Below, piece by piece: positions 1-64,000 of a stretch of DNA of 64,000 nucleotides. Numbering within the stretch: the first letter of the stretch is position 1; the number at the start of each line of letters is the position of its first letter. The notes below the pieces were generated by a model, which saw nothing but the letters and a program-made list of their open reading frames with translations, was not told the DNA's origin and did not search any database. The DNA lies in contig NZ_AP022619.1 of assembly GCF_010731655.1 (NCBI RefSeq), positions 4,712,001-4,776,000 of the forward strand, in the 5' to 3' direction. Position numbers and translations under genes: made by a program. The DNA comes from Mycobacterium paraseoulense (GTDB taxonomy: Bacteria; Actinomycetota; Actinomycetes; Mycobacteriales; Mycobacteriaceae).

Positions 1-181
1 CGAGATTCTGCCGGGTGCGGCCGCCGATGAGGCCGATATCGATGGTCGCCCCGCTCAGCCGCGGTTCGACCGTCACGGTGTGCACGCGGTAGTCGTCGTC
101 CACGGTGACCAGGTAGGCGTACGGGTAGTCGGGGAGGGCGGCGGCGAGCCGCTCGAGGTCCACCTTCTTCTTCGTGCGCAT
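1..181 (-). CDS. Pyridoxamine 5'-phosphate oxidase-like protein, N-terminal part (runs off the window)
   Basis: The reading frame opens with an ATG at 181 and stays open to the window edge, giving about 60 residues beginning [20 protein letters not shown] and continuing with a strand-rich [20 protein letters not shown] stretch. That opening resembles short actinobacterial FMN-binding split-barrel proteins of the pyridoxamine-phosphate-oxidase-like family. The C-terminal part, which would settle the assignment, lies outside the window. It is transcribed in the same direction as the PPE gene 29 bases upstream of its start. Confidence 0.5.
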
Positions 182-210
182 GGTGCTCCAGGATAGGCCG
201 GGCCGGGCCG

Positions 211-816
211 CTAGAGCGTGCGCGGAACCCGCGCCGCCGGGAGGCCGAACGTGAGCTGGCCGCTGCTGCTGAAGTGGAAACCGAGGTTCTGCAGGACCTG
301 CTGCCAGGGCGCCAATTTCTCCACGGCCGCCGACGCGTCGGCATGGTAGCCATACATCGCCTCCACGTCCGACGCCCACATCTGGTCGTAGGCGGCCTCG
401 ATGTCGGCGATCGCGGGGGTGTTCTGACCCAGATGATTGTTGGCCGACAACGCGTGCGCCAGAGCGCGATTGGCCGCGACCACCGCGGGCTGGACCGTGG
501 CCGCCAGCGCGCCCTCGAACGCGGCCGCGACGGCCGAGGCCTGGCTGGACACCGCCTCGGCCTGGGCCGCCGCCGCGCTGAGCCAGCTCACGTAGTGCGT
601 GGCGAGGGCCATCATCGCCGCCGAGGAGGGGCCCTGCCAGGACCCGCTGGCGAGGTTTGACGTGACCGAAGAAAACGATGATGCTGACGAGGCCAAGTCC
701 TCGGCAAGGCCGTCCCAGGCTTCCGCGGCAGCAAGCAGCGGCCCGGCTCCGGGACCCGAATGGATTCGTGCCGAGTTCACTTCTGGCGGCAACCACGCAA
801 AATGCGGGCTCGTCAC
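211..816 (-). CDS. Short PPE family protein (PPE domain only)
   Basis: A 201-residue protein with the Pro-Pro-Glu signature at residues 10-12 ([11 protein letters not shown]), a WxG-type turn (GSWQGPSS) near residue 60, and the [11 protein letters not shown] and MYGYHADAS signatures of the PPE helical domain. That domain normally spans about 180 residues, so almost nothing follows it: only about 30 residues ending in VPRTL, without an SVP, PPW or MPTR C-terminal region. PPE proteins usually pair with a PE partner and leave through ESX secretion, but no PE gene is adjacent. It may be a naturally short PPE or a truncated one. The reading frame itself looks intact. Confidence 0.85.
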
Positions 817-854
817 CGGCTTAACTTACCCGGGATTCGGCCGATTTGGTGGCG

Positions 855-2597
855 TTATTGCGCGGCTACTGGCCCGGGCCGGCGCCCGCGGACCAACTTG
901 CCCGGGCGAGCCTCGGTCGGCACGCCGTTTTCCGCGATCACTTCGCCGGCGACGATGGTCGCGACGTACCCGTCGGCCGTCTGGTCCAGGCGCCGCCCCC
1001 CGGCGGGCAGGTCGTAGCTGATGACCGGCTTGTGCAGCCGCAGCGCGGCGTGATCGATGACGTTGAGGTCGGCCTTGTAGCCCACGGCGATGCGGCCCCG
1101 GTCGCCCAGCCCGGCGACGCGGGCCGGCACCGACGTGAGCTCGCGGACGGCCTCCGGCACGGTGAACCGCCCCGACTTGCGGTCGCGTGCCCAATGCGCC
1201 AGGAAGTACGTCGAATAGCTGGCGTCACAGATCATCCCGTAGTGCGCGCCGCCGTCGCCGAGCCCCAGCACGACGTCCTCGCGGTGCAGTAGCTCGCCGA
1301 CGGTGTCCAGCGAGTTGCCCTGCAGGTTGCTGGTGGCCACCAGCAGCATGGCGCGGCCGTCGTCGTCAAGCAGGCGGTCGTAGGCCTCCGCCATCGGGTC
1401 GACCCCGCGGGCGCGGGCCCTGGCGCCGATGCTGGTCGACGGGTCCGGCTCGTAGTCGGGGTTGTCGCCCAGCGGGAAGATCCAGTCCCACATCTGCGCC
1501 ACGTAGAGGATCGGATGACCGACCCCGGGCTTGTCGGCCAGGATGCGGGCGCGCACCTCCGGCTTGCGCATCTCGGCGACCCGCTCGGCCAGCGGCAGGT
1601 GCGCGATCTCCCGGTAGCTGGGGTAGAGCACGAACGGGTTGGCGGACAGCTGCAGCCCGATGATCAACCCGATCGGCCGGGGCAACAGCTGCGCGGTGAT
1701 CTGGGGGTCGCCCGCGCCGGCCCGGGAATTCGCCTTCTCGATCATGGTGATGGCGTCCGGCCAGGTCGGGTCGCCGGCGTTGGCGACGACCAGCGTGAAG
1801 GTGAGCGGCAGGCCGACATCCTCGGCCACGTCGAACACCATCTGCAGCACCGGCTCGTAGCCACCGGCCGGGATGTCCGGCACGAACTGCAGCAGGCCGC
1901 CGCCCCCGTCCACGACACCGCGGGCGATCTCCTCGATCTCCTCGCGGGCGGCGTCGTAACTGGGGATGGGCGAACCGCTTTCGGTCTTGTGGATCGTCAG
2001 CCGGGACGACGCGAAGCCCAGCGCCCCGACCTCGACCGCCTCCTTGGCCAGCGCCCGCATCTTGGCGAGGTCTTCGGCGGTGGCCGGTTCGCGGTTGGCG
2101 CCGCGCCGGCCCATCACGTAGACCCGCAGCGGGGAGTGTGGCAGGTAGGCGGCGACGTCGATGTCACGCTTGCCCGAGTCCAGCGCGTCCAGGTATTCGG
2201 GGAACGTCTCCCACGTCCAGGGCAGCCCGTCGGTCATGACCACGCCGGGGATGTCCTCGACGCCGGCCATCACGTCGACGAGCACGTCGTGGTCCTCCTG
2301 GCGGCACGGGGCGAAGCCGACCCCGCAGTTGCCCATCACCACCGTGGTCACCCCGTGCGCCGACGACGGGGTCAGGCGCTCCGACCAGATGGACTGTCCG
2401 TCGTAGTGGGTGTGCAGGTCGACGAAGCCGGGGGTGACCAGGAACCCGGCGGCGTCGATCTCCCGCCGTGCTGCTTCCCCGTTGACGTCACCCACGGCCG
2501 CGATGACGCCGTCGCGCACCGCGACGTCGCCGGCGAACGGCTCCCCGCCCAGCCCGTCGACGATGGTGCCATTGCGGATGATCAGGTCGTACGTCAT
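855..2597 (-). CDS. N-acyl-D-amino-acid deacylase family amidohydrolase
   Basis: A 580-residue amidohydrolase. The N-terminal strand MTYDLIIRNGTIVDG is the typical beta-sandwich opening of the family. VDLHTHYDG at residues 59-67 carries the metal-ligating HxH (His62, His64), and GDGGAHYG in the C-terminal third is the late metal or substrate site of the D-aminoacylase branch. The closest family members hydrolyse N-acyl-D-amino acids or related cyclic amides in the cytosol, and M. tuberculosis Rv2913c is of this kind. The gene is divergent from the DinB-like gene at 2652, with a 54-base shared upstream region. The physiological substrate cannot be read from the sequence. Confidence 0.85.
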   Translation of the reverse strand: MTYDLIIRNGTIVDGLGGEPFAGDVAVRDGVIAAVGDVNGEAARREIDAAGFLVTPGFVDLHTHYDGQSIWSERLTPSSAHGVTTVVMGNCGVGFAPCRQEDHDVLVDVMAGVEDIPGVVMTDGLPWTWETFPEYLDALDSGKRDIDVAAYLPHSPLRVYVMGRRGANREPATAEDLAKMRALAKEAVEVGALGFASSRLTIHKTESGSPIPSYDAAREEIEEIARGVVDGGGGLLQFVPDIPAGGYEPVLQMVFDVAEDVGLPLTFTLVVANAGDPTWPDAITMIEKANSRAGAGDPQITAQLLPRPIGLIIGLQLSANPFVLYPSYREIAHLPLAERVAEMRKPEVRARILADKPGVGHPILYVAQMWDWIFPLGDNPDYEPDPSTSIGARARARGVDPMAEAYDRLLDDDGRAMLLVATSNLQGNSLDTVGELLHREDVVLGLGDGGAHYGMICDASYSTYFLAHWARDRKSGRFTVPEAVRELTSVPARVAGLGDRGRIAVGYKADLNVIDHAALRLHKPVISYDLPAGGRRLDQTADGYVATIVAGEVIAENGVPTEARPGKLVRGRRPGPVAAQ

Positions 2598-2651
2598 GCA
2601 ATCAATCTACGACCGCGCCGGTGGGTGGTGCCAGGCTCTAGTGTCGCTGGT

Positions 2652-3176
2652 ATGGCCAACACCTCCAGCCCCGACGCCGCCGCCCAGGAACTGCTCCGCG
2701 ACGCCTTCACCCGGTTGATCGAACACGTCGATGACATCGCCGACGGGTTGACCGACGAGGTCGCCACCTATCGGGTCACCCCCGGGGCCAACAGCATCGC
2801 CTGGCTGATCTGGCACAGCGCGCGGGTGCAGGACATCCAGCTGGCCGACGTGGCCGGCGTCGAGCAGGTGTGGCTGCGCGACGGCTGGGTGGACCGGTTC
2901 GCACTGGACCTGCCGCGCAACGACACCGGCTACGGGCACGGCCCCGAGCAGGTCGCCAAGGTCAAGGCGCCCGCGGACCTGCTGTCCGGCTACTACCGCG
3001 CGGTGCACAAGCTGACCCTCGAGTACATCGCCGGCGTGACCGCCGCCGACCTGGAGCGGGTGGTCGACACCAATTGGGACCCGCCGGTGACGGCCAGCGC
3101 GCGGTTGGTGAGCATCATCGACGACTGCGCCCAGCACCTGGGCCAGGCCGCCTACGTCCGCGGAATCGCCCCCTAG
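2652..3176 (+). CDS. DinB superfamily protein (DUF664 type, possible mycothiol-dependent enzyme)
   Basis: A 174-residue protein from the ATG at 2652. The helical pattern has an early loop histidine (WLIWHSARVQD) and a late histidine (DDCAQHLGQAAYVRG). These are the spaced ligands of the DinB/YfiT four-helix metal fold, which in actinobacteria often serves as mycothiol-dependent transferases. A longer open frame extends upstream, but that part is antisense to the amidohydrolase and was rejected. The start fits because the protein begins just before the first helix. A membrane-protein gene follows immediately. The specific reaction is unknown. Confidence 0.8.
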   Translation: MANTSSPDAAAQELLRDAFTRLIEHVDDIADGLTDEVATYRVTPGANSIAWLIWHSARVQDIQLADVAGVEQVWLRDGWVDRFALDLPRNDTGYGHGPEQVAKVKAPADLLSGYYRAVHKLTLEYIAGVTAADLERVVDTNWDPPVTASARLVSIIDDCAQHLGQAAYVRGIAP

Positions 3177-3194
3177 GGCTTGGGTTCTCGCACC

Positions 3195-4055
3195 GTGCGA
3201 TTCGTGGCCGCGGTCTTGCGGGCGGTGCTGTGGCTGGCCGCGACCGTCGCACTGGCGGTGGCGGTCCCGGCGGCGTGGCTGCAGTGCAACGTCGTCAGCG
3301 AGGGCGGCTATGCGGCGCTCGCGCAGCGGGCCGCGGGCGATCCCGCGCTGCAGTCCGCCGCGGCCGACGAATTGACCAATCGCGCGATGGCACTCATCGC
3401 GGCCCACGACGGCGGACGCCAGCCCGCGGACGCCGCGCAGCTGCACGCCGCCGCCGCCGCGTTCACGGCCGGGCCGACGTTCCCGGCGCTGTTCGCCCGG
3501 GCGAACCGGGCGGCGCACCGCTGGCTGTTCAGCACCGACGGGGCGGGTGGGTCATGGGCGATCGACGTGGCCCCGATGCTCGAGGATCCCTCGCTGCAGC
3601 GCATATTGAGCAGCCACAACGTGAAAGCGCCTGCGACCCTGACCGTTCCGCTGACGGCGTCGGCGCCGCGGTCGCTGCGGCGCGGGCAACTCGGCCCGCT
3701 GGCCACGTGGGGGCCGTGGGTTGCCGTCGGAGCGGTCGCCCTCAGCGTTGGCTGCGCCGTGCTGACGCTGGTCGCCGCGCGCCGCCGCGGCAAGGCGCTC
3801 ACCAGCCTCGGCGTCTCCGCGCTGCTGGTCGGCGCCGGCGGATGGGCGGGCATCGAGATCGCCGGCCGCTACGTCGACGCCGCGCTCAACCGCACCACCG
3901 GCGACATCCGCCGCATCGCCGAGGTGATGGTCGGCCACGCCGAGGCGAGCCTGCACGAGTGGCTGAACCTGGCGCTGCTCTCCGGCGCCGCACTGGTGGT
4001 CGCCGGTGTGCTCGCCGCCATGCTGGGCGGCCTGCGGAAGAAGCCCGCCGGCTAG
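3195..4055 (+). CDS. Integral membrane protein of unknown function
   Basis: About 286 residues from the GTG at 3195; a TTG at 3180, 3 bases after the preceding stop, is an alternative. There is one hydrophobic segment at the N terminus ([20 protein letters not shown]), then an extracytoplasmic alanine-rich domain, then three hydrophobic segments in the C-terminal half, ending in a basic tail [10 protein letters not shown] do not recognise a family with a known role. It is probably co-transcribed with the DinB-like gene. Its stop codon overlaps by 4 bases the stop of the convergent dipZ, so the two transcripts are antisense at their ends. Confidence 0.7.
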
Positions 4056-5734
4056 CCGAAGGTGAACGAAAACACTTGCAGACCAGGGCTGACCCGCATG
4101 TCGAGCCGCTCGCTGCTGGCGGCCCCGTCGGCCACGATCTGGTGCAGGGTGGGCGGCCCGCCGATCGGCGTCGTGGTGGTGTTCCCGTTCCGGGTCACCG
4201 TGAGGGTGCCCGTGCCGCCGACGACGACGTAGACGTCCTTGGCCGTGTAGTTCAGCCGGAAGGCGGCGTCGTCGCTCTCGGCGGTGGCGCCCTGGTCGTC
4301 CAGCTTCCACCGGCCGGCGAGCGCGAACCTGTCGCCCCCCAACTCCGGTGGATAGCCGAACGTGCCCGTCTTGTAATCGCCTGTGCCGCCGTAATTCACG
4401 GCCCGCTCGACCCCGAGGTAGGTCTCAGGGGTGAGCCTGGTGCGCGGCGTGGTGTCCGGCGAGTGCGTCGGCGCGGGCAGCCGCGCGTCGGGGCGGGCGT
4501 CGACGAGCAGCGCGCGGATCAGCTTCTCGGTGCCGTCGTAATCCCCCTCACCGAACTTCGTGTGCCGGACCGTCCCGCTCGCGTCGATCAGGTATTCGGC
4601 CGGCCAGTAAAGGTTTTGGTAGTTGTTCCACGTGGTGTAGTCGTTGTCCAGCGCGATGGGGTAGGTGATGTGCAACGCGGCGGCGCCGCCGGCCACATTG
4701 GCGGGCACCCTTTCGAAGGCGTACTCCGGGGTGTGCACCCCGATGACGACGAGCCCGGCGTCGTGATACCGGTTGTACCAATCGATCACGTGCGGGATGG
4801 CCCGCTGGCAATTGATGCACGAATACGCCCAGAAGTCGATCAGCACCACTTTGCCGCGCAGCGAGGCCAGGTCGAGCGGGGCACCGCCCGGCGTGTTGAG
4901 CCACCCCGTGACCCCGCTGACCGCGGGCGCGGGCCCGCACCGCTCGAGGCGCTCCGCGCCGTCGGCGCAGTCGCCCAGCGCGCCGGCGCCACCGCTGCCG
5001 GCAAGCTTCTGCCGGATCGTGTTGGCGCCGACCGCTTTCTGCATGGCGGCCGTGTAGTCGGGGACCGCGCGTTGCAGCGTCGCGGGCAGGTTGAACACCA
5101 GCGCGACCGCCAGCACGATCATGGTGAGTCCGCCGGCGACCGACACGACGCGCCGGCGCCGGCGGAACGCGCCGACGCGCTCGGCGACTCCCCGCCCGGC
5201 CAGCGCGAAGGCCAGCAGCGGCAAGGCGGTGCCGACCGCGAACGCGGCGGTGAGGATCAGGATGGGCACGCCGATGGACGCGGTGCCGCCCGCGACCACG
5301 ATCGCGGCCAGCACCGGTCCCGCGCACGGCACGTACAGCGCGCCGAGCGTCAAACCCAGCCCGAAACCGCGTCTGCCCGTGCGTAGTTGACGCTGCGGCA
5401 GGCGGGCGAACGGCCGCTCGACCAGGTGCTGCAGGGGCGGGAAGATCAGGCCGAGCCCGATCAGCGTCAGCACCACCAGCGCGGCCCAGCGGATCGCGTC
5501 CTGCGGCAGGTGCAGGGCCGACAGGATGGCCGAGCCGACCAGGGTCACCACGCTGAAGCTGCAGACCAGGCCCGCGATGACCGCGTACGGCCGGCTGGTG
5601 GCACCGCGCGCCCCCGTGCCGTCGACGCCCGAGAAGAAGACCACCGGAAGCACCGGCAGGATGCACGGCGAGACGCCGGTGATGAGGCCGCCGAGGAATC
5701 CGATGAGCGCGATGGTGTGCATAGCTACATACAC
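4052..5734 (-). CDS. dipZ: Cytochrome c biogenesis / thiol-disulfide protein DipZ
   Basis: A 560-residue fusion. Residues 1-215 form a CcdA/DsbD-type membrane domain with the two buried cysteines that relay electrons, Cys24 ([11 protein letters not shown]) and Cys137 ([10 protein letters not shown]). Then comes a thioredoxin-like domain with the CxxC pair Cys306/Cys309 ([17 protein letters not shown]), and a C-terminal beta-rich domain of about 140 residues. This is the domain order of mycobacterial DipZ (Rv2874), which passes reducing power across the membrane to exported thiols. An internal ATG 12 bases downstream (MHTIALIGF) is an equally good start. The gene is divergent from tetR-mmpS-mmpL; in M. 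tuberculosis dipZ lies elsewhere, next to mpt70/mpt83. Confidence 0.9.
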
Positions 5735-5768
5735 CGTTTACCTGCCCGGATGGTTCAACTGACCCGGA

Positions 5769-5813
5769 ACAAATCACGCCCCGTGCGTTATACAAATCAC
5801 ACAATGTGCGTTA
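5769..5813. repeat. Tandem 23-bp direct repeat in the dipZ/tetR divergent promoter
   Basis: Two copies of ACAAATCAC-N5-GTGCGTTA lie exactly 23 bp apart (5769-5790 and 5792-5813). The nine-base and eight-base blocks are identical in both copies while the 5-base spacers differ, which suggests protein-binding sites rather than recent duplication. At the junction, GTGCGTTAT followed by ACAAATCAC (5783-5800) is an imperfect inverted repeat (6 of 9 pairs). The repeats precede the TetR gene and lie in the promoter region of dipZ, so they are candidate TetR operators. Confidence 0.6.
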
Positions 5814-5823
5814 CGCTCCATCG

Positions 5824-6492
5824 GTGGCGCAGTTAACCTTCCAACGCGCCCGCACCGAGGAAAAGAAGCGCCAACGTGCGGAGGCACTCGTGGAAGCCGC
5901 GCGTTCGCTGGCGCTGGAGACCGGCGTCGCCTCGGTCACGTTGACGGCCGTCGCCAACCGGGCCGGCATTCACTACTCCGCCGTCCGCCGCTACTTCACC
6001 TCGCACAAGGAAGTGCTCCTGCACCTCTCCGCCGAGGGGTGGGTGCGGTGGTCGAACACCGTGTCGGAGAAGCTGGCCGAACCCGGCCCGAAGTCGCCCT
6101 CGCAAATCGCCGAGACGCTGGCCAACGCCCTGGCCGAGGACCCGTTGTTCTGCGACCTGCTGGCCAACCTGCACCTGCACCTCGAACACGAGGTGGACGC
6201 CGAGCGGGTGATCGAGGTCAAGCGGATCAGCACCGCCGCCACGCTCTCGCTCGCCGATTCCATCGAGAGCGCGGTGCCCGAACTCGGCCGCTCGGGGTCG
6301 CTCGACATTTTGTTGGCGGCGTACTCGCTGGCGGCCACGCTGTGGCAGGTCGCCAACCCGCCCGAGCGCCTCACTAACCTCTACGCCGAGGAGCCCGAAG
6401 TGCTTCCCCCGGAGTGGAATCTGGACTTTACTTCCGCCCTGACCCGCCTGCTGACTGCGACGTGCGTCGGTCTCATCGCGGAGAAGCCATGA
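5824..6492 (+). CDS. TetR family transcriptional regulator
   Basis: About 222 residues from the GTG at 5824. A GTG at 5806 would give six more residues but lies inside the direct repeat and is less likely. The N-terminal helix-turn-helix reads TGVASVTLTAVANRAGIHYSAVRRYF, followed by a ligand-binding helical domain. The gene is first in a run with mmpS and mmpL: its stop overlaps an ATG at 6489, and mmpS starts 70 bases on. TetR proteins in this setting usually repress the adjacent exporter. M. tuberculosis Rv0452, next to mmpS4, is a similar TetR but is divergent from its mmpS, whereas here all three genes run the same way. Confidence 0.85.
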   Translation: MAQLTFQRARTEEKKRQRAEALVEAARSLALETGVASVTLTAVANRAGIHYSAVRRYFTSHKEVLLHLSAEGWVRWSNTVSEKLAEPGPKSPSQIAETLANALAEDPLFCDLLANLHLHLEHEVDAERVIEVKRISTAATLSLADSIESAVPELGRSGSLDILLAAYSLAATLWQVANPPERLTNLYAEEPEVLPPEWNLDFTSALTRLLTATCVGLIAEKP

Positions 6493-6566
6493 ACAAGGAG
6501 GCCGGGGAGCCGTGGCTTGGCGAACTCCAGCCGGTGAAGAGGGGGAAGGACTTGGGGTGCCCATGA
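6489..6566 (+). CDS. Possible 25-residue linker peptide coupling tetR to mmpS
   Basis: An ATG at 6489 overlaps the tetR stop (ATGA), and the frame closes at a TGA (6564-6566) that overlaps the ATG of mmpS (ATGA again). It encodes 25 residues starting MNKEAGEPW and ending DLGCP. An AAGGAGG (6495-6501) lies inside it, and a GGGGGAAGGA (6541-6550) precedes the mmpS start. The double overlap would allow ribosomes to pass from tetR to mmpS. It could be chance in a short junction, and no conservation evidence is available. Confidence 0.3.
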   Translation: MNKEAGEPWLGELQPVKRGKDLGCP

Positions 6567-7111
6567 CGACGACTGAGCCGAGGACCGAGCCGCTGATGAA
6601 GCAGGGCTCCGCCGGCGGGGAGGGCAACAATGTCGCTCCGCAGCACGCCAGGAAAAAGGGGCTATTGGGGCGTTTCTGGCTGGTGCTCACGATCGCAGCT
6701 GTCGTGGCGGTGTCGGGATTCGTCGTATACCGATTGCACGGCGTCTTCGGCGTTCACAAGGGTTCGTTCGGCGGTGGCACCTCGGGCGAGGTCCTCGACC
6801 AGTTCAACGCCAAGACGATCACGCTCGAGGTCTGGGGCTCACCGGGCAGCACGGCAACCATCAACTACCTCGACGAAAACTCCCATCCGCAGCAGGCCCT
6901 GAACGTGCCGTTGCCCTGGAGCATCGTATTGAGTTCTACGAAGCCCGGCATCCCGGCAAACCTGATCGCGCAAGGAGACGGCAGCTGGATCGCCTGCCGA
7001 TTCGTCGTGAACAACCACGACGGGCGCGGTGACGTCATCAAGGCTCCGAATCGCTCAGATTCCATCGAAACCGTGAACCCCTTCGTCTACTGCCTGGACA
7101 AGTCCGCATGA
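6563..7111 (+). CDS. mmpS: MmpS family membrane accessory protein, long N-terminal form
   Basis: From the ATG at 6563 the protein has 182 residues; GTGs at 6557 and 6512 are possible earlier starts. A basic cytosolic stretch of about 40 residues ([10 protein letters not shown]) precedes one membrane segment ([19 protein letters not shown]), then comes the MmpS beta-sandwich domain with [11 protein letters not shown], a LPWS block and the paired cysteines of IACRF and VYCLDKSA. Typical MmpS proteins are about 140 residues, so this one carries an N-terminal extension. MmpS proteins dock to MmpL exporters, and the MmpS4/5 type supports siderophore export. The stop overlaps the mmpL start (ATGA, 7108-7111). 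Confidence 0.9.
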
Positions 7112-10038
7112 GCGAGCCGGGCGCGGCTCCGCCGCGCGTCGACCAGCCGCTGATCCCGCCGTTCCTGCCGCGGATGATCCATCGGCTTGCCCTGCCCATC
7201 GTGCTGGTGTGGTTGGGCATTGTCTTCGTCACCAACACCATCTCGCCACAGCTGGAGGTCGTCGCCAAAACCCACTCGGTGTCGATGAGTCCGACTGCCG
7301 CGGCGTCCTTTCAGTCGATGATGAAGGTCGGATCGACGTTCAAAGAGTTCAACTCCGACAACTCGGCCATGATCTTGCTGGAGGGCGACAAGCCGCTTGG
7401 GGCCGACGCGCACCGCTACTACGACGAGATCGTCAGGCGCGCCGAGCAAGACAAGAAACACGTTCAGCACGTGCAGGATTTCTGGAGTGATCCGCTGACG
7501 GCGGCGGGTTCCCAGAGCCACGATCAAAAGGCCGCGTACGTCCAGGTCTACCTCGCCGGCAACATGGGCGGCGGGCTGGCGAACGAGTCTGCCCTGGCCC
7601 TACGCAAGATCGTGGACTCGGTGCCCGCGCCGCCGGGGATCAAGGCGTACGTCACCGGCGCGGGTCCGCTGTTCGCCGATCAGTCCCACGCGGGCGAGAA
7701 GGGCGTCATGGTCGTCACTCTCGTCACTTTTTTGGTGATCGTGGTGATGCTGCTGTTCGTCTACCGCTCGGTCATCACCATGCTGATCATGCTGGCGATG
7801 GTGTTCGTCGAGTTGGCCGCGGCTCGGGGTGTCGTCGCGACGCTCGGTAACTACGGCGTCATGGGGCTTTCCACGTTCGCCAACAACATGCTGGTGCTGA
7901 TGGCGATCGCCGCCGGGACGGATTACGCGATCTTCGTGGTCGGCCGCTACCACGAGGCGCGCGGTCTCGGCGAGACCCGCGAACAAGCTTTCTACACCAT
8001 GTTCCACAGCACCGCGCATGTCGTGCTGGGATCGGGCCTGACCATCGCCGGCGCGATGTACTGCCTGAGCTTCTGCCGGCTGCCGTACTTCGAGTCGCTG
8101 GGCGTGCCTTGTGCGGTCGGCATGCTGGTCGCGGTGTTGGCGGCTTTGACGCTGGCTCCGGCGGTCCTGACGGTGGCATCGTTCTTCAAGCTGCTCGACC
8201 CGAAGCGCAAGCTGCAGACCCGGGGCTGGCGCCGGATCGGCACCGCGGTCGTCCGCTGGCCCGCGCCGGTTCTCGCGGTGACCATCGGGGTCGCATTGGT
8301 TGGTCTGCTGGCCCTGCCCGGTTACAAGACGGACTACGACAACCGCCACTTCCTGCCGGCTGACACCCCGGCCAATGTCGGTTATGCCGCCGCGGACCGG
8401 CACTTCGACCAGGCTCGGCTCAATCCCGAGCTGCTGATGATCGAGACCGATCACGACCTGCGTAACCCGGCCGATTTCCTGGTCCTGGACAAGGTCGCCA
8501 AGGCGGTCTTCCACATTCCCGGTATCGGCCGGGTGCAGACCATCACCCGGCCGTTGGGCACGCCGCTCGACCACAGCACCCTCGGTTTTCAGATGAGTGC
8601 ACAAGCCGCAGGGCGGATCCAAACCCAGCACTATCAGGAAGAGCAGGCGGCAAACCTGCTCAAGCAGGCGGACGAGCTGCGCAAGACGATGGCAACGCTG
8701 CATGAGCAGATGCAGGTGACCCAGGACCTCAGTAACACGACGCACGAAACCACCAGGCTCACCAAAGAAACCGTGAGGATCACCGAGGCATTGCGCGACG
8801 ACATCGCCAACTTCGACGACTTCTTCCGGCCGATCCGCAGCTTCTTCTACTGGGAGAGGCACTGCTACGACATTCCGGTCTGCTGGGCGCTACGGTCGGT
8901 CTTCAACGCGCTCGACGGGATCGACCAGGTGGCTCAAAACATCGTGGAGCTCAGCGCGAATCTGGACAAGTTGGACCAGATCCAGCCGAAGCTGGTGGCG
9001 CTGATACCGCCGCAGATCGAGAGTCAGCAGCACAACCTCGACACCATCATGTCGAACTACGCGACCACGATGGGTCTTAACGAACAGGCAAAAGCCCAGT
9101 CCGACAACGCCACCGCCCAAGGCGACGCCTTCGATAAAGCAAAAAATGACGACACGTTCTACCTTCCGCCGGAGGCGTTCAAGAGTCCGGATTTCGCGCG
9201 GGGTCTCAAACAGTTCATCTCGCCGGATGGGCACGCCGTCCGGTTGATCATCTCCCATGAAGGCGACCCGGCGACTCCTGAAGGCATCAGCCACATCGAA
9301 CCGATCAAGCAGGCCGTGCACGAGGCGATCAAGGGCACGCCCTGGGAGGGCGCCAAGGTCTACCTCGGCGGTACCGCCGCGACGTACAAGGATATGCACG
9401 ACGGCTCGAACATCGACCTCATGATCGCCGGAATCGCCGCAGCCACACTGATTTTCATCATCATGCTGGTGATCACCCGAAGCGCCGTGGCGGCCGTTGT
9501 GATCGTCGGTACGGTGTTGCTGTCACTGGGCGCCTCATTCGGACTCTCTGTGCTCCTTTGGCAGTACATCCTGGGCTTGAAGTTGCACTGGATGGTGCTG
9601 GCGATGGCGATCATCCTGCTGCTGGCGGTCGGCTCGGACTACAACCTGCTGTTGATATCGCGGTTCAAGGAGGAAATCCACGCCGGGCTCAAGACGGGGA
9701 CGATCCGCGCGATGGCCGGTTCGGGCTCGGTGGTGACATCCGCCGGCCTGGTGTTCGCCGCGACCATGGCCACGTTCATGTTCAGCCCGCTGCTGGTGAT
9801 GGCCCAGGTGGGTACGACGATCGCGCTGGGTTTGTTGTTCGACACCTTGATCGTGCGGTCGTTCATGACGCCATCGCTGGCCACCTTGCTGGGGCGCTGG
9901 TTCTGGTGGCCGCAGCACGTGCGCCCACGGCCGGCCAGCACCATGCTGCGACCGTACGGACCGCGTCCCGCTGTGCGCGAGCTGTTCCTCAAGAACGTCG
10001 AGGAGCGCCCGGCGGGCGGATTGGTACAGCCGCGCTGA
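7108..10038 (+). CDS. mmpL: MmpL family RND transporter (MmpL4/MmpL5-like)
   Basis: A 976-residue RND-type exporter with two repeats of a membrane segment, large periplasmic loop and five-segment bundle. The proton-relay Asp-Tyr pairs are present at 272-273 (AAGTDYAIF) and 844-845 (AVGSDYNLL). The second periplasmic region contains a long predicted coiled coil (about 505-680, e.g. [20 protein letters not shown]) with the [14 protein letters not shown] cysteine pair. This coiled-coil domain is characteristic of MmpL4/MmpL5-type siderophore exporters. It is translationally coupled to mmpS and convergent with the Rv0455c-like gene, which is also linked to siderophore export. It is paralogous to the MmpL at 44472. 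Confidence 0.92.
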
Positions 10039-10157
10039 TCTGACGTGGCGCGTGAGTCTCGGGATTACCGCTGGCGTGATGGACTGCGAATCGGCCTCAG
10101 GGCGTGGTTAAGACACCTCGCGGTGAGACGGCACCCGATCGCGCTCGATCGCCACAC

Positions 10158-10196
10158 AAAAAAATCCGCGCGTACCCCTCGGGGACGCGCGGATTT
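10158..10196 (-). terminator. Strong intrinsic terminator for the Rv0455c-like gene
   Basis: A perfect 12-bp inverted repeat (AAATCCGCGCGT at 10162-10173 with its complement at 10185-10196) encloses a second nested CCCC/GGGG stem. On the minus strand it is followed by a run of seven U residues (10158-10164 read as A on the plus strand). This is a textbook terminator for the minus-strand gene ending at 10215. The hairpin alone could also stop transcripts from mmpL. Confidence 0.9.
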
Positions 10197-10214
10197 CCCG
10201 GCGGCTTCACCGCA

Positions 10215-10712
10215 TTACTGAACCCTGCCTTTGGGAGGTCCGGGCCAGCCAGGTGGCCCGGTTGGCTCGGCCCAGTCCCACACCGCCATGTCGCCGGGCG
10301 GGTACTGGTTGCACACGTCGGTGGCCTTGGCCACGACGCCCTTGTTGTTGAAGAACAGCTTCATGTGGTTCGGCCACGCGTACCACAGCGGGTCGTTGTT
10401 GTAGAAGTTCTCGGAGTAGGTGCGGCGGTCCTCCGGGGACAACGAGTAGAACCAGTGCACCTTGTCGATCGTCGCCTGCTGGACGTTCGGGTGGTTGTCG
10501 AAGTCGATCATGTACCGCTGGTAGTACACCGGGCTGGTGTCGCGGGTGGCCGCCATGATCTGCTCGGCGTCGCACGTGGTGTGGATCATCCGGCGTGGAA
10601 TCGGGAAGTCCTCCGTGGAATCGGCCACGGCGGTCTTCGGGAAGACCGTCGCAGCGATGCCGAGGGCGAGGAAGGCGGCGCCTGCGCGCAAGCCAGTGTT
10701 CAGCCGAGACAT
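10215..10712 (-). CDS. Secreted Rv0455c-like protein (siderophore secretion factor)
   Basis: A 165-residue protein with a Sec signal peptide (about 1-30, cleavage after AVA) and a mature part containing two cysteines, Cys47 ([10 protein letters not shown]) and Cys134 ([11 protein letters not shown]), likely to form a disulfide. It ends in a proline-glycine-rich tail ([15 protein letters not shown]). Length and the [20 protein letters not shown] opening match Rv0455c of M. tuberculosis, reported to be needed for mycobactin secretion together with MmpS4/MmpL4 and MmpS5/MmpL5. Its position opposite an mmpS-mmpL pair supports the same role. It ends in a strong terminator, so it is probably monocistronic. 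Confidence 0.88.
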
Positions 10713-10763
10713 GGTAGTAACGGTAGCACTTTCGGGCGGCGGGGGGACAGTTCCTAGTTCAGC

Positions 10764-11681
10764 TCAGCATTGGTCGCGATCAGGCACGATGATGTGCGTC
10801 GGGTCGGGCCGCAGCTCGGGCGGGGCCTGGCTGTAGTCGCCGAACGGGCCGTCGCGGCGCTCCACCGCCGCCCGCACACCCTGGGTCTCGGCGGTTTTGA
10901 TGAAATCCAGGGCGTCGGGGGTGTTGCGCATCAGGCCGTCGAGGATGCCGCCCAGCGTCTGGGTGGACGCCAATCCCATGTTCTCGTAGGCCTGGTTGAC
11001 GATCAGCTTCTGCGCCTGCAGCTGCGACAGCGGGATGCGGGCCAGCTCGGCCGCGATCTCGGCGACCCGGGCCTCGAGGCGCTCGAACGGGACGGCCTCG
11101 TTGATCAGCTCGATCTCGGCCGCCTGGGCGCCGGTCAGCGGCCGCCCGGTCAGCGAATGCCACTTGACCTTGGCGAAGCTGAGGCGGTAGAGCCACATCC
11201 CGCTCAGGTACGCGCCCCACATCCGGCTGTAGGGGGTGCCGATCACCGCGTCGTCGCTGGCGATGACCAGGTCCGCGCACAGCGCGTAGTCGCTGGCCCC
11301 GCCGACACACCAGCCGTGCACCTGGGCGATGACGGGCTTGGACGCCCGCCAGATGGCCATGAATTTCTGCGTCGGCCCGGTCTCGCGGGCGGTGACCATC
11401 GCGAAGTCCTTGCCGGGGTCCCACCGGCCGTCGGTCATCATCGAATCGCCCCAGTGGGCAAAGCCGCCGCCGAAGTCGTAGCCGCCCGAGAAGGCCCGGC
11501 CGGCGCCGCGCAGCACGATGACCTTGACGGCCGGGTCACGCTCCGCCCGGCCGACGGCCGCCTCGATCTCGTCGGGCATGGGCGGCACGATGGTGTTGAG
11601 CTGCTCGGGACGGTTCAACGTGATGGTGGCGACCGGGCCGGCCGTCGTGTACAGCAGCGTCTCGAAGGCGGGTGCAGTCAT
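10764..11681 (-). CDS. echA2: Enoyl-CoA hydratase/isomerase family protein EchA2
   Basis: A 305-residue crotonase-fold protein. The N-terminal region has TITLNRPEQLN. The first oxyanion-hole block is GRAFSGGYDF. The second is IAQVHGWCVGGASDYALCAD, with the canonical catalytic glutamates of the hydratase replaced in the GGASDYALCADLVIA stretch, so true hydratase activity is uncertain. The C terminus carries the extra helices seen in Rv0456c-type proteins. It probably forms an operon with the small membrane gene and peptidase gene upstream (7 and 10 bases between genes). The substrate is likely a fatty or aromatic acyl-CoA. Confidence 0.85.
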   Translation of the reverse strand: MTAPAFETLLYTTAGPVATITLNRPEQLNTIVPPMPDEIEAAVGRAERDPAVKVIVLRGAGRAFSGGYDFGGGFAHWGDSMMTDGRWDPGKDFAMVTARETGPTQKFMAIWRASKPVIAQVHGWCVGGASDYALCADLVIASDDAVIGTPYSRMWGAYLSGMWLYRLSFAKVKWHSLTGRPLTGAQAAEIELINEAVPFERLEARVAEIAAELARIPLSQLQAQKLIVNQAYENMGLASTQTLGGILDGLMRNTPDALDFIKTAETQGVRAAVERRDGPFGDYSQAPPELRPDPTHIIVPDRDQC

Positions 11682-11688
11682 GGCGTCC

Positions 11689-12000
11689 TTAAGGGTCGGG
11701 CTGACGGTTCTCCGGCGACGCCGCGTAGATGCGGTCGCCGATCTTGAGATACGGCGTCGTCAGGTAGGCCGACAGGGCGAGGAGCCCGGAGAAGATCACC
11801 GCCACGCAGACGGCGTTGGGCCAGATCCTGCCGGTGCCGATCGCGAAACAGACGGTGCCGATGATCGCGGTCGCCCAGTAGAACCGCCGGCCGGCACGGC
11901 GGTCGCGGATGAAGCGATAGCGTGCCTGCGCCGCCGAAACCAGGATGAAGATCAGTCCGGTCGCCAGCAGGGTGAGCTCGATGCGTTGGGTCGCCGACAC
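11689..12000 (-). CDS. Small membrane protein of unknown function
   Basis: From the GTG at 12000 the product has 103 residues with three hydrophobic segments (IELTLLATGLIFILVSAAQA; FYWATAIIGTVCFAIGTG; AVCVAVIFSGLLALSAYL) separated by a basic loop (RYRFIRDRRAGRR). An earlier start at 12057 would overlap the peptidase stop and adds a non-hydrophobic, cysteine-containing leader, so it was not chosen. The gene sits between a prolyl oligopeptidase and echA2 in the same direction. M. tuberculosis has mazEF1 in about this place, so this gene is not part of the shared order. No family recognised. Confidence 0.65.
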   Translation of the reverse strand: MSATQRIELTLLATGLIFILVSAAQARYRFIRDRRAGRRFYWATAIIGTVCFAIGTGRIWPNAVCVAVIFSGLLALSAYLTTPYLKIGDRIYAASPENRQPDP

Positions 12001-12010
12001 GTCGATGATC

Positions 12011-14131
12011 CTATGGGCCGGAAGCGGGACGGCCCAGCATCCGCCACAGGAACGCATAGGTCAGGGCCGACTTGAAGGCGACCTGCTGGTTGTCCGCCGC
12101 GCCCGCGTGCCCGCCCTCGATGTTCTCGTAGTAGTACACCGGGTGCCCGGCGGCCTGAAGCGCGGCCGTCATCTTGCGGGCGTGGCCAGGATGGACCCGG
12201 TCGTCGCGGGTGGACGTGGTCATAAGCACCGGCGGATAGTGCCGCGTCGCCGAAATGTTCTGGTAGGGAGAATATTTCGAGATGAACGCCCAGTCCTGCG
12301 GATCGTCCGGGTCGCCGTATTCGGCCATCCACGAGGCGCCCGCGAGCAGCAGGTGGTAGCGCTTCATGTCCAGCAGCGGCACGCTGCAGACCAGCGCGCC
12401 GAAGCGCTCCGGGTACTGGGTCAGCATGATGCCCATGAGCAGGCCGCCGTTGCTGCCGCCCTGCGCGCCGAGCTGGTCGACGGTCGTGATGCCGCGGTTC
12501 ACCAGGTCGGTTGCCACGGCGGCGAAGTCCTCGGCCACCTTGTGCCGGCCCTCGCGCATCGCCTGGGTGTGCCAGCTGGGCCCGTACTCGCCGCCGCCGC
12601 GGATGTTGGCCAGCACGTAGGTGCCGCCGCGGGCCAGCCACAGCCGCCCGAGCACACCGCTGTAGGCGGGGGTGTTGGCCGACTCGAAGCCGCCGTAGCC
12701 GTACAGCATGGTCGGCCCGGGCCCCCGCGCGTCGGCGGGCCGCACCACGAAGTAGGGGACCTGCGTGCCGTCCTGCGACGCCACGAAATACTGTGCCACC
12801 GTCATGTTTTCGGCATCGAAGAAAGACGGCGCGGACTTGACCTGTTCCAGGGGCCGGTCGCCGGTGCCGCGCAGCAGCCGCGAGGGCGTGACGAAGCCGC
12901 TGGAGTCGAGGAAGAATTCGTCGCCGGCGTGGTCGGCGGCGACGACGACGGTGTTGGTCGCCTCCGGGATGCCGGCGACCGGCTCGCGCCGCCAGCTGCT
13001 CCGTGACGATCGCAAGCGCGGCGGAGCCGGGCGTAGCGGGTCGTCATGCGAGGGCGGTGTGACGATCTCCACCCGGCTGGCCACGTCGGCGAGGGTGACC
13101 AGCAGCAGGCGGTCGCGCGTCCACGCGTAGTGATTCAGCGCGGTGTGTTCGTCGGGCTCGAACACCACGGTCAATTCGGCTGTGCCCGCTAAGAATTCGT
13201 CGTAGTCCGCGGCCAGCAGGGCGCCGGCGGGATAGCTGTTGGCGCCGTAGAACCAGTCGGTGCGCAGCTCGATCAGGAGCCATTGGCGGTGTATCGACAA
13301 GCTCGCGTCGGTGGGTGTGTCGATCCGGATCAGCTCCGGGTTTTCCGGGAGGCCGCGCAGTTCGTAGACCTCTTCGTTCCAGAAGTCGAGGGCGCGCCCG
13401 AGCAGGGTGCGCTCGAAGCCGGGGGTGCGATCCACCGAGGCGGACACGCGGACGTCGGTGCGGGCGCCCTGGAACACGGTTTCCGCGTCGGCGAGCGGGG
13501 TGCCCCGGCGCCACCGCTTGATCACCCGCGGATAGCCCGAGTCGGTGAGCGAGCCCTCGCCGAAGTCCGTGCCCACCAGCACGGTATCGGCGTCCACCCA
13601 GGCCAGCTGCGACTTGGCCTCCGGCAACGCGAACCCGTCGGCGACGAATTCACGTGTCGCCATGTCGAATTCGCGCACGACCGAGGCGTCCGAGCCGCCC
13701 CTGGACAGCGCGACCAGGGCGCGCGTGTACTCGGGTTCGATGACGCCGGCCCCGGCCCACACCCAGTTCGTGTCGTCAGTGCGACCGAGCTCATCTGTGT
13801 CGATCAGCACGTCCCACTCGGGGGACTCGCTGCGATAGCTGTCCAGCGTGGTGCGCCGCCACAACCCGCGCGGGTTGGCGGCGTCGCGCCAGAAGTTGTA
13901 GAGGTACCCGCCGCGCCGGACGACGTAGGGGATGCGCGCGTCGGTGTCGAGCACCTCGAGCGCCTCGGCGCGCATCCGCTCGAAGTCCGCGTCGCAAAAC
14001 GCGGCCAGCGTCGGTTCGTTACGGGCTCGCACCCAGTCCAGCGCCTCGTCGCCGGTGACGTCCTCGAGCCACAGGTAGGGGTCGCCGTCGTCTTCGGGGG
14101 CTTCGGGGGCCTGCGATGTCATGACCGCCAT
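12011..14131 (-). CDS. Prolyl oligopeptidase family serine peptidase
   Basis: A 706-residue cytosolic peptidase of family S9A, corresponding to Rv0457c. The N-terminal DPYLWLEDVTGDEALDWVRA is the family opening, followed by a beta-propeller (about 75-420) and an alpha/beta-hydrolase domain. The triad is Ser560 (GGSNGG), Asp643 or Asp644 (TRDDRVHP) and His675 (EGGHAG). Residues about 361-377 are arginine/serine/proline-rich and arise from an embedded palindromic repeat (13003-13050), which lengthens the protein without breaking the frame. It is the first gene of a likely operon with the small membrane gene and echA2, divergent from the aldehyde dehydrogenase (58 bases between starts). Confidence 0.93.
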   Translation of the reverse strand: MAVMTSQAPEAPEDDGDPYLWLEDVTGDEALDWVRARNEPTLAAFCDADFERMRAEALEVLDTDARIPYVVRRGGYLYNFWRDAANPRGLWRRTTLDSYRSESPEWDVLIDTDELGRTDDTNWVWAGAGVIEPEYTRALVALSRGGSDASVVREFDMATREFVADGFALPEAKSQLAWVDADTVLVGTDFGEGSLTDSGYPRVIKRWRRGTPLADAETVFQGARTDVRVSASVDRTPGFERTLLGRALDFWNEEVYELRGLPENPELIRIDTPTDASLSIHRQWLLIELRTDWFYGANSYPAGALLAADYDEFLAGTAELTVVFEPDEHTALNHYAWTRDRLLLVTLADVASRVEIVTPPSHDDPLRPAPPRLRSSRSSWRREPVAGIPEATNTVVVAADHAGDEFFLDSSGFVTPSRLLRGTGDRPLEQVKSAPSFFDAENMTVAQYFVASQDGTQVPYFVVRPADARGPGPTMLYGYGGFESANTPAYSGVLGRLWLARGGTYVLANIRGGGEYGPSWHTQAMREGRHKVAEDFAAVATDLVNRGITTVDQLGAQGGSNGGLLMGIMLTQYPERFGALVCSVPLLDMKRYHLLLAGASWMAEYGDPDDPQDWAFISKYSPYQNISATRHYPPVLMTTSTRDDRVHPGHARKMTAALQAAGHPVYYYENIEGGHAGAADNQQVAFKSALTYAFLWRMLGRPASGP
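13003..13050. repeat. REP-like palindromic element embedded in frame in the peptidase gene
   Basis: The stretch is bounded by TGACGA (13004-13009) and its complement TCGTCA (13041-13046) and contains an inner stem, CGCGGC-gga-GCCG, so it folds as an interrupted hairpin of about 40 bases. It differs from the surrounding coding sequence in encoding a low-complexity Pro/Arg/Ser stretch. Short dispersed palindromes of this general form are common in M. avium complex genomes, usually between genes; that statement is from memory. No second full copy was found in this window. Confidence 0.55.
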
Positions 14132-14189
14132 TGTGACCTCCGGCGGTAGTGTGAGGTGTATTACACAGGCGAGCGAGGAGTGAGAGCAG

Positions 14190-15713
14190 ATGACTGTTTT
14201 CGCACGTCCAGGTTCCGCTGGGGCGTTGATGTCGTACGAAGCGCGCTACGACAACTTCATCGGGGGCCAGTGGGTTCCGCCCGCGCAGGGCCGCTACTTC
14301 GAGAACCCGACCCCGGTCACCGGCCAGCCGTTCTGCGAGGTGGCCCGCTCGGACGGGGCCGACGTCGAAAAGGCGCTCGACGCCGCCCACGGGGCGGCTC
14401 GGGCGTGGGGCAAGACGCCCCCTGCCGAGCGCGCGGCGGTCCTGAACAAGATCGCCGACCGGATCGAGCAGAACAAGGCCGCGCTGGCGGTGGCCGAGGT
14501 GTGGGACAACGGCAAACCGATCCGCGAGGCGCTGGGCGCCGACATCACGCTGGCGGTCGACCATTTCCGCTACTTCGCCGGGGCGATCCGCGCGCAGGAG
14601 GGTTCGCTGTCCCAGATCGACGAGGACACCGTCGCCTACCACTTCCACGAGCCGCTCGGCGTGGTCGGGCAGATCATCCCGTGGAACTTCCCGATCCTGA
14701 TGGCCACCTGGAAGCTGGCTCCCGCGCTGGCGGCCGGCAACGCGGTGGTGCTCAAACCCGCCGAACAGACGCCGGTCTCGGTGCTCTACCTGATGTCGCT
14801 GATCGGCGACCTGCTGCCGGCGGGGGTGGTCAACGTGGTCAACGGGTTCGGCGCCGAGGCGGGCAAGCCGCTGGCGTCGAGCAATCGGATCGCCAAGATC
14901 GCCTTCACCGGGGAGACCACCACCGGGCGGCTGATCATGCAGTACGCCTCCCAGAACCTGATCCCGGTCACCCTGGAGCTGGGCGGGAAGAGCCCCAACA
15001 TCTTCTTCTCCGACGTGCTGGCCAGGGCCGACGATTACCAGGACAAGGCGCTCGAGGGCTTCACCATGTTCGCCCTCAACCAGGGCGAGGTGTGCACCTG
15101 CCCGTCGCGCAGCCTTGTTCAATCCGACATCTACGACGAGTTCCTCGAGCTGGCCGCGATCCGGACCAAGGCGGTGCGCCAGGGTGACCCGCTGGACACC
15201 GAGACCATGCTGGGTTCGCAGGCGTCCAACGACCAGCTGGAAAAGGTGTTGTCCTACATCGAGATCGGCAAGGACGAGGGCGCCAAGATCATCACCGGCG
15301 GCGAACGCGCCGAACTGGGCGGCGACCTGTCCGGCGGCTACTACATGCAGCCGACGATCTTCGCCGGCAACAACAAGATGCGCATCTTCCAGGAGGAGAT
15401 CTTCGGCCCGGTGGTGGCGGTGACGTCGTTCTCCGACTACGACGACGCAATCTCGATCGCCAACGACACCCTCTACGGGCTGGGCGCGGGCGTGTGGAGC
15501 CGCGACGGCAACACCGCCTACCGGGCGGGCCGCGACATCCAGGCCGGCCGGGTGTGGGTGAACTGCTACCACGCCTATCCCGCGCACGCCGCGTTCGGCG
15601 GCTACAAGCAGTCCGGCATCGGCCGGGAGAACCACAAGATGATGCTGGACCACTACCAGCAGACCAAGAACCTGATGGTGTCCTACTCCGAGAAGGCGCA
15701 GGGGTTCTTCTAG
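14190..15713 (+). CDS. NAD-dependent aldehyde dehydrogenase
   Basis: A 507-residue aldehyde dehydrogenase, corresponding to Rv0458. [20 protein letters not shown] is the NAD-binding and oxyanion-hole segment. Glu263 (LELGGKSPN) is the general base and Cys302 (GEVCTCPSR) the nucleophile, and EEIFGPVV follows in the C-terminal half. It most resembles the bacterial AldA/ExaC group that oxidises acetaldehyde and other short aldehydes. The stop (TAG 15711-15713) directly abuts the ATG of a DUF779 gene, a pairing seen widely in bacteria. An internal ATG at 14229 ([13 protein letters not shown]) also fits the family start. Confidence 0.93.
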
Positions 15714-16193
15714 ATGGGTTCCGGGCCTCCCGCGGGAGTTGTCATCACCGCCGGCGCCGCGGAACTGCTGGCGCGCCTGCAGGAGCACCACGGGCCGGTG
15801 ATGTTCCACCAGTCCGGCGGCTGCTGCGACGGGTCGTCGCCGATGTGCTTCCCGCGCGGGGATTTCCTGGTGGGTGACCGCGACGTGCTGCTGGGCGTGC
15901 TCGACGTCGGCGATGGGGTGCCGGTGTGGATCTCGGGCCCGCAGTACCAGACCTGGAAGCACACGCAGCTGGTCATCGACGTGGTCCCGGGCCGCGGCGG
16001 CGGGTTCAGCCTGGAGGCGCCCGAAGGGGTGCGGTTCCTGGCCCGCGGCCGCGTCTTCACCGACGACGAACAGGCCGAGCTGCGGGGGACGCCGGTGATC
16101 ACCGGCGCCGATTACGAACGGGGCGAACGCCCTTGCGCGCGCGGTCAGGTGGTGACCGACGCGGCGTTGCGAACGTGCCCTCCGGCCCGGTGA
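15714..16193 (+). CDS. DUF779 family protein
   Basis: A 159-residue protein corresponding to Rv0459. The diagnostic block is FHQSGGCCDGSSPMCFPRGD, with three closely spaced cysteines that look like a metal or redox site, followed by DVLLGVLDVGDGVPVWISGPQ and a FSLEAPEGVRFL stretch. DUF779 genes are commonly coupled to acetaldehyde or alcohol dehydrogenases, and here the gene starts at the base after the aldehyde dehydrogenase stop. A role in aldehyde metabolism is inferred from that pairing; biochemistry is not evident from the sequence. Confidence 0.85.
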   Translation: MGSGPPAGVVITAGAAELLARLQEHHGPVMFHQSGGCCDGSSPMCFPRGDFLVGDRDVLLGVLDVGDGVPVWISGPQYQTWKHTQLVIDVVPGRGGGFSLEAPEGVRFLARGRVFTDDEQAELRGTPVITGADYERGERPCARGQVVTDAALRTCPPAR

Positions 16194-16212
16194 CCGCAGT
16201 AATGTCGAAATC

Positions 16213-16491
16213 GTGATCCCCCTCCCGCGTCCGCGGTTGCTGGCCGCGGCCATGCTGATCGGCGCCGCGGTCGGGTTGCTGGCCGGGGTGGGATTCGCCG
16301 GAAGCGCCCACGGGAGCGTGCGCCCGGCCTTCGCCCTCGCGTCGGTGGTCGGGATTCCCAGCGCGGCCGGGCTGGTGACGATCCTGTTCTCCGGACGTCG
16401 GTGGGTGACGATGCTGGGCGCGTTCATCCTGTCGTTGGCGCCCGGCTGGTTCGGTGTGCTCGTCGCTCTCCAGGTGACCTCCCATGGCTGA
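16213..16491 (+). CDS. Small hydrophobic protein (Rv0460-like)
   Basis: A 92-residue protein from the GTG at 16213 with two or three hydrophobic segments (LLAAAMLIGAAVGLLAGVGF; ALASVVGIPSAAGLVTILF; MLGAFILSLAPGWFGVLVAL). Its 3' end overlaps the start of the next gene by 8 bases. Position and character match Rv0460, a small hydrophobic protein of unknown role. No catalytic or binding motif is visible. Confidence 0.7.
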   Translation: MIPLPRPRLLAAAMLIGAAVGLLAGVGFAGSAHGSVRPAFALASVVGIPSAAGLVTILFSGRRWVTMLGAFILSLAPGWFGVLVALQVTSHG

Positions 16492-17053
16492 CGACGACAC
16501 CCCGTCCAGCCCGGGCACCCAGTCCTGGAAGCCCGACTTCTCCGATTCCGACGAGGACACGGGGACGCAGTCCTGGGTGCCGGATTTCTCGGATTCCGAC
16601 GGCGACGACGACGAGCCCGCAACCGCCGCGAAGGACGAGCCCGCTGCGCCCGCGCCGGCCGCCGGCGAGCAGGATGCCGGCGCCGAATCCGCCCTCACCC
16701 CGGTGCAACCGGTCACCGTTCCCGGGCGCTACCTCTACCTGAAGTGGTGGAAGCTGCTGCTGGTGATCCTCGGCGTGTGGTCGGTGGCGGCCGTCGTCGG
16801 GTTCGGCCTGTTCTACTGGTGGTACCACTCGGCCGACAACACCGCGGCGCTGTTCGCGGTGCTGGTGTACGTGGTGGCCTGCGCCGTCGCCGGTGTGCTG
16901 CTCGCGACGGTCGAGGGCAGGCCGCTGGTCTCGGCGTTGTCGCTGGCGGTGATGTCGGGGCCGTTCGCGTCCCTGGCCGCCGCGGCGCCCCTGCACGGCT
17001 ATTACCACTGCGCGCGCGTCGGCCACTGCCTCCTCGGCCTCGTTCCGTATTAA
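16484..17053 (+). CDS. Membrane protein with acidic repeat-bearing N terminus (Rv0461-like)
   Basis: A 189-residue protein. The first 75 residues are acidic and probably cytosolic, and contain two copies of GTQSWxPDFSDSD (about residues 11-23 and 27-39). Next comes a Pro/Ala linker, then three membrane segments (LLLVILGVWSVAAVVGFGLF; ALFAVLVYVVACAVAGVLL; LVSALSLAVMSGPFASLAAA) and a Cys/His-containing end (YYHCARVGHCLLG). It overlaps the preceding small hydrophobic gene by 8 bases, and lpdC starts 32 bases downstream. Function unknown; the tandem acidic repeat suggests a protein-binding tail. Confidence 0.75.
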   Translation: MADDDTPSSPGTQSWKPDFSDSDEDTGTQSWVPDFSDSDGDDDEPATAAKDEPAAPAPAAGEQDAGAESALTPVQPVTVPGRYLYLKWWKLLLVILGVWSVAAVVGFGLFYWWYHSADNTAALFAVLVYVVACAVAGVLLATVEGRPLVSALSLAVMSGPFASLAAAAPLHGYYHCARVGHCLLGLVPY

Positions 17054-17085
17054 CGCCCGACCGGGGCGGCCACTAGGGTAGGGCC

Positions 17086-18480
<1,395 letters not shown>

Positions 18481-18485
18481 GCCGG

Positions 18486-18758
18486 ATGCGCAGCGACGTC
18501 GTTCTGGGGGCCGTCGGCGGCCTCGCCGCGGGCTATGTCCTGTGGCTGGCCGCCTTTTCGATCGCCGACGACAACGCGGCGGTGGGGCGTTGGGCCCCCA
18601 CGGTGTTGCTGCTGTCGCTGGCGCTGGCGGTCTGCGCCACGGCGTGGGCGTCGTTGCTGCGCCGCCGCCGGAAATACGCGTGGTCGGGGTTCGGGTTCGG
18701 GCTCGCCGCCCCGCCGCTGCTGCTGACCCTGGCCGTGCTCGCCAACGTCTACCTGTGA
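18486..18758 (+). CDS. Small membrane protein (Rv0463-like)
   Basis: A 90-residue protein from the ATG at 18486, only 5 bases after the lpdC stop and so probably co-transcribed. Three hydrophobic segments (VVLGAVGGLAAGYVLWLAAF; APTVLLLSLALAVCATAWAS; LAAPPLLLTLAVLANVYL) are joined by a basic loop RRRRKYAWSG. A longer open frame upstream lies within lpdC and was rejected. Function unknown. Confidence 0.72.
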   Translation: MRSDVVLGAVGGLAAGYVLWLAAFSIADDNAAVGRWAPTVLLLSLALAVCATAWASLLRRRRKYAWSGFGFGLAAPPLLLTLAVLANVYL

Positions 18759-18768
18759 CCGGCTCCGG

Positions 18769-19323
18769 CTAGCGCGGGTTGTCCAGCGGGATGTCCAGCG
18801 CCGCCATCGTCGCCGCGAGTCCGTCGTATTGGCTTGCCAGCAAGCAGAATTCGATCAGTTGACGCCGGTCGAGGTGCTCGGCGAGCTGCCGCCAGGTGGC
18901 GTCGGTGATGGTGCGGTCCTGGATGAACTCGTCCGTCGCCTCCAGCAGCGCCTGCTGCCGCACCGTCAGGCGCGCCTCGACGCGGTCCAGCCGCTCGGGC
19001 CACGCGAAGATCGCGGCCTGCAGGTCCGCGTTCAGGCCCTGCTTGGCGGCCATCCGGCGATGGTGTTGCAGCTCGTATTCGCAGCCGCGCACATGTGCCA
19101 CCCGCAGGATCACCAGCTCGGTGTCGACCGCCGGCAGCCGGCCGCGCAGCACGCGGCCGCTGTAAACGCTCCACGCCAAGAACAGCAACCGGTGCTGGCC
19201 CAGCGTGGTGAACAGGTGCATCTCCGGAGCCCGGACCGTGCGCGCGGCCAACTTCGCCAGCACCCAGTTGATCGGGCCGAGTTCGCGGAACCGCCCCGAC
19301 GGGATGCGGCCGACGGAGCTCAC
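18769..19323 (-). CDS. Carboxymuconolactone decarboxylase / AhpD-like protein
   Basis: A 184-residue helical protein corresponding to Rv0464c. The AhpD/CMD core reads ELVILRVAHVRGCEYELQHH (about residues 69-88). The single Cys in RGCEYExxHH keeps the Glu and His of the family but lacks the second Cys of a CxxC pair, so peroxidase activity of the AhpD kind is doubtful. Its start overlaps the stop of the upstream ramB by 4 bases (19320-19323), so the two form an operon. Confidence 0.8.
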   Translation of the reverse strand: MSSVGRIPSGRFRELGPINWVLAKLAARTVRAPEMHLFTTLGQHRLLFLAWSVYSGRVLRGRLPAVDTELVILRVAHVRGCEYELQHHRRMAAKQGLNADLQAAIFAWPERLDRVEARLTVRQQALLEATDEFIQDRTITDATWRQLAEHLDRRQLIEFCLLASQYDGLAATMAALDIPLDNPR

Positions 19324-20735
19324 GGTTGCTTCACCAGATAAGGGGACACCGTGCTGCGGTGCTCGTCCAGGTCCAGTGCGCGCCCCAAGGCCGGGAACGC
19401 CCGCTGCGGGCAGTTGTCGCGTTCGCAGACCCGGCAGCCCGCGCCGATCGGTGTGGCGATATCACCCGACAAGTCGAGTCCTTCCGAGTAGACGAGCCGG
19501 TGCGCGTGGCGAAGCTCGCAGCCCAGCCCGATCGCGAAGGTCTTACCCGGCTGACCATACCGGGCGGCGCGGCGCTCGACGGTCCGGGCCACCCACATGT
19601 AGTTGCGGCCGTCGGGCATCTGGGCGATCTGGACCAGGATCTTGCCCGGGTTGGCGAACGTCTCGTACACGTTCCACAGCGGGCAGGTGCCGCCGCTGGA
19701 GGAGAAGTGAAAACCTGTGGCGGACTGGCGTTTTGACATGTTTCCCGCCCGGTCGACCCGGACGAACGAGAACGGCACGCCGCGCATCGACGGCCGTTGC
19801 AGCGTCGAAAGCCGGTGCGCGATGGTCTCATAGCTGACCGAGTAGAACGAGGACAACCGCTCCACGTCGTAGCGGAAGTTCTCGGCGACGTCGTGGAATT
19901 GGCGGTAGGGCAGGACCGCCGCGGCGGCGAAGTAGTTGGCCAGCCCGAGGCGGGCCAGCGTGTGCGACTCTTCGCTGGTGAACTTTCCCTCCTCCACCAG
20001 GTGATCGATCAGGTCGCCGTACTCGAGGTAGGCCAGCTCGGCGGCCATCTTGAAGACCTGTTGACCCAGCGACAGGTGGTTGCTGATCTCCAGCGTCTTG
20101 GTTCCGGGGTCGAACCGGTGCAGCACCGTGTCGCCGAGATCGATGCGCCTGTTGATGTGCACCCCGTGCACCTCGGTCAGCCGGCGATTCAGCTCGCGGG
20201 CCAGGTCTCCGTGGTGCAGCCGCATCTGGATCGTCAGGTCTTCGGCGGCGGTGTCCAGCTCGTGCAGGTAGTTCTGGCGTTGGTAGAAGTAGTCGCGCAC
20301 CTCCTCGTGCGGCATGGTGATCGAGCCGGTGCCGCTGCCGTCCGTGTACCGCTCCTCGGTGGCGGCGGCCAGCTGCGCGGTGGTGATCCGATAGCGCCGG
20401 TGCAGGTTGACCACCGCGCGGGCCAGGGCGGGGTGGGCGCCGACCATCTCGGCCACCTCGGTCGGGTCGACGTCGATGTCCAGGTCGCGGTCCATGGTCA
20501 CCTCACGCAGCTCGGCGACCAGCCGCGTGTCGTCCTGGGGGGCGAAAAAGGTCGCGTCCACGCCGAACACCTCGGTGATCCGCAGCAAGACCGCCACCGT
20601 CAGGGGGCGAACGTCGTGCTCGATCTGGTTGAGGTAACTCGGGGAGATCTCGAGCATCTGGGCCAGGGCGGCCTGGGAGAACCCGCGCTCGTTGCGCAGC
20701 TGGCGGACCCGGGAGCCCACGAAGGTCTTGGACAC
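19320..20735 (-). CDS. ramB: Transcriptional regulator RamB
   Basis: A 471-residue regulator from the GTG at 20735. The N-terminal XRE helix-turn-helix (about 8-62; ERGFSQAALAQMLEISPSYL) is followed by the long ScfR/DUF2083-type domain shared with PrpR. Near the C terminus lies a cysteine set (GLGCELRH and GAGCRVCERDNCPQR) that could bind an iron-sulfur cluster, as reported for PrpR. The M. tuberculosis ortholog Rv0465c controls icl1 and its own gene. Both targets are close here: icl1 is at 21959, and the upstream region carries two copies of a motif that also occurs before icl1. An open frame continues upstream but is antisense to the thioesterase gene. Confidence 0.92.
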   Translation of the reverse strand: MSKTFVGSRVRQLRNERGFSQAALAQMLEISPSYLNQIEHDVRPLTVAVLLRITEVFGVDATFFAPQDDTRLVAELREVTMDRDLDIDVDPTEVAEMVGAHPALARAVVNLHRRYRITTAQLAAATEERYTDGSGTGSITMPHEEVRDYFYQRQNYLHELDTAAEDLTIQMRLHHGDLARELNRRLTEVHGVHINRRIDLGDTVLHRFDPGTKTLEISNHLSLGQQVFKMAAELAYLEYGDLIDHLVEEGKFTSEESHTLARLGLANYFAAAAVLPYRQFHDVAENFRYDVERLSSFYSVSYETIAHRLSTLQRPSMRGVPFSFVRVDRAGNMSKRQSATGFHFSSSGGTCPLWNVYETFANPGKILVQIAQMPDGRNYMWVARTVERRAARYGQPGKTFAIGLGCELRHAHRLVYSEGLDLSGDIATPIGAGCRVCERDNCPQRAFPALGRALDLDEHRSTVSPYLVKQP

Positions 20736-20768
20736 TTCACCCAGGGTACCGGCCCTGCTAAGTGAAAA

Positions 20769-20844
20769 TTGGCAGAGTTCGCAACGGTCGCGGTTCGCGT
20801 CGCGATTGGTTTTTGGCCCAGGTCGTTGGCATGATTCGCAACGG
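20769..20844. promoter_or_regulatory. Two direct-repeat operators between ramB and the thioesterase gene
   Basis: TTGGCA-N3-TTCGCAACGG occurs at 20769-20787 and again at 20826-20844; 16 fixed positions are identical and only the 3-base spacer differs. The copies are 57 bp apart in the divergent promoter region. The icl1 promoter contains the related TTTGCA-N3-TTTGCTAA. RamB is known to bind its own promoter, so these are the best candidate RamB sites. Confidence 0.6.
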
Positions 20845-20897
20845 AGGCCGCAGGGCAAGCCTGGGGTGCCCACGAGGAGGAAACGGGGAGCGCAGCC

Positions 20898-21692
20898 GTG
20901 AGCCTGGACAAAGAACTGATGCCGGTTCCCGACGGCCACCCCGATGTGTTCGATCGCGAATGGCCGCTGCGCGTGGCCGACATCGACCGCACGGGCCGGC
21001 TGCGGCTGGACGCGGCCGCGCGGCACATCCAGGACATCGGCCAGGACCAGCTGCGCGAGATGGGTTTCGAGGAGACGCACCCCCTGTGGATCGTCCGGCG
21101 CACCATGGTCGACCTGATCCGCCCGATCGAATTCCAGGACATGTTGCGGTGCCGGCGCTGGTGTTCGGGCACCTCCAACCGGTGGTGCGAGATGCGGGTC
21201 CGCGTCGACGGTCGCAAGGGCGGGCTGATCGAGTCCGAGGCCTTCTGGATCAACATCAACCGGGACACCCAGATGCCGTCGCGCATCTCCGATGACTTCC
21301 TGGCGGGCCTGCACAAGACGACGTCCGTCGACCGGCTGCGGTGGAAGGCCTACCTGAAGCCGGGCAGCCGCGACGACGCGGTCGAGATCCACGAGTTTCC
21401 CGTCCGCGTCACCGATATCGACTTGTTCGACCACATGAACAACTCGGTGTACTGGAGCGTCATCGAGGATTACCTGGCGTCTCACCTGGCACTGATGGCG
21501 CGGCCGCTGCGCATCACCATCGAGCACGAGGCGCCGGTGGCACTGGGCGACAAGCTGGAGATCATCTCGCACATCCATCCGGCCGGGTCGACCGAACAGT
21601 TCGGTCCCGGGCTCACGGATCGGCCTGTTACAACGCTCACATATGCGGTCGGCGACGAGACCAAAGCGGTCGCCGCCCTGTTCAATCTCTAA
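20898..21692 (+). CDS. Acyl-ACP thioesterase family protein
   Basis: A 264-residue protein with two tandem hot-dog folds, corresponding to Rv0466. It starts at a GTG 13 bases after the AGGAGG of ACGAGGAGGAAACGG. The first half has REWPLRVADIDRTGRLRLDA with the hot-dog helix IQDIGQDQLREMG, and the second repeats the pattern with RVTDIDLFDHMNNSVYWSVI, whose Asp-His-Asn set matches the active site of FatA-type thioesterases. It probably releases fatty acids from acyl carrier protein or acyl-CoA. It is divergent from ramB and 266 bases upstream of icl1. Confidence 0.87.
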   Translation: MSLDKELMPVPDGHPDVFDREWPLRVADIDRTGRLRLDAAARHIQDIGQDQLREMGFEETHPLWIVRRTMVDLIRPIEFQDMLRCRRWCSGTSNRWCEMRVRVDGRKGGLIESEAFWININRDTQMPSRISDDFLAGLHKTTSVDRLRWKAYLKPGSRDDAVEIHEFPVRVTDIDLFDHMNNSVYWSVIEDYLASHLALMARPLRITIEHEAPVALGDKLEIISHIHPAGSTEQFGPGLTDRPVTTLTYAVGDETKAVAALFNL

Positions 21693-21751
21693 CCGGACAA
21701 GCGTCCCATTAATTTGCGGGCTGACCTGCAGATTCCGGTTACCGGCGGGTA

Positions 21752-21830
21752 GTTTCTGAAACGGTTCAGTTCCCGTTCATCTTTGCAAGATTTGCTAATT
21801 CGCGCGGAGTCGTGGCCGAAATTGGCAAAT
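21752..21830 (+). promoter_or_regulatory. icl1 upstream regulatory region with RamB/PrpR-like sites
   Basis: The 266-base gap before icl1 contains the palindrome GTTTC-t-GAAAC (21752-21762), then TTTGCA-AGA-TTTGCTAA (21782-21798) within the self-complementary CTTTGCAAG (21781-21789), and AATTGGCAAAT near 21820-21830. The middle site matches the spacing of the two repeats at the ramB promoter. RamB and its paralog PrpR are both reported to act on icl1 through TTTGCAAA-type sequences. Which protein uses which site is inferred, not shown. Confidence 0.6.
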
Positions 21831-21958
21831 GAAACGTGTGGACCTGCGCCAACGGCTGTGCCATCGTCGAGTTAGCACACCAGCGAAGTTGAGCCTTTAG
21901 CTGCCGCTGGTGAAGCGTTCACCAACTCAGTAGTGAAGATCGTTAAGGAGCATGCGCA

Positions 21959-23245
21959 ATGTCTGCCGTGGGCACCCCCAAGAGCGCCGAAGAGATCCAG
22001 AAGGACTGGGACACCAACCCGCGCTGGAAAGACGTCAGCCGTACCTACACCGCCAAGGACGTCGTCGCCCTGCAGGGCAGCGTCGTCGAGGAGCACACGC
22101 TGGCCCGCCGCGGCGCCGAGGTGCTCTGGGAGCAGCTGCACGACCTGGAATGGATCAACGCGCTCGGCGCGCTGACCGGCAACATGGCCGTCCAGCAGGT
22201 CCGCGCGGGCCTGAAGGCCATCTACCTGTCCGGTTGGCAGGTCGCCGGTGACGCCAACCTGTCCGGCCACACCTACCCCGACCAGAGCCTGTACCCGGCC
22301 AACTCGGTGCCGCAGGTCATCCGTCGCATCAACAACGCGCTGCTGCGCGCCGACGAGATCGCCAAGGTCGAGGGCGACACCTCGGTGGAGAACTGGCTGG
22401 CGCCGATCGTCGCCGACGGCGAGGCCGGCTTCGGTGGCGCTCTCAACGTGTACGAACTGCAGAAGGCGATGATCGCCGCAGGCGTCGCGGGGTCGCACTG
22501 GGAGGACCAGCTGGCTTCGGAAAAGAAGTGCGGCCACCTCGGTGGCAAGGTGCTGATCCCGACTCAGCAGCACATCCGCACCCTGACCTCGGCGCGTCTG
22601 GCCGCCGACGTCGCAGGAGTGCCGACCGTCGTGATCGCCCGCACCGACGCCGAGGCGGCCACCCTGATCACCTCGGACGTCGACGAGCGCGACCAGCCGT
22701 TCATCACCGGTGAGCGGACCAAGGAGGGCTTCTACCGGGTCAAGAACGGCCTCGAGCCCTGCATCGCCCGGGCCAAGGCCTACGCGCCGTACTCCGACCT
22801 GATCTGGATGGAGACCGGCACGCCGGACCTCGAGCTCGCGGCCAAGTTCGCCGAGGGCGTCAAGGCCGAGTTCCCCGACCAGATGCTGGCCTACAACTGC
22901 TCGCCTTCCTTCAACTGGCGCAAGCACCTGGATGACTCCACCATCGCAAAGTTCCAAAAGGAGCTTGCCGCAATGGGATTCAAGTTCCAGTTCATCACGC
23001 TGGCCGGCTTCCACGCGCTGAACTACTCGATGTTCGATCTGGCCTACGGCTACGCCCGCAACCAGATGACCGCGTACGTCGAGCTGCAGGAGCGCGAATT
23101 CGCCGCCGAGGAGCGCGGTTACACCGCGACCAAGCACCAGCGCGAGGTCGGTGCGGGTTACTTCGACCGCATCGCGACCACGGTTGACCCCACCTCGTCG
23201 ACCACCGCGCTGACCGGCTCGACCGAAGAGGGGCAGTTCCACTAG
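21959..23245 (+). CDS. icl1: Isocitrate lyase
   Basis: A 428-residue isocitrate lyase of the short bacterial type. The signature loop KKCGH lies at 189-193 with the catalytic Cys191. Metal and substrate residues appear in [10 protein letters not shown] (151-160), IARTDAEAA and NCSPSFNW. The enzyme cleaves isocitrate to glyoxylate and succinate for growth on fatty acids, and in M. tuberculosis also acts as methylisocitrate lyase. AAGGAG at 21947-21952 is a well-placed ribosome-binding site. The neighbours ramB (regulator) and fadB2 (beta-oxidation) fit growth on lipids. A hairpin terminator lies 80 bases downstream. Confidence 0.97.
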
Positions 23246-23325
23246 GACGAGCTGAGCAGACGCGAGATCGCGCGGCTGCGATCCAGATCGTGCGAGTCTG
23301 CGTCTACTCCCCGTGAAGTAGCATT

Positions 23326-23354
23326 GGCCCCGCCCAGCGAACCTGGGCGGGGCC
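23326..23354 (+). terminator. Terminator hairpin between icl1 and fadB2
   Basis: A perfect 12-bp inverted repeat, GGCCCCGCCCAG (23326-23337) with its complement (23343-23354), encloses a 5-base CGAAC loop. The following TATTGC is only weakly U-rich, which is common for mycobacterial terminators. It separates icl1 from fadB2, which therefore probably has its own promoter or receives read-through. Confidence 0.75.
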
Positions 23355-23394
23355 TATTGCGGTGCAAGACGATACGACACCGAAAGAGATGACA

Positions 23395-24258
23395 GTGAGT
23401 GACGCAGCGATTCAGCGGGTAGGGGTTGTCGGGGCCGGCCAGATGGGATCCGGCATCGCCGAAGTCTCGGTGCGCGCCGGTGTCGACGTGACGGTGTTCG
23501 AAACCACCGAGGCGTTGATCACGGCCGGACGTAACCGCATCGTCAAGTCGCTGGAGCGCGGCGTCAGCGCAGGCAAGGTCACCGAGCGGGAGCGCGACCG
23601 CGCGCTGAGCAAGCTCACCTTCACCACCGACCTGAAGGACCTCGCCGACCGCCAACTGGTCATCGAGGCGATCGTCGAGGACGAGGCCGTCAAGGCGGAG
23701 ATCTTCGCCGAACTCGACCGCGCCATCGGCGATCCGGACGCGGTCCTGGCGTCCAACACTTCCAGCATTCCGATCATGAAGATCGCTGCGGCAACCAAGA
23801 ATCCGCAGCGGGTGCTGGGCCTGCACTTCTTCAACCCCGTGCCGGTGCTCCCGCTGGTCGAGCTGGTCAGCACGCTGGTCACCGACGAGGCCGCCGCAGC
23901 GCGCACCGAGGAATTCGCGAGCGCGGTCCTCGGCAAGCAGGTGGTGCGCTGTTCGGACCGGTCCGGCTTTGTCGTGAACGCGCTGCTGGTTCCTTACCTG
24001 CTGTCCGCAATTCGTATGGTGGAGGCCGGTTTTGCCACCATCGAAGATGTCGACAAGGCCGTTGTCGCCGGGCTCTCACACCCGATGGGGCCGCTGCGGC
24101 TGTCCGATCTCGTCGGCCTGGACACCCTGAAGCTGATCGCGGACAAGATGTTCGAGGAATTCAAGGAACCGCAGTACGGCCCGCCGCCGCTGCTGTTGCG
24201 CATGGTGGAGGCGGGCCGGCTCGGTAAGAAAACCGGTCAGGGCTTTTACACGTACTGA
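23395..24258 (+). CDS. fadB2: 3-hydroxybutyryl-CoA dehydrogenase FadB2
   Basis: From the GTG at 23395 (AAGAG 5-6 bases before it) the protein has 287 residues, close to the usual 286; the ATG at 23389 adds only two residues. VGVVGAGQMGSGIAEV is the NAD-binding glycine loop, and the catalytic histidine lies in LGLHFFNPVPVLPLVELV, preceded by ASNTSSIPI. The C-terminal domain has SGFVVNALLVPYLLSAIRMVE. It interconverts acetoacetyl-CoA and 3-hydroxybutyryl-CoA. The position after icl1 suits fatty-acid use. Confidence 0.93.
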   Translation: MSDAAIQRVGVVGAGQMGSGIAEVSVRAGVDVTVFETTEALITAGRNRIVKSLERGVSAGKVTERERDRALSKLTFTTDLKDLADRQLVIEAIVEDEAVKAEIFAELDRAIGDPDAVLASNTSSIPIMKIAAATKNPQRVLGLHFFNPVPVLPLVELVSTLVTDEAAAARTEEFASAVLGKQVVRCSDRSGFVVNALLVPYLLSAIRMVEAGFATIEDVDKAVVAGLSHPMGPLRLSDLVGLDTLKLIADKMFEEFKEPQYGPPPLLLRMVEAGRLGKKTGQGFYTY

Positions 24259-24309
24259 CGCCACTTCCGACACGGTCGGTGACTGCATATGACAGCCCCG
24301 CGTGGTTCG

Positions 24310-24333
24310 GTTATTATGCTCGCGATCAATAAC
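24310..24333. promoter_or_regulatory. Inverted repeat and possible -10 box upstream of umaA
   Basis: GTTATT (24310-24315) and AATAAC (24328-24333) form an inverted repeat with a 12-base spacer, and a TATTAT that could serve as a -10 box overlaps the left arm. The ATG of umaA lies 22 bases further on, after a short AT-richer leader (AACGAGAGGATAATCGG). It is a plausible repressor site, but no regulator is identified. Confidence 0.35.
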
Positions 24334-24343
24334 GAGAGGATAA

Positions 24344-25216
<873 letters not shown>

Positions 25217-25224
25217 GCCGCTGA

Positions 25225-26088
25225 CTACTTCTCGAGCGTGAACTGGTCGACGTCGGTGTAACCCTGGCGGAACAGCTTTGCGCAACCGGTGAGGTACTTC
25301 ATGTATCGGTCGTAGACCTCTTGTGACTGGATGGCGATGGCCTCTTCGCGATTGGCCTGGAGGGCGGTCGCCCACATCTCCAGGGTCCGCGCGTAGTGCA
25401 GCTGCAGCGAGTGGACCCGAGTCAGTTCGAAGCCGGCCGTGACCGCGTACTCTCCGACGGTCTGAGGCGTCGGCAGCCAGCCGCCCGGGAAGATCTCGGT
25501 CAAGATGAATTGCGAGAAGTGCACGATCTCGTGGGTCAGCGTCATGCCACGCGCCCGGGCGTCTTTGAAGGACGGGCGAACGATGGTGTGCAGCAACATC
25601 ACTCCGCCGGACGGCAGCGCCTGGTAGGCCATCTTGAAAAAGCGGCCGTAGCGCTGACGGCCGAAGTGCTCGAAGGCGCCGATGGAGACGATGCGGTCGA
25701 CGGGCTCGTGGAACTTCTCCCAACCCTCCAACAGCACCCGCCGGGTGCGGGGGGTGTCCATCTCGTCGAACGTCCTCTGCACATGCTCGGCCTGGTTCTC
25801 CGACAACGTCAGGCCCACCACGTTCACGTCGTACTTCTCGATGGCCCGTCGCATGGTCGCACCCCAGCCGCAGCCGATGTCGAGCAGCGTCATCCCCGGC
25901 TCGAGCTTCAGCTTGCCCAGCGCCAGGTCGATCTTGGCGAGCTGCGCCTCCTCCAGGGTCATGTCGTCACGTTCGAAGTAGGCACAGCTGTACGTCTGGG
26001 TGGGGTCCAGGAACAACCGGAAGAAATCGTCGGACAAGTCGTAGTGGGCTTGCACGTTTCCAAAATGCGGTGTGAGCTGCACGGACAT
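25225..26088 (-). CDS. pcaA: Cyclopropane mycolic acid synthase PcaA
   Basis: A 287-residue paralog of umaA. The opening MSVQLTPHFGNVQAHYD, Cys35 ([18 protein letters not shown]), the SAM loop IGCGWGA at 71-77 and GAFEHFGRQRYGRFF are those of PcaA (Rv0470c), which makes the proximal cis-cyclopropane of alpha-mycolates and is needed for cording in M. tuberculosis. About 195 bases without a gene separate its start from the TetR gene upstream. In M. tuberculosis the small genes Rv0470A and Rv0471c lie near here; I do not see them. Confidence 0.95.
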   Translation of the reverse strand: MSVQLTPHFGNVQAHYDLSDDFFRLFLDPTQTYSCAYFERDDMTLEEAQLAKIDLALGKLKLEPGMTLLDIGCGWGATMRRAIEKYDVNVVGLTLSENQAEHVQRTFDEMDTPRTRRVLLEGWEKFHEPVDRIVSIGAFEHFGRQRYGRFFKMAYQALPSGGVMLLHTIVRPSFKDARARGMTLTHEIVHFSQFILTEIFPGGWLPTPQTVGEYAVTAGFELTRVHSLQLHYARTLEMWATALQANREEAIAIQSQEVYDRYMKYLTGCAKLFRQGYTDVDQFTLEK

Positions 26089-26282
26089 GTCGAGAAAGAG
26101 CCTTTCGTTATGCGGAGGCAGGGTAGCCGGCCAGCACGACGCAACCCTGCGTCACCCCCGATGCATCCCCTGCATGCTAGTCGCTGCGGCTCTGCACGTC
26201 GTTCTGCCTAGCGCGTCATAAGCGTCACACGAGACGAGCCGAATCGACAAAAAAGGCCAGCTGCGCCGCGTCGGGAGCCGAT

Positions 26283-27002
26283 CTAGAGCACGGACTGATC
26301 CGCATCATCCCGGGGCGGGACGATCGGCGACGGATGGGGCTCTTCGCGGAACTTCTCCAGCGATCCGCCGACCTCGACGATGCCCTTGAGTGCGTTCCAG
26401 CTCAGCATCGTCAGGTAGTCGATCAACTCGTCGCGGCTCATGCGCGGGGATGACATCCACGAGTGCGTCGCCAGCTGGACGCCGCCGACGATCAAGTAGG
26501 CCCACGGCTCCGCGCCGCCGGTGTCCATGCCGGCCTGCTGCATGCGGCGCCGCATCATCACCGCGAGCATGCGGGCGATGATCCGCTCGGAGTCGGCGAT
26601 CACCTTGCTCTTGCTGGCCGAACTGTTGGACATCACAAAGCGATACGGTTCGGGCTCGGACGCGACGGTATCGACGTAGACCCGGATAACCTCGCGGGCC
26701 AGGTCGAAGCCGTCCAGGTTGGACGTCAGCGCCGCGGCCATGTTGGGAATCAGGGTCGTCTGGGTGAACCGCATCATCACTGCGGTGGTCAGGTCGTTCT
26801 TGTCGACGAAATAGCGATAGAGCACCGTCTTGGAAACCCCGATCTCCGCGGCGATGTCGTCCATGCTCAGGGTGCCGCCGCGCCGCCGAATCGCGTCGAT
26901 CGTGCCGTCTACCAATTCGTTACGGCGCTCCACCTTGTGTTGGTGCCAGCGCCGCTTGCGACCATCCGTCTTGGCCGCCGCAGCCAATGTTCGCTCTGCC
27001 AC
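26283..27002 (-). CDS. TetR family transcriptional regulator (Rv0472c-like)
   Basis: A 239-residue regulator. A basic N-terminal arm (TDGRKRRWHQHKVERR) precedes the helix-turn-helix GGTLSMDDIAAEIGVSKTVLYRYFVDKNDL (about 42-71), then a helical ligand domain, and a C-terminal tail rich in Pro/Asp. The long arm and the SKTVLYRYF recognition helix match Rv0472c-type regulators. It is divergent from the DUF445 gene; a GGTGT-cgtc-ACACC dyad (27096-27109) in the shared upstream region could be its operator. The effector and regulon are not evident. Confidence 0.87.
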   Translation of the reverse strand: MAERTLAAAAKTDGRKRRWHQHKVERRNELVDGTIDAIRRRGGTLSMDDIAAEIGVSKTVLYRYFVDKNDLTTAVMMRFTQTTLIPNMAAALTSNLDGFDLAREVIRVYVDTVASEPEPYRFVMSNSSASKSKVIADSERIIARMLAVMMRRRMQQAGMDTGGAEPWAYLIVGGVQLATHSWMSSPRMSRDELIDYLTMLSWNALKGIVEVGGSLEKFREEPHPSPIVPPRDDADQSVL

Positions 27003-27123
27003 TGTCGCCGAATCCCATTCACTAGACGCCCTCGATACTACGGCGTGCGGGCCTGATTGGGGCTTCGACCGCGCGGCCGGGGAGGCCCGCCGAACGGTGT
27101 CGTCACACCAATCGGCCGGGACG

Positions 27124-28518
27124 ATGAATGATGGAGAGGTGGTACACAGAGCCTCGCCCCGAGGCGAAGCGTCGGGCCCGCGAGCGGCCGGGCCGAAGTC
27201 GGTGACGCCGTCGAGCGAAACCGCGCGCTCACACCCGTCGTTGGCCGAATCCTTCGCCGGCGCCGATCCGCAGGCCGACGCGGAGCGCCGGGTGGCGCTG
27301 CGCCGGATGAAGGCGGTGGCGCTGGGTTTCCTGGTCGGGGCGACCGTCCTGTTCCTCGCCTGCCGGTGGGCGCAGGCCCACGCCCACCTGGGCGCCTGGG
27401 TCGGCTACGTCGGCGCCGCCGCGGAGGCCGGCATGGTGGGCGCGCTGGCCGACTGGTTCGCGGTGACGGCGCTGTTCAGGCACCCACTGGGCATCCCGAT
27501 CCCGCACACCGCGATCATCAAGCGCAAGAAGGATCAGCTCGGCGAGGGCCTGGGCACCTTCGTGCGGGAGAACTTCCTGTCGCCGCCGGTGGTGGAGACC
27601 AAGCTGCGCGACGCCCAGGTGTCCGGCCGGCTCGGCAAGTGGCTGTCGGAGTCGGCGCACGCCGAGCGGGTGGCCGGCGAGACGGCCACGGTGCTGCGGG
27701 TCCTGGTGGAGCTGCTGCGCGACGACGACGTCCAGCAGGTGATCGACCGGATGATCGTGCGCCGCATCGCCGAGCCGCAGTGGGGACCGCCGGTCGGACG
27801 GGTATTGGCGACCCTGCTGGCCGAGAACCGGCAGGAGGCGCTGATCCAGTTGCTCGCCGACCGGGCCTTCCAGTGGTCGCTGAACGCGGGGGAGGTCATC
27901 CAGCGGGTGGTCGAGCGGGACTCGCCGACCTGGTCGCCGCGCTTCATCGACCACCTGGTCGGCGACCGCATCCACCGCGAGCTGATGGACTTCACCGACA
28001 AGGTGCGCCGCAATCCCGATCACGAGCTGCGCCGGTCGGCCACCCGTTTCCTGTTCGAATTCGCCGACGACCTGCAAAACGACGCCGACACCATCGCGCG
28101 CGCCGACGCCATCAAAGAGCAGCTGATGGCGCGCGACGAGATCGCCAACGCCGCGGCGACGGCCTGGAAGACGCTGAAGCGGCTGGTGCTCGAGGGCGTG
28201 GACGACCCCTCCAGCACGCTGCGCACCCGCATCGCCGACACGGTGGTCCGCATCGGGGAGTCGCTGCGCGACGACGCCGAGCTGCGCGACAAGGTGGACA
28301 ACTGGATGGTGCGGGCGGCCCAGCACCTGGTTTCGCAGTACGGGGTGGAGATCACAGCGATCATCACCGACACCATCGAGCGCTGGGACGCCGAGGAGGC
28401 CAGCCGGCGCATCGAGCTACACGTGGGCCGTGACCTGCAGTTCATCCGGATCAACGGCACGGTCGTGGGCTCGCTGGCGGGCCTGGTCATCTACGCCGTC
28501 GCGCAGGTGCTTTTCTAG
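27124..28518 (+). CDS. DUF445 family membrane protein (Rv0473-like)
   Basis: From the ATG at 27124 the product has 464 residues. After a polar N terminus there is a membrane segment (AVALGFLVGATVLFLACRW), a second (VGYVGAAAEAGMVGALADWFAVTALF), then the DUF445 signature RHPLGIPIPHTAIIKRKKDQLGEGLG. A long helical cytosolic domain follows, and a C-terminal membrane segment (GSLAGLVIYAVAQVLF). DUF445 proteins are widespread and of unclear function. An upstream extension of the frame is antisense to the TetR gene and was rejected. The stop is 8 bases from the palindrome that precedes the XRE gene. Confidence 0.82.
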   Translation: MNDGEVVHRASPRGEASGPRAAGPKSVTPSSETARSHPSLAESFAGADPQADAERRVALRRMKAVALGFLVGATVLFLACRWAQAHAHLGAWVGYVGAAAEAGMVGALADWFAVTALFRHPLGIPIPHTAIIKRKKDQLGEGLGTFVRENFLSPPVVETKLRDAQVSGRLGKWLSESAHAERVAGETATVLRVLVELLRDDDVQQVIDRMIVRRIAEPQWGPPVGRVLATLLAENRQEALIQLLADRAFQWSLNAGEVIQRVVERDSPTWSPRFIDHLVGDRIHRELMDFTDKVRRNPDHELRRSATRFLFEFADDLQNDADTIARADAIKEQLMARDEIANAAATAWKTLKRLVLEGVDDPSSTLRTRIADTVVRIGESLRDDAELRDKVDNWMVRAAQHLVSQYGVEITAIITDTIERWDAEEASRRIELHVGRDLQFIRINGTVVGSLAGLVIYAVAQVLF

Positions 28519-28526
28519 CAGTGCTA

Positions 28527-28562
28527 ACAAGTGCTTGCAAAAGCAAGCACTTGTAGTAGTCT
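28527..28562 (+). promoter_or_regulatory. Perfect palindromic operator and -10 box of the XRE regulator gene
   Basis: ACAAGTGCTTGC (28527-28538) and its exact complement (28543-28554) are separated by AAAA. A TANNNT box, TAGTCT (28557-28562), follows at once, so the palindrome covers the -35 region. The gene downstream encodes a helix-turn-helix protein, so autorepression is the simplest reading. The arms with the 4-base loop could also form an RNA hairpin, but no U-run follows it. Confidence 0.72.
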
Positions 28563-28602
28563 GAGGGCCGTCACAATCGACCGTCCGACCCAGGAGCACG
28601 TC

Positions 28603-29025
28603 ATGGCACCCGAGGAGAAGCTCTCCGCCAAGGTGTCCAACGCCGCCTCCGACATGGCCTCCGACATCGGCAGCTTCATCCGGAGCCAGCGCGAACTCGC
28701 GCAGGTCTCGGTGCGCCAACTCGCCGAGAAGTCCGGGGTCAGCAATCCGTATCTGAGCCAGGTGGAGCGGGGACTGCGTAAGCCCTCCGCCGACGTGCTC
28801 AGTCAGATCGCCAAGGCGCTGCGGGTTTCCGCCGAGGTGCTCTACGTGCGGGCCGGGATCCTCGAGCCCAGCGACAAGAGCCAGGTGCGCGACGCGATCA
28901 TCACCGACACCGCGATCACCGAGCGCCAAAAGCAGGTGCTGCTCGAGATCTACACCTCCTTCACCCAACAAAACGATTCCAGCGAGCCAAGCGACGAGGA
29001 GTGTTCAACCGAACTCAACGGCTAG
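28603..29025 (+). CDS. XRE family transcriptional regulator (Rv0474-like)
   Basis: A 140-residue protein from the ATG at 28603, preceded by AGGAG at 28592-28596. The helix-turn-helix is IRSQRELAQVSVRQLAEKSG followed by VSNPYLSQVERG (about 24-55). The C-terminal tail is polar and acidic. It corresponds to Rv0474, described (from memory) as a copper-responsive repressor that also touches rpoB expression. A perfect dyad lies directly upstream, and hbhA begins 113 bases downstream, so it may control hbhA as well. Confidence 0.88.
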   Translation: MAPEEKLSAKVSNAASDMASDIGSFIRSQRELAQVSVRQLAEKSGVSNPYLSQVERGLRKPSADVLSQIAKALRVSAEVLYVRAGILEPSDKSQVRDAIITDTAITERQKQVLLEIYTSFTQQNDSSEPSDEECSTELNG

Positions 29026-29138
29026 TCGTACCCAGGGGCGAGAATCCGCCGGTCGCCGGCCACAGGAAAGGGTTCTGCCTCAGTTTCCACCACAACACCC
29101 AAGAACGCCGATAACGGAAAACCATGAAAGGAAAAACC

Positions 29139-29744
29139 ATGGCGGACAACACCAACATCGAAGACTTGAGGGCCCCCCTGTTGGCAGCCCTCGGTGCGGC
29201 AGACCTGGCTCTGGCGACGGTCAACGAATTGATCGCCAACCTGCGTGACCGCGCCGAAGAGACCCGCGCGGACACCCGCAGCCGGGTGGAGGAGAGCCGC
29301 GCCCGCCTGACCAAGTTGCAGGAGGACCTGCCCGAACAGCTGGGCGAGCTCCGCGAGCGCTTCACCAGCGAGGAACTGCGCAAGGCGGCCGAGGGCTACC
29401 TGGACGCCGCGACCAACCGCTACAACGAGCTGGTCGAGCGGGGCGAGGCCGCCCTGCAGCGGCTGCGCAGCCAGACCGGCCTGGACGACGCCTCCGCGCG
29501 CGCCGAGGGCTACGTGGACCAGGCCGTCGAGCTGACCCAGGAGGCGCTGGGCACCGTCGCATCGCAGACCCGCGCGGTCGGTGAGCGCGCGGCCAAGCTG
29601 GTCGGCATCGAGCTGCCCAAGAAGTCCGACGAGACGGCCCAGAAGGCTCAGAAGGCCGTCGCGAAGAAGGCGCCCGCCAAGAAGGCTCAGGCCAAGAAGG
29701 CTCCGGCCAAGAAGGCCACCGCCAAGAAGGTCACCCAGAAGTAA
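29139..29744 (+). CDS. hbhA: Heparin-binding haemagglutinin HBHA
   Basis: From the ATG at 29139 (AAAGGA at 29127-29132 before it) the protein has 201 residues. The start is [20 protein letters not shown], then a short hydrophobic helix, then a coiled coil of about 130 residues ([20 protein letters not shown]). It ends in a lysine-rich tail of KKAPAKK, KKAQAKK and KKATAKK repeats (about 160-201). The tail binds heparan sulfate and is methylated in M. tuberculosis; the protein is surface-exposed and aids binding to epithelial cells. A start five codons earlier (ATG 29124) is less likely. A 16-bp hairpin follows the stop. Confidence 0.95.
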
Positions 29745-29750
29745 GTCAGG

Positions 29751-29792
29751 ACGTCGACTCGGAGTTGCCCACGGGTAACTCTGAGTCGACGT
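29751..29792 (+). terminator. Terminator hairpin after hbhA
   Basis: ACGTCGACTCGGAGTT (29751-29766) pairs with AACTCTGAGTCGACGT (29777-29792) over 16 bp with a single mismatch and a 10-base loop. Only TT follows, so the U-tract is poor, but the stem is long. It lies 6 bases after the hbhA stop and 30 bases before the next gene. Confidence 0.8.
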
Positions 29793-29821
29793 TTGGGACG
29801 GCGCCCGCATACCCTTAAGGC

Positions 29822-30109
29822 GTGAGCCACCTCGTGGGTACCGTCATGTTGGTCTTGCAGATCGCCGTCTTGGTCACGGCGGTATACGCGTTCGTGCACG
29901 CAGCGCTGCAGCGGCCCGACGCTTACACCGCCGCCGACAAGCTGACCAAGCCGGTGTGGCTGGTGATCCTCGGCCTGGCTGTCGCCCTGACATCCATCCT
30001 GAGTTTTGTTTTCGGGGTACTCGGGATGGCTATCGCCGCGTGTGCGGCCGGCGTGTATTTGGTCGATGTACGGCCGAAACTCCTGGAAATTCAAGGCAAG
30101 TCGCGCTAG
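29822..30109 (+). CDS. DUF2516 family membrane protein (Rv0476-like)
   Basis: A 95-residue protein from the GTG at 29822 with an N-terminal membrane segment ([19 protein letters not shown]), a polar loop ([15 protein letters not shown]) and two more hydrophobic segments ([33 protein letters not shown]). The AALQRPDAY...KLTKPVW pattern is that of the actinobacterial DUF2516 family. The next gene starts 5 bases after its stop. Function unknown. Confidence 0.78.
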
Positions 30110-30113
30110 CGGG

Positions 30114-30527
30114 ATGAGGGCCCTGCTGACGGCGCCGGCCGCGGTGGTCGTCGCGTTGTGGGGCCCGGCCGGCACCGGGGCGGCGGACCCGGCCTCGACG
30201 TCCCCGCCTTTCATCGATCACACCTCGTGGGCGCAGTGGCGCGGCCTGAGCAGCCTGCGGGTTTTCCCGACACCGTCGGGTCGGCTGGCGTCCCGCCAGC
30301 AGGGGAACGCGACCCTCGCCGACGAGGCGTGGGGCGAGGTGCTGGCGCTGTCACCGGATGCCGACACCGCGGGCATGCGGGCCCAGTTCGTCTGTCACTG
30401 GCAGTTCGCCGAGCTGGCGGAGCCCGGCAAGACCAGCTGGAACCTGGAGCCCTGGCGCCCCGTCGTCGACGATGCCGAGATGGTTGCGTCCGGATGCAAC
30501 CCGGGCGGACCCGAGGAAAGGTTCTAG
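30114..30527 (+). CDS. Secreted DUF2599 family protein (Rv0477-like)
   Basis: A 137-residue protein from the ATG at 30114 with a signal peptide ([25 protein letters not shown]) and a mature domain [22 protein letters not shown] characteristic of DUF2599. Two cysteines (QFVCHWQF and ASGCNPGG) could form a disulfide. Its stop overlaps the GTG of deoC (TAGTG at 30525-30529), so translation of the two is probably coupled. Function unknown. Confidence 0.78.
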
Positions 30528-31204
30528 TGGCCGGCAAACCCACCCGGTCCCAGCTGGCGGCGATGGTCGACCACACCCTGCTCAAGCCCGAGGCCACCGA
30601 CGCCGACATCGCCGCCCTGGTGGCCGAGGCCGTCGAGTTGGGCGTCTATGCCGTGTGCGTCTCGCCGCCGATGGTCCCGGTCGCCGTGGGAACCGGCGGA
30701 GGCCTCCCGGTGGCGAGCGTGGCCGGTTTCCCGTCGGGCAAGCACATTTCGGCGGTCAAGGCGCATGAGGCCGAACGGGCGGTGGCGGCCGGGGCGGCCG
30801 AGGTCGACATGGTCATCGACATCGGCGCCGCGCTGGCCGGGGACATCGATGCGGTGCGGGCGGATATCGCGGCCGTGCGAGCCGCCGTCCCCGGCGCCGT
30901 GCTCAAGGTGATCGTGGAGTCGGCGGTGCTGTTGTCGGGGGCGGACGAACGCACGCTGGTGCGGGTGTGTCAGGCGGCCGAGGACGCCGGCGCCGACTTC
31001 GTCAAGACGTCGACCGGGTTCCACCCCGCGGGCGGCGCCTCGGTGCGCGCGGTCACCCTGATGAGCCAGACCGTCGGCGGCCGGTTGGGTGTCAAGGCCA
31101 GCGGCGGCATCCGCGACGCCGCCGCGGCCCTGGCGATGTTGGACGCCGGCGCCACCCGGCTCGGCCTGTCCGGCACCCGGGCGGTGCTCGACGGGCTCGC
31201 TTAG
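30527..31204 (+). CDS. deoC: Deoxyribose-phosphate aldolase
   Basis: A 225-residue class I aldolase from a GTG that overlaps the previous stop. Lys160 (DFVKTSTGF) is the Schiff-base lysine, and Lys190 (GVKASGGI) and the Asp of AEVDMVID complete the active site. The enzyme splits 2-deoxyribose 5-phosphate into acetaldehyde and glyceraldehyde 3-phosphate. It is the last gene of the rightward run from the DUF2516 gene and converges with the DUF2993 gene, 4 bases apart. Confidence 0.93.
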
Positions 31205-31208
31205 ACCG

Positions 31209-32249
31209 TCACAGGTTGGCGAAGCAGGGGTCGTTGTTGTTGCCCGTGGGGATGCTCGCGTTCCGGGTGGAGAAGTGGCTGGTCACACCGGTCGACGTGA
31301 CCTGCACGCTGTCCGCGTGGATGCCCAGCGGATAGTTCTTGGTGAACTGCGAGGTGAAGTCGTCCAGGGTCGACTGCACCGACTCCTTCGGCATCGTGAA
31401 GCCCAGCGCGTTGAAGCTGACGATCTGCAGCTGCAGGCCGGTGCCCGACACCACCGGCTTGGTGGTCAGGTTGTCGAGCATGCCCTTCAGCTCGATGGTG
31501 CCGTCGTTGGGGTGCGTGGTCACCGTGTTGGTCACGAACGGGCCCAGCACCGGAATCGCGTTCTGGACCGATTCCTTGATCCCGTCCGACGTCCAGGTGA
31601 CGTTCGCGTCGAGCGATCCGATGGTCCCCTTGGAGTCCGGCGTGTTCTTGAGCCGGACGTCGCGGATGTTGATGTCGATCTTCATGCCCTTGGCGTCGCG
31701 CACCTGATTGCCCGCCGTCGACACCGAGATGTTGGTGTAGTGCTTGGTGAGTTGCTGCCACAGCATCAACGGCGCCACCCCGAACGACGCGGTGGCCTGG
31801 TCCTTGACCTCGCAAGCCACCGCCTCGGCGACCTTGCTGTTGGCGACGTGGCGGACATACAGCTCGGCCCCGACCAGCCCGGCGATCACCAGACACGCCA
31901 CGATGATGCAGACCAGCACGACGGAGAGCGGGTCGCGCAGGAAGCGCCGCTTCTTCTTGCCCGGCGCCGGCTCCCCGCCGGGTGCGGCCAGCTTCTCCGT
32001 GGGTCCCGCGGGCGGGACGGGCGGAGAGGGCGGCGCGTAATCGGGGCGCTGCATGTTCGGCGGGGGAGTGCCGATCCGTTCGGTCTGGCCCGGCGGCGGA
32101 CCGGAAGCCGGTGGCGGCGCGGGTGCTGGGCCGCCGGTGCTGATCCGCTCGGTCGGCCGCTCGGTGGGCGGCTGGCCGAAGGGGCCCTGGTTGCCGGGAC
32201 GGCCCCACGGCGACGGGTCGGGGTTTGGCGGTCCTTGTGGGTTCGTCAC
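31209..32249 (-). CDS. DUF2993 (LmeA-type) membrane-anchored protein, Rv0479c-like
   Basis: A 346-residue protein. Residues 1-100 are a proline-rich cytosolic tail with three TERI/TEK-type repeats (PTERISTGG, QTERIGTPP, PTEKLAAPG). A KKKRRFLRD stop-transfer border precedes one membrane segment (PLSVVLVCIIVACLVIAGLVG). The extracytoplasmic part is the DUF2993 beta-sandwich, related to the phospholipase/mannosyltransferase-supporting protein LmeA. Its start overlaps the stop of the nitrilase gene by 4 bases, so they are co-expressed. M. tuberculosis Rv0479c has the same layout; the role is unknown. Confidence 0.8.
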   Translation of the reverse strand: MTNPQGPPNPDPSPWGRPGNQGPFGQPPTERPTERISTGGPAPAPPPASGPPPGQTERIGTPPPNMQRPDYAPPSPPVPPAGPTEKLAAPGGEPAPGKKKRRFLRDPLSVVLVCIIVACLVIAGLVGAELYVRHVANSKVAEAVACEVKDQATASFGVAPLMLWQQLTKHYTNISVSTAGNQVRDAKGMKIDINIRDVRLKNTPDSKGTIGSLDANVTWTSDGIKESVQNAIPVLGPFVTNTVTTHPNDGTIELKGMLDNLTTKPVVSGTGLQLQIVSFNALGFTMPKESVQSTLDDFTSQFTKNYPLGIHADSVQVTSTGVTSHFSTRNASIPTGNNNDPCFANL

Positions 32250-33076
32250 CCGACCGATTCTGCCCTATCCAGCTGAACGAAATCTGAGTGGTTGCGCAGC
32301 ACCGCGATGCTCTCGCGGGCCTTCGCCACCCGGTCGAGGTCGATGTCGGCCACCACCAACTGCGGCCCGGGACCGGCCGACGCGACCACTTCGCCGAACG
32401 GGGAGGCCACCAGGCTGCCGCCCACCCCGGTGGGCGCGCCCGACGCGGTCAGTGATTCGCCGGGATCGGCCTGGCCGGTTGCCGCGACGTACGTCATCGA
32501 GTCGATCGCGCGGGCCCGCGCCAACAGCGTCCACTGGTCGAGCTTGCCGGGGCCCGCCCCCCACGACGCGCAGACGGCGATCAGCTGGGCGCCGCGGCGG
32601 GCCAGCTCGGTGTAGAGCGCCGGGAAGCGGACGTCGTAACAGACCGTCAGCCCCACCCGGACGCCGGCAACCGTGATCACCACCGGCTCGCGGCCGGGCG
32701 CGACGGTGCGCGACTCGGTGAATCCGAACGCGTCGTAGAGGTGGATCTTGTCGTAGTGCGCGTCCGGTTCGTTGGGACTGCCGGGCCCCGCCGCGATCAA
32801 CGTGTTCCGCACCCGCCCGTCGTCGGCCGGCGTGAACATGCCGGCGACCACCGTGAGCCCGCAGTCCGTGGCGATGCGCCGCACACTCGTCGCCCACGGC
32901 CCGTCGACCGGCTCGGCGATCGGCGCCAGCGGGACGCCGAACCGGCACATCGTCGCCTCCGGGAACACCACCAACTGCGCGCCCGAGGCGGCGGCCCGGC
33001 CCGCGTACTCGCGCACCAGGTCCAGGTTCGCGGCCGGATCGGTGCCGCTGAGGATCTGCGCCAACGCGATTCGCAT
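32246..33076 (-). CDS. Carbon-nitrogen hydrolase (nitrilase superfamily), Rv0480c-like
   Basis: A 276-residue alpha-beta-beta-alpha hydrolase with the Glu-Lys-Cys triad: Glu40 (LVVFPEATMC), Lys110 (HYDKIHLYDAFGF) and Cys146 (VGLTVCYDVRFP). The sequence is closest to Nit1/omega-amidase-like branches; NIT1-type proteins repair deaminated glutathione, and in an organism with mycothiol the substrate is open. It is followed by the DUF2993 gene with a 4-base overlap. The upstream DUF2505 gene ends 24 bases before its start. Confidence 0.87.
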   Translation of the reverse strand: MRIALAQILSGTDPAANLDLVREYAGRAAASGAQLVVFPEATMCRFGVPLAPIAEPVDGPWATSVRRIATDCGLTVVAGMFTPADDGRVRNTLIAAGPGSPNEPDAHYDKIHLYDAFGFTESRTVAPGREPVVITVAGVRVGLTVCYDVRFPALYTELARRGAQLIAVCASWGAGPGKLDQWTLLARARAIDSMTYVAATGQADPGESLTASGAPTGVGGSLVASPFGEVVASAGPGPQLVVADIDLDRVAKARESIAVLRNHSDFVQLDRAESVG

Positions 33077-33100
33077 GGTCGCCAGCTTAGGCGCGACGGG

Positions 33101-33610
33101 TTACGCGGTTCCGCCGATCCACTCCTCGGTGAACCGTTGTTCCACCGCCACCAGCTCGGCCAGCCGGGTGCCGATGATGTTCTCCAGCTTGCCGCCAATG
33201 ATGGGAACGCGTACCTGGACGGTGGCCCGGAAGCTGAGTCGGGCACCCCCCGTCTCGTGGATCGGCGACAGCATCGCGGTGCCGGCCAGATTCACCGGGG
33301 CGTCCAGGATCGAGCCGACGACCGAACCCTGCGCGGCGCCGTCGGCGACCGGTCCCCACGTCTCCTCGCGCCTGATGCGCAGGTCGCCGACGTGCAACTG
33401 CGTGACCATCCCGGGCAGCTTGTGGCTGTGGATCACCTGGACGGTGACGACCTCGACGGTGTCGCCACCGGCCCGCATCGATTCCAACACGGCGACGTCG
33501 ACACCGGATGCCGCCAGCCGTGCCCGCCAATAGGTCTCGTCCGTGAACGCCCGATGGACCGCTTCGACGCTGCCGTCGTAGTCGGCCGACAAGTCGAATG
33601 AACGCGGCAT
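33101..33610 (-). CDS. DUF2505 family protein (Rv0481c-like)
   Basis: A 169-residue protein from the ATG at 33610 beginning MPRSFDLSADYDGSVEAVHR. The pattern SFDLSADYdgSVEAVHRAFTDETYWRARL and the ending GTRLAELVAVEQRFTEEWI fit the START-like/SRPBCC fold assigned to DUF2505. Such folds bind hydrophobic ligands, but none is known here. It is divergent from murB with only 26 bases between starts, so promoters must overlap the coding starts or one gene is leaderless. Confidence 0.8.
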   Translation of the reverse strand: MPRSFDLSADYDGSVEAVHRAFTDETYWRARLAASGVDVAVLESMRAGGDTVEVVTVQVIHSHKLPGMVTQLHVGDLRIRREETWGPVADGAAQGSVVGSILDAPVNLAGTAMLSPIHETGGARLSFRATVQVRVPIIGGKLENIIGTRLAELVAVEQRFTEEWIGGTA

Positions 33611-33636
33611 AGCAGGTGAGGCTACCGTTACGGGCC

Positions 33637-34734
33637 ATGAAATCCAGCGATGCCGGTTCGACATTCGCCGGCGCGCACGTCGCCGAGGCGGTGTCGCTCG
33701 CGCCGCTGACGACGCTGCGGGTGGGGCCGGTCGCACGCCGCCTGATCACCTGCACCAGCACGCGACAAGTGGTCGACGTGGTGCGGGAGCTGGATGCCGA
33801 AAGCCTTGGGGGAGAACATCGCCCGGTCTTGGTGTTCGCGGGTGGCTCCAACCTGGTGATCGCCGACACGCTGACCGACCTGACCGCGGTTCGGCTGGCC
33901 AACACCGGCATCGCCGTCGACGGCAACCTGCTGCGCGCGGAGGCGGGCGCGGTGTGGGACGACGTCGTGGTCAGCGCCATCGAGCACGGTCTGGGTGGGC
34001 TGGAATGCCTGTCCGGGATCCCGGGATCGGCCGGGGCCACCCCGGTGCAGAACGTCGGGGCGTACGGCGCGGAGGTCTCCGACACCATCACCCGGGTCCG
34101 CCTGTTGGACCGGGCCAGCGGGGAGGTTCGCTGGGTGCCGGGCGGCGAGCTCGGCTTCGGCTACCGCACCAGCGTGTTCAAGCGCGCCGGCCTCGAAATC
34201 CCTTGGGTGGTGCTGGAAGTCGAGTTCGCGCTGGACGCCTCGGGCCGCAGCGCCCCGATGCGCTACGGCGAACTGGCCGCCGCGCTGGGGGCCGGTGGTG
34301 GCGAGCGTGCCGACCCGCGGGCGGTGCGCCGGGCGGTGCTGCGGCTGCGGGGCGGCAAGGGCATGGTGCTCGACCCGGACGACCACGACACCTGGAGCGT
34401 GGGTTCGTTCTTCACCAACCCGGTGGTCGCACCCGAGGTATACGAGCGGTTGGCCGGCGCGGCTGACGGGCCGGTTCCGCACTACCCGGCGCCGGACGGC
34501 GTCAAGCTGGCCGCCGGCTGGCTGGTGGAGCGGGCCGGCTTCGCCAAGGGTTATCCCCACGACCCGGCGGCCCGGTGCCGGCTGTCCGACAAGCACGCGC
34601 TGGCGTTGACCAACCGCGGCGGCGCCACCACCGACGAGGTGATCGCGCTGGCCCGGACCATCCGCGACGGCGTTCGTGATGTGTTTGGTGTCACATTGAT
34701 GCCCGAGCCGGTCCTGCTCGGCTGCAGGCTGTAG
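33637..34734 (+). CDS. murB: UDP-N-acetylenolpyruvoylglucosamine reductase
   Basis: A 365-residue flavoenzyme from the ATG at 33637. The FAD-binding block is [20 protein letters not shown], followed by [22 protein letters not shown] and FGYRTSVFK. The catalytic serine lies in [12 protein letters not shown] and a late acid in MPEPVLLG. It makes UDP-MurNAc, the second committed step of peptidoglycan synthesis, in the cytosol. The next gene, an L,D-transpeptidase, also acts on peptidoglycan. Confidence 0.95.
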
Positions 34735-34815
34735 CTCGGAATCCTCCCAAGGACCGCCCCGACGCCCATTTGACGCGGCGGAGTTGGTGGATTTTGCCCG
34801 GTATCTTTGACTTTC

Positions 34816-36129
34816 GTGAGCACGTCGCAGAACCGGCCGCCGATCAACCGGCGCGTGGCTTTGGCGACCCTCGGACTGGGGGTGTTCGCCCCCAGCCTGC
34901 TCGCCGCGTGCGGCGGAACCACGGCCAAACAGGCCGAGAAGAAGGAGCAGCCCGCGCCGAAGCTGAAGTTCTCACCGGCCGACGCCACCGAGAACGTGGT
35001 CCCGATCGCGCCGATCAGCGTCGAGATCAGCGACGGCTGGTTCCAGCACGTCGCGCTGACCAATTCGGCGGGCAAGGCCGTGGCGGGCAGATTCAACTCC
35101 GACCGCACCGTCTACACCACCACCGAGCCGCTGGGCTACGACGCGACGTACACCTGGAGCGGTTCGGCGGTCGGGCACGACGGCAAGGCGATCCCGGTCA
35201 CCGGCAAGTTCACCACCGTGTCGCCGAGCAAGAAGATCAGTGGGGCATTCCAGCTGGCCGACGGGCAGACCGTCGGGGTGGCGGCGCCGATCATCATCCA
35301 GTTCGACGCGCCGATCAGCGACAAGGCCGCCGTCGAGAAGGCGCTGACGGTCACCACGAATCCGCCCGTCGAGGGCAGCTGGGCGTGGCTGCCCGACGAG
35401 GCGGCGGGCGCCCGGGTGCACTGGCGCACCCGCGAGTACTACCCCGCGGGCACGACCGTCAACGTCGACGCCAAGTTGTACGGCCTGCCGTTCGGTGACA
35501 GCGCCTACGGCGCCGACGACATCTCGCTGAACATCCAGATCGGCCGCCGTCAGGTGGTCAAGGCCGAGGTGACCTCGCACCGCATCCAGGTGATCAGGGA
35601 CGAAGGCGTCATCATGGACTTCCCGTGCAGCTACGGCGAGGCCGACAAGGCGCGCAACGTCACCCGCAACGGCATCCACGTGGTCACCGAGAAGTACGCG
35701 GATTTCTACATGTCCAACCCCGCCGCCGGCTACAGCCACGTGCACGAACGCTGGGCGGTCCGGATCTCCAACAACGGCGAGTTCATCCACGCCAACCCGG
35801 CGAGCGCGGGCGCGCAGGGCAACACCAACGTCACCAACGGCTGCATCAACCTGTCGACCGGCGACGCGGAGCAGTACTTCCAGTCGGCGATCTACGGCGA
35901 CCCGGTCGAGGTGACCGGGAGCTCGATTCAGCTGTCCTACTCCGACGGCGACATCTGGGACTGGGCCGTCGACTGGGACACCTGGGTCGCCATGTCGGCG
36001 CTCCCGCCACCCACCGCACGCCCGCCGTCCACCCAGATCCCGGTGACGGCGCCGGTCACCCCGTCGACCGCCCCGAGCCTGTCCGGCACGCCGACGACGA
36101 CCACCACCACGTCCAGTCCCGGGGGCTAA
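34816..36129 (+). CDS. lprQ: Lipoprotein L,D-transpeptidase LprQ (Ldt5 type)
   Basis: From the GTG at 34816 the protein has 437 residues. A signal peptide ends in the lipobox LLAAC with lipid-modified Cys32. Two immunoglobulin-like domains follow (about 50-250), then the YkuD catalytic domain with Cys343 in VTNGCINLS, and a Pro/Thr-rich tail ending in a run of Thr and Ser. Most L,D-transpeptidases have SHGC at the nucleophile; TNGC is the divergent form seen in Ldt-Mt5 (Rv0483). It forms 3-3 cross-links in peptidoglycan. Its stop overlaps that of the convergent dehydrogenase gene by 4 bases. Confidence 0.93.
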
Positions 36130-36875
36130 CCCCGGCGGTTGAACCGGGTGGCCGACGCCTGGTCGCGCGGCTTCATGACGATCAGGTCGAGGTCGACGCG
36201 GGACGGCCGCGAGGCCACGAAGCCGATCACCTCGGCGACGTCCTCGGCAACCAGCGGCGTCATTCCGGTGTAGACGGCGTCGGCGCGCTGTTGATCGCCG
36301 TCGAAGCGAACCAGCGAGAACTCGGTTTCCACCGCGCCGGGTGCGATCTCGGTCAGCCGCACCGGCTTGCCCAGCAGCTCCCCGCGCAGCGTGCGGTGCA
36401 GCGCGCCCTGGGCGTGTTTGGCCGCGGTGTATCCGGCGCCCCCGTCGTACACCTCAAGTGCGGCAACCGATGTCACCGTGACGATCAGGCCGTCGCCGGA
36501 TTCGATGAGCTTGGGCAGCAGCGCCCGGGTGACCCGCAGCGTGCCCAGCACGTTGGTTTCCCACATCCACCGCCAGTGGTCGAGGTCGGCGTCGGCGACC
36601 GGCGCCAGCCCGCGCGCGCCGCCCGCGTTGTTGACCAGCACGTCGACCCGGCTCAACTCCTCGGCCAGCGAAGCGATCTCCCCGTCGTCTGTGACGTCGG
36701 CCACAATGGCCGTCCCGCCGATCTCCCTGGCCAGGGCGTTGATCCGGTCCGCCCGGCGTGCCACCGCGACCACGTGAAAGCCCTGCGCAGCAAGGGTCTG
36801 GGCGGTCGCCTCGCCGATACCGGAGCTGGCCCCCGTGACCACCGCGACGCGCTCATTCCTGACATTTCCAGCCAT
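36126..36875 (-). CDS. Short-chain dehydrogenase/reductase (Rv0484c-like)
   Basis: A 249-residue classical SDR. The cofactor loop is [12 protein letters not shown] (13-24), NNAG lies near residue 87, and the catalytic Ser and YxxxK are in [26 protein letters not shown] after the second beta strand suggests NADP preference. The substrate is unknown. Its start faces the polycysteine leader ORF of the Rv0485-mshA operon across 35 bases. Confidence 0.85.
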
Positions 36876-36898
36876 CGAAACAACCTTAGTGAACGTGC

Positions 36899-36904
36899 TA
36901 AATT
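36899..36904 (+). promoter_or_regulatory. -10 box for a leaderless transcript starting at the polycysteine ORF
   Basis: TAAATT (36899-36904) fits the mycobacterial -10 consensus TANNNT and ends 6 bases before the GTG at 36911. That spacing puts the transcription start on or next to the GTG, the arrangement of leaderless mRNAs. No clear -35 is seen, which is usual for this group. Confidence 0.6.
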
Positions 36905-36910
36905 TTCGGA

Positions 36911-36997
36911 GTGCACCTCAGCGCCCTGTCCAGCACCACCACCGCGTGTCTTTGCGCGGCGGGTGCGTGTTGTTGTCGCGCACTTTGCCGCTCCTGA
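36911..36997 (+). CDS. Leaderless polycysteine small ORF, candidate cysteine-responsive attenuator of the mshA operon
   Basis: A GTG at 36911 opens a 28-codon frame ending at TGA 36995-36997. The peptide begins VHLSALSSTTTA and then has six cysteines in its last 16 residues, three of them consecutive (CLC, ACCC, LC). A TANNNT -10 box lies 6 bases upstream. Mycobacterial leaderless polycysteine ORFs are an established class that slow ribosomes when cysteine is scarce and so control operons for sulfur metabolism. This one precedes the Rv0485-type regulator and mshA, the first enzyme of mycothiol (a cysteine-containing thiol) synthesis. Stems TGCGCG/CGCGCA (36953-36982) and TGGCC/GGCCA (37008-37023) could form the switch. 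Translation is inferred. Confidence 0.65.
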   Translation: MHLSALSSTTTACLCAAGACCCRALCRS

Positions 36998-37047
36998 CTT
37001 TCAGGTGTGGCCAGTGACGGCCAACGAAAATCGGACAAAGGACGCTC

Positions 37048-38367
37048 GTGCGCTCGAATACCCTCACCCAAGCTCACCATTCAGCTAGCCGCGCCGGCTA
37101 CCAGGGCCACCGTTCGGTGCGCCGTCAGATCGTGCCGCCGGCGCTGCATATCGCCGACTCGGCGGCCGCCTCGGTGTTCCGGGCCGTGCGACTGCGCGGG
37201 CCCGTCGGGCGGGACGTCATCGCGGGCGTCACCTCGCTGAGCATCGCGACGGTCAACCGGCAGGTCATCGCCCTGCTCGACGCCGGCTTGCTGCGGGAAC
37301 GCGCCGACCTCGCCGTCTCCGGAGCGATCGGCCGCCCGCGGGTGCCGGTCGAGGTCAACCACGAACCGTTCGTGACGCTGGGCATCCACATCGGCGCCCG
37401 GACCACCAGCATCGTGGCCGCCGACCTGTTCGGCCGCACCCTGGACACCGTCGAGACACCGACACCGCTCAGTCCCGCCGGCCCCGCGCTGGCGGCCCTG
37501 GCCGAGAGCGCAGCGCGCTACCTGCGGCGCTGGCATCGGCGCCGCCCGTTGTGGGTCGGCGTGGCTATCGGCGGCACGGTCGACGGCGCCACGGGCCACG
37601 TCGACCACCCGCGGCTGGGGTGGCGGCAGGCGCCGGTCGGCCCCGTGCTCGCCGACGCGCTGGGACTGCCCGTGTCGGTGGCCTCGCACGTCGACGCCAT
37701 GGCCGGGGCCGAGCTGCTGCTGGGCATGCGGCGATTCCTGCCCAGCTCGCCCACCAGTCTCTACGTCTACGCCCGCGAGACCGTGGGCTACGCGCTGGTG
37801 ATCGGCGGACGGGTGCACTGCCCGGCCAGCGGCCCCGGCACCATCGCGGCCCTGCCGGCCCGTTCCGAGCTGCTCGGCGGCGCCGGCCAGCTGGAATCCA
37901 CCGTCAGCGACGAGGCGGTGCTGGCCGCCGCCCGCCGGTTGCGGATCCTGCCGTTCGCCCCGCCGGGCGGCCCCAACGCCTCGGCCGCCGGCATCACCGA
38001 CCTGCTGCGGGTGGCCCGGACCGGCAACGAGCAGGCCAAGGACCTGCTCAACGAGCGGGGCCGGGTCCTCGGCGAGGCGGTGGCGTTGCTGCGCGACATG
38101 CTCAACCCCGACGAACTGGTGGTCGGAGGCCAGGCCTTCACCGAGTATCCCGAGGCGATGGAGCACGTCGAGGCGGCGTTCGCCGAACGCTCGGTGCTGC
38201 CGCCGCGCGACATTCGCGTCACGGTCTTCGGCAACCGGGTGCAGGAGGCCGGTGCGGGGACCGTGTCGCTGGGCGGGCTGTACGCCGACCCGCTCGGTGC
38301 GATGCGGCGGGCGGGCGCGCTGAACCCGCGGGTGCGCGAGGTCGGCGCCGACGAGTCTTCCGCTTAA
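37048..38367 (+). CDS. ROK family transcriptional regulator (Rv0485-like)
   Basis: A 439-residue protein from the GTG at 37048, preceded by AAAGGA. An N-terminal winged helix-turn-helix ([20 protein letters not shown], then [16 protein letters not shown]) is fused to a ROK-type sugar-kinase fold ([34 protein letters not shown]). The CxCGxxGCxE zinc motif of ROK proteins is absent, so sugar sensing of the classical kind is doubtful. Rv0485 is known to affect a PE/PPE pair and virulence. It is upstream of mshA in the same direction, behind the polycysteine leader. Confidence 0.88.
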
Positions 38368-38426
38368 CGCGAAGCCATGCCGTGGGCGTTGGGCTGGTGA
38401 GTCGGCCGTCCTGTAAAGATGAGAAG

Positions 38427-39698
38427 GTGCGGCACGATGACGTCTTCCGGCTGAAACCGCGCCGCGTCGCAGTGTTGGCGGTGCACACCTCACCGCTGGC
38501 CCAGCCGGGCACCGGCGACGCCGGGGGCATGAACGTCTACGTGCTCCAAACCGCGCTGCACCTGGCGCGGCGCGGCATCGAGGTGGAGATCTTCACCCGG
38601 GCCACCGCGTCCGCCGACCCGCCCGTCGCGCGGGTGGCGCCCGGCGTGCTGGTGCGCAACGTGGTGGCGGGCCCGTTCGAGGGCCTGGACAAATACGACC
38701 TGCCCACGCAGCTGTGTGCCTTCGCCGCGGGGGTGCTGCGCGCCGAAGCGTCGCACGAACCGGGCTACTACGACATCGTGCACTCGCATTACTGGCTGTC
38801 CGGACAGGTGGGCTGGCTGGCCCGCGACCGCTGGGCGGTGCCGCTGGTGCACACCGCGCACACGCTCGCCGCGGTCAAGAACGCGGCCCTGGCCGCGGGC
38901 GACGCGCCCGAGCCGCCACTGCGCACAATCGGCGAGCAGCAGGTGGTCGACGAGGCGGACCGGCTGATCGTCAACACCGAAGACGAAGCCAGGCAACTGG
39001 TTTCGATCCACCGCGCCGACCCGGCCCGGATCGACGTCGTCCACCCGGGGGTGGATCTCGAGGTATTCCGCCCGGGCGACCGCCGGGCGGCGCGGGCCGC
39101 GCTGGGGTTGCCGCTGGACGAGGACGTCGTCGCGTTCGTCGGGCGGATCCAGCCGTTGAAGGCGCCCGACATCGTCCTGCGCGCCGCCGCGAAATTGCCG
39201 GGCGTGCGCATCGTGGTGGCGGGCGGCCCGTCGGGCAGCGGCATGGCGTCCCCGGACGGGCTGCGGCGGCTGGCCGACGAGCTCGGCATCGCGGCGCGGG
39301 TGACGTTCCTGCCGCCGCAGCCCCGCACGGACCTGGCCACCTTGTTCCGCGCCGCCAGCCTGGTCGCCGTTCCGAGTTATTCGGAGTCGTTCGGCCTGGT
39401 GGCCGTCGAGGCGCAGGCGTGCGGGACGCCGGTGGTCGCCGCCGCGGTCGGCGGCCTGCCGGTGGCGGTGCGCGACGGGATCACCGGCACGCTGGTGTCC
39501 GGCCACGACGTCGACCAGTGGGCCGACGCCCTGGACGGGGTGCTGCGGCTGCGCGGGCCCAAGGCCGAGGCGATGAGCCGCGCGGCCGCCGCGCACGCGG
39601 CCACCTTCTCCTGGGAGAACACCACGGACGCGCTGCTGGCCAGCTATCGCCGCGCGATCAGCGAATACACCGCCGAGCGCCGGGGGGTGGGCGCGTGA
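38427..39698 (+). CDS. mshA: D-inositol-3-phosphate glycosyltransferase MshA
   Basis: A 423-residue GT4 glycosyltransferase. I chose the GTG at 38427 because the following RHDDVF matches the M. avium complex start; a GTG at 38397 would add 10 residues. The donor/acceptor loop is [14 protein letters not shown], and the EX7E-type motif is [21 protein letters not shown]. It joins GlcNAc from UDP-GlcNAc to 1D-myo-inositol 3-phosphate, the first step of mycothiol synthesis, in the cytosol. The stop (TGA 39696-39698) overlaps a GTG opening a tiny ORF in a MIRU-like linker. The shortened C terminus (ending TAERRGVGA) lacks the longer tail of M. tuberculosis MshA. Confidence 0.94.
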
Positions 39699-39748
39699 CC
39701 CGTGCCGGCGACGATGAGCGGAGCGATGCTGAGGAGGGGCGCTCATGA
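39695..39748 (+). repeat. MIRU-like linker between mshA and the YbjN-like gene
   Basis: The junction reads like a mycobacterial interspersed repetitive unit: CCGGCGACGATGAGCGGAGC followed by GATGCTGAGGAGGGGCG. It encodes a 17-residue peptide ([17 protein letters not shown]) whose GTG overlaps the mshA stop and whose TGA overlaps the next ATG (39745). It shares the TGACCCG and GACGATG blocks with the element at 42414, and AGGAGG provides a ribosome-binding site for the next gene. Confidence 0.65.
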
Positions 39749-40263
39749 GCGTTGCCGTCGAGCGCGTGATCGAGGACGCGCTGCGGGCCAGCGGTCTGGT
39801 CTACTCCAAACACGACGGGGCGCACGGCGGCCGGTCCGGCCTGGTGGTGGAGCTTCCCGGCGAGCGCAAGCTCAAGACCAACACCATCCTGAGCATCGGC
39901 GAGCATTCGGTGCGCATCGAGGCGTTCGTGTGCCGCAAGCCCGACGAGAATCACGAGGGCGTTTACCGCTTCCTGCTCAAGCGCAACCGCCGCCTCTATG
40001 GGGTGGCCTACACGCTCGATAAGGTCGGCGACATCTACCTGGTGGGCCGGATGTCGCTGGCGTCGGTGGACGCCGACGAGATCGATCGAGTGCTGGGACA
40101 GGTGCTCGAAGCGGTGGATACGGACTTTAATACGTTGCTGGAGTTGGGCTTTCGCTCATCGATACAGAAGGAATGGGAGTGGCGGGTGTCCCGCGGCGAG
40201 TCGCTGAAGAACCTGCAGGCGTTCGCTCACCTGATCGATGAAGACGACGACGGGGACGAGTAG
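39745..40263 (+). CDS. YbjN family protein (type III secretion chaperone-like fold), Rv0487-like
   Basis: A 172-residue protein starting MSVAVERVIEDALRASGL. The conserved GERKLKTNTILSIGEHSVRIEAFVCRKPDENHEGVYRFLLKRNRR block marks the actinobacterial YbjN family, and the product ends in a very acidic tail (LIDEDDDGDE). These proteins have a chaperone-like fold without known enzymatic activity. Coupling to mshA through the MIRU-like linker suggests co-expression with mycothiol synthesis. gpmA follows 30 bases later; a LysE-type gene (Rv0488), which M. tuberculosis has in between, is absent. Confidence 0.85.
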   Translation: MSVAVERVIEDALRASGLVYSKHDGAHGGRSGLVVELPGERKLKTNTILSIGEHSVRIEAFVCRKPDENHEGVYRFLLKRNRRLYGVAYTLDKVGDIYLVGRMSLASVDADEIDRVLGQVLEAVDTDFNTLLELGFRSSIQKEWEWRVSRGESLKNLQAFAHLIDEDDDGDE

Positions 40264-40293
40264 CGCACTCCGGCGCGTGAGAGACTTTCCGGC

Positions 40294-41043
40294 ATGGGAG
40301 ACACTGCCACGCTGGTGCTGCTGCGCCACGGCGAGAGCGACTGGAATGCCCTGAACCTGTTCACCGGCTGGGTGGACGTCGGGCTGACCGAGAAGGGCCG
40401 GGCCGAAGCGGTGCGCAGCGGCGAGCTGCTGGCCGAGCAGGGCCTGCTCCCCGACGTCCTCTACACCTCGCTGCTGCGCCGCGCGATCACCACCGCTCAC
40501 CTGGCGCTGGACGCCGCCGACCGGCTGTGGATCCCGGTGCGGCGCAGCTGGCGGCTCAACGAACGGCACTACGGCGCACTGCAGGGCCTGAACAAGTCGG
40601 AGACCAAGGAGCGCTACGGCGAGGAGCAGTTCATGACCTGGCGGCGCAGCTACGACACGCCGCCGCCGCCGATCGAGAAGGGCAGCCAGTTCAGCCAGGA
40701 CACCGACCCGCGATACGCCAACATCGGCGGCGGCCCGCTGACCGAATGCCTGGCCGACGTGGTGGTCCGGTTCCTGCCGTACTTCACCGACGTCATCGTC
40801 CCGGACCTGCGCAGCGGCAAGACGGTGTTGATCGTCGCGCACGGCAACTCGTTGCGGGCCCTGGTCAAGTACCTCGACCAGATGTCCGACGACGACGTCG
40901 TCGGGCTGAACATCCCCACCGGGATTCCGCTGCGCTACGACCTGGACTCCGACCTGCGGCCGGTGCTGCCGGGCGGTACCTACCTGGACCCGGAGGCGGC
41001 CGCCGCGGGTGCCGCGGCGGTTGCCAGCCAAGGGGGCGGGTGA
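40294..41043 (+). CDS. gpmA: 2,3-bisphosphoglycerate-dependent phosphoglycerate mutase
   Basis: A 249-residue enzyme (Rv0489 gpm1). The phosphohistidine motif [10 protein letters not shown] has His11, and the second active-site histidine lies in [28 protein letters not shown] and [20 protein letters not shown] are typical of the dPGM family. It interconverts 3- and 2-phosphoglycerate in glycolysis and gluconeogenesis. A 153-base gap separates it from senX3, probably holding the senX3-regX3 promoter. Confidence 0.95.
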
Positions 41044-41196
41044 CGCCTGCCGCGGCGTCATCGACGCTTCTTATAGGCCTGTTCGCCGAACATCGCGTGA
41101 ACGGAAGTGGAACACCTGAAGCGGAAAGTGTGACTTGTCCGATTTTGGCCTCGTTCCGCTAGGGCAGCGTTCAGGAAGATTTGTAGGATTTGCTAT

Positions 41197-42417
41197 GTGA
41201 CTGTGTTCTCGGCGCTGTTGCTGGCCGGGGTGTTGTCCGTGCTGGGGCTGGCCATAGGTGTAGCAGCCGGGAACCGGCTGTCGCCGAAAGCGGCCCAGCG
41301 CCGGCAGCGAGAGAGCACGGAGTGGACCGGAATCACCGTCGCGCAGATGCTGCAACGCATCGTCGCCCTGATGCCGCTGGGGGTGGCGGTGGTGGATTCC
41401 CACCGCGACGTCGTCTACCTCAACGATCGGGCCAAGGAGCTGGGCCTGGTGCGCGACCGGCAGCTCGACGACCAGGCGTGGGAGGCGGCCCAGCAGGCGC
41501 TTGGCGGCGTCGACGCCGAATTCGACCTGCGGCCGGCCAAGCGGGCGGCGGGCCGGTCCGGGCTCTCGGTCCACGGTCAGGCCCGGCTGCTCAGCGAGGA
41601 AGACCGCCGGTTCGCCGTGGTGTTCGCCCACGACCAGTCCGACTATGCGCGCATGGAAGCGACCAGGCGCGACTTCGTGGCCAATGTCAGCCACGAGCTC
41701 AAGACCCCGGTTGGGGCCATGGCGCTGCTGGCCGAGGCCCTGTTGGCGTCGGCGGACGACCCCGAAACGGTCCGCCGTTTTGCCGAAAAGGTGCTCGTCG
41801 AAGCCAACCGGCTGGGGGACATGGTCGCCGAGCTGATCGAGCTGTCTCGGCTGCAGGGTGCTGAGCGGCTGCCCAACGTCACCGAAGTGGACGTCGATAC
41901 CGTTGTGTCGGAAGCGATCTCACGCCACAAGGTGGCCGCAGACAACGCGCAGATCGAGGTTCGCACGGATGCGCCCAGTGGCCTGCGGGTGCTCGGCGAC
42001 GAAACGCTTCTGGTCACCGCGCTGGCCAACCTGGTGTCCAATGCGATCGCCTATTCGCCGCCCGGTTCGCCGGTCTCGATCAGCCGTCGCCGCCGCGGCG
42101 ACAACATCGAGATCGCCGTCACCGACCGCGGCATCGGGATCGCGCTGGAAGACCAGGAGCGCGTATTCGAGCGGTTCTTCCGGGGGGACAAGGCACGCTC
42201 GCGCGCCACTGGAGGCAGCGGGCTGGGCCTGGCCATCGTCAAACACGTCGCGGCCAACCACAACGGCAGCATCGGGGTGTGGAGCAAGCCGGGGACGGGA
42301 TCGACGTTCACGCTGTCGATTCCGGCCTACAAGGACGATGACGACCAACCCGAGCCACCGCAGGGTCGCGAGGCGCGACCCAACAGGTCACAACGAGAGG
42401 AAGAACTAAGTCGATGA
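41197..42417 (+). CDS. senX3: Sensor histidine kinase SenX3
   Basis: A 406-residue kinase from the GTG at 41197. One membrane segment ([22 protein letters not shown]) precedes a PAS domain (about 50-150; [20 protein letters not shown]), then the H-box with His166 ([16 protein letters not shown]), and the ATPase N, G1 and G2 boxes ([37 protein letters not shown]). With RegX3 it senses phosphate limitation, in M. tuberculosis through the Pst system. The C-terminal [11 protein letters not shown] ends in a TGA that overlaps the first ATG of the MIRU-like linker. Confidence 0.97.
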
Positions 42418-42470
42418 CCCGCGCTTACGACGATGCAGAGCATCGCGATGAGAAGGAGTGGCGCGCATGA
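42414..42470 (+). repeat. MIRU-type element between senX3 and regX3
   Basis: The ATG at 42414 overlaps the senX3 stop, and the frame runs 18 codons ([18 protein letters not shown]) to a TGA overlapping the regX3 ATG at 42467. The GACGATGCAGAG and GCGATGAGAAGGAGTGGCGC blocks match the MIRU described in the senX3-regX3 junction of M. tuberculosis, where copy number varies between strains. Here there is one copy. It carries the regX3 ribosome-binding site (AAGGAG). Confidence 0.8.
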
Positions 42471-43150
42471 CCAGTGTGCTGATCGTGGAGGACGAGGAGT
42501 CGCTGGCCGATCCGCTGGCATTCCTGTTGCGCAAAGAGGGCTTCGAGGCCACGGTCGTGACCGATGGACAAGCCGCGCTGGCCGAGTTCGATCGAGGCGG
42601 CGCCGACATCGTGTTGCTCGACCTGATGCTGCCCGGCATGTCGGGGACCGACGTGTGCAAGCAACTGCGTGCTCGTTCCAGCGTGCCGGTGATCATGGTG
42701 ACCGCGCGCGACAGCGAGATCGACAAGGTCGTCGGGCTCGAGCTCGGCGCCGACGACTATGTGACCAAGCCGTATTCGGCGCGCGAGTTGATCGCCCGGA
42801 TCCGCGCGGTGCTGCGCCGCGGCGGGGACGACGATTCCGAAATCAGCGACGGTGTGCTCGAGTCCGGACCGGTTCGGATGGATGTCGAGCGACACGTCGT
42901 CTCGGTCAACGGCGACACGATCACCTTGCCGCTCAAGGAATTCGACCTGCTCGAGTACCTGATGCGCAACAGCGGTCGGGTGCTGACCCGCGGGCAGTTG
43001 ATCGATCGGGTGTGGGGCGCCGATTACGTGGGCGACACCAAGACGCTCGACGTCCACGTCAAGCGGTTGCGGTCCAAGATCGAAGCCGACCCGGCCAACC
43101 CGGTCCACCTGGTGACCGTGCGGGGGCTGGGCTACAAGCTCGAAGGCTAG
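42467..43150 (+). CDS. regX3: Response regulator RegX3
   Basis: A 227-residue OmpR/PhoB-type regulator from the ATG at 42467. The receiver domain has the acidic pair EDEE, phospho-acceptor Asp52 (VLLDLMLPG), Thr in MVTARD and Lys in VTKPYSARE. The winged-helix domain (about 130-225) has LPLKEFDLLEYLMRNSGRVL and the recognition region TLDVHVKRLRSKIE. It is phosphorylated by SenX3 and activates phosphate-starvation genes. Confidence 0.97.
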   Translation: MTSVLIVEDEESLADPLAFLLRKEGFEATVVTDGQAALAEFDRGGADIVLLDLMLPGMSGTDVCKQLRARSSVPVIMVTARDSEIDKVVGLELGADDYVTKPYSARELIARIRAVLRRGGDDDSEISDGVLESGPVRMDVERHVVSVNGDTITLPLKEFDLLEYLMRNSGRVLTRGQLIDRVWGADYVGDTKTLDVHVKRLRSKIEADPANPVHLVTVRGLGYKLEG

Positions 43151-43246
43151 CCCTCCGGGCCACGGGACGCAGGTCGATCGCGTCGGCGTCCCACGGGATG
43201 CGTTGACCGCTTTCGACCGCGCCCTCCGGCTGGGTGGAAGCGCGGG

Positions 43247-43465
43247 TTATCGCGCCGCCTTGGAGGCCGGGTGATGAGTCTTCGCTTTCGCGTGGGTAGA
43301 GCAGCAATGCGTCATATCGCAGTGGAACCGGTCACTGCATTCATGCGAACAATAAATTGATGCCGCCGGAAGCCAGTCCGGATCGGACAGGTCGCGCCGG
43401 CGGGCGTCGGGATCGAACGTGTGGCCGCAATGTACACAGGTCCTGACCCTGGTCCTGGTAGCCAT
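43247..43465 (-). CDS. Zinc-ribbon miniprotein of unknown function
   Basis: A 72-residue protein from the ATG at 43465. An N-terminal CxxC (RTCVHCGHTFDPDARR) is followed by a second set (IYCSHECSDRFHCDMTHCCSTHAKAKTHH), seven cysteines and many histidines in all, so it probably binds one or two zinc ions. It resembles short treble-clef or zinc-ribbon proteins, but I recognise no named family. It lies at the left edge of the block inserted between regX3 and the oxidoreductase locus, on the strand opposite to its neighbours. The strict Cys/His spacing argues for a real gene. Confidence 0.6.
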   Translation of the reverse strand: MATRTRVRTCVHCGHTFDPDARRRDLSDPDWLPAASIYCSHECSDRFHCDMTHCCSTHAKAKTHHPASKAAR

Positions 43466-44052
43466 GTCGGTCAGGGTACGCGCCGCGGCCCCGAATCGGT
43501 GCTGGTTTCAGATCGACGGCGACAATCGACGTCTCGCAAAACGCCCAGCGCGAAAATCGAACGCGAAATGGCCGGCGCCAGCGAATTACTTTCTGAAACT
43601 AACTCAGTTGCCGTCCGTTATCGCGTCGGCGCACTTGCGACACGGCCGGTACGGTCATCTCGATGAAATCGAGGGCGCAACAGGTCAATAGGCGGTAAAC
43701 CAGCGCAACGCAGCCAAAGGGCCTGGCGCGCAGAATGTTTCCCGCGCAACCGGCTTAGGGGTTTTCATCGCTGCAAGCGGTCGTGCGCACCGCTCTATTG
43801 ATCGTCGCTTCGGCCAGTCCACCCGCGAGCGGGCCACCCTGGTGCCGCAGAGCAAGTGGATCAGGTGGGGAACGACGAACGGAGCGGTCACGGCCAGGGC
43901 GGCGACGCGGATGCGACACGACGACGCACCGCAGGAATTAATTCGGCAGCCGGGGCGTTCGGGTTAGCCGTGGCGCACGCGACGAAATGCCTGAACACAC
44001 GGAGTGTCTTAACATCAGCCCCGTCGGGCAATCGTGATCGGGGAGAACGGTC
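43466..44052. other. 587-base gap with no convincing gene
   Basis: No frame here has recognisable protein character. The region is less GC-rich than its surroundings in places (for example around 43575-43620 and 43940-43960). It contains a small CTCGAT-gaa-ATCGAG hairpin (43659-43673) and presumably the promoter of the second mmpS-mmpL pair. It may be decayed sequence left by the insertion that brought this block. Confidence 0.5.
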
Positions 44053-44475
44053 TTGACGCTTCTCAAGCGGGCCTGGGTTCCGCTCGTGGTGGTCGTCGCA
44101 GTGATCATCGGCGGCGTTGCGGTGGACCGCCTCAACGGCGTCTTCCCGGGACCTGGCCTACCCAAGCCCGATCCGCGGGACGCCACCCCGCCGTACGCGG
44201 CCAAGACCGCCGTCTACGAGATCCTGGGACCGCCGGGGACGACCGGCGTCGTCAACTGGATGGATGCGGACGCACAACCGCAGAAGGCCAACTTCACCAC
44301 GTTGCCGTGGTCGCAGACGATTGTCGCCGAGATGCCCGGCATCTTCGCCTACGTCGTCGCCCAAGGTGACGGCCCATCCATCGGCTGCCGGATCACCGTC
44401 GATGGCAAATTGGTGGATCAACAACAGGTCAACACCCGCGATGCGCAGGTCTCCTGCTTGGACAAATCCGCGTGA
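44053..44475 (+). CDS. mmpS: MmpS family membrane accessory protein (second copy)
   Basis: A 140-residue protein of normal MmpS length, starting at a TTG (44053) with GGGGAG at 44039-44045 as a likely ribosome-binding site. One membrane segment (VPLVVVVAVIIGGVAVDRL) precedes the MmpS domain with TAVYEILGPPGTTGVVNW, LPWSQTIV, the Cys of IGCRITVDGK and the Cys of VSCLDKSA. It overlaps the mmpL start by 4 bases (GTGA at 44472-44475). Compared with the copy at 6563 it lacks the long cytosolic extension and is closer in form to MmpS4/MmpS5. Confidence 0.92.
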   Translation: MTLLKRAWVPLVVVVAVIIGGVAVDRLNGVFPGPGLPKPDPRDATPPYAAKTAVYEILGPPGTTGVVNWMDADAQPQKANFTTLPWSQTIVAEMPGIFAYVVAQGDGPSIGCRITVDGKLVDQQQVNTRDAQVSCLDKSA

Positions 44476-47429
44476 CCGACGACACCAGCGACACCGACGA
44501 AATCCCCGTCGCGGCGCGCACCGACGTCGAGCGCAAACCGCGAGTGGCCCGCACCATCCGCGTCCTCGCGCTGCCGATCGTCCTGATCTGGCTGCTGATC
44601 GCGGTCGGCGTGAACGTCTTCGTCCCGCAGTTGGAGAAGGTTGCCGAGGACGTCTCGGTGCCGCTCTCGCCATCCGACGCGCCCTCGGTGACCGGGATGA
44701 AGCACATCGGGGAGAAATTCAAGGAGTACGACTCCGACAACCTCGTCCTGGTGACCCTCGTCGGTGACAAACCTCTCGGCCAGGACGCCCACCGCTATTA
44801 CGACGATCTGGTCAGAAAGCTGAAGCAGGACACCGAGCACGTCGAGCATGCGCTGGACTTCTGGGGTCAGCGGTTCACGGCCTCCGGTGTCGAGAGCTAC
44901 GACCACAAGTCCGCCTACGTCCAGGTCAACCTGCGCGGCGACCAGGGCGGGGCCGTCGGCGACAAGTCGGTTGACGCGGTTCGCAAGATCGTCGACGACT
45001 CGAAGCCGCCGCCGGGGGTGAAGGCCTACGTCGCGGGTCAGGGAGCCCTGACCGACGACACGATCGTGGTCGGTAACGCGAGCCTGTTCAAAATGACGAT
45101 CATCACCGTCATCATCATCGCGATCATGCTGATGTTCGTCTATCGGTCCATCGGCACCGTGCTGCTGACGATGGTGATCCTGTTCGTCGGACTGGCCACC
45201 GGCCGGGGCGTGGTCGCGCTGCTGGGCGACACCGGCATCATGGGGCTGTCGACGTTTGCCGTCAACCTGCTGACGGCGCTGGCCATCGCGGCCGGGACCG
45301 ACTACGCGATCTTCATGGTGGGCCGCTACCAGGAGGGTCGCGAGCGGGGGCTGGACCGCGAAGCCGCCTACTACGACACCTTCGCCGGGGTCACCAAGGT
45401 CGTTCTGGGTTCGGGTTTGACGATCGTCGGGGCGCTGGCCTGTCTGCATTTCACTCGGCTGCCCTACTTCAGTTCGCTGGCGTATCCGTGCGCAATCGGT
45501 CTGCTGGTCGTGGTGGCCGCGGGCGTGACCCTGACACCGGCGCTGATCGCGTTCGCGAGCGGCTTCGGTCTGTTCGATCCGAAGCGAAAGTTCAACTACA
45601 CCCGGTGGCGCCGCCTGGCGACGGCCATCGTGCGCTGGCCGGCACCCATCCTCGCCACCTCCGTCATCCTGGCGATCGTCGGCGCCCTGGGATTGTCGGG
45701 CTTCAACCCGCGTTATAACGACTTGTACTACCTACCGAAGAGTGCGTCCTCGGTTCAGGCGTACGACGCGGCCGATCGACACTTCACCCAGGCCCGGCTG
45801 AACCCGGATCTCCTGATGATCGAATCGGACCACGATCTGCGCAATCCGACCGACATGTTGGTCCTGGACAAGATTGCCGGAGCCATCTTCCGCGTGCCCG
45901 GCATCGAACGGGTGCAGAGCATCACCAGACCCCTTGGGCCGCCGATTCAAGACGGGTCCGTTCCGTTCCAGCTCAGTGTGCAGACCGCGCCGATCCGCAG
46001 CAACCTGAATTACCTCAAGGACCGCATTGCCGACATCAAGAAGATCACCGGCTTCCTCGACACCCAGATCACCCTGTTGGAGCGCCAGTACGCGGTGACC
46101 CAGAAACTCGCGGACGCCGCGGACGACAGCGCGAAAACCACGGGGGAGACCGCGGCCATCACCGACGAAATCCGGGACCACATAGCGGATTTCGACGACT
46201 TCTGGAGACCGATTCGCAGTTACTTCTACTGGGAGCGGCACTGCTACGACATCCCCATTTGCTGGTCGCTACGAAGCCTGTTCGACGCCCTCGACGGTTT
46301 CGATAAACTGGCCGAGAAATTCCACGCCCTCACCAGCGACCTCAACCACACGGCTACGGCGACGCGCGAATTGCTGGCGATCATCCCGGAGAATATCGCC
46401 GTCACAAAGGCGATCCGCGATACGACTCTGACCATCTACAGCACGTTCGACAACCTGGTCGATCAGTTCGACCGACTGACCGACACGAACGCCGTGATGG
46501 GCAAGTCCTTCAACGACTCTCAGATCGAGAGCCTGTTCTACCTGCCGCCCGAAATCTTCCAGAACCCGGACTTCCAACTGGGGTTGAGCCTGATGGTGTC
46601 GCCGGACGGCAAGGCTGCCCGCTTCATCATCACTCACGCGGTGGATCCGGCGACGACGGAGGGAATCTCCTCGGTCGACAAGGAGCGCAATGCGGCCAAG
46701 GAGGCACTGAAACTCACCTCACTGCAAAACGCCGACATCTACCTCGGCGGCACGGCCGCAACGTTTTCCGACATCGCCAACGGCGCCAAGTACGACCTGC
46801 TGATCGCCGCAGTGGCCTCGATCGTGCTCATCTTCATCATCATGGTGATCGTCACCCGTGCCCTGGTCGCTGCGGGCGTCATCGTCGGCACGATCGTGAT
46901 GTCGCTGGGGGCCGCCTTCGGGTTCTCGACGCTGATCTGGCAGCATCTTCTTAATTTCCAGTTGCACTGGGTCGCAACCGAATTCGCACTGATCGTACTT
47001 TTGGCGGTGGGGTCGGACTACAACTTGATGCTGGTGTCCCGAATCGAAGAGGAGATCGGGGCCGGCCTGAAAACGGGACTCATCCGAGGGATGGGTCTCA
47101 CCGGCCCCGTGGTGACCGCGGCCGGTCTCGTGTTCGCCGTCACCATGGCCACGATGATCACCAGCGATCTGCGGGCGATCGGCCAATTCGGCACGACGAT
47201 CGGCATCGGCCTGTTGTTCGACACCTTCGTCGTCCGATCGCTCATCACGCCGTCGATCATGACGGTGATGGGACGCTGGTTCTGGTGGCCGAAGCGGGTA
47301 CGGATCCGGCCGGCCAGCCAGATGCTTCGATCGGTTGGGCCGCGCCCGCTGGTTCGTGCGCTGCTGTACCAGCCGCGGCACGCGGTTTCGCCGGATCCCC
47401 AGACGCGGCACGCGACGCCAACCGGCTAA
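44472..47429 (+). CDS. mmpL: MmpL family RND transporter (second copy)
   Basis: A 985-residue RND exporter from a GTG coupled to mmpS. The proton-relay pairs are Asp277-Tyr278 (AAGTDYAIF) and Asp849-Tyr850 (AVGSDYNLM). The second periplasmic region carries the coiled-coil insert with [18 protein letters not shown], as in the copy at 7108, so both belong to the MmpL4/MmpL5 group. Cargo could be siderophores, glycolipids or drugs; nothing here decides. No tetR gene precedes this pair; it stands 0.9 kb downstream of regX3 and 160 bases before a PPE gene. Confidence 0.92.
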
Positions 47430-47589
47430 CCCTCGCGACCACGGGGCCGAGTCGGGACGCGGCTCGCCGTCACGCGGCGTTTACGTCAATCGCTGGTGCT
47501 CGACCACGCCCGGCGTTATTCTATCGCCGTTGAAAAATATTCTCTGGCTGTTGAAATCACCCCGGCTTGCCGCGGAGAGGACTGACGAC

Positions 47590-48825
47590 ATGGACTTCGC
47601 GTCGCTGCCCCCGGAGGTCAACTCCGGATTGATGTACGCGGGCCCCGGGTCAGGGCCGATGCTGGCGGCCGCCGCAGGCTGGGACGCGTTGGCCGCCCAG
47701 CTGGAGTCCACCGCCACCGGCTGTGCGGCCGAGCTGGCGGGGCTGACCGGCCAGGCGTGGTCCGGCCCCTCCTCGCTGCTGATGACGGCCGCGGCCACAC
47801 CCTATGTGGAGTGGCTGTCCGCTTCCGCTGCGCAGGCCGCGCAGACCGGCGCCCAGGCCTACGCGGCCGCGGCGGCGTACGAGGCGGCGTTTGCGATGAC
47901 GGTGCCGCCGCCGGTGATCGCGGCCAACCGGGCGCAGTTGCTGGCGCTGATCGCGACCAACTTCTTCGGGCAGAACACCCCGGCGATCGCGGCCACCGAA
48001 GCGCAATACATGCAGATGTGGGTCCAAGACGCCACGGCGATGTATGGCTATGCCGCCGCGTGTGAGACCGCCAGCACCCTGGCCCCGTTCGACGAACCGC
48101 CGCAGACCACCAACCCGTCCGGGCAGGCCGCGCAGGCCCAGACGGTGGCGCAGGTCACCGGCAACGCCACCACACAGCAGCTGGCCTCGACCAATGCCAC
48201 GGTCCACACGGTCAGCTCGACCACCGCCAACGCGGTCACGCCCGTCGCTCCCGGTGAAACCGTCGTCGCCCCGCCGGGCAGCACGATCACCGTCGGCGCC
48301 AACACGGGCATGTACCTCAACAGCGGCTCGATCACGATCACGGGCTCCGGCACCAACCTGATCAGCTTCGGCTCCGTTATCGTCAACCCCGGCAGCACAA
48401 TTCACACGATCATCGACTGTTCCGAGGGTGGTGTGCTGATCCCGGGCGGCGTCGACGTCACCGCAGGGTCCAGCCCCCTCGTCCTCACCCCCGGATCCTT
48501 CCAGGAGGTTCTGGTCGCGCTCGTCAACGGCTCGGCCACACTCCCCGTCGTCGGCACGGAACAGGTCGCCGTCCAGACCTTCGCCAACACCGCCACCGCT
48601 ATCGCCGGCCCCGCAGGCGCGTCCATCACCAACGTTTTCGGCACCGTCAGCATCGCCACGGTCACCCCGCTGCCAAGCTCGCCGAGCGCACTGGCTGCCG
48701 CATTAGGCGGGCTGGCCTCGCCGGGTCTGGCGGGAACGGCCGGAATTCAGCCCCAGCTCAATGTGGACGGCCTCCTGGAATGGGTTCAGACCGTTACCGG
48801 CGCCGACCTGGCGAGTGCCGGTTGA
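47590..48825 (+). CDS. PPE family protein with a beta-rich, non-SVP C-terminal domain
   Basis: From the ATG at 47590 the protein has 411 residues. The PPE domain (1-180) begins [20 protein letters not shown], with [26 protein letters not shown] and [10 protein letters not shown]. After a Gln/Thr-rich linker, residues about 220-370 form a glycine- and valine-rich beta domain ([20 protein letters not shown]). There is no GxxSVPxxW, PPW or MPTR region. A separate frame just downstream encodes a typical SVP-type tail. It lies downstream of mmpL, which may transcribe into it. PPE proteins leave via ESX systems, but no PE gene is seen. Confidence 0.85.
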
Positions 48826-48842
48826 GCGAAGCGGTGGGAAAC

Positions 48843-49118
48843 ATGCAGGCGCACAACAATCCTCGGCCGGCATGGCCGTTTCACCCCGCGTCCGGTGTGG
48901 GCGCGCCGTCCGCAGGAGTCGGCGGGGCGGCCTCGCTCGGTCCGCTGTCGGTGCCGCCGTGCTGGACGATGACAGACACGAAGGTCGAGTCGGATTCGCC
49001 TTCCCCGCCGGATACCGCCGCGCCGGGGCGCACGTTCCAGCGGGCCCTGATGGCAACGATCACCGGACGCGCCGGGCGTCCATCACCGCGTCGGCCACAC
49101 CGAGCGCCAGGGCCATGA
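48843..49118 (+). pseudogene. Orphan C-terminal tail of a PPE-SVP protein
   Basis: This frame, open from the ATG at 48843, contains GAASLGPLSVPPCW, which matches the GxxSVPxxW signature of the PPE-SVP subfamily, and then PGRTFQRALMATITGRAGR, the usual end of such proteins. No PPE domain precedes it in frame: the PPE at 47590 ends at 48825 in a different frame. The 3' part overlaps the oxidoreductase gene on the other strand. It looks like the remnant of a PPE gene cut or replaced by the beta-domain PPE, though a frameshift of one ancestral gene is also possible. Confidence 0.6.
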
Positions 49119-50934
49119 TCGACACCTGCGGGTTGACCTCCGGGCAGCTCGGCAGGATCGAGGCGTCGGCGACCCACACGCCGTCCACACCGCGCAGCCG
49201 TCCGGTCTCGTCGACCGGGCAGAGCTGATCGTCGGTGCCCGCGGCCGCCGTGCCCGTCGGGTGAAAGGCGGCCAGGTGCAGGCTTCTCGGGTTGCTGCGG
49301 CGCAGCGCATCCCGCAGCGCGGGCAGCGACGTGACCGTCTTGGCCTGGGGCAGACCGGTGAGCACCTCGACGGCGCCCGCGGCGAACAGCAGCCGGCCCA
49401 TGGCCTCGATGGCGACCATGAGCTTGGCGATGTCGGCCCGGTCGATGGGGTAGCGGATGACCGTTTCGCTGCGTGCGGACGACACCGACCCGACACCGCG
49501 GTCGGCGACCATGGCGCCGAAGGTGGCCACCTGGGGCGCCCGGTCGAGCCAGCCGAGCAGCTCGGCACCGTAGCCGGGAAAGACCATCGAGCCCATCCCG
49601 GGCGGCGTCGAGGTCGCTTCGATCAGCACGCCGTGTGATTCGTGCAGCTCGTGAACGGCGGCGCTTTGCAACACCCCGTGCCAGGCGACGACGTCGTCCT
49701 CGAAGCGCCCGGCGAGCACCGTCGCCGGATGCAGGGCGAGGTTTCGGCCGAGTCGCGGGTGCCCACCAAAACCACTGCGCCGCAAGAGGGTCGGTGTCTC
49801 GGTGGCGCCCGCGGCCACGACGACCGTGTCGGCCAGGACGTCGAGCGTGGTGCCGTCCGGGCGGCGGACGCGCACCCCGCGGGCGCGTCCGTGCTCGTGC
49901 AGCACCCGTTCGACGCGCGCGTGCGAGATGATCCGCGCGCCGGCGTCGCACGCCTCGGGCAGCGCGTTGAGGTGCACGCCGAACTTGGCGTTGCGGGGGC
50001 ACCCGATCGCGCACTGGCAACAGCCTTCGCAGCCCGGCGCGTTGCGCGGGATGGGCGCCGCCTCCCAGCCCAGGGTGGCGGCGGCGTCCAGCAGCAGCCG
50101 TCCGTTGCGGCCCATGATCTCCAGCGGCACCGGGGCGACCCGCAGCGTGCGTTCGACGTCGTCGAGGTGCTCGGCCAGCCGGCCGGGATCGGCCAGGGCA
50201 AGCCCGAACTCGTCGCGCCAGCGCCGCTGAACGGCTGCCGGCGGCCGGTAGCAGGTGCCGGAGTTGACGACCGTGGTGCCGCCGACCGCCCGGCCGATCG
50301 GCAGCACCACCGCCGGGCGCCCCAGCGCGACGGTGGCCCCGGCGCCCCGGTACAACCCGGCGTAGCGGTCGATCGGGTGCGTGGTGCGGAATTCCTGGAC
50401 GGTCCACCGTCGTCCCTCCTCGAGCACGACGACGTCGAGACCCGCACGCGCCAGGGTCCGGGCCGCCATCGCGCCACCGGCGCCGGAACCGATGACCACG
50501 GCGTCGGCGGTGACGAGGGACGGGCTATCGGCCGAAACGGTGACGGTCAGGTCCGCGTCGGGGCGCGCCACGTCGTGCCGGTTGGCGCGGGCGAAGAGTT
50601 CCGGCGCGTAGGCGTCGGCGCCGTTGGCCAGCAACACGATTGCCTTCACGGCTTCGATGGCCGCGCCGGCCTCCGGGCTGAGTGCAGCGACCCGGCCCAG
50701 CACCTGGGCGCGTCGGTCGGGGCTCAGCCGCGCCAGCGACCGGCCGGTGGTGAGATAGCTTGCGGCAGTTGCCGATACCATCCCGGCCCGCACGCCCAGC
50801 CGGGACGTCGCCGGAAGCTGGGTGAGGTAGCGCTCGATGCGCTCGACCAGCTGAGCCGGCGGGGGGCCGCCGTGTTCCTGCGGCAGCAGCGCGGTGCCGA
50901 ACGACGCCGTTGCCCGCTCGGCCAGCCGACTCAT
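49060..50934 (-). CDS. GMC-type FAD-dependent oxidoreductase (Rv0492c-like)
   Basis: A 624-residue protein from the ATG at 50934. After about 110 helical residues comes the Rossmann loop VVIGSGAGGAMAARTLARAG, then GGTTVVNSGTCYRPP (FAD contact). A cysteine-rich CEGCCQCAIGCPRNAKFG recalls the Fe-S-like cysteine set in some GMC alcohol dehydrogenases. The C-terminal block VDGVWVADASILPSCPEVNP ends the fold, with His in LHLAAFHPTGTAAAG as likely catalytic base. Substrate unknown, perhaps a sterol or long-chain alcohol. It is last in a coupled three-gene operon (ATGA overlaps) divergent from a GntR gene. Confidence 0.88.
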   Translation of the reverse strand: MSRLAERATASFGTALLPQEHGGPPPAQLVERIERYLTQLPATSRLGVRAGMVSATAASYLTTGRSLARLSPDRRAQVLGRVAALSPEAGAAIEAVKAIVLLANGADAYAPELFARANRHDVARPDADLTVTVSADSPSLVTADAVVIGSGAGGAMAARTLARAGLDVVVLEEGRRWTVQEFRTTHPIDRYAGLYRGAGATVALGRPAVVLPIGRAVGGTTVVNSGTCYRPPAAVQRRWRDEFGLALADPGRLAEHLDDVERTLRVAPVPLEIMGRNGRLLLDAAATLGWEAAPIPRNAPGCEGCCQCAIGCPRNAKFGVHLNALPEACDAGARIISHARVERVLHEHGRARGVRVRRPDGTTLDVLADTVVVAAGATETPTLLRRSGFGGHPRLGRNLALHPATVLAGRFEDDVVAWHGVLQSAAVHELHESHGVLIEATSTPPGMGSMVFPGYGAELLGWLDRAPQVATFGAMVADRGVGSVSSARSETVIRYPIDRADIAKLMVAIEAMGRLLFAAGAVEVLTGLPQAKTVTSLPALRDALRRSNPRSLHLAAFHPTGTAAAGTDDQLCPVDETGRLRGVDGVWVADASILPSCPEVNPQVSIMALALGVADAVMDARRVR

Positions 50935-51260
50935 AGCAGGCGTCCGAGCCGGCGCCCCATCTTGATGAAGAACGGGTAGGTGGCGAAGATGGCCCCGGCG
51001 GCGGCATGCATGGGCCAGTCGAGCTGTTCGGTTTGTACGCCGAAGACGCCACTGTTCCACATGAAGTCGCGGCCGTTGCGGGCGCGGAAGGGCCGCCACA
51101 GGACGCCGAGCCCGGGCACGTTGTTGTAGAGCCCGAACGATCCGCCGAAGAAGACGCCCAGGGTGGCGGCCTCGGCGACATCGCGACGATCCGGCGGCAC
51201 CTGCCGTTCGATCAGCGCCCCCGCGGCGACCAGCAGTGGCGGGTCGAGGAGAAAGCTCAT
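50931..51260 (-). CDS. Small membrane-associated protein (Rv0492A-like)
   Basis: A 109-residue protein from the ATG at 51260, overlapping by 4 bases both the gene before it and the oxidoreductase after it. It has a short hydrophobic start ([18 protein letters not shown]), a glycine-rich middle ([20 protein letters not shown]) and a hydrophobic stretch near the end ([22 protein letters not shown]). The tight coupling suggests it works with the oxidoreductase, perhaps as a membrane tether. No known family. Confidence 0.75.
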
Positions 51261-52219
51261 GTCGGAATCCTTTCGTTGAGGTCGGGTGCCTCGGGGCCGC
51301 GCAGGCCGACCTCGGCATGTCCGAGCACCGACCACCGCCGATCGTCGATCTCGACGTGGACGTCGGCTTGTTCGGTGTTGGTGCACACCGCTTTGCCGCC
51401 GTCGGGGTCGGTGTAGCCCAGGCTCACGCACTTCTCCGCCGGCTGATCGATCCGGATGAGCACTCGGCGACCGTCGATGCGCCCCTCCAGCTGCCAGTGG
51501 GCCACGCCGAGCGTCGTCCGCATCCGCAGCGACGGCAGGAGCCCTGTCAAAGGGCTTGCGGGCCAATCCTTTCCATCGATCCGGAAGCGTACGAAGGCCA
51601 TCGGGGCCAGCCTGCGCAGGCCCGGCTTGTGCGAGACGGCGGTGACCGCCTCGAGGACGTCGCCGTTGCCGAGGTCGGCGTGGACCCAGCCCCAGCGTTT
51701 GGCGTTGCCGTGCCCGTAGATGTGGGCGACGCCGCCGCGCCACCCCTCGATGGGCGCGGCGGCGTCGTTGATGGTGAGCGAGCCGGTGAAGTCGGCGGTG
51801 GGGGCGATGACGACTTGGGCACCCGGCAGCAGCTCGCGGTCCCAGGCCGCGCGGGGAAACGTCCAGAGCGGAGCGCCCGTGTCCGTCCAGGACAGATCCC
51901 AGGACAGCGACCCGGCGCGTCCGCTGAGCTGTTTGTCCCCGACCCGTACGCCCTCGGCGTCGAACCACCAGGGGCCGGTCGCGGGCTGGGTGGGCACGGG
52001 CCCGAACCGCTCGGTGCGGGGCGGGCCGTCGGGTGCGAACCAGGTGGCCCAGCCGTGCGCGTAGGCCTGGTCGGTGCCGGTGACCGGGGCCACCGTCTCG
52101 CAGTGCACCCACAGCCCGGCGCGCGTCCGGGGATCCGACAGCGTGGCGTACCAGACTTCCAGGCGGCCCGCCTTGCCGCGCCAGCGTGGTGTCGCCGCCG
52201 ACCGCGTGTCCTCGTCCAT
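51257..52219 (-). CDS. AttH/CrtC-like lipocalin-fold hypothetical protein (Rv0493c-like)
   Basis: A 320-residue protein beginning [19 protein letters not shown]. It is strand-rich and full of tryptophans ([38 protein letters not shown]), a pattern like the double-lipocalin fold of hydroxyneurosporene synthase/AttH proteins, which handle hydrophobic molecules. The assignment is tentative. It is first in the operon with the small membrane gene and the oxidoreductase, and its promoter shares 42 bases with the GntR gene, whose operator is likely to control it. Confidence 0.72.
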
Positions 52220-52248
52220 TGCTCACCTCCGGTGGGTCCGTCCACTAT

Positions 52249-52263
52249 ATTGGTTGAACCAAT
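52249..52263. promoter_or_regulatory. Palindromic operator overlapping the GntR start codon
   Basis: ATTGGTT-g-AACCAAT is a perfect 7+7 palindrome spanning 52249-52263. It overlaps a possible -10 box (TATATT, 52246-52251) and the first two bases of the ATG at 52262. FadR-type GntR regulators bind TGGT-N-ACCA sequences, so this is probably the autoregulatory site, and it sits between two divergent transcripts. The -10 position implies a nearly leaderless mRNA. Confidence 0.72.
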
Positions 52264-52984
52264 GAACCAGTCAAGTCCGCTGCGTCCCGTCGATCGTCAA
52301 CGCGTCGATGAACAGATCGCCGCGTCGATCACCGACGCCATCCTCGACGGCGCGTTCCCGCCGGGCTCGGCCCTGCCGCCCGAGCGTGAACTGGCCGAGC
52401 AACTCGGTGTCAACCGCACGTCGCTGCGCCAGGGCCTGGCCCGGCTGCAACAGATGGGTCTGATCGAGGCCCGCCATGGCAGCGGCAACGTGGTCGCGGA
52501 CCCGCAGGCGCTCACCCACCCGGCCGTGGTCGAGGCGCTGGTCCGCAAGCTGGGGCCCGAGTTCCTGGTGGAGCTCTTCGAGATCCGGGCCGCGCTTGGA
52601 CCGCTGATCGGGCGGTCCGCGGCGCGCCGCGGCGCCCCCGAGAACGCCGCGGCCCTGCAAGCGGCATTGGCCGCGGTCGGGGAGGCCGACGGTCCGGCGG
52701 AGCGCCAGGCCGCCGACCTCGCCTACTTCCGGGTGCTCATCCAGCAGAGCGGCAACCGGGCGCTGGTGCTGCTGTACCGCTGGGTCGAGCACGCCTTCGG
52801 CGGCCGCGAGCACGAGCTCACCGCCGCCTACGACGACCCCGCGCCGGTGGTCGCCGGGCTCGGTGCGATCACCGACGCCGTGCTGGCGGGAGACGAGGCC
52901 GCGGCCGCCGCCGCGGTCGAGGACTACCTGCGCGCGAGCGCGCAGCGAATGGTCTTGTCGTACAACAAGAAGCGCGCGACGTGA
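52262..52984 (+). CDS. GntR/FadR family transcriptional regulator (Rv0494-like)
   Basis: A 240-residue protein from the ATG at 52262. The winged helix is [20 protein letters not shown] followed by [20 protein letters not shown] (about 38-80), and the C-terminal half is a FadR-type all-helical effector domain. Rv0494 has been described as a starvation-induced, fatty-acyl-CoA-responsive regulator. The divergent operon with the GMC oxidoreductase is an obvious target. An open frame upstream of this start is antisense to the neighbouring gene and was rejected. Confidence 0.9.
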
Positions 52985-52990
52985 CGAGGG

Positions 52991-53776
52991 CTAGTCGGCG
53001 AGGCGGGTCGCCGGGTGCACCGCGACGAGGCCCAACTTGCTGCGCCGCTTGCACATCGCGGCCAGCTCGGCATACGCCTTGGCGCCGAGCAGCTCGGTGA
53101 GCTCGTCGGCCATGCTCTCCCACACCTGCTTGGCGCCGACGTGGGCACCCGGGTCGCCGGTGCAATACCAGTGCAGGTCGGCGCCGCCGGAGCCCCAGCC
53201 GCGCCGATCGTATTCGGTGACAGTGGTTTTCAGGATTTCGGTGCCGTCGGGCCGCGTCACCCATTCCTGGCTGCGCCGGATCGGCAACTGCCAGCACACG
53301 TCGGGCTTCATGGTCAGCGGCGCGACGCCCAGCTTGAGGGCCTTGCTGTGCAGCGCGCATCCGACGCCGGCGGGAAAGCCCGGCCGGTTCAAGAAGATGC
53401 AGGCTTCCTTGTGTTTGCGGGTCCGGTACTGAGGTGTCCCGTCATGCTCGTCGAGTTCCAGATACCCCTTGCGGCCCAAGCCCTTTTCGCGGAACTGCCA
53501 GTCCTCGTCGGTCAGCTGCTTCACGGCGTCGTCGAGGCGGGCGCGGTCGTCGTCGTCGGACAAGAACGCCCCGTGCGAACAACATCCGTCGTCCGGGCGG
53601 CCGGCCACCGTGCCGTGGCAGGCGGGCGTGCCGAACACACACGTCCACCGGGACAGCAACCAGGTGAGGTCGGCCGCGATCAGGTGCTCGGAATTGTCGG
53701 GGTCGTAGAACTCCACCCACTCACGGGCGAAGTCCAGCTCGACCTCGTGTCCCGGCTCGGGGTAGGAATTCGCCAC
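52991..53776 (-). CDS. Conserved cysteine-rich protein (Rv0495c-like)
   Basis: A 261-residue soluble protein, [20 protein letters not shown]. Nine cysteines are spread as [56 protein letters not shown] and [10 protein letters not shown]; the first five recall the CxxxxxxC(C) iron- or zinc-binding proteins of the YkgJ/DUF3109 type. Rv0495c has been listed as important for growth of M. tuberculosis. It converges with the GntR gene (6 bases apart) and is divergent from ppx1. Function unknown. Confidence 0.8.
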
Positions 53777-53904
53777 GGGTCCACGTTAGACGACGATTCC
53801 GGCTCTCCGAGCCGCTGACACTCGGGGCCCGACCGCGCGACGTCGGCAAGCTCCTGCGCGGGCCGCAACGCGGGGCCCGCCCATGTCCGACTAGGTTGTT
53901 TTCC

Positions 53905-54921
53905 GTGCGATTGGGCGTGCTCGACGTGGGCAGCAACACGGTTCACCTGCTGGTGGTTGATGCGCACCGTGGCGGGCACCCCACGCCCATGAGTTCAACG
54001 AAGGCCACGCTGCGTCTGGCCGAGTCGATCGACAGCTCCGGCAAGATCACCAAGCGCGGTGCGGAGAAGCTGATCTCCACGATCGACGAGTTCGCCAAGA
54101 TCGCGGACAGCTCCGGCTGCGCCGAGCTGATGGCGTTTGCGACGTCCGCCCTGCGCGACGCGGTGAACTCCGACGACGTGCTCACCCGGGTCCGCAAGGA
54201 GACCGGCGTCGAGCTGGAGGCGCTGAGCGGGGTCGACGAGTCGCGGCTGACCTTCCTGGCCGTGCGCCGGTGGTACGGGTGGAGCGCCGGGCGGATCATC
54301 AACCTCGACATCGGCGGGGGCTCGCTGGAGATGTCCAGCGGCGTCGACGAGGAGCCGGAGGTGGCCCTGTCGCTGCCGCTGGGCGCCGGCCGGCTGACCC
54401 GCGAATGGCTGCCCGACGATCCGCCCGGCCGCCGCCGGGTCGGCATGCTGCGCGACTGGCTGGACGCCGAGCTGGCCGACTCGGCAGTAACGGTGCTCGA
54501 AGCCGGCCCACCCGACCTGGCGGTGGCGACGTCGAAGACGTTCCGCTCGTTGGCGCGGCTCACCGGCGCGGCGCCCTCGGCCGCCGGACCGCGGGCGAAA
54601 AGGACGCTCACAGCAAACGGCCTCAGGCAACTCATATCTTTCATCTCTAGGATGACGACCGCCGACCGGGCAGAACTGGAGGGGGTGAGCGCCGAGCGGG
54701 CGCCGCAGATCGTGGCGGGTGCGCTGGTGGCGGAGGCGAGTATGCGAGCGCTGTCGATTGAACAGGTGGATATCTGCCCGTGGGCGTTACGGGAAGGTCT
54801 CATCTTGCGCAAACTCGACAGCGAAGCCGACGGAACGCCCCTTATGAAGCGATCCGTGCGCGATGCTGGAGGGCAGGCAGGTGATCGGGACGGCAACCGA
54901 TCGAGAGGCGACAAAGGATGA
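53905..54921 (+). CDS. ppx1: Exopolyphosphatase / pppGpp phosphohydrolase family protein
   Basis: A 338-residue protein from the GTG at 53905; a TTG at 53896 would add three residues. [17 protein letters not shown] is the phosphate-1 loop, [12 protein letters not shown] the phosphate-2 loop, and [17 protein letters not shown] lies between them. Rv0496 (Ppx1) degrades short-chain polyphosphate from the ends. Location a few genes after senX3-regX3, the phosphate-responsive pair, may be meaningful. Its stop overlaps the next gene (ATGA, 54918-54921). Confidence 0.92.
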
Positions 54922-55886
54922 CCGGACCACACTCCGAGACCGAGAGCCCCGGCACTCGGCCGATTTCGGTGGCCGAACTTCTGGCCAGGAATGGAACGAT
55001 CGGCGCCCCGGCCGTGACGCGGCGGCGGCGCCGGCGGCGCGGCGATAGCGACGCGGTGACCGTCGCCGAGCTGACCGGCGAGATCCCCGTCATCCGCGAC
55101 GACGACGAGGACCCGCGCACGGCCGCACAGCGGGGCGCGGAACCGGCCGCCGAGGAACGTGTCGCCGAGCAGGCCGCGCCCGAGCAGCAAACCGAGGACA
55201 GGCCCGCCGCCGCGTTCTGGTCGCAGCCCGAGCCGCGCTGGCCCAAGTCGCCACCGCAGCCCAAGAAGGCACCCGGGCCGGAGCGCAGCGCTTACCCGCG
55301 GCCCCTGAGCCATCTCGAGGCGGGGGAGACCAACGGCACCGGCCAATCCGGTGCCGAGGGGATGAACCCCGACCCGCTGGACCACTACACCGACCTCCCG
55401 GTCGACGTGATGGATTCGGAGGTGCGCGACGCCGAACCCGCGCTGGAGGACTCCGCCTACGTGCGGTCCTACCTGCAGACCGAAACCGACGAGGCCGACG
55501 AGGACGCAGATCCGCTGGCCGCCGGATTCGCCCCGGCGAGCGGCTGGGCCGCCCGGCCGGACGAGGAACACCGCGAGGACGAGGCCGCGGCCACCGACGT
55601 CCACCCGGCGGCCGGCCGGTTCGAGGCGCTGTGGCGCGGCAGCTTGGTCGTATTCCAGTCGATCCTGGCGGTCGCTTTCGGCGCCGGATTGTTCGTCGCC
55701 TTCGACCAGCTGTGGCGCTGGAACAGCATCGTGGCCTTGGTGCTCTCGGTGCTGGTGATCCTCGGCCTGGTGGTCGGCGTCCGGGTGGTGCGCAAGACCG
55801 AGGACATCGCCAGCACGCTGATCGCCGTGGCGGTGGGGGCGCTGATCACCCTGGGCCCGTTGGCGCTGTCGTTGCAGTCAGGCTAG
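54918..55886 (+). CDS. Membrane protein with long disordered cytosolic N terminus (Rv0497-like)
   Basis: A 322-residue protein. Residues 1-235 are charged and of low complexity, with an arginine run ([12 protein letters not shown]), an [11 protein letters not shown] motif and acidic Glu/Asp-rich stretches. Three membrane segments follow ([57 protein letters not shown]). The [10 protein letters not shown] plus polybasic region is conserved in a family of mycobacterial membrane proteins of unknown role. It is translationally coupled to ppx1. Confidence 0.8.
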
Positions 55887-55910
55887 GCGGACCCGGAACC
55901 ATATAGACCG

Positions 55911-56753
55911 TTGCGCCCAGCTATCAAAGTCGGACTCTCCACGGCTTCGGTTTACCCGTTGCGGGCCGAGGCCGCGTTCGAGTATGCGGCCCGGCTCGGC
56001 TACGACGGGGTCGAGCTGATGGTGTGGGCCGAGTCGGTCAGCCAGGACATCGACGCCGTGCAGAAGCTGTCCCGGCGCTATCGCGTACCGGTGTTGTCCG
56101 TGCATGCGCCCTGCCTGCTGATCTCCCAGCGGGTGTGGGGCGCCAACCCGATTCCCAAGCTGGACCGCAGCGTGCGGGCCGCCGAACAGCTCGGCGCGCA
56201 GACCGTCGTCGTGCACCCGCCGTTTCGCTGGCAGCGTCGCTACGCCGAGGGATTCAGCGACCAGGTCGCCGAGCTGGAGGCGTCCAGCGACGTGCTGATC
56301 GCAGTCGAGAACATGTTCCCGTTCCGGGCGGACCGGTTCTTCGGGTCGGGCCAGTCGCTGGAGCGGATGCGCCGGCGTGGCGGCGGTCCGGGCCCGGCGA
56401 TATCGGCGTTCGCGCCCTCCTACGACCCGCTGGACGGCAACCACGCGCACTACACGCTCGACCTGTCCCACACCGCGACCGCCGGCAGCGACTCGCTGGA
56501 CATGGCGCAGCGGATGGGCGGTGGGCTGGTCCACCTGCACCTGTGCGACGGCAGCGGCCTCCCCGCCGATGAGCACCTGGTGCCCGGACGCGGCACGCAA
56601 CCGACCGCCGAGGTGTGCCAGATGCTGGCCGGCAGCCACTTCGCCGGCCACGTCATTCTGGAGGTGTCGACGTCCAGCGCGCGCAGCGCCAACGAGCGCG
56701 AGAGCATGCTCGCCGAATCCTTGCAGTTCGCCCGCACGCACCTGCTGCGCTGA
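55911..56753 (+). CDS. Xylose isomerase-like TIM barrel protein (Rv0498-like)
   Basis: A 280-residue protein starting at a TTG (55911). The AP endonuclease family 2 / sugar isomerase TIM barrel is seen in KVGLSTASVYPLRAEAAFEY, YDGVELMVWAESVSQD, VLSVHAPCLL, TVVVHPPFRWQ, IAVENMFPF, LDLSHTATAG and LVHLHLCDGSGLPADEHLVPGRG, which supply His, Glu and Asp metal ligands. The substrate is unknown. It follows the membrane gene by 24 bases and precedes a thioesterase by 15. Confidence 0.85.
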   Translation: MRPAIKVGLSTASVYPLRAEAAFEYAARLGYDGVELMVWAESVSQDIDAVQKLSRRYRVPVLSVHAPCLLISQRVWGANPIPKLDRSVRAAEQLGAQTVVVHPPFRWQRRYAEGFSDQVAELEASSDVLIAVENMFPFRADRFFGSGQSLERMRRRGGGPGPAISAFAPSYDPLDGNHAHYTLDLSHTATAGSDSLDMAQRMGGGLVHLHLCDGSGLPADEHLVPGRGTQPTAEVCQMLAGSHFAGHVILEVSTSSARSANERESMLAESLQFARTHLLR

Positions 56754-56768
56754 CAAATCCAGGAGACC

Positions 56769-57611
56769 ATGAACGCGCTATTCACCACCGCAATGGCCTT
56801 GCGGGAGGTTGACCCCGGCGTCTTTGCGGGCGAACTCGACAAGCACTGGACCATCGGCCCCAAGGTGCACGGCGGCGCGATGCTGGCGCTGTGCGCCAAG
56901 GCCGCCCGCAGCGCCTGCGACGGGGAGTCGACCGGCCTGGAACCGGTCCAGCAACCTGTCGCGGTGTCGGCGAGCTTCCTGTGGGCACCCGATCCGGGTC
57001 CGATGCGGCTGGTGACCTCGATCCGCAAGCGCGGCCGCCGGATCAGCGTCGTCGATGTCGAGCTCACCCAGGGCGACCGCACCGCGGTGCACGCCGTGGT
57101 CAATCTGGGTCAGCCGGAGCACTTTCCACCCGACGGCGCCGCCAAGCCGCTGCTGTCGGCCAATCCGGTGGTGGAGCTGATGGCGCCCGAGCCACCCGAC
57201 GACATCGCGCCGATCGGGCCCGGCCACCCGCTGGCCGGCCTGGTGCACCTGGGCGAGGGCTGCGACGTGCGACCCGTCCTCTCGACCCTGGGAACGTCCG
57301 CCGACGGCGGCCCACCGGTGATCCAGATGTGGGCGCGCCCCCGCGGCGTGGCCCCCGATGCGCTGTTCGCGCTCATGTGCGGGGATCTGTCGGCGCCGGT
57401 GACCTTCGCCGTCGAACGCACGGGCTGGGCTCCCACCGTCCAGCTGACCGCGTTCCTGCGCGGCCTGCCCGCCGACGGGTGGTTGCGAATCATCGCGACG
57501 TGCACCGAGATCGGGCATGACTGGTTCGACGAGGACCACACCGTCGTCGACAGCCTGGGCCGCCTCGTGGTGCAAGCCCGCCAACTGGCGTTGGTCCCTG
57601 CCGCCGGGTAG
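56769..57611 (+). CDS. Thioesterase-like double hot-dog protein (Rv0499-like)
   Basis: A 280-residue protein from the ATG at 56769 with AGGAGA before it. KHWTIGPKVHGGAMLALCAKAARSA is the typical first hot-dog helix of TesB-like/acyl-CoA thioesterase 2 proteins, and RRISVVDVELTQGDRTAVHAVV the following strands. A second hot-dog half starts near residue 180 (MWARPRGVAPDALFALMC). It probably hydrolyses an acyl-CoA. proC follows 15 bases later. Confidence 0.82.
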   Translation: MNALFTTAMALREVDPGVFAGELDKHWTIGPKVHGGAMLALCAKAARSACDGESTGLEPVQQPVAVSASFLWAPDPGPMRLVTSIRKRGRRISVVDVELTQGDRTAVHAVVNLGQPEHFPPDGAAKPLLSANPVVELMAPEPPDDIAPIGPGHPLAGLVHLGEGCDVRPVLSTLGTSADGGPPVIQMWARPRGVAPDALFALMCGDLSAPVTFAVERTGWAPTVQLTAFLRGLPADGWLRIIATCTEIGHDWFDEDHTVVDSLGRLVVQARQLALVPAAG

Positions 57612-57626
57612 CCGCCGCTGTCTGCG

Positions 57627-58514
57627 ATGCTGTCGGGCATGGCAAGAATCGCGATCGTCGGTGGCGGCAGCATCGGGGAGGCGCTGCTGTCGGGTCTGCT
57701 GCGCGCGGGCCGTCAGGTCAAAGACCTGGTGGTGGCCGAACGGGTGCCCGAGCGCGCCGAGTATCTGGCCGCCACCTATTCCGTGCTGATCACCTCGGTG
57801 GCCGATGCGGTGGAGAACGCGTCCTTCGTCGTGGTCGCGGTGAAACCCGGCGACGTCGAGCCGGTGATGGCCGAGCTGGCCCGGGCGGCGGGCGCGTCCG
57901 AGAGCGACACCGCCGAGCAGGTGTTCGTCACGGTCGCGGCGGGGATCAGCATCTCGTACTTCGAGTCGAAGCTGCCCGCCGGCACGCCCGTGGTCCGGGC
58001 GATGCCCAACGCGGCGGCATTGGTCGGTGCGGGGGTGACCGCGCTGGCCAAGGGCCGGTTCGTCACCGCCCCGCAGCTCGAGGGCGTCTCGGCCCTGTTC
58101 GACTCCGTCGGCGGTGTGCTGACCGTGCCGGAAGCCCAAATGGACGCCGTGACCGCGCTCTCGGGGTCTGGACCGGCGTATTTCTTCCTGATGGTCGAGG
58201 CCCTGGTGGACGCGGGCGTGGCCGCGGGTCTGAGCCGGGAGGTGGCGACCGACCTGACGGCGCAGACGATGGCCGGGTCGGCGGCCATGCTGCTGGAACG
58301 GATGGACGCCGAGCGGCGGCCGGGCGAGGGGGAGGCGCCGGGATTGCGCGTCGACGCCGCCCCGACCCAGCTGCGGGCGACCATCACTTCGCCTGGTGGC
58401 ACCACCGCCGCCGGCCTTCGTGAGCTGGAAAGGGGCGGCCTGCGGGCGGCCGTCGACGCGGCCATTCAGGCCGCGAAAACACGCTCTGAGCAGCTAAGAA
58501 TTACATCGGAGTAA
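57627..58514 (+). CDS. proC: Pyrroline-5-carboxylate reductase
   Basis: A 295-residue protein; I keep the ATG at 57627 because the opening MLxGMARIAIVGGG is shared with M. tuberculosis ProC. The NADPH loop is IVGGGSIGEALLSGLL, FVVVAVKPGDVEPVM follows, and the C-terminal signature reads VTALSGSGPAYFFLMVEAL and TSPGGTTAAGLRELE. It makes L-proline from pyrroline-5-carboxylate. A 139-base, relatively AT-rich gap follows. Confidence 0.95.
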   Translation: MLSGMARIAIVGGGSIGEALLSGLLRAGRQVKDLVVAERVPERAEYLAATYSVLITSVADAVENASFVVVAVKPGDVEPVMAELARAAGASESDTAEQVFVTVAAGISISYFESKLPAGTPVVRAMPNAAALVGAGVTALAKGRFVTAPQLEGVSALFDSVGGVLTVPEAQMDAVTALSGSGPAYFFLMVEALVDAGVAAGLSREVATDLTAQTMAGSAAMLLERMDAERRPGEGEAPGLRVDAAPTQLRATITSPGGTTAAGLRELERGGLRAAVDAAIQAAKTRSEQLRITSE

Positions 58515-58653
58515 TCCAAGAATTTTGAACTGATTGTCCCCCACCAGTACCAGTAACCCCATTAGTCCCGCTATTCTCCTCTTTGTATGCACGTGTGGGG
58601 CCAGCGGAGGGGAAGCCGCTGGCATTGCGCGGGCCTGACACGATTGGGTTGCG

Positions 58654-58908
58654 ATGACGTCTACGAACGGGCCATCGGCGCGAGATTCTGCTGGTAAGCG
58701 GGACACCGGTTCCGGCGAAGGTCAGCAGGGCAGGACACAATTCTTGACCGTCGCCGAGGTCGCGGCGTTGATGCGGGTCTCGAAGATGACGGTGTACCGG
58801 CTGGTGCACAACGGCGAGCTGCCTGCGGTAAGGGTCGGGCGGTCGTTCCGCGTGCATGCCAAGGCGGTGCACGACATGCTCGAGACGTCTTACTTCGACG
58901 CGGGCTGA
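58654..58908 (+). CDS. BldC/excisionase-like small DNA-binding protein (Rv0500A-like)
   Basis: An 84-residue protein. After a polar leader of about 28 residues comes a MerR-type winged helix: FLTVAEVAALMRVSKMTVYR, then LVHNGELPAVRVGRSFRVH. The fold matches excisionase and BldC families. BldC is a developmental regulator in Streptomyces that lies in a similar neighbourhood near proC, so this is more likely a cellular regulator than a phage excisionase. The bS22 and galE-like genes are immediately downstream. Confidence 0.88.
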   Translation: MTSTNGPSARDSAGKRDTGSGEGQQGRTQFLTVAEVAALMRVSKMTVYRLVHNGELPAVRVGRSFRVHAKAVHDMLETSYFDAG

Positions 58909-59065
58909 CCCGAATCCGGCCGCGCGCTGAGCGCGCGCAGCCGGCCAGCCATGCGCTTCGCGGCTACCCGGCGGTCGTGACGCCGGTTTGGTGTTCGGTG
59001 CGCCCCGCCGGGTAAAGTGTCCGGGTCAATCCTGCAAGCAGGTCACGGGTCAGATAGCGGAGTTC

Positions 59066-59167
59066 ATGGGTTCAGTAATCAAGAAGCGGCGCAAGCGCAT
59101 GTCGAAGAAGAAGCACCGCAAGTTGTTGCGCCGCACCCGGGTGCAGCGCAGAAAACTCGGCAAGTAG
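59066..59167 (+). CDS. Mycobacterial small ribosomal subunit protein bS22 (33 residues)
   Basis: A 33-codon gene from the ATG at 59066 to the TAG at 59165-59167, preceded by GGAG. The peptide [20 protein letters not shown] continues [13 protein letters not shown]: 21 of 33 residues are Lys or Arg. It matches Rv0500B and the bS22 protein found in cryo-EM structures of the M. smegmatis ribosome (AURKAIP1/COX24-type C-terminal motif). A CCTG-CAAG-CAGG hairpin (59031-59042) and a possible -10 box TAAAGT (59013-59018) lie upstream. Confidence 0.93.
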
Positions 59168-59217
59168 GGCCCCCGCGGCGTCACGCTGCGGTCTCTCCCG
59201 GTCGATAGGCTGTTTGG

Positions 59218-60345
59218 GTGGATCAGTCCAGTGGGGAAGGCGCCGGAACCGGCGACACCGCGAGCACCACGGTGCATTATCCCAAAATCGTGCTGGTTAC
59301 CGGTGCGTGCCGGTTCCTGGGCGGCTACCTGACCGCTCGGCTGGCGCAGAACCCGATGATCAAAGGGGTCATCGCGGTGGACGCGATCGCGCCCAGCAAG
59401 GACATGCTGCGCCGGATGGGCCGCGCCGAGTTCGTTCGGGCCGACATCCGAAATCCCTTCATCGCCAAGGTGATTCGTAACGGCGACGTCGACACTGTGG
59501 TGCATGCGGCGGCGGCGTCGTACGCCCCGCGGTCCGGGGGCACCGCGGCGTTGAAGGAAATCAACGTCATGGGCGCGATGCAGCTGTTCGCGGCCTGCCA
59601 GAAGGCGCCGTCGGTGCGCCGCGTCGTGCTCAAGTCGACGTCCGAGGTGTACGGGTCCAGCGCGCACGACCCGGTGATGTTCACCGAGGACAGCACCAGC
59701 CGCCGGCCGCTGCGCGGCGGCTTCGCCAAGGACAGCCTGGACATCGAGGGCTACGCGCGCGGCCTGGGACGGCGCCGGCCCGATATCGCCGTGACGATCC
59801 TGCGGTTGGCCAACATGATCGGCCCGGCGATGGACACGACACTCTCGCGGTACCTGGCCGGGCCGTTGGTGCCCACGATGTTCGGCCGCGACGCGCGGCT
59901 GCAGTTGCTGCACGAGCAAGATGCGTTGGGCGCACTGGAGCGCGCGGCGATGGCGGGCAAGGCCGGCACGTTCAACATCGGCGCCGACGGGATCATCATG
60001 CTGTCGCAGGCGATCCGCCGGGCGGGGCGAATTCCCTTGCCGGTTCCCGGTTTTGGTGTCTGGGCGCTGGATTCGCTGAGGCGGGCCAATCGCTATAACG
60101 AGATCAGCCGCGATCAGTTCGCCTACCTGAGTTACGGCCGCGTCATGGACACCACCCGGATGCGTTCAGAGCTCGGCTACCAGCCGAAATGGACGACGGC
60201 CGAGGCTTTCGACGACTACGTCCGTGGTCGCGGCATGACTCCCATTATCGACCCGCATCGGGTACGCTCCTTGGAAGGTCGCGCCATATCTTTAGCTCAG
60301 CGCTGGGGTAGCCGAAATCCAGTTCCATGGGGTGGGGTCAGGTAG
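59218..60345 (+). CDS. NAD-dependent epimerase/dehydratase family protein (Rv0501, galE2-like)
   Basis: A 375-residue extended-SDR protein from the GTG at 59218. The cofactor loop is KIVLVTGACRFLGGYLTARL, with the usual second Gly of GxxGxxG displaced. The active-site region VVLKSTSEVYGSSAHDP has Ser and Tyr, but the expected YxxxK is replaced by SLDIEGYARG without a clear lysine. It may therefore be non-catalytic or act differently from UDP-glucose epimerase, despite the galE2 name used in M. tuberculosis. Its 3' end overlaps weaker starts of the acyltransferase, whose likely GTG (60351) is 5 bases after the stop. Confidence 0.85.
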   Translation: MDQSSGEGAGTGDTASTTVHYPKIVLVTGACRFLGGYLTARLAQNPMIKGVIAVDAIAPSKDMLRRMGRAEFVRADIRNPFIAKVIRNGDVDTVVHAAAASYAPRSGGTAALKEINVMGAMQLFAACQKAPSVRRVVLKSTSEVYGSSAHDPVMFTEDSTSRRPLRGGFAKDSLDIEGYARGLGRRRPDIAVTILRLANMIGPAMDTTLSRYLAGPLVPTMFGRDARLQLLHEQDALGALERAAMAGKAGTFNIGADGIIMLSQAIRRAGRIPLPVPGFGVWALDSLRRANRYNEISRDQFAYLSYGRVMDTTRMRSELGYQPKWTTAEAFDDYVRGRGMTPIIDPHRVRSLEGRAISLAQRWGSRNPVPWGGVR

Positions 60346-60350
60346 GTATC

Positions 60351-61415
60351 GTGGCGGGTGAATCCAGAGCCAATGTCATTCCACTGCACACGAATCGGGG
60401 CCGGGTAGGAGCGCGACGGAGGGCCGATCAGCGCGCGGAGGCATCTCGCCAGCATCCGTCGTTGCTCGGGGACCCCCACGGCGGGGCGTCGGCCGAACAG
60501 ATCGCCGCCGTCGTCCGCGAAATCGATGAGCACCGTCGCGCCACGGCCGCGGGCTCGGCGGAGGCCCCGCTCAACGAACTGGCCCAACGCGTCGCCGCGG
60601 TCGCCGGATTCCTGCGGCAGCGGATCACGGGTGACTACACCGTCGACGAGTTCGGCTTCGACCCGCATTTCAACAGCGCGATCGTCCGGCCGTTGCTGAG
60701 GTTCTTCTTCCGGTCGTGGTTCCGGGTGGAGGTCAGCGGTGTCGAAAACCTGCCCAGCGACGGGGCCGCGCTGGTGGTGGCCAACCACGCCGGGGTGTTG
60801 CCGTTCGACGGCTTGATGCTCTCGGTCGCGGTCCACGACGAGCATCCTGCGCAGCGCGACCTGCGGTTACTGGCCGCCGACATGGTGTTCGACCTGCCCG
60901 TCGTGGGCGAAGCCGCCCGCAAGGCCGGCCACACCATGGCCTGCACGACGGACGCGCACCGGCTGCTGGCCGCCGGCGAGCTGACCGCCGTGTTCCCCGA
61001 GGGCTACAAGGGCTTGGGCAAGCGTTTCGAGGACCGCTACCGGCTGCAGCGATTCGGTCGCGGCGGCTTCGTGACGGCGGCGCTGCGCACCAAGGCGCCG
61101 ATCATCCCATGCTCGATCATCGGGTCCGAAGAGATCTACCCGATGCTGACCGACGTGAAGTTGCTGGCCCGGCTGTTCGGCCTGCCCTACTTCCCGATCA
61201 CGCCGCTGTTCCCGCTGGCCGGCCCGGCCGGCCTGGTGCCGCTGCCGTCGAAATGGCGCATCGCGTTCGGCGAGCCGATCTACACCAACGACTACGCCGC
61301 CTCGGACGCCGACGACCCGATGGTCACCTTCGAGGTGACCGATCAGGTCCGCGAGACCATCCAGCAGACGCTGTACAGGTTGCTCGCGGGCCGTCGCAAC
61401 ATCTTCTTCGGCTGA
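60351..61415 (+). CDS. Phospholipid/glycerol acyltransferase family protein (Rv0502-like)
   Basis: A 354-residue protein from the GTG at 60351. A disordered, basic first 50 residues lead into a domain with VVANHAGVLPFDGLMLS, where His and Asp are separated by six residues rather than the four of classical PlsC enzymes. AVFPEGYKGLGKRF is the acceptor-phosphate-type block, then IIPCSIIGSEEIYP. It probably moves acyl chains to a lipid acceptor at the membrane. It is co-directional with the galE-like gene and converges with cmaA2 over a strong terminator. Confidence 0.85.
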   Translation: MAGESRANVIPLHTNRGRVGARRRADQRAEASRQHPSLLGDPHGGASAEQIAAVVREIDEHRRATAAGSAEAPLNELAQRVAAVAGFLRQRITGDYTVDEFGFDPHFNSAIVRPLLRFFFRSWFRVEVSGVENLPSDGAALVVANHAGVLPFDGLMLSVAVHDEHPAQRDLRLLAADMVFDLPVVGEAARKAGHTMACTTDAHRLLAAGELTAVFPEGYKGLGKRFEDRYRLQRFGRGGFVTAALRTKAPIIPCSIIGSEEIYPMLTDVKLLARLFGLPYFPITPLFPLAGPAGLVPLPSKWRIAFGEPIYTNDYAASDADDPMVTFEVTDQVRETIQQTLYRLLAGRRNIFFG

Positions 61416-61471
61416 AATCCTTCGTTTTCTGGCTCCGATCGCTTCGCGATCCGGCCCATTCTATTGACGCG

Positions 61472-61505
61472 AAAACGCCCCGGAGCCAATGGCTTCCGGG
61501 GCGTT
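61472..61505. terminator. Bidirectional terminator between the acyltransferase gene and cmaA2
   Basis: AACGCCCCGGA (61474-61484) and its exact complement (61495-61505) form an 11-bp stem whose 10-base loop contains a further GCC/GGC pair. Four A residues at 61472-61475 give a short U-tract on the minus strand, so it is best suited to cmaA2, which ends at 61516. Plus-strand transcripts would also meet the stem. Confidence 0.82.
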
Positions 61506-61515
61506 CTCGGGCGAA

Positions 61516-62445
61516 TTACTTGACCAGCGTGAACTGGCAGACGTTGGTGTAGCCGTCGCGGAACAGGTCCGAGCAGCCCCGCAAGTACTTCAAGTAGATG
61601 TCGTAGGTCTCCTGCCCCTTCAGGGCAATCGCCTCTTCCTTGTGCGCCTCGAGGGCGTCCCCCCAGGCGGTCAGCGTCGGGACGTAATTCTTGCCGATGA
61701 AGTGATGTCGCTCGATCTTGAAGCCCGCGTCAGTCGAGTACTTGTCGACCAGGTCGACCTGGGGCAACTTTCCGCCCGGGTAGATCTCCTTCAAGATGAA
61801 GCTGATGAACCGCAGCAGGGTCATGTTCACCTGCAAGCCCATCGCCCTGCCTTCTTCGGCGGAGGGCACGACGATCGAGTGCAGCAGCATGCGGCCGTCG
61901 TCGGGCAGCAAGTCGTAGTACTTCTTGAAGAAGGTGGCGTAACGCTCGTATCCGGCGTCGCCCGCTCCGTCGGCGAAGTGCTCAAACGCGCCCAGCGACA
62001 CGATGCGGTCGATCGGTACGTCGCCGGGAAATTCCTCCCAGCCCTGGATCCGCACCTCCTTGCGGCGGGGGCTGTCCATCTTCTCGAACTCTGCCACGCA
62101 GTGGGCGTATTGGTTCTCGCTGAGCGTCAGGCCGATGACGTTGACGTCGTACTCGGCCACCGCGTGCCGCATGGTCGAGCCCCAGCCGGAGCCGATGTCG
62201 AGCAGCGTCATGCCGGGCTCGAGGTTGAGCTTGTCCAGCGCGAGCTTGCGCTTCGCGTACTGCGCCTCTTCCAGCGTCTTGGTCAGATTCTGCGGGTCCG
62301 GATTCTCGTCGAAGTAGCCGCAGCTGTAGGTCATCGACGGGTCAAGCCACAGCTTGAAGAACTCGTTCGATTTGTCGTAATGGGATCGGACCGCCTCGAC
62401 CGGCGGCTTCAGCTGGGTGCTACCCGATTCCCCCTGTGAAGTCAT
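61516..62445 (-). CDS. cmaA2: Cyclopropane mycolic acid synthase CmaA2, variant form
   Basis: A 309-residue protein from the ATG at 62445. [20 protein letters not shown], then [20 protein letters not shown], is the CmaA2 opening (Rv0503c, trans-cyclopropanation of oxygenated mycolates and cis of others). Two differences from the usual sequence stand out. Between YF and TLEEAQ there are 11 residues (46-56, [11 protein letters not shown]) instead of about five. And the SAM loop reads [10 protein letters not shown] with Ser86 where UmaA and PcaA in this window have Cys. The active-site Cys42 (YSCGYF) is kept. The HadA-like gene upstream ends 10 bases before this start. Confidence 0.9.
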
Positions 62446-62455
62446 TGATTCGACC

Positions 62456-62965
62456 CTACTTTCCGGCTGATATGGATGCAATCGCGGCCACTGTTGCGTC
62501 AGTGTCAGCTTGAGTTGTGGCTTCCCCGAGCATCGTAACGACGCTGGTGATAAGCGGCTCCCCATCGGCGTCGGTGACTTCGCTGCGGATCTCCGCGAGC
62601 ACGGTGCCATGAGATTCGATCACCGAGTCGAGATAGGTGTCGAAATACAGCTTATCGCCGGCCACAATCGGCCGGTGGAATTTGAACTTCTGGTCGCGGT
62701 GGATCACCCGGGCGATGTTGATCGGAATGCTGAACTTGGTGAAGATCTCCAGCTGCACGCGCCGTCCGGCGATGGCAAGGAAGGTCAGCGGGGCCACCAG
62801 TGAGTCATGCCCGGCGGCGGCGGCTTCCTCCTCGCTGAAGTGCGTCGGATGGTCGTCCTTGACCGAGAGCGCGAACTCCCGGATCTTCTCACGTCCGACC
62901 AGGAAATAATCCGGTGCCCGGTAGTGGCTGCCGATGAGTCCTTCGGCCTCTTTGGGGGTCGTCAT
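62456..62965 (-). CDS. HadA-like (3R)-hydroxyacyl-ACP dehydratase N-terminal domain protein (Rv0504c-like)
   Basis: A 169-residue single hot-dog protein of the UPF0336/HadA group: [20 protein letters not shown] near the start, [17 protein letters not shown] at the hot-dog helix, and [20 protein letters not shown]. Members such as HadA and HadC pair with HadB in mycolic-acid elongation. No HadB partner is adjacent, so it may act alone or with a distant partner. Its position directly upstream of cmaA2 supports a role in fatty or mycolic acid metabolism. Confidence 0.87.
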
Positions 62966-63009
62966 GCCGCTGTCGCTCTCCGCTCGAATAGTCTCAGCGG
63001 CGCAGCCTA

Positions 63010-63918
63010 TCAGCGCGATTGTCGCCGGGATGCCACCGCGGCCAGTGCGCCGCCGGCCGCTCCCAGCGCCAACGCCGAGGGCACCCCGATCCGCGCGGCC
63101 TTGCGGGCGGTGCGAAAGTCACGGATCTCCCAGCCGCGTTCGCGGGCCAGGGTGCGCAGCCGGGCGTCGGGGTTGATGGCGACGGCGGTGCCCACCAGCG
63201 ACAGCATGGGCACGTCGTTGAAGCTGTCCGAGTAGGCGGTACAGCGTTTGAGGTTGAGCCCCTCCCGGATCGCCAACGACCGCACCGCGTGCGCCTTTCC
63301 GGTCCCGTGCAGGATGTCGCCGACGAGCCGGCCGGTGAATACGCCGTCGACGGATTCGGCGACGGTGCCCAGGGCGCCGGTCAGGCCGAGCCGCCTGGCG
63401 ATGGTCGCCGCGAGTTCGTAGGGCGTTGCGGTGATCAGCCATACCTGCTGGCCGGCGTCGAGATGCATCTGGGTGAGCTCGCGGGTGCCGGGCCAAATCT
63501 TGTCGGCGATGATCTCGTCGTAGATCTCTTCGCCCAGGGCCACCAGCTCCTCGACCGATCGGCCCTCGATGAAAGCGAGCGCTTTGCGCCGGCCGGCGGC
63601 GACGTCGTTGCTGTTCTCCTTGCCGAGGATCTGGAATTTGGCCTGGGCGTAGATGAAGCCCAGGACATCGCGATAGGTGAAGTAGTTGCGCGCCGCCAGC
63701 CCGCGGCCGAAGTGCACGGCCGAGGAGCCCTGCACCAGCGTGTTGTCCACATCGAAGAAGGCGGCCGCGGTCAGGTCGATCGGCGGCTGCGGGCGATCCT
63801 CGTCGGCGGCGGTTTCGGCCCGCAGACCTTCCAGCGCGCGAGCCGCGCTGGCGTCGGCGGTGAGCGACTCCAGGTCAACCCGACTGGCGTCTCCGTTGAC
63901 CGGGCCAGAGGAAGTCAT
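63010..63918 (-). CDS. serB1: HAD-family phosphoserine phosphatase-like protein SerB1
   Basis: From the ATG at 63918 the product has 302 residues. After a polar N terminus the HAD motif I is [16 protein letters not shown] with the nucleophilic Asp, motif II is [10 protein letters not shown], and motifs III/IV include GTGKAHAVR and [11 protein letters not shown]. The C terminus has a hydrophobic Ala/Gly stretch ([20 protein letters not shown]) that may be a membrane segment. Rv0505c is annotated SerB1, but HAD IB proteins with this tail may act on other phosphate esters, including lipids. A start at 63975 would add 19 residues. Confidence 0.88.
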
Positions 63919-64000
63919 CGCCAAACCTCCTAGATCGCTGTGTTGCCTGGCGACCCAGTGGGTCCCGGTGTTCAACCCTATCCGGAGGGGGCGGGGAGTG

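What the first reader, a model, noticed from the sequence alone, without database searches (positions are those of the whole stretch)
36899..37047. Leaderless polycysteine ORF in front of the Rv0485-mshA (mycothiol) operon
A 28-codon GTG ORF (36911-36997) has six Cys codons in its last 16, including three in a row, and a TANNNT box ends 6 bases upstream of the GTG, so the mRNA is probably leaderless. Polycysteine leaderless ORFs are known cysteine-responsive attenuators of sulfur genes in mycobacteria. Placing one before mshA would couple mycothiol synthesis, the main thiol pool, to cysteine supply through translation. I do not know whether this locus has been described.
Basis: partly seen in the sequence, partly recalled or inferred. 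Interest (0 to 1): 0.8.

Follow-up and report, generated by a model that had tools for sequence, protein, structure and literature searches.

The report
Cysteine-rich leader peptide before Rv0485
A tiny cysteine-rich reading frame at the very start of the Rv0485-mshA message is real and strongly conserved, and its mycobacterial form is already in print; its relatives in Rhodococcus and Nocardia carry a conserved peptide instead, and they follow the regulator gene Rv0485 rather than the mycothiol gene.

Summary
It is not chance: 110 of 110 genus loci read have a Cys-rich sORF with TANNNT ending 6-8 nt before its start, against 47 of 1172 other ATG/GTG there. The locus is in print: Shell et al. 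2015 (PMC4633059; passages and Fig 7 legend) list a Cys-rich leaderless uORF before Rv0485/Msmeg_0932 and propose attenuation. The mshA reading is weaker. Outside the genus a related sORF stays in front of Rv0485 (79 of 80 named loci), while mshA is over 250 kb away in 20 genomes. There it encodes a conserved peptide, VTYVTxALGxRLPxxRxLCC, with variable synonymous codons; its motif strings occur in no paper of the library. Partner-swap tests favour sequestration of the Rv0485 ribosome-binding site, by the sORF 5' end in the window's group and by post-stop RNA in the other, but consensus folding does not show it. In the model one stalled ribosome rarely opens it; a ribosome queue does. The cysteine response is untested here.

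The parts
36896..36904 (+). extended -10 box TGC-TAAATT of the presumed leaderless promoter
   Evidence: sequence; TGN before the box in 110 of 110 genus loci; no -35 match
36911..36997 (+). GTG sORF, 28 codons, VHLSALSSTTTACLCAAGACCCRALCRS, presumed leaderless
   Evidence: conserved in 110 of 110 genus loci read
36968..36976 (+). Cys-Cys-Cys run (TGT TGT TGT), proposed sensor codons; first two run codons are TGT in 114/116 and 113/116 runs across 110 sORFs
36911..36931 (+). 5' arm of the sORF (GUGCAC, AGCG, CC, UGUCC), predicted to pair with the Rv0485 SD and start
   Evidence: folds; swap test z=-4.0, 0 of 2000 permutations
37008..37023 (+). local hairpin UGGCC...GGCCA between sORF stop and SD (alternative to the long-range fold)
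   Evidence: sequence; GGC/GCC pairing kept in 59-60 of 60 sequences
37033..37053 (+). sequestered region: GGACA, SD (AAAGGAC) and first two codons of Rv0485
37048..38367 (+). Rv0485 ortholog, ROK family (NagC/Mlc-like), first gene after the leader
   Evidence: Pfam ROK 1.2e-16; partial NagC/Mlc match far below cut-off
38427..39698 (+). mshA, D-inositol-3-phosphate glycosyltransferase, second gene, 59 nt after Rv0485 (start codon chosen among several)
   Evidence: TIGR03449 669 bits, cut-off 462.5; starts
36126..36875 (-). divergent short-chain dehydrogenase gene
   Evidence: Pfam adh_short 3.1e-45

Best explanation
The sORF is a cysteine-sensing leader that sits first on the Rv0485(-mshA) mRNA. 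Transcription starts at or next to the GTG and ribosomes load directly on the leaderless start. When charged Cys-tRNA is plentiful, ribosomes clear the sORF and the RNA folds so that the Rv0485 ribosome-binding site and start codon are paired (in the window's group with the sORF's own first seven codons), keeping Rv0485 and the genes after it low. When Cys-tRNA is short, ribosomes stall at the UGU-UGU-UGY run; the following ribosomes queue back to the 5' end and hold that pairing arm open, which exposes the Rv0485 start. The direct, evolutionarily constant target is Rv0485, a ROK-family protein, probably a regulator; mshA is co-regulated where it follows in the operon. Shown here: sORF, -10 box, conservation, synteny, codon bias and pairing potential. 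Inferred: transcript start, translation, cysteine response and the queue step.
For: 110 of 110 genus loci with a Cys-rich sORF behind a -10 box. UGU at the first two run positions in 114/116 and 113/116, although 7 window genes use TGC 11 times and TGT once. Leader folds at -71.1 kcal/mol, z -4.45, 0 of 200 shuffles as good. Swap test, where each species' segment is paired with another species' partner: in the window's group (17 representatives) 5' arm x SD+start is the strongest of 21 segment pairs, z=-4.0, 0 of 2000; in the second group (30 representatives) SD+start is best matched by the 27 nt after the stop, z=-3.4, 0 of 2000. GTCC lies between stop and start in 46 of 50 of the second group and 0 of 60 of the first; the first has GTCC or GTTC in the 5' arm in 53 of 60. 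Modelled SD opening cost in the first group: free 10.2, ribosomes queued from polyCys to start 4.4 kcal/mol, lower by more than 1 in 59 of 60; in the second group 33 of 50. Literature: Shell 2015 reports a uORF here (passages); Dinan 2014 reports high 5'UTR-to-CDS signal for the Rv0485 orthologs of M. marinum and M. bovis (section 9); Canestrari 2020 is cited as showing cysteine-responsive attenuation by such sORFs (title in reference lists seen; paper not held).
Against: A single ribosome on the Cys run hardly opens the SD in the model (first group mean 10.05 against 10.24 free; lower by more than 1 in 8 of 60, second group 4 of 50), so the simple version fails and the queue step was added after seeing this; that blocking the 5' arm frees its partner is partly built in. 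RNAalifold found almost no consensus structure (60 sequences: -9.4 kcal/mol, 1 compensatory pair, and it paired the 5' end otherwise; 50 sequences: none). The swap test also gives large values the other way (postStop x preSD z=+3.4 in the second group, preSD x SD+start z=+3.7 over all representatives) and, in the outgroups, z=-4.5 for a pair not involving the SD, so its null is too narrow. 21 segment pairs were tested in each of three sets and 15 in a fourth. High leader-to-gene signal would also fit premature termination. No expression data on this species were seen.
Confidence: 0.7

Rival explanations
1. Transcription attenuation: the leader peptide controls premature (Rho-dependent or pause-linked) termination before Rv0485, not access to its ribosome-binding site.
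For: High 5'UTR-to-CDS RNA ratio for Rv0485 orthologs in two species; Seliverstov 2005 proposed Rho for other mycobacterial Cys leaders (passages). The scan found two overlapping terminator-like hits whose 'T tail' is the UGU run (2 found, 0.3 expected). The consensus-structure negatives.
Against: No hairpin with a U run between the sORF stop and the Rv0485 start in the window. The swap test favours pairing of SD+start in both genus groups.
Confidence: 0.35
2. mshA is the selected target and Rv0485 is a passenger.
For: mshA directly follows in Mycobacterium (59 nt here; match ends within 100 bp in 8 of 10 genus genomes) and mycothiol contains cysteine (known biochemistry).
Against: 79 of 80 named sORF loci outside the genus sit before Rv0485; mshA is more than 250 kb away on the same contig in 20 of the genomes with the sORF. 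Two genomes with a pseudogene Rv0485 also have a decayed sORF, though in one of them the mshA alignment has one stop.
Confidence: 0.2
3. The peptide itself is a trans-acting small protein (for example Cys-based metal or thiol binding).
For: Outside Mycobacterium about 20 residues are conserved with variable codons.
Against: In Mycobacterium the sequence varies widely apart from the Cys run and a short Arg/Ala tail; no NCBIfam match for 4 peptides tried; position at the presumed mRNA 5' end, in front of the same gene.
Confidence: 0.08
4. Chance ORF in GC-rich DNA.
For: Short; no family model.
Confidence: 0.01

Closest known systems
Cys-rich leaderless uORF upstream of Rv0485/Msmeg_0932 (Shell et al. 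2015, PMC4633059, Fig 7B; passages and part of the legend read)
   Same: Same gene context, leaderless start, Cys-rich conserved peptide, attenuation proposed
   Different: They call the downstream gene putative hypothetical; mshA and mycothiol do not occur in the main text. No wider distribution, structure or non-mycobacterial form in the passages read. The peptide letters of the figure were not seen
Polycysteine leaderless sORF attenuators of mycobacteria (Canestrari et al. 2020, doi 10.1111/mmi.14498; title in reference lists only; further content recalled)
   Same: Leaderless start, polyCys run, upstream of operons
   Different: Whether Rv0485/mshA is among the loci they tested could not be checked; the paper is not held
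Leader peptides with Cys runs before cys operons (Seliverstov et al. 2005, PMC1262725; passages)
   Same: Short ORF with Cys codons near its stop, no obvious terminator
   Different: Other genes (cys operons, cbs); Rv0485 and mshA do not occur in the main text
ilvB1 transcription attenuator of M. tuberculosis (PMC13236596; passages)
   Same: Amino-acid-sensing uORF, ribosome stalling logic
   Different: Has a Rho-independent terminator and anti-terminator; none was found here after the sORF

Membership tests
Polycysteine leaderless sORF attenuators (mycobacteria) | leaderless mRNA starting at GTG/ATG | tested here: inconclusive
   -10 box at 6-8 nt and extended TGN in all 110 loci point to it; transcript start not measured here; Shell 2015 lists the Rv0485 uORF among leaderless mRNAs
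Polycysteine leaderless sORF attenuators (mycobacteria) | conserved run of Cys codons near the sORF end | tested here: met
   run of 3 or more in 104 of 110, 2 in 6 of 110
Polycysteine leaderless sORF attenuators (mycobacteria) | located directly upstream of the controlled gene on the same strand | tested here: met
   50-97 nt from sORF stop to Rv0485 start in 110 of 110; the loci were chosen by a match to this region
Polycysteine leaderless sORF attenuators (mycobacteria) | downstream RBS sequestered by RNA structure | tested here: inconclusive
   swap test positive but with large opposite values too; RNAalifold consensus negative
Polycysteine leaderless sORF attenuators (mycobacteria) | downstream expression rises on cysteine limitation | not testable with these tools
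   needs a reporter or proteomics
Classical transcription attenuator (trp, ilvB1 type) | intrinsic terminator between leader ORF and gene | tested here: not met
   none after the sORF stop in the window; no Rfam match up to E 1 in 36600-37400

The most novel reading that the evidence does not exclude
The mycobacterial polycysteine leader is one form, probably the derived one, of a leaderless sORF found across the family (Mycobacteriaceae in the GTDB sense; name inferred), whose widespread form carries a conserved nascent peptide (R/E)VTYVTxALG(S/C)RLPxxR(E/V)LCC ending in UGU-UGU. That peptide would be a new ribosome-arresting sensor of cysteine or thiol state dedicated to Rv0485, which would make the ROK protein Rv0485 a sulfur/thiol regulator. 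Support: sites in 98 of 151 family genomes and 19 of 31 genera (E <= 0.001); draws of 200 order and 296 class genomes gave hits only in same-family genomes (8 and 7; how many genomes of other families were drawn was not counted). Five genus members carry both the conserved peptide and an extended Cys tail (L113-L117). Codons vary synonymously. Two extra copies stand before a family-5 ABC solute-binding protein.
Probability: 0.45. Interest if true: 0.7.

Novelty: already known. Interest (0 to 1): 0.42.

Why it matters
As it stands in the window the feature is in print, so its own novelty is low. What the follow-up adds is testable: it moves the likely target from mshA to Rv0485, offers a reason why a ROK protein should answer to cysteine, predicts a ribosome-queue mechanism instead of a simple stall, and points to a conserved leader peptide in Rhodococcus and Nocardia whose motif strings occur in no paper of the library searched.

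Tried and rejected
Simple stall model (one ribosome at the Cys run opens the SD): not borne out. RNAalifold consensus on MAFFT alignments gave no useful structure. In some searches some Rv0485 starts were misplaced; they were redone, and supersede them. A tree of 140 Rv0485 fragments (145 columns) put the hybrid-type row L113 among rows of the window's group on a long branch in an open fork; a 33-row full-length tree left the hybrid rows in an unresolved fork at the base of the genus. So the order of events (conserved peptide first) is favoured by the outgroups but not proven. An intrinsic terminator after the sORF, Rfam families and NCBIfam peptide families gave nothing. In the Rhodococcus/Nocardia set (40 representatives of 69 loci with a placed SD, of 80) SD pairing was weaker (tail+stop x SD+start z=-2.6, 7 of 2000).

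Group labels: A1 is L003-L063 without L058 (60 loci) and A2 the other 50; the split was made by similarity rank and inspection. Five rows labelled A2 (four of them in the A2 alignment) fall beside A1 in the tree.

Full report
Check. The sORF, its six Cys codons and the -10 box are as described. The window lies in a 6.09-Mb single-contig genome whose name the tools do not give; I infer a Mycobacterium from the gene order known for Rv0485-mshA. The ORF stands between a divergent short-chain dehydrogenase and a ROK-family gene followed 59 nt later by mshA. In the 64-kb window it is the only Cys-bearing leaderless-like sORF (of 2), and simulations of the same composition gave none with 3 Cys in 5.

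Conservation in the genus. 185 of 198 genus genomes match the 641-bp region. I read 110 loci (30, 80 fetched). All 110 have a Cys-rich sORF ending 50-97 nt before the Rv0485 start, and all have TANNNT ending 6-8 nt before its start codon, with TGN before it. Of 30 further genomes searched by protein (the 13 without a DNA match plus 17 weaker ones), none of the 13 has an Rv0485 ortholog (9 nothing, 4 only distant ROK paralogs). Of 15 loci with an ortholog of 60% identity or more, 14 have a Cys sORF behind a -10 box; L126, where the first 80 residues of Rv0485 are not matched, has none. Three more genus genomes in the family draw have it too (L149, L151, L152). About 55 of the 185 matching genomes were never looked at closely.

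Codons. Among runs of two or more Cys in the 110 sORFs the first codon is TGT in 114 of 116 and the second in 113 of 116, while seven genes of the window use TGC 11 times and TGT once. In some of the 12 leaders folded the tract lies in a hairpin loop.

Outside the genus. 98 of 151 family genomes (19 of 31 genera) have a site matching the conserved sORF peptide at E <= 0.001. None of the ten genus members in that draw reaches this. In 75 loci examined by script (5 of them the genus hybrids, 2 the extra copies), 56 fitted the first motif and all 56 have a -10 box; the other 19 have a more diverged form behind a -10 box (the script for the 19 asked for a box). Of 80 named loci (Rhodococcus, Nocardia, Rhodococcoides, Prescottella, Millisia, Speluncibacter; the best 80 of 184), 80 have the box and 79 have an Rv0485 ortholog downstream on the same strand; the other is one of the extra copies. 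Amino acids are constant while codons differ (Gly GGT 23, GGC 15, GGA 7, GGG 4; Ser TCA 11, TCT 10, TCG 10, TCC 10; 49 distinct blocks, one locus not parsed), so the peptide is under selection; the two Cys codons are TGT in 48 and 45 of 49. Against generality: Rv0485 orthologs in several other genera have no peptide at that E-value (for example G198, G221, G223, G255, G274). The small genomes of genus g3 (Corynebacterium-like by size, inferred) have no peptide hit and only weaker ROK matches. Draws of 200 order and 296 class genomes gave hits only in same-family genomes; how many genomes of other families they held was not counted.

mshA linkage. In 20 genomes that have the peptide site, Rv0485 and mshA are on the same contig but more than 250 kb apart: G205, G207, G213, G214, G236, G248, G260, G268, G273, G276, G279, G292, G299, G304, G310, G311, G315, G321, G332, G336 (read off the lists by hand). 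In others mshA is 0.9-25 kb away (for example G329, G325, G263, G275). So the constant partner of the sORF is Rv0485. In the two 3.3-Mb genomes with a pseudogene Rv0485 (G075, G115) the leader DNA is still recognisable, but the sORF no longer reads as a Cys-rich leaderless ORF; mshA aligns at 84-87% identity over nearly its full length, with no stop in one and one stop in the other. These are two genomes, possibly one event, so weak evidence.

Structure. The window leader folds far better than shuffles, with sORF codons 1-7 paired to GGACA, the SD and the first two Rv0485 codons. To test this beyond one sequence I compared native duplex energies with those after swapping partners between species, using representatives with few shared 6-mers. 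The 5' arm with SD+start stands out in the window's group (z=-4.0); the post-stop segment with SD+start (-3.4), and the Cys tract with the sORF tail (-3.8), stand out in the other. Values of +3.4 and +3.7 for other pairs show that the permutation null is too narrow, so these z-scores are not to be read as probabilities. The GTCC motif moves accordingly: 0 of 60 against 46 of 50 between stop and start. RNAalifold did not recover this, so the evidence is moderate. In the ensemble model a single ribosome on the Cys run changes little (lower by more than 1 kcal/mol in 8 of 60 and 4 of 50), while ribosomes filling the sORF back to its start lower the opening cost by 5.8 kcal/mol on average in the window's group (59 of 60) and by 1.9 in the other (33 of 50; 4 of 50 rise by more than 1). 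In the second group a ribosome at the Cys run leaves the SD slightly more open than one at the stop (mean -0.78; 26 of 50 lower by more than 1, 10 of 50 higher). The model treats a ribosome only as a footprint that cannot pair.

Literature. Shell et al. 2015 (passages and part of the Fig 7 legend read) already show a Cys-rich uORF here in M. tuberculosis and M. smegmatis and suggest attenuation. Smith et al. 2022 (passages) speak of six predicted regulatory Cys-rich sORFs in M. tuberculosis without naming Rv0485 or mshA in the main text. Dinan et al. 2014 (section 9 read) list Rv0485 orthologs among genes with high leader signal. Canestrari et al. 2020 is not held, so its loci are not checked. 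Four motif strings of the conserved peptide occur in no paper of the library; no paper holds both Rv0485 and mshA. Searches for leader peptides in these genera showed nothing on it in their listings; I read passages of Seliverstov 2005. Subscription papers are mostly not covered.

Verdict. A real, strongly conserved leader of a known kind at a known locus, with a corrected likely target and a wider, apparently undescribed conserved-peptide form outside the genus.

Noticed in passing
L173-L240 (most next to Rv0485 by coordinates) and named loci L251-L330: Leaderless-type sORF with conserved peptide VTYVTxALGxRLPxxRxLCC across Rhodococcus, Nocardia and relatives; no NCBIfam model for the peptides tried and no paper with its motif strings found.
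   Followed up: partly
L241 (258-371), L242 (263-394); L260 is the L241 site in a named record: Extra copies of the conserved-peptide sORF in front of a family-5 ABC solute-binding protein (Pfam SBP_bac_5), in two genomes, one of them Rhodococcus sp. SMB37.
   Followed up: partly
G000:C1 near 3374521 (loci L346, L347): A second leaderless-type polyCys sORF in the window's genome, VLARLEPLLTQRRAVDLCRTAGCCCRCSC, about 47 nt before a DUF4395 membrane-protein ORF. Only 30 of 33 matches of one strict pattern were looked at, so others may exist.
   Followed up: partly
window 36968-36976 and homologous sites: Near-fixed UGU-UGU at the start of the Cys run although UGC is the usual codon in the window's genes; possibly a loop, pause or slow-decoding requirement.
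   Followed up: partly
window 36953-36969: Terminator-like hairpin whose U-rich tail is the Cys-codon tract itself (2 overlapping hits against 0.3 expected); might be a transcription pause site.
   Followed up: no
G002, G044, G079, G085, G086, G126, G127, G182, G194: Genus members without any Rv0485 match; what precedes their mshA was not examined.
   Followed up: no
L113-L117: Hybrid sORF in five genus genomes: conserved peptide GSRLPLARELCC plus an extra Cys-rich tail RCVCRCA.
   Followed up: partly
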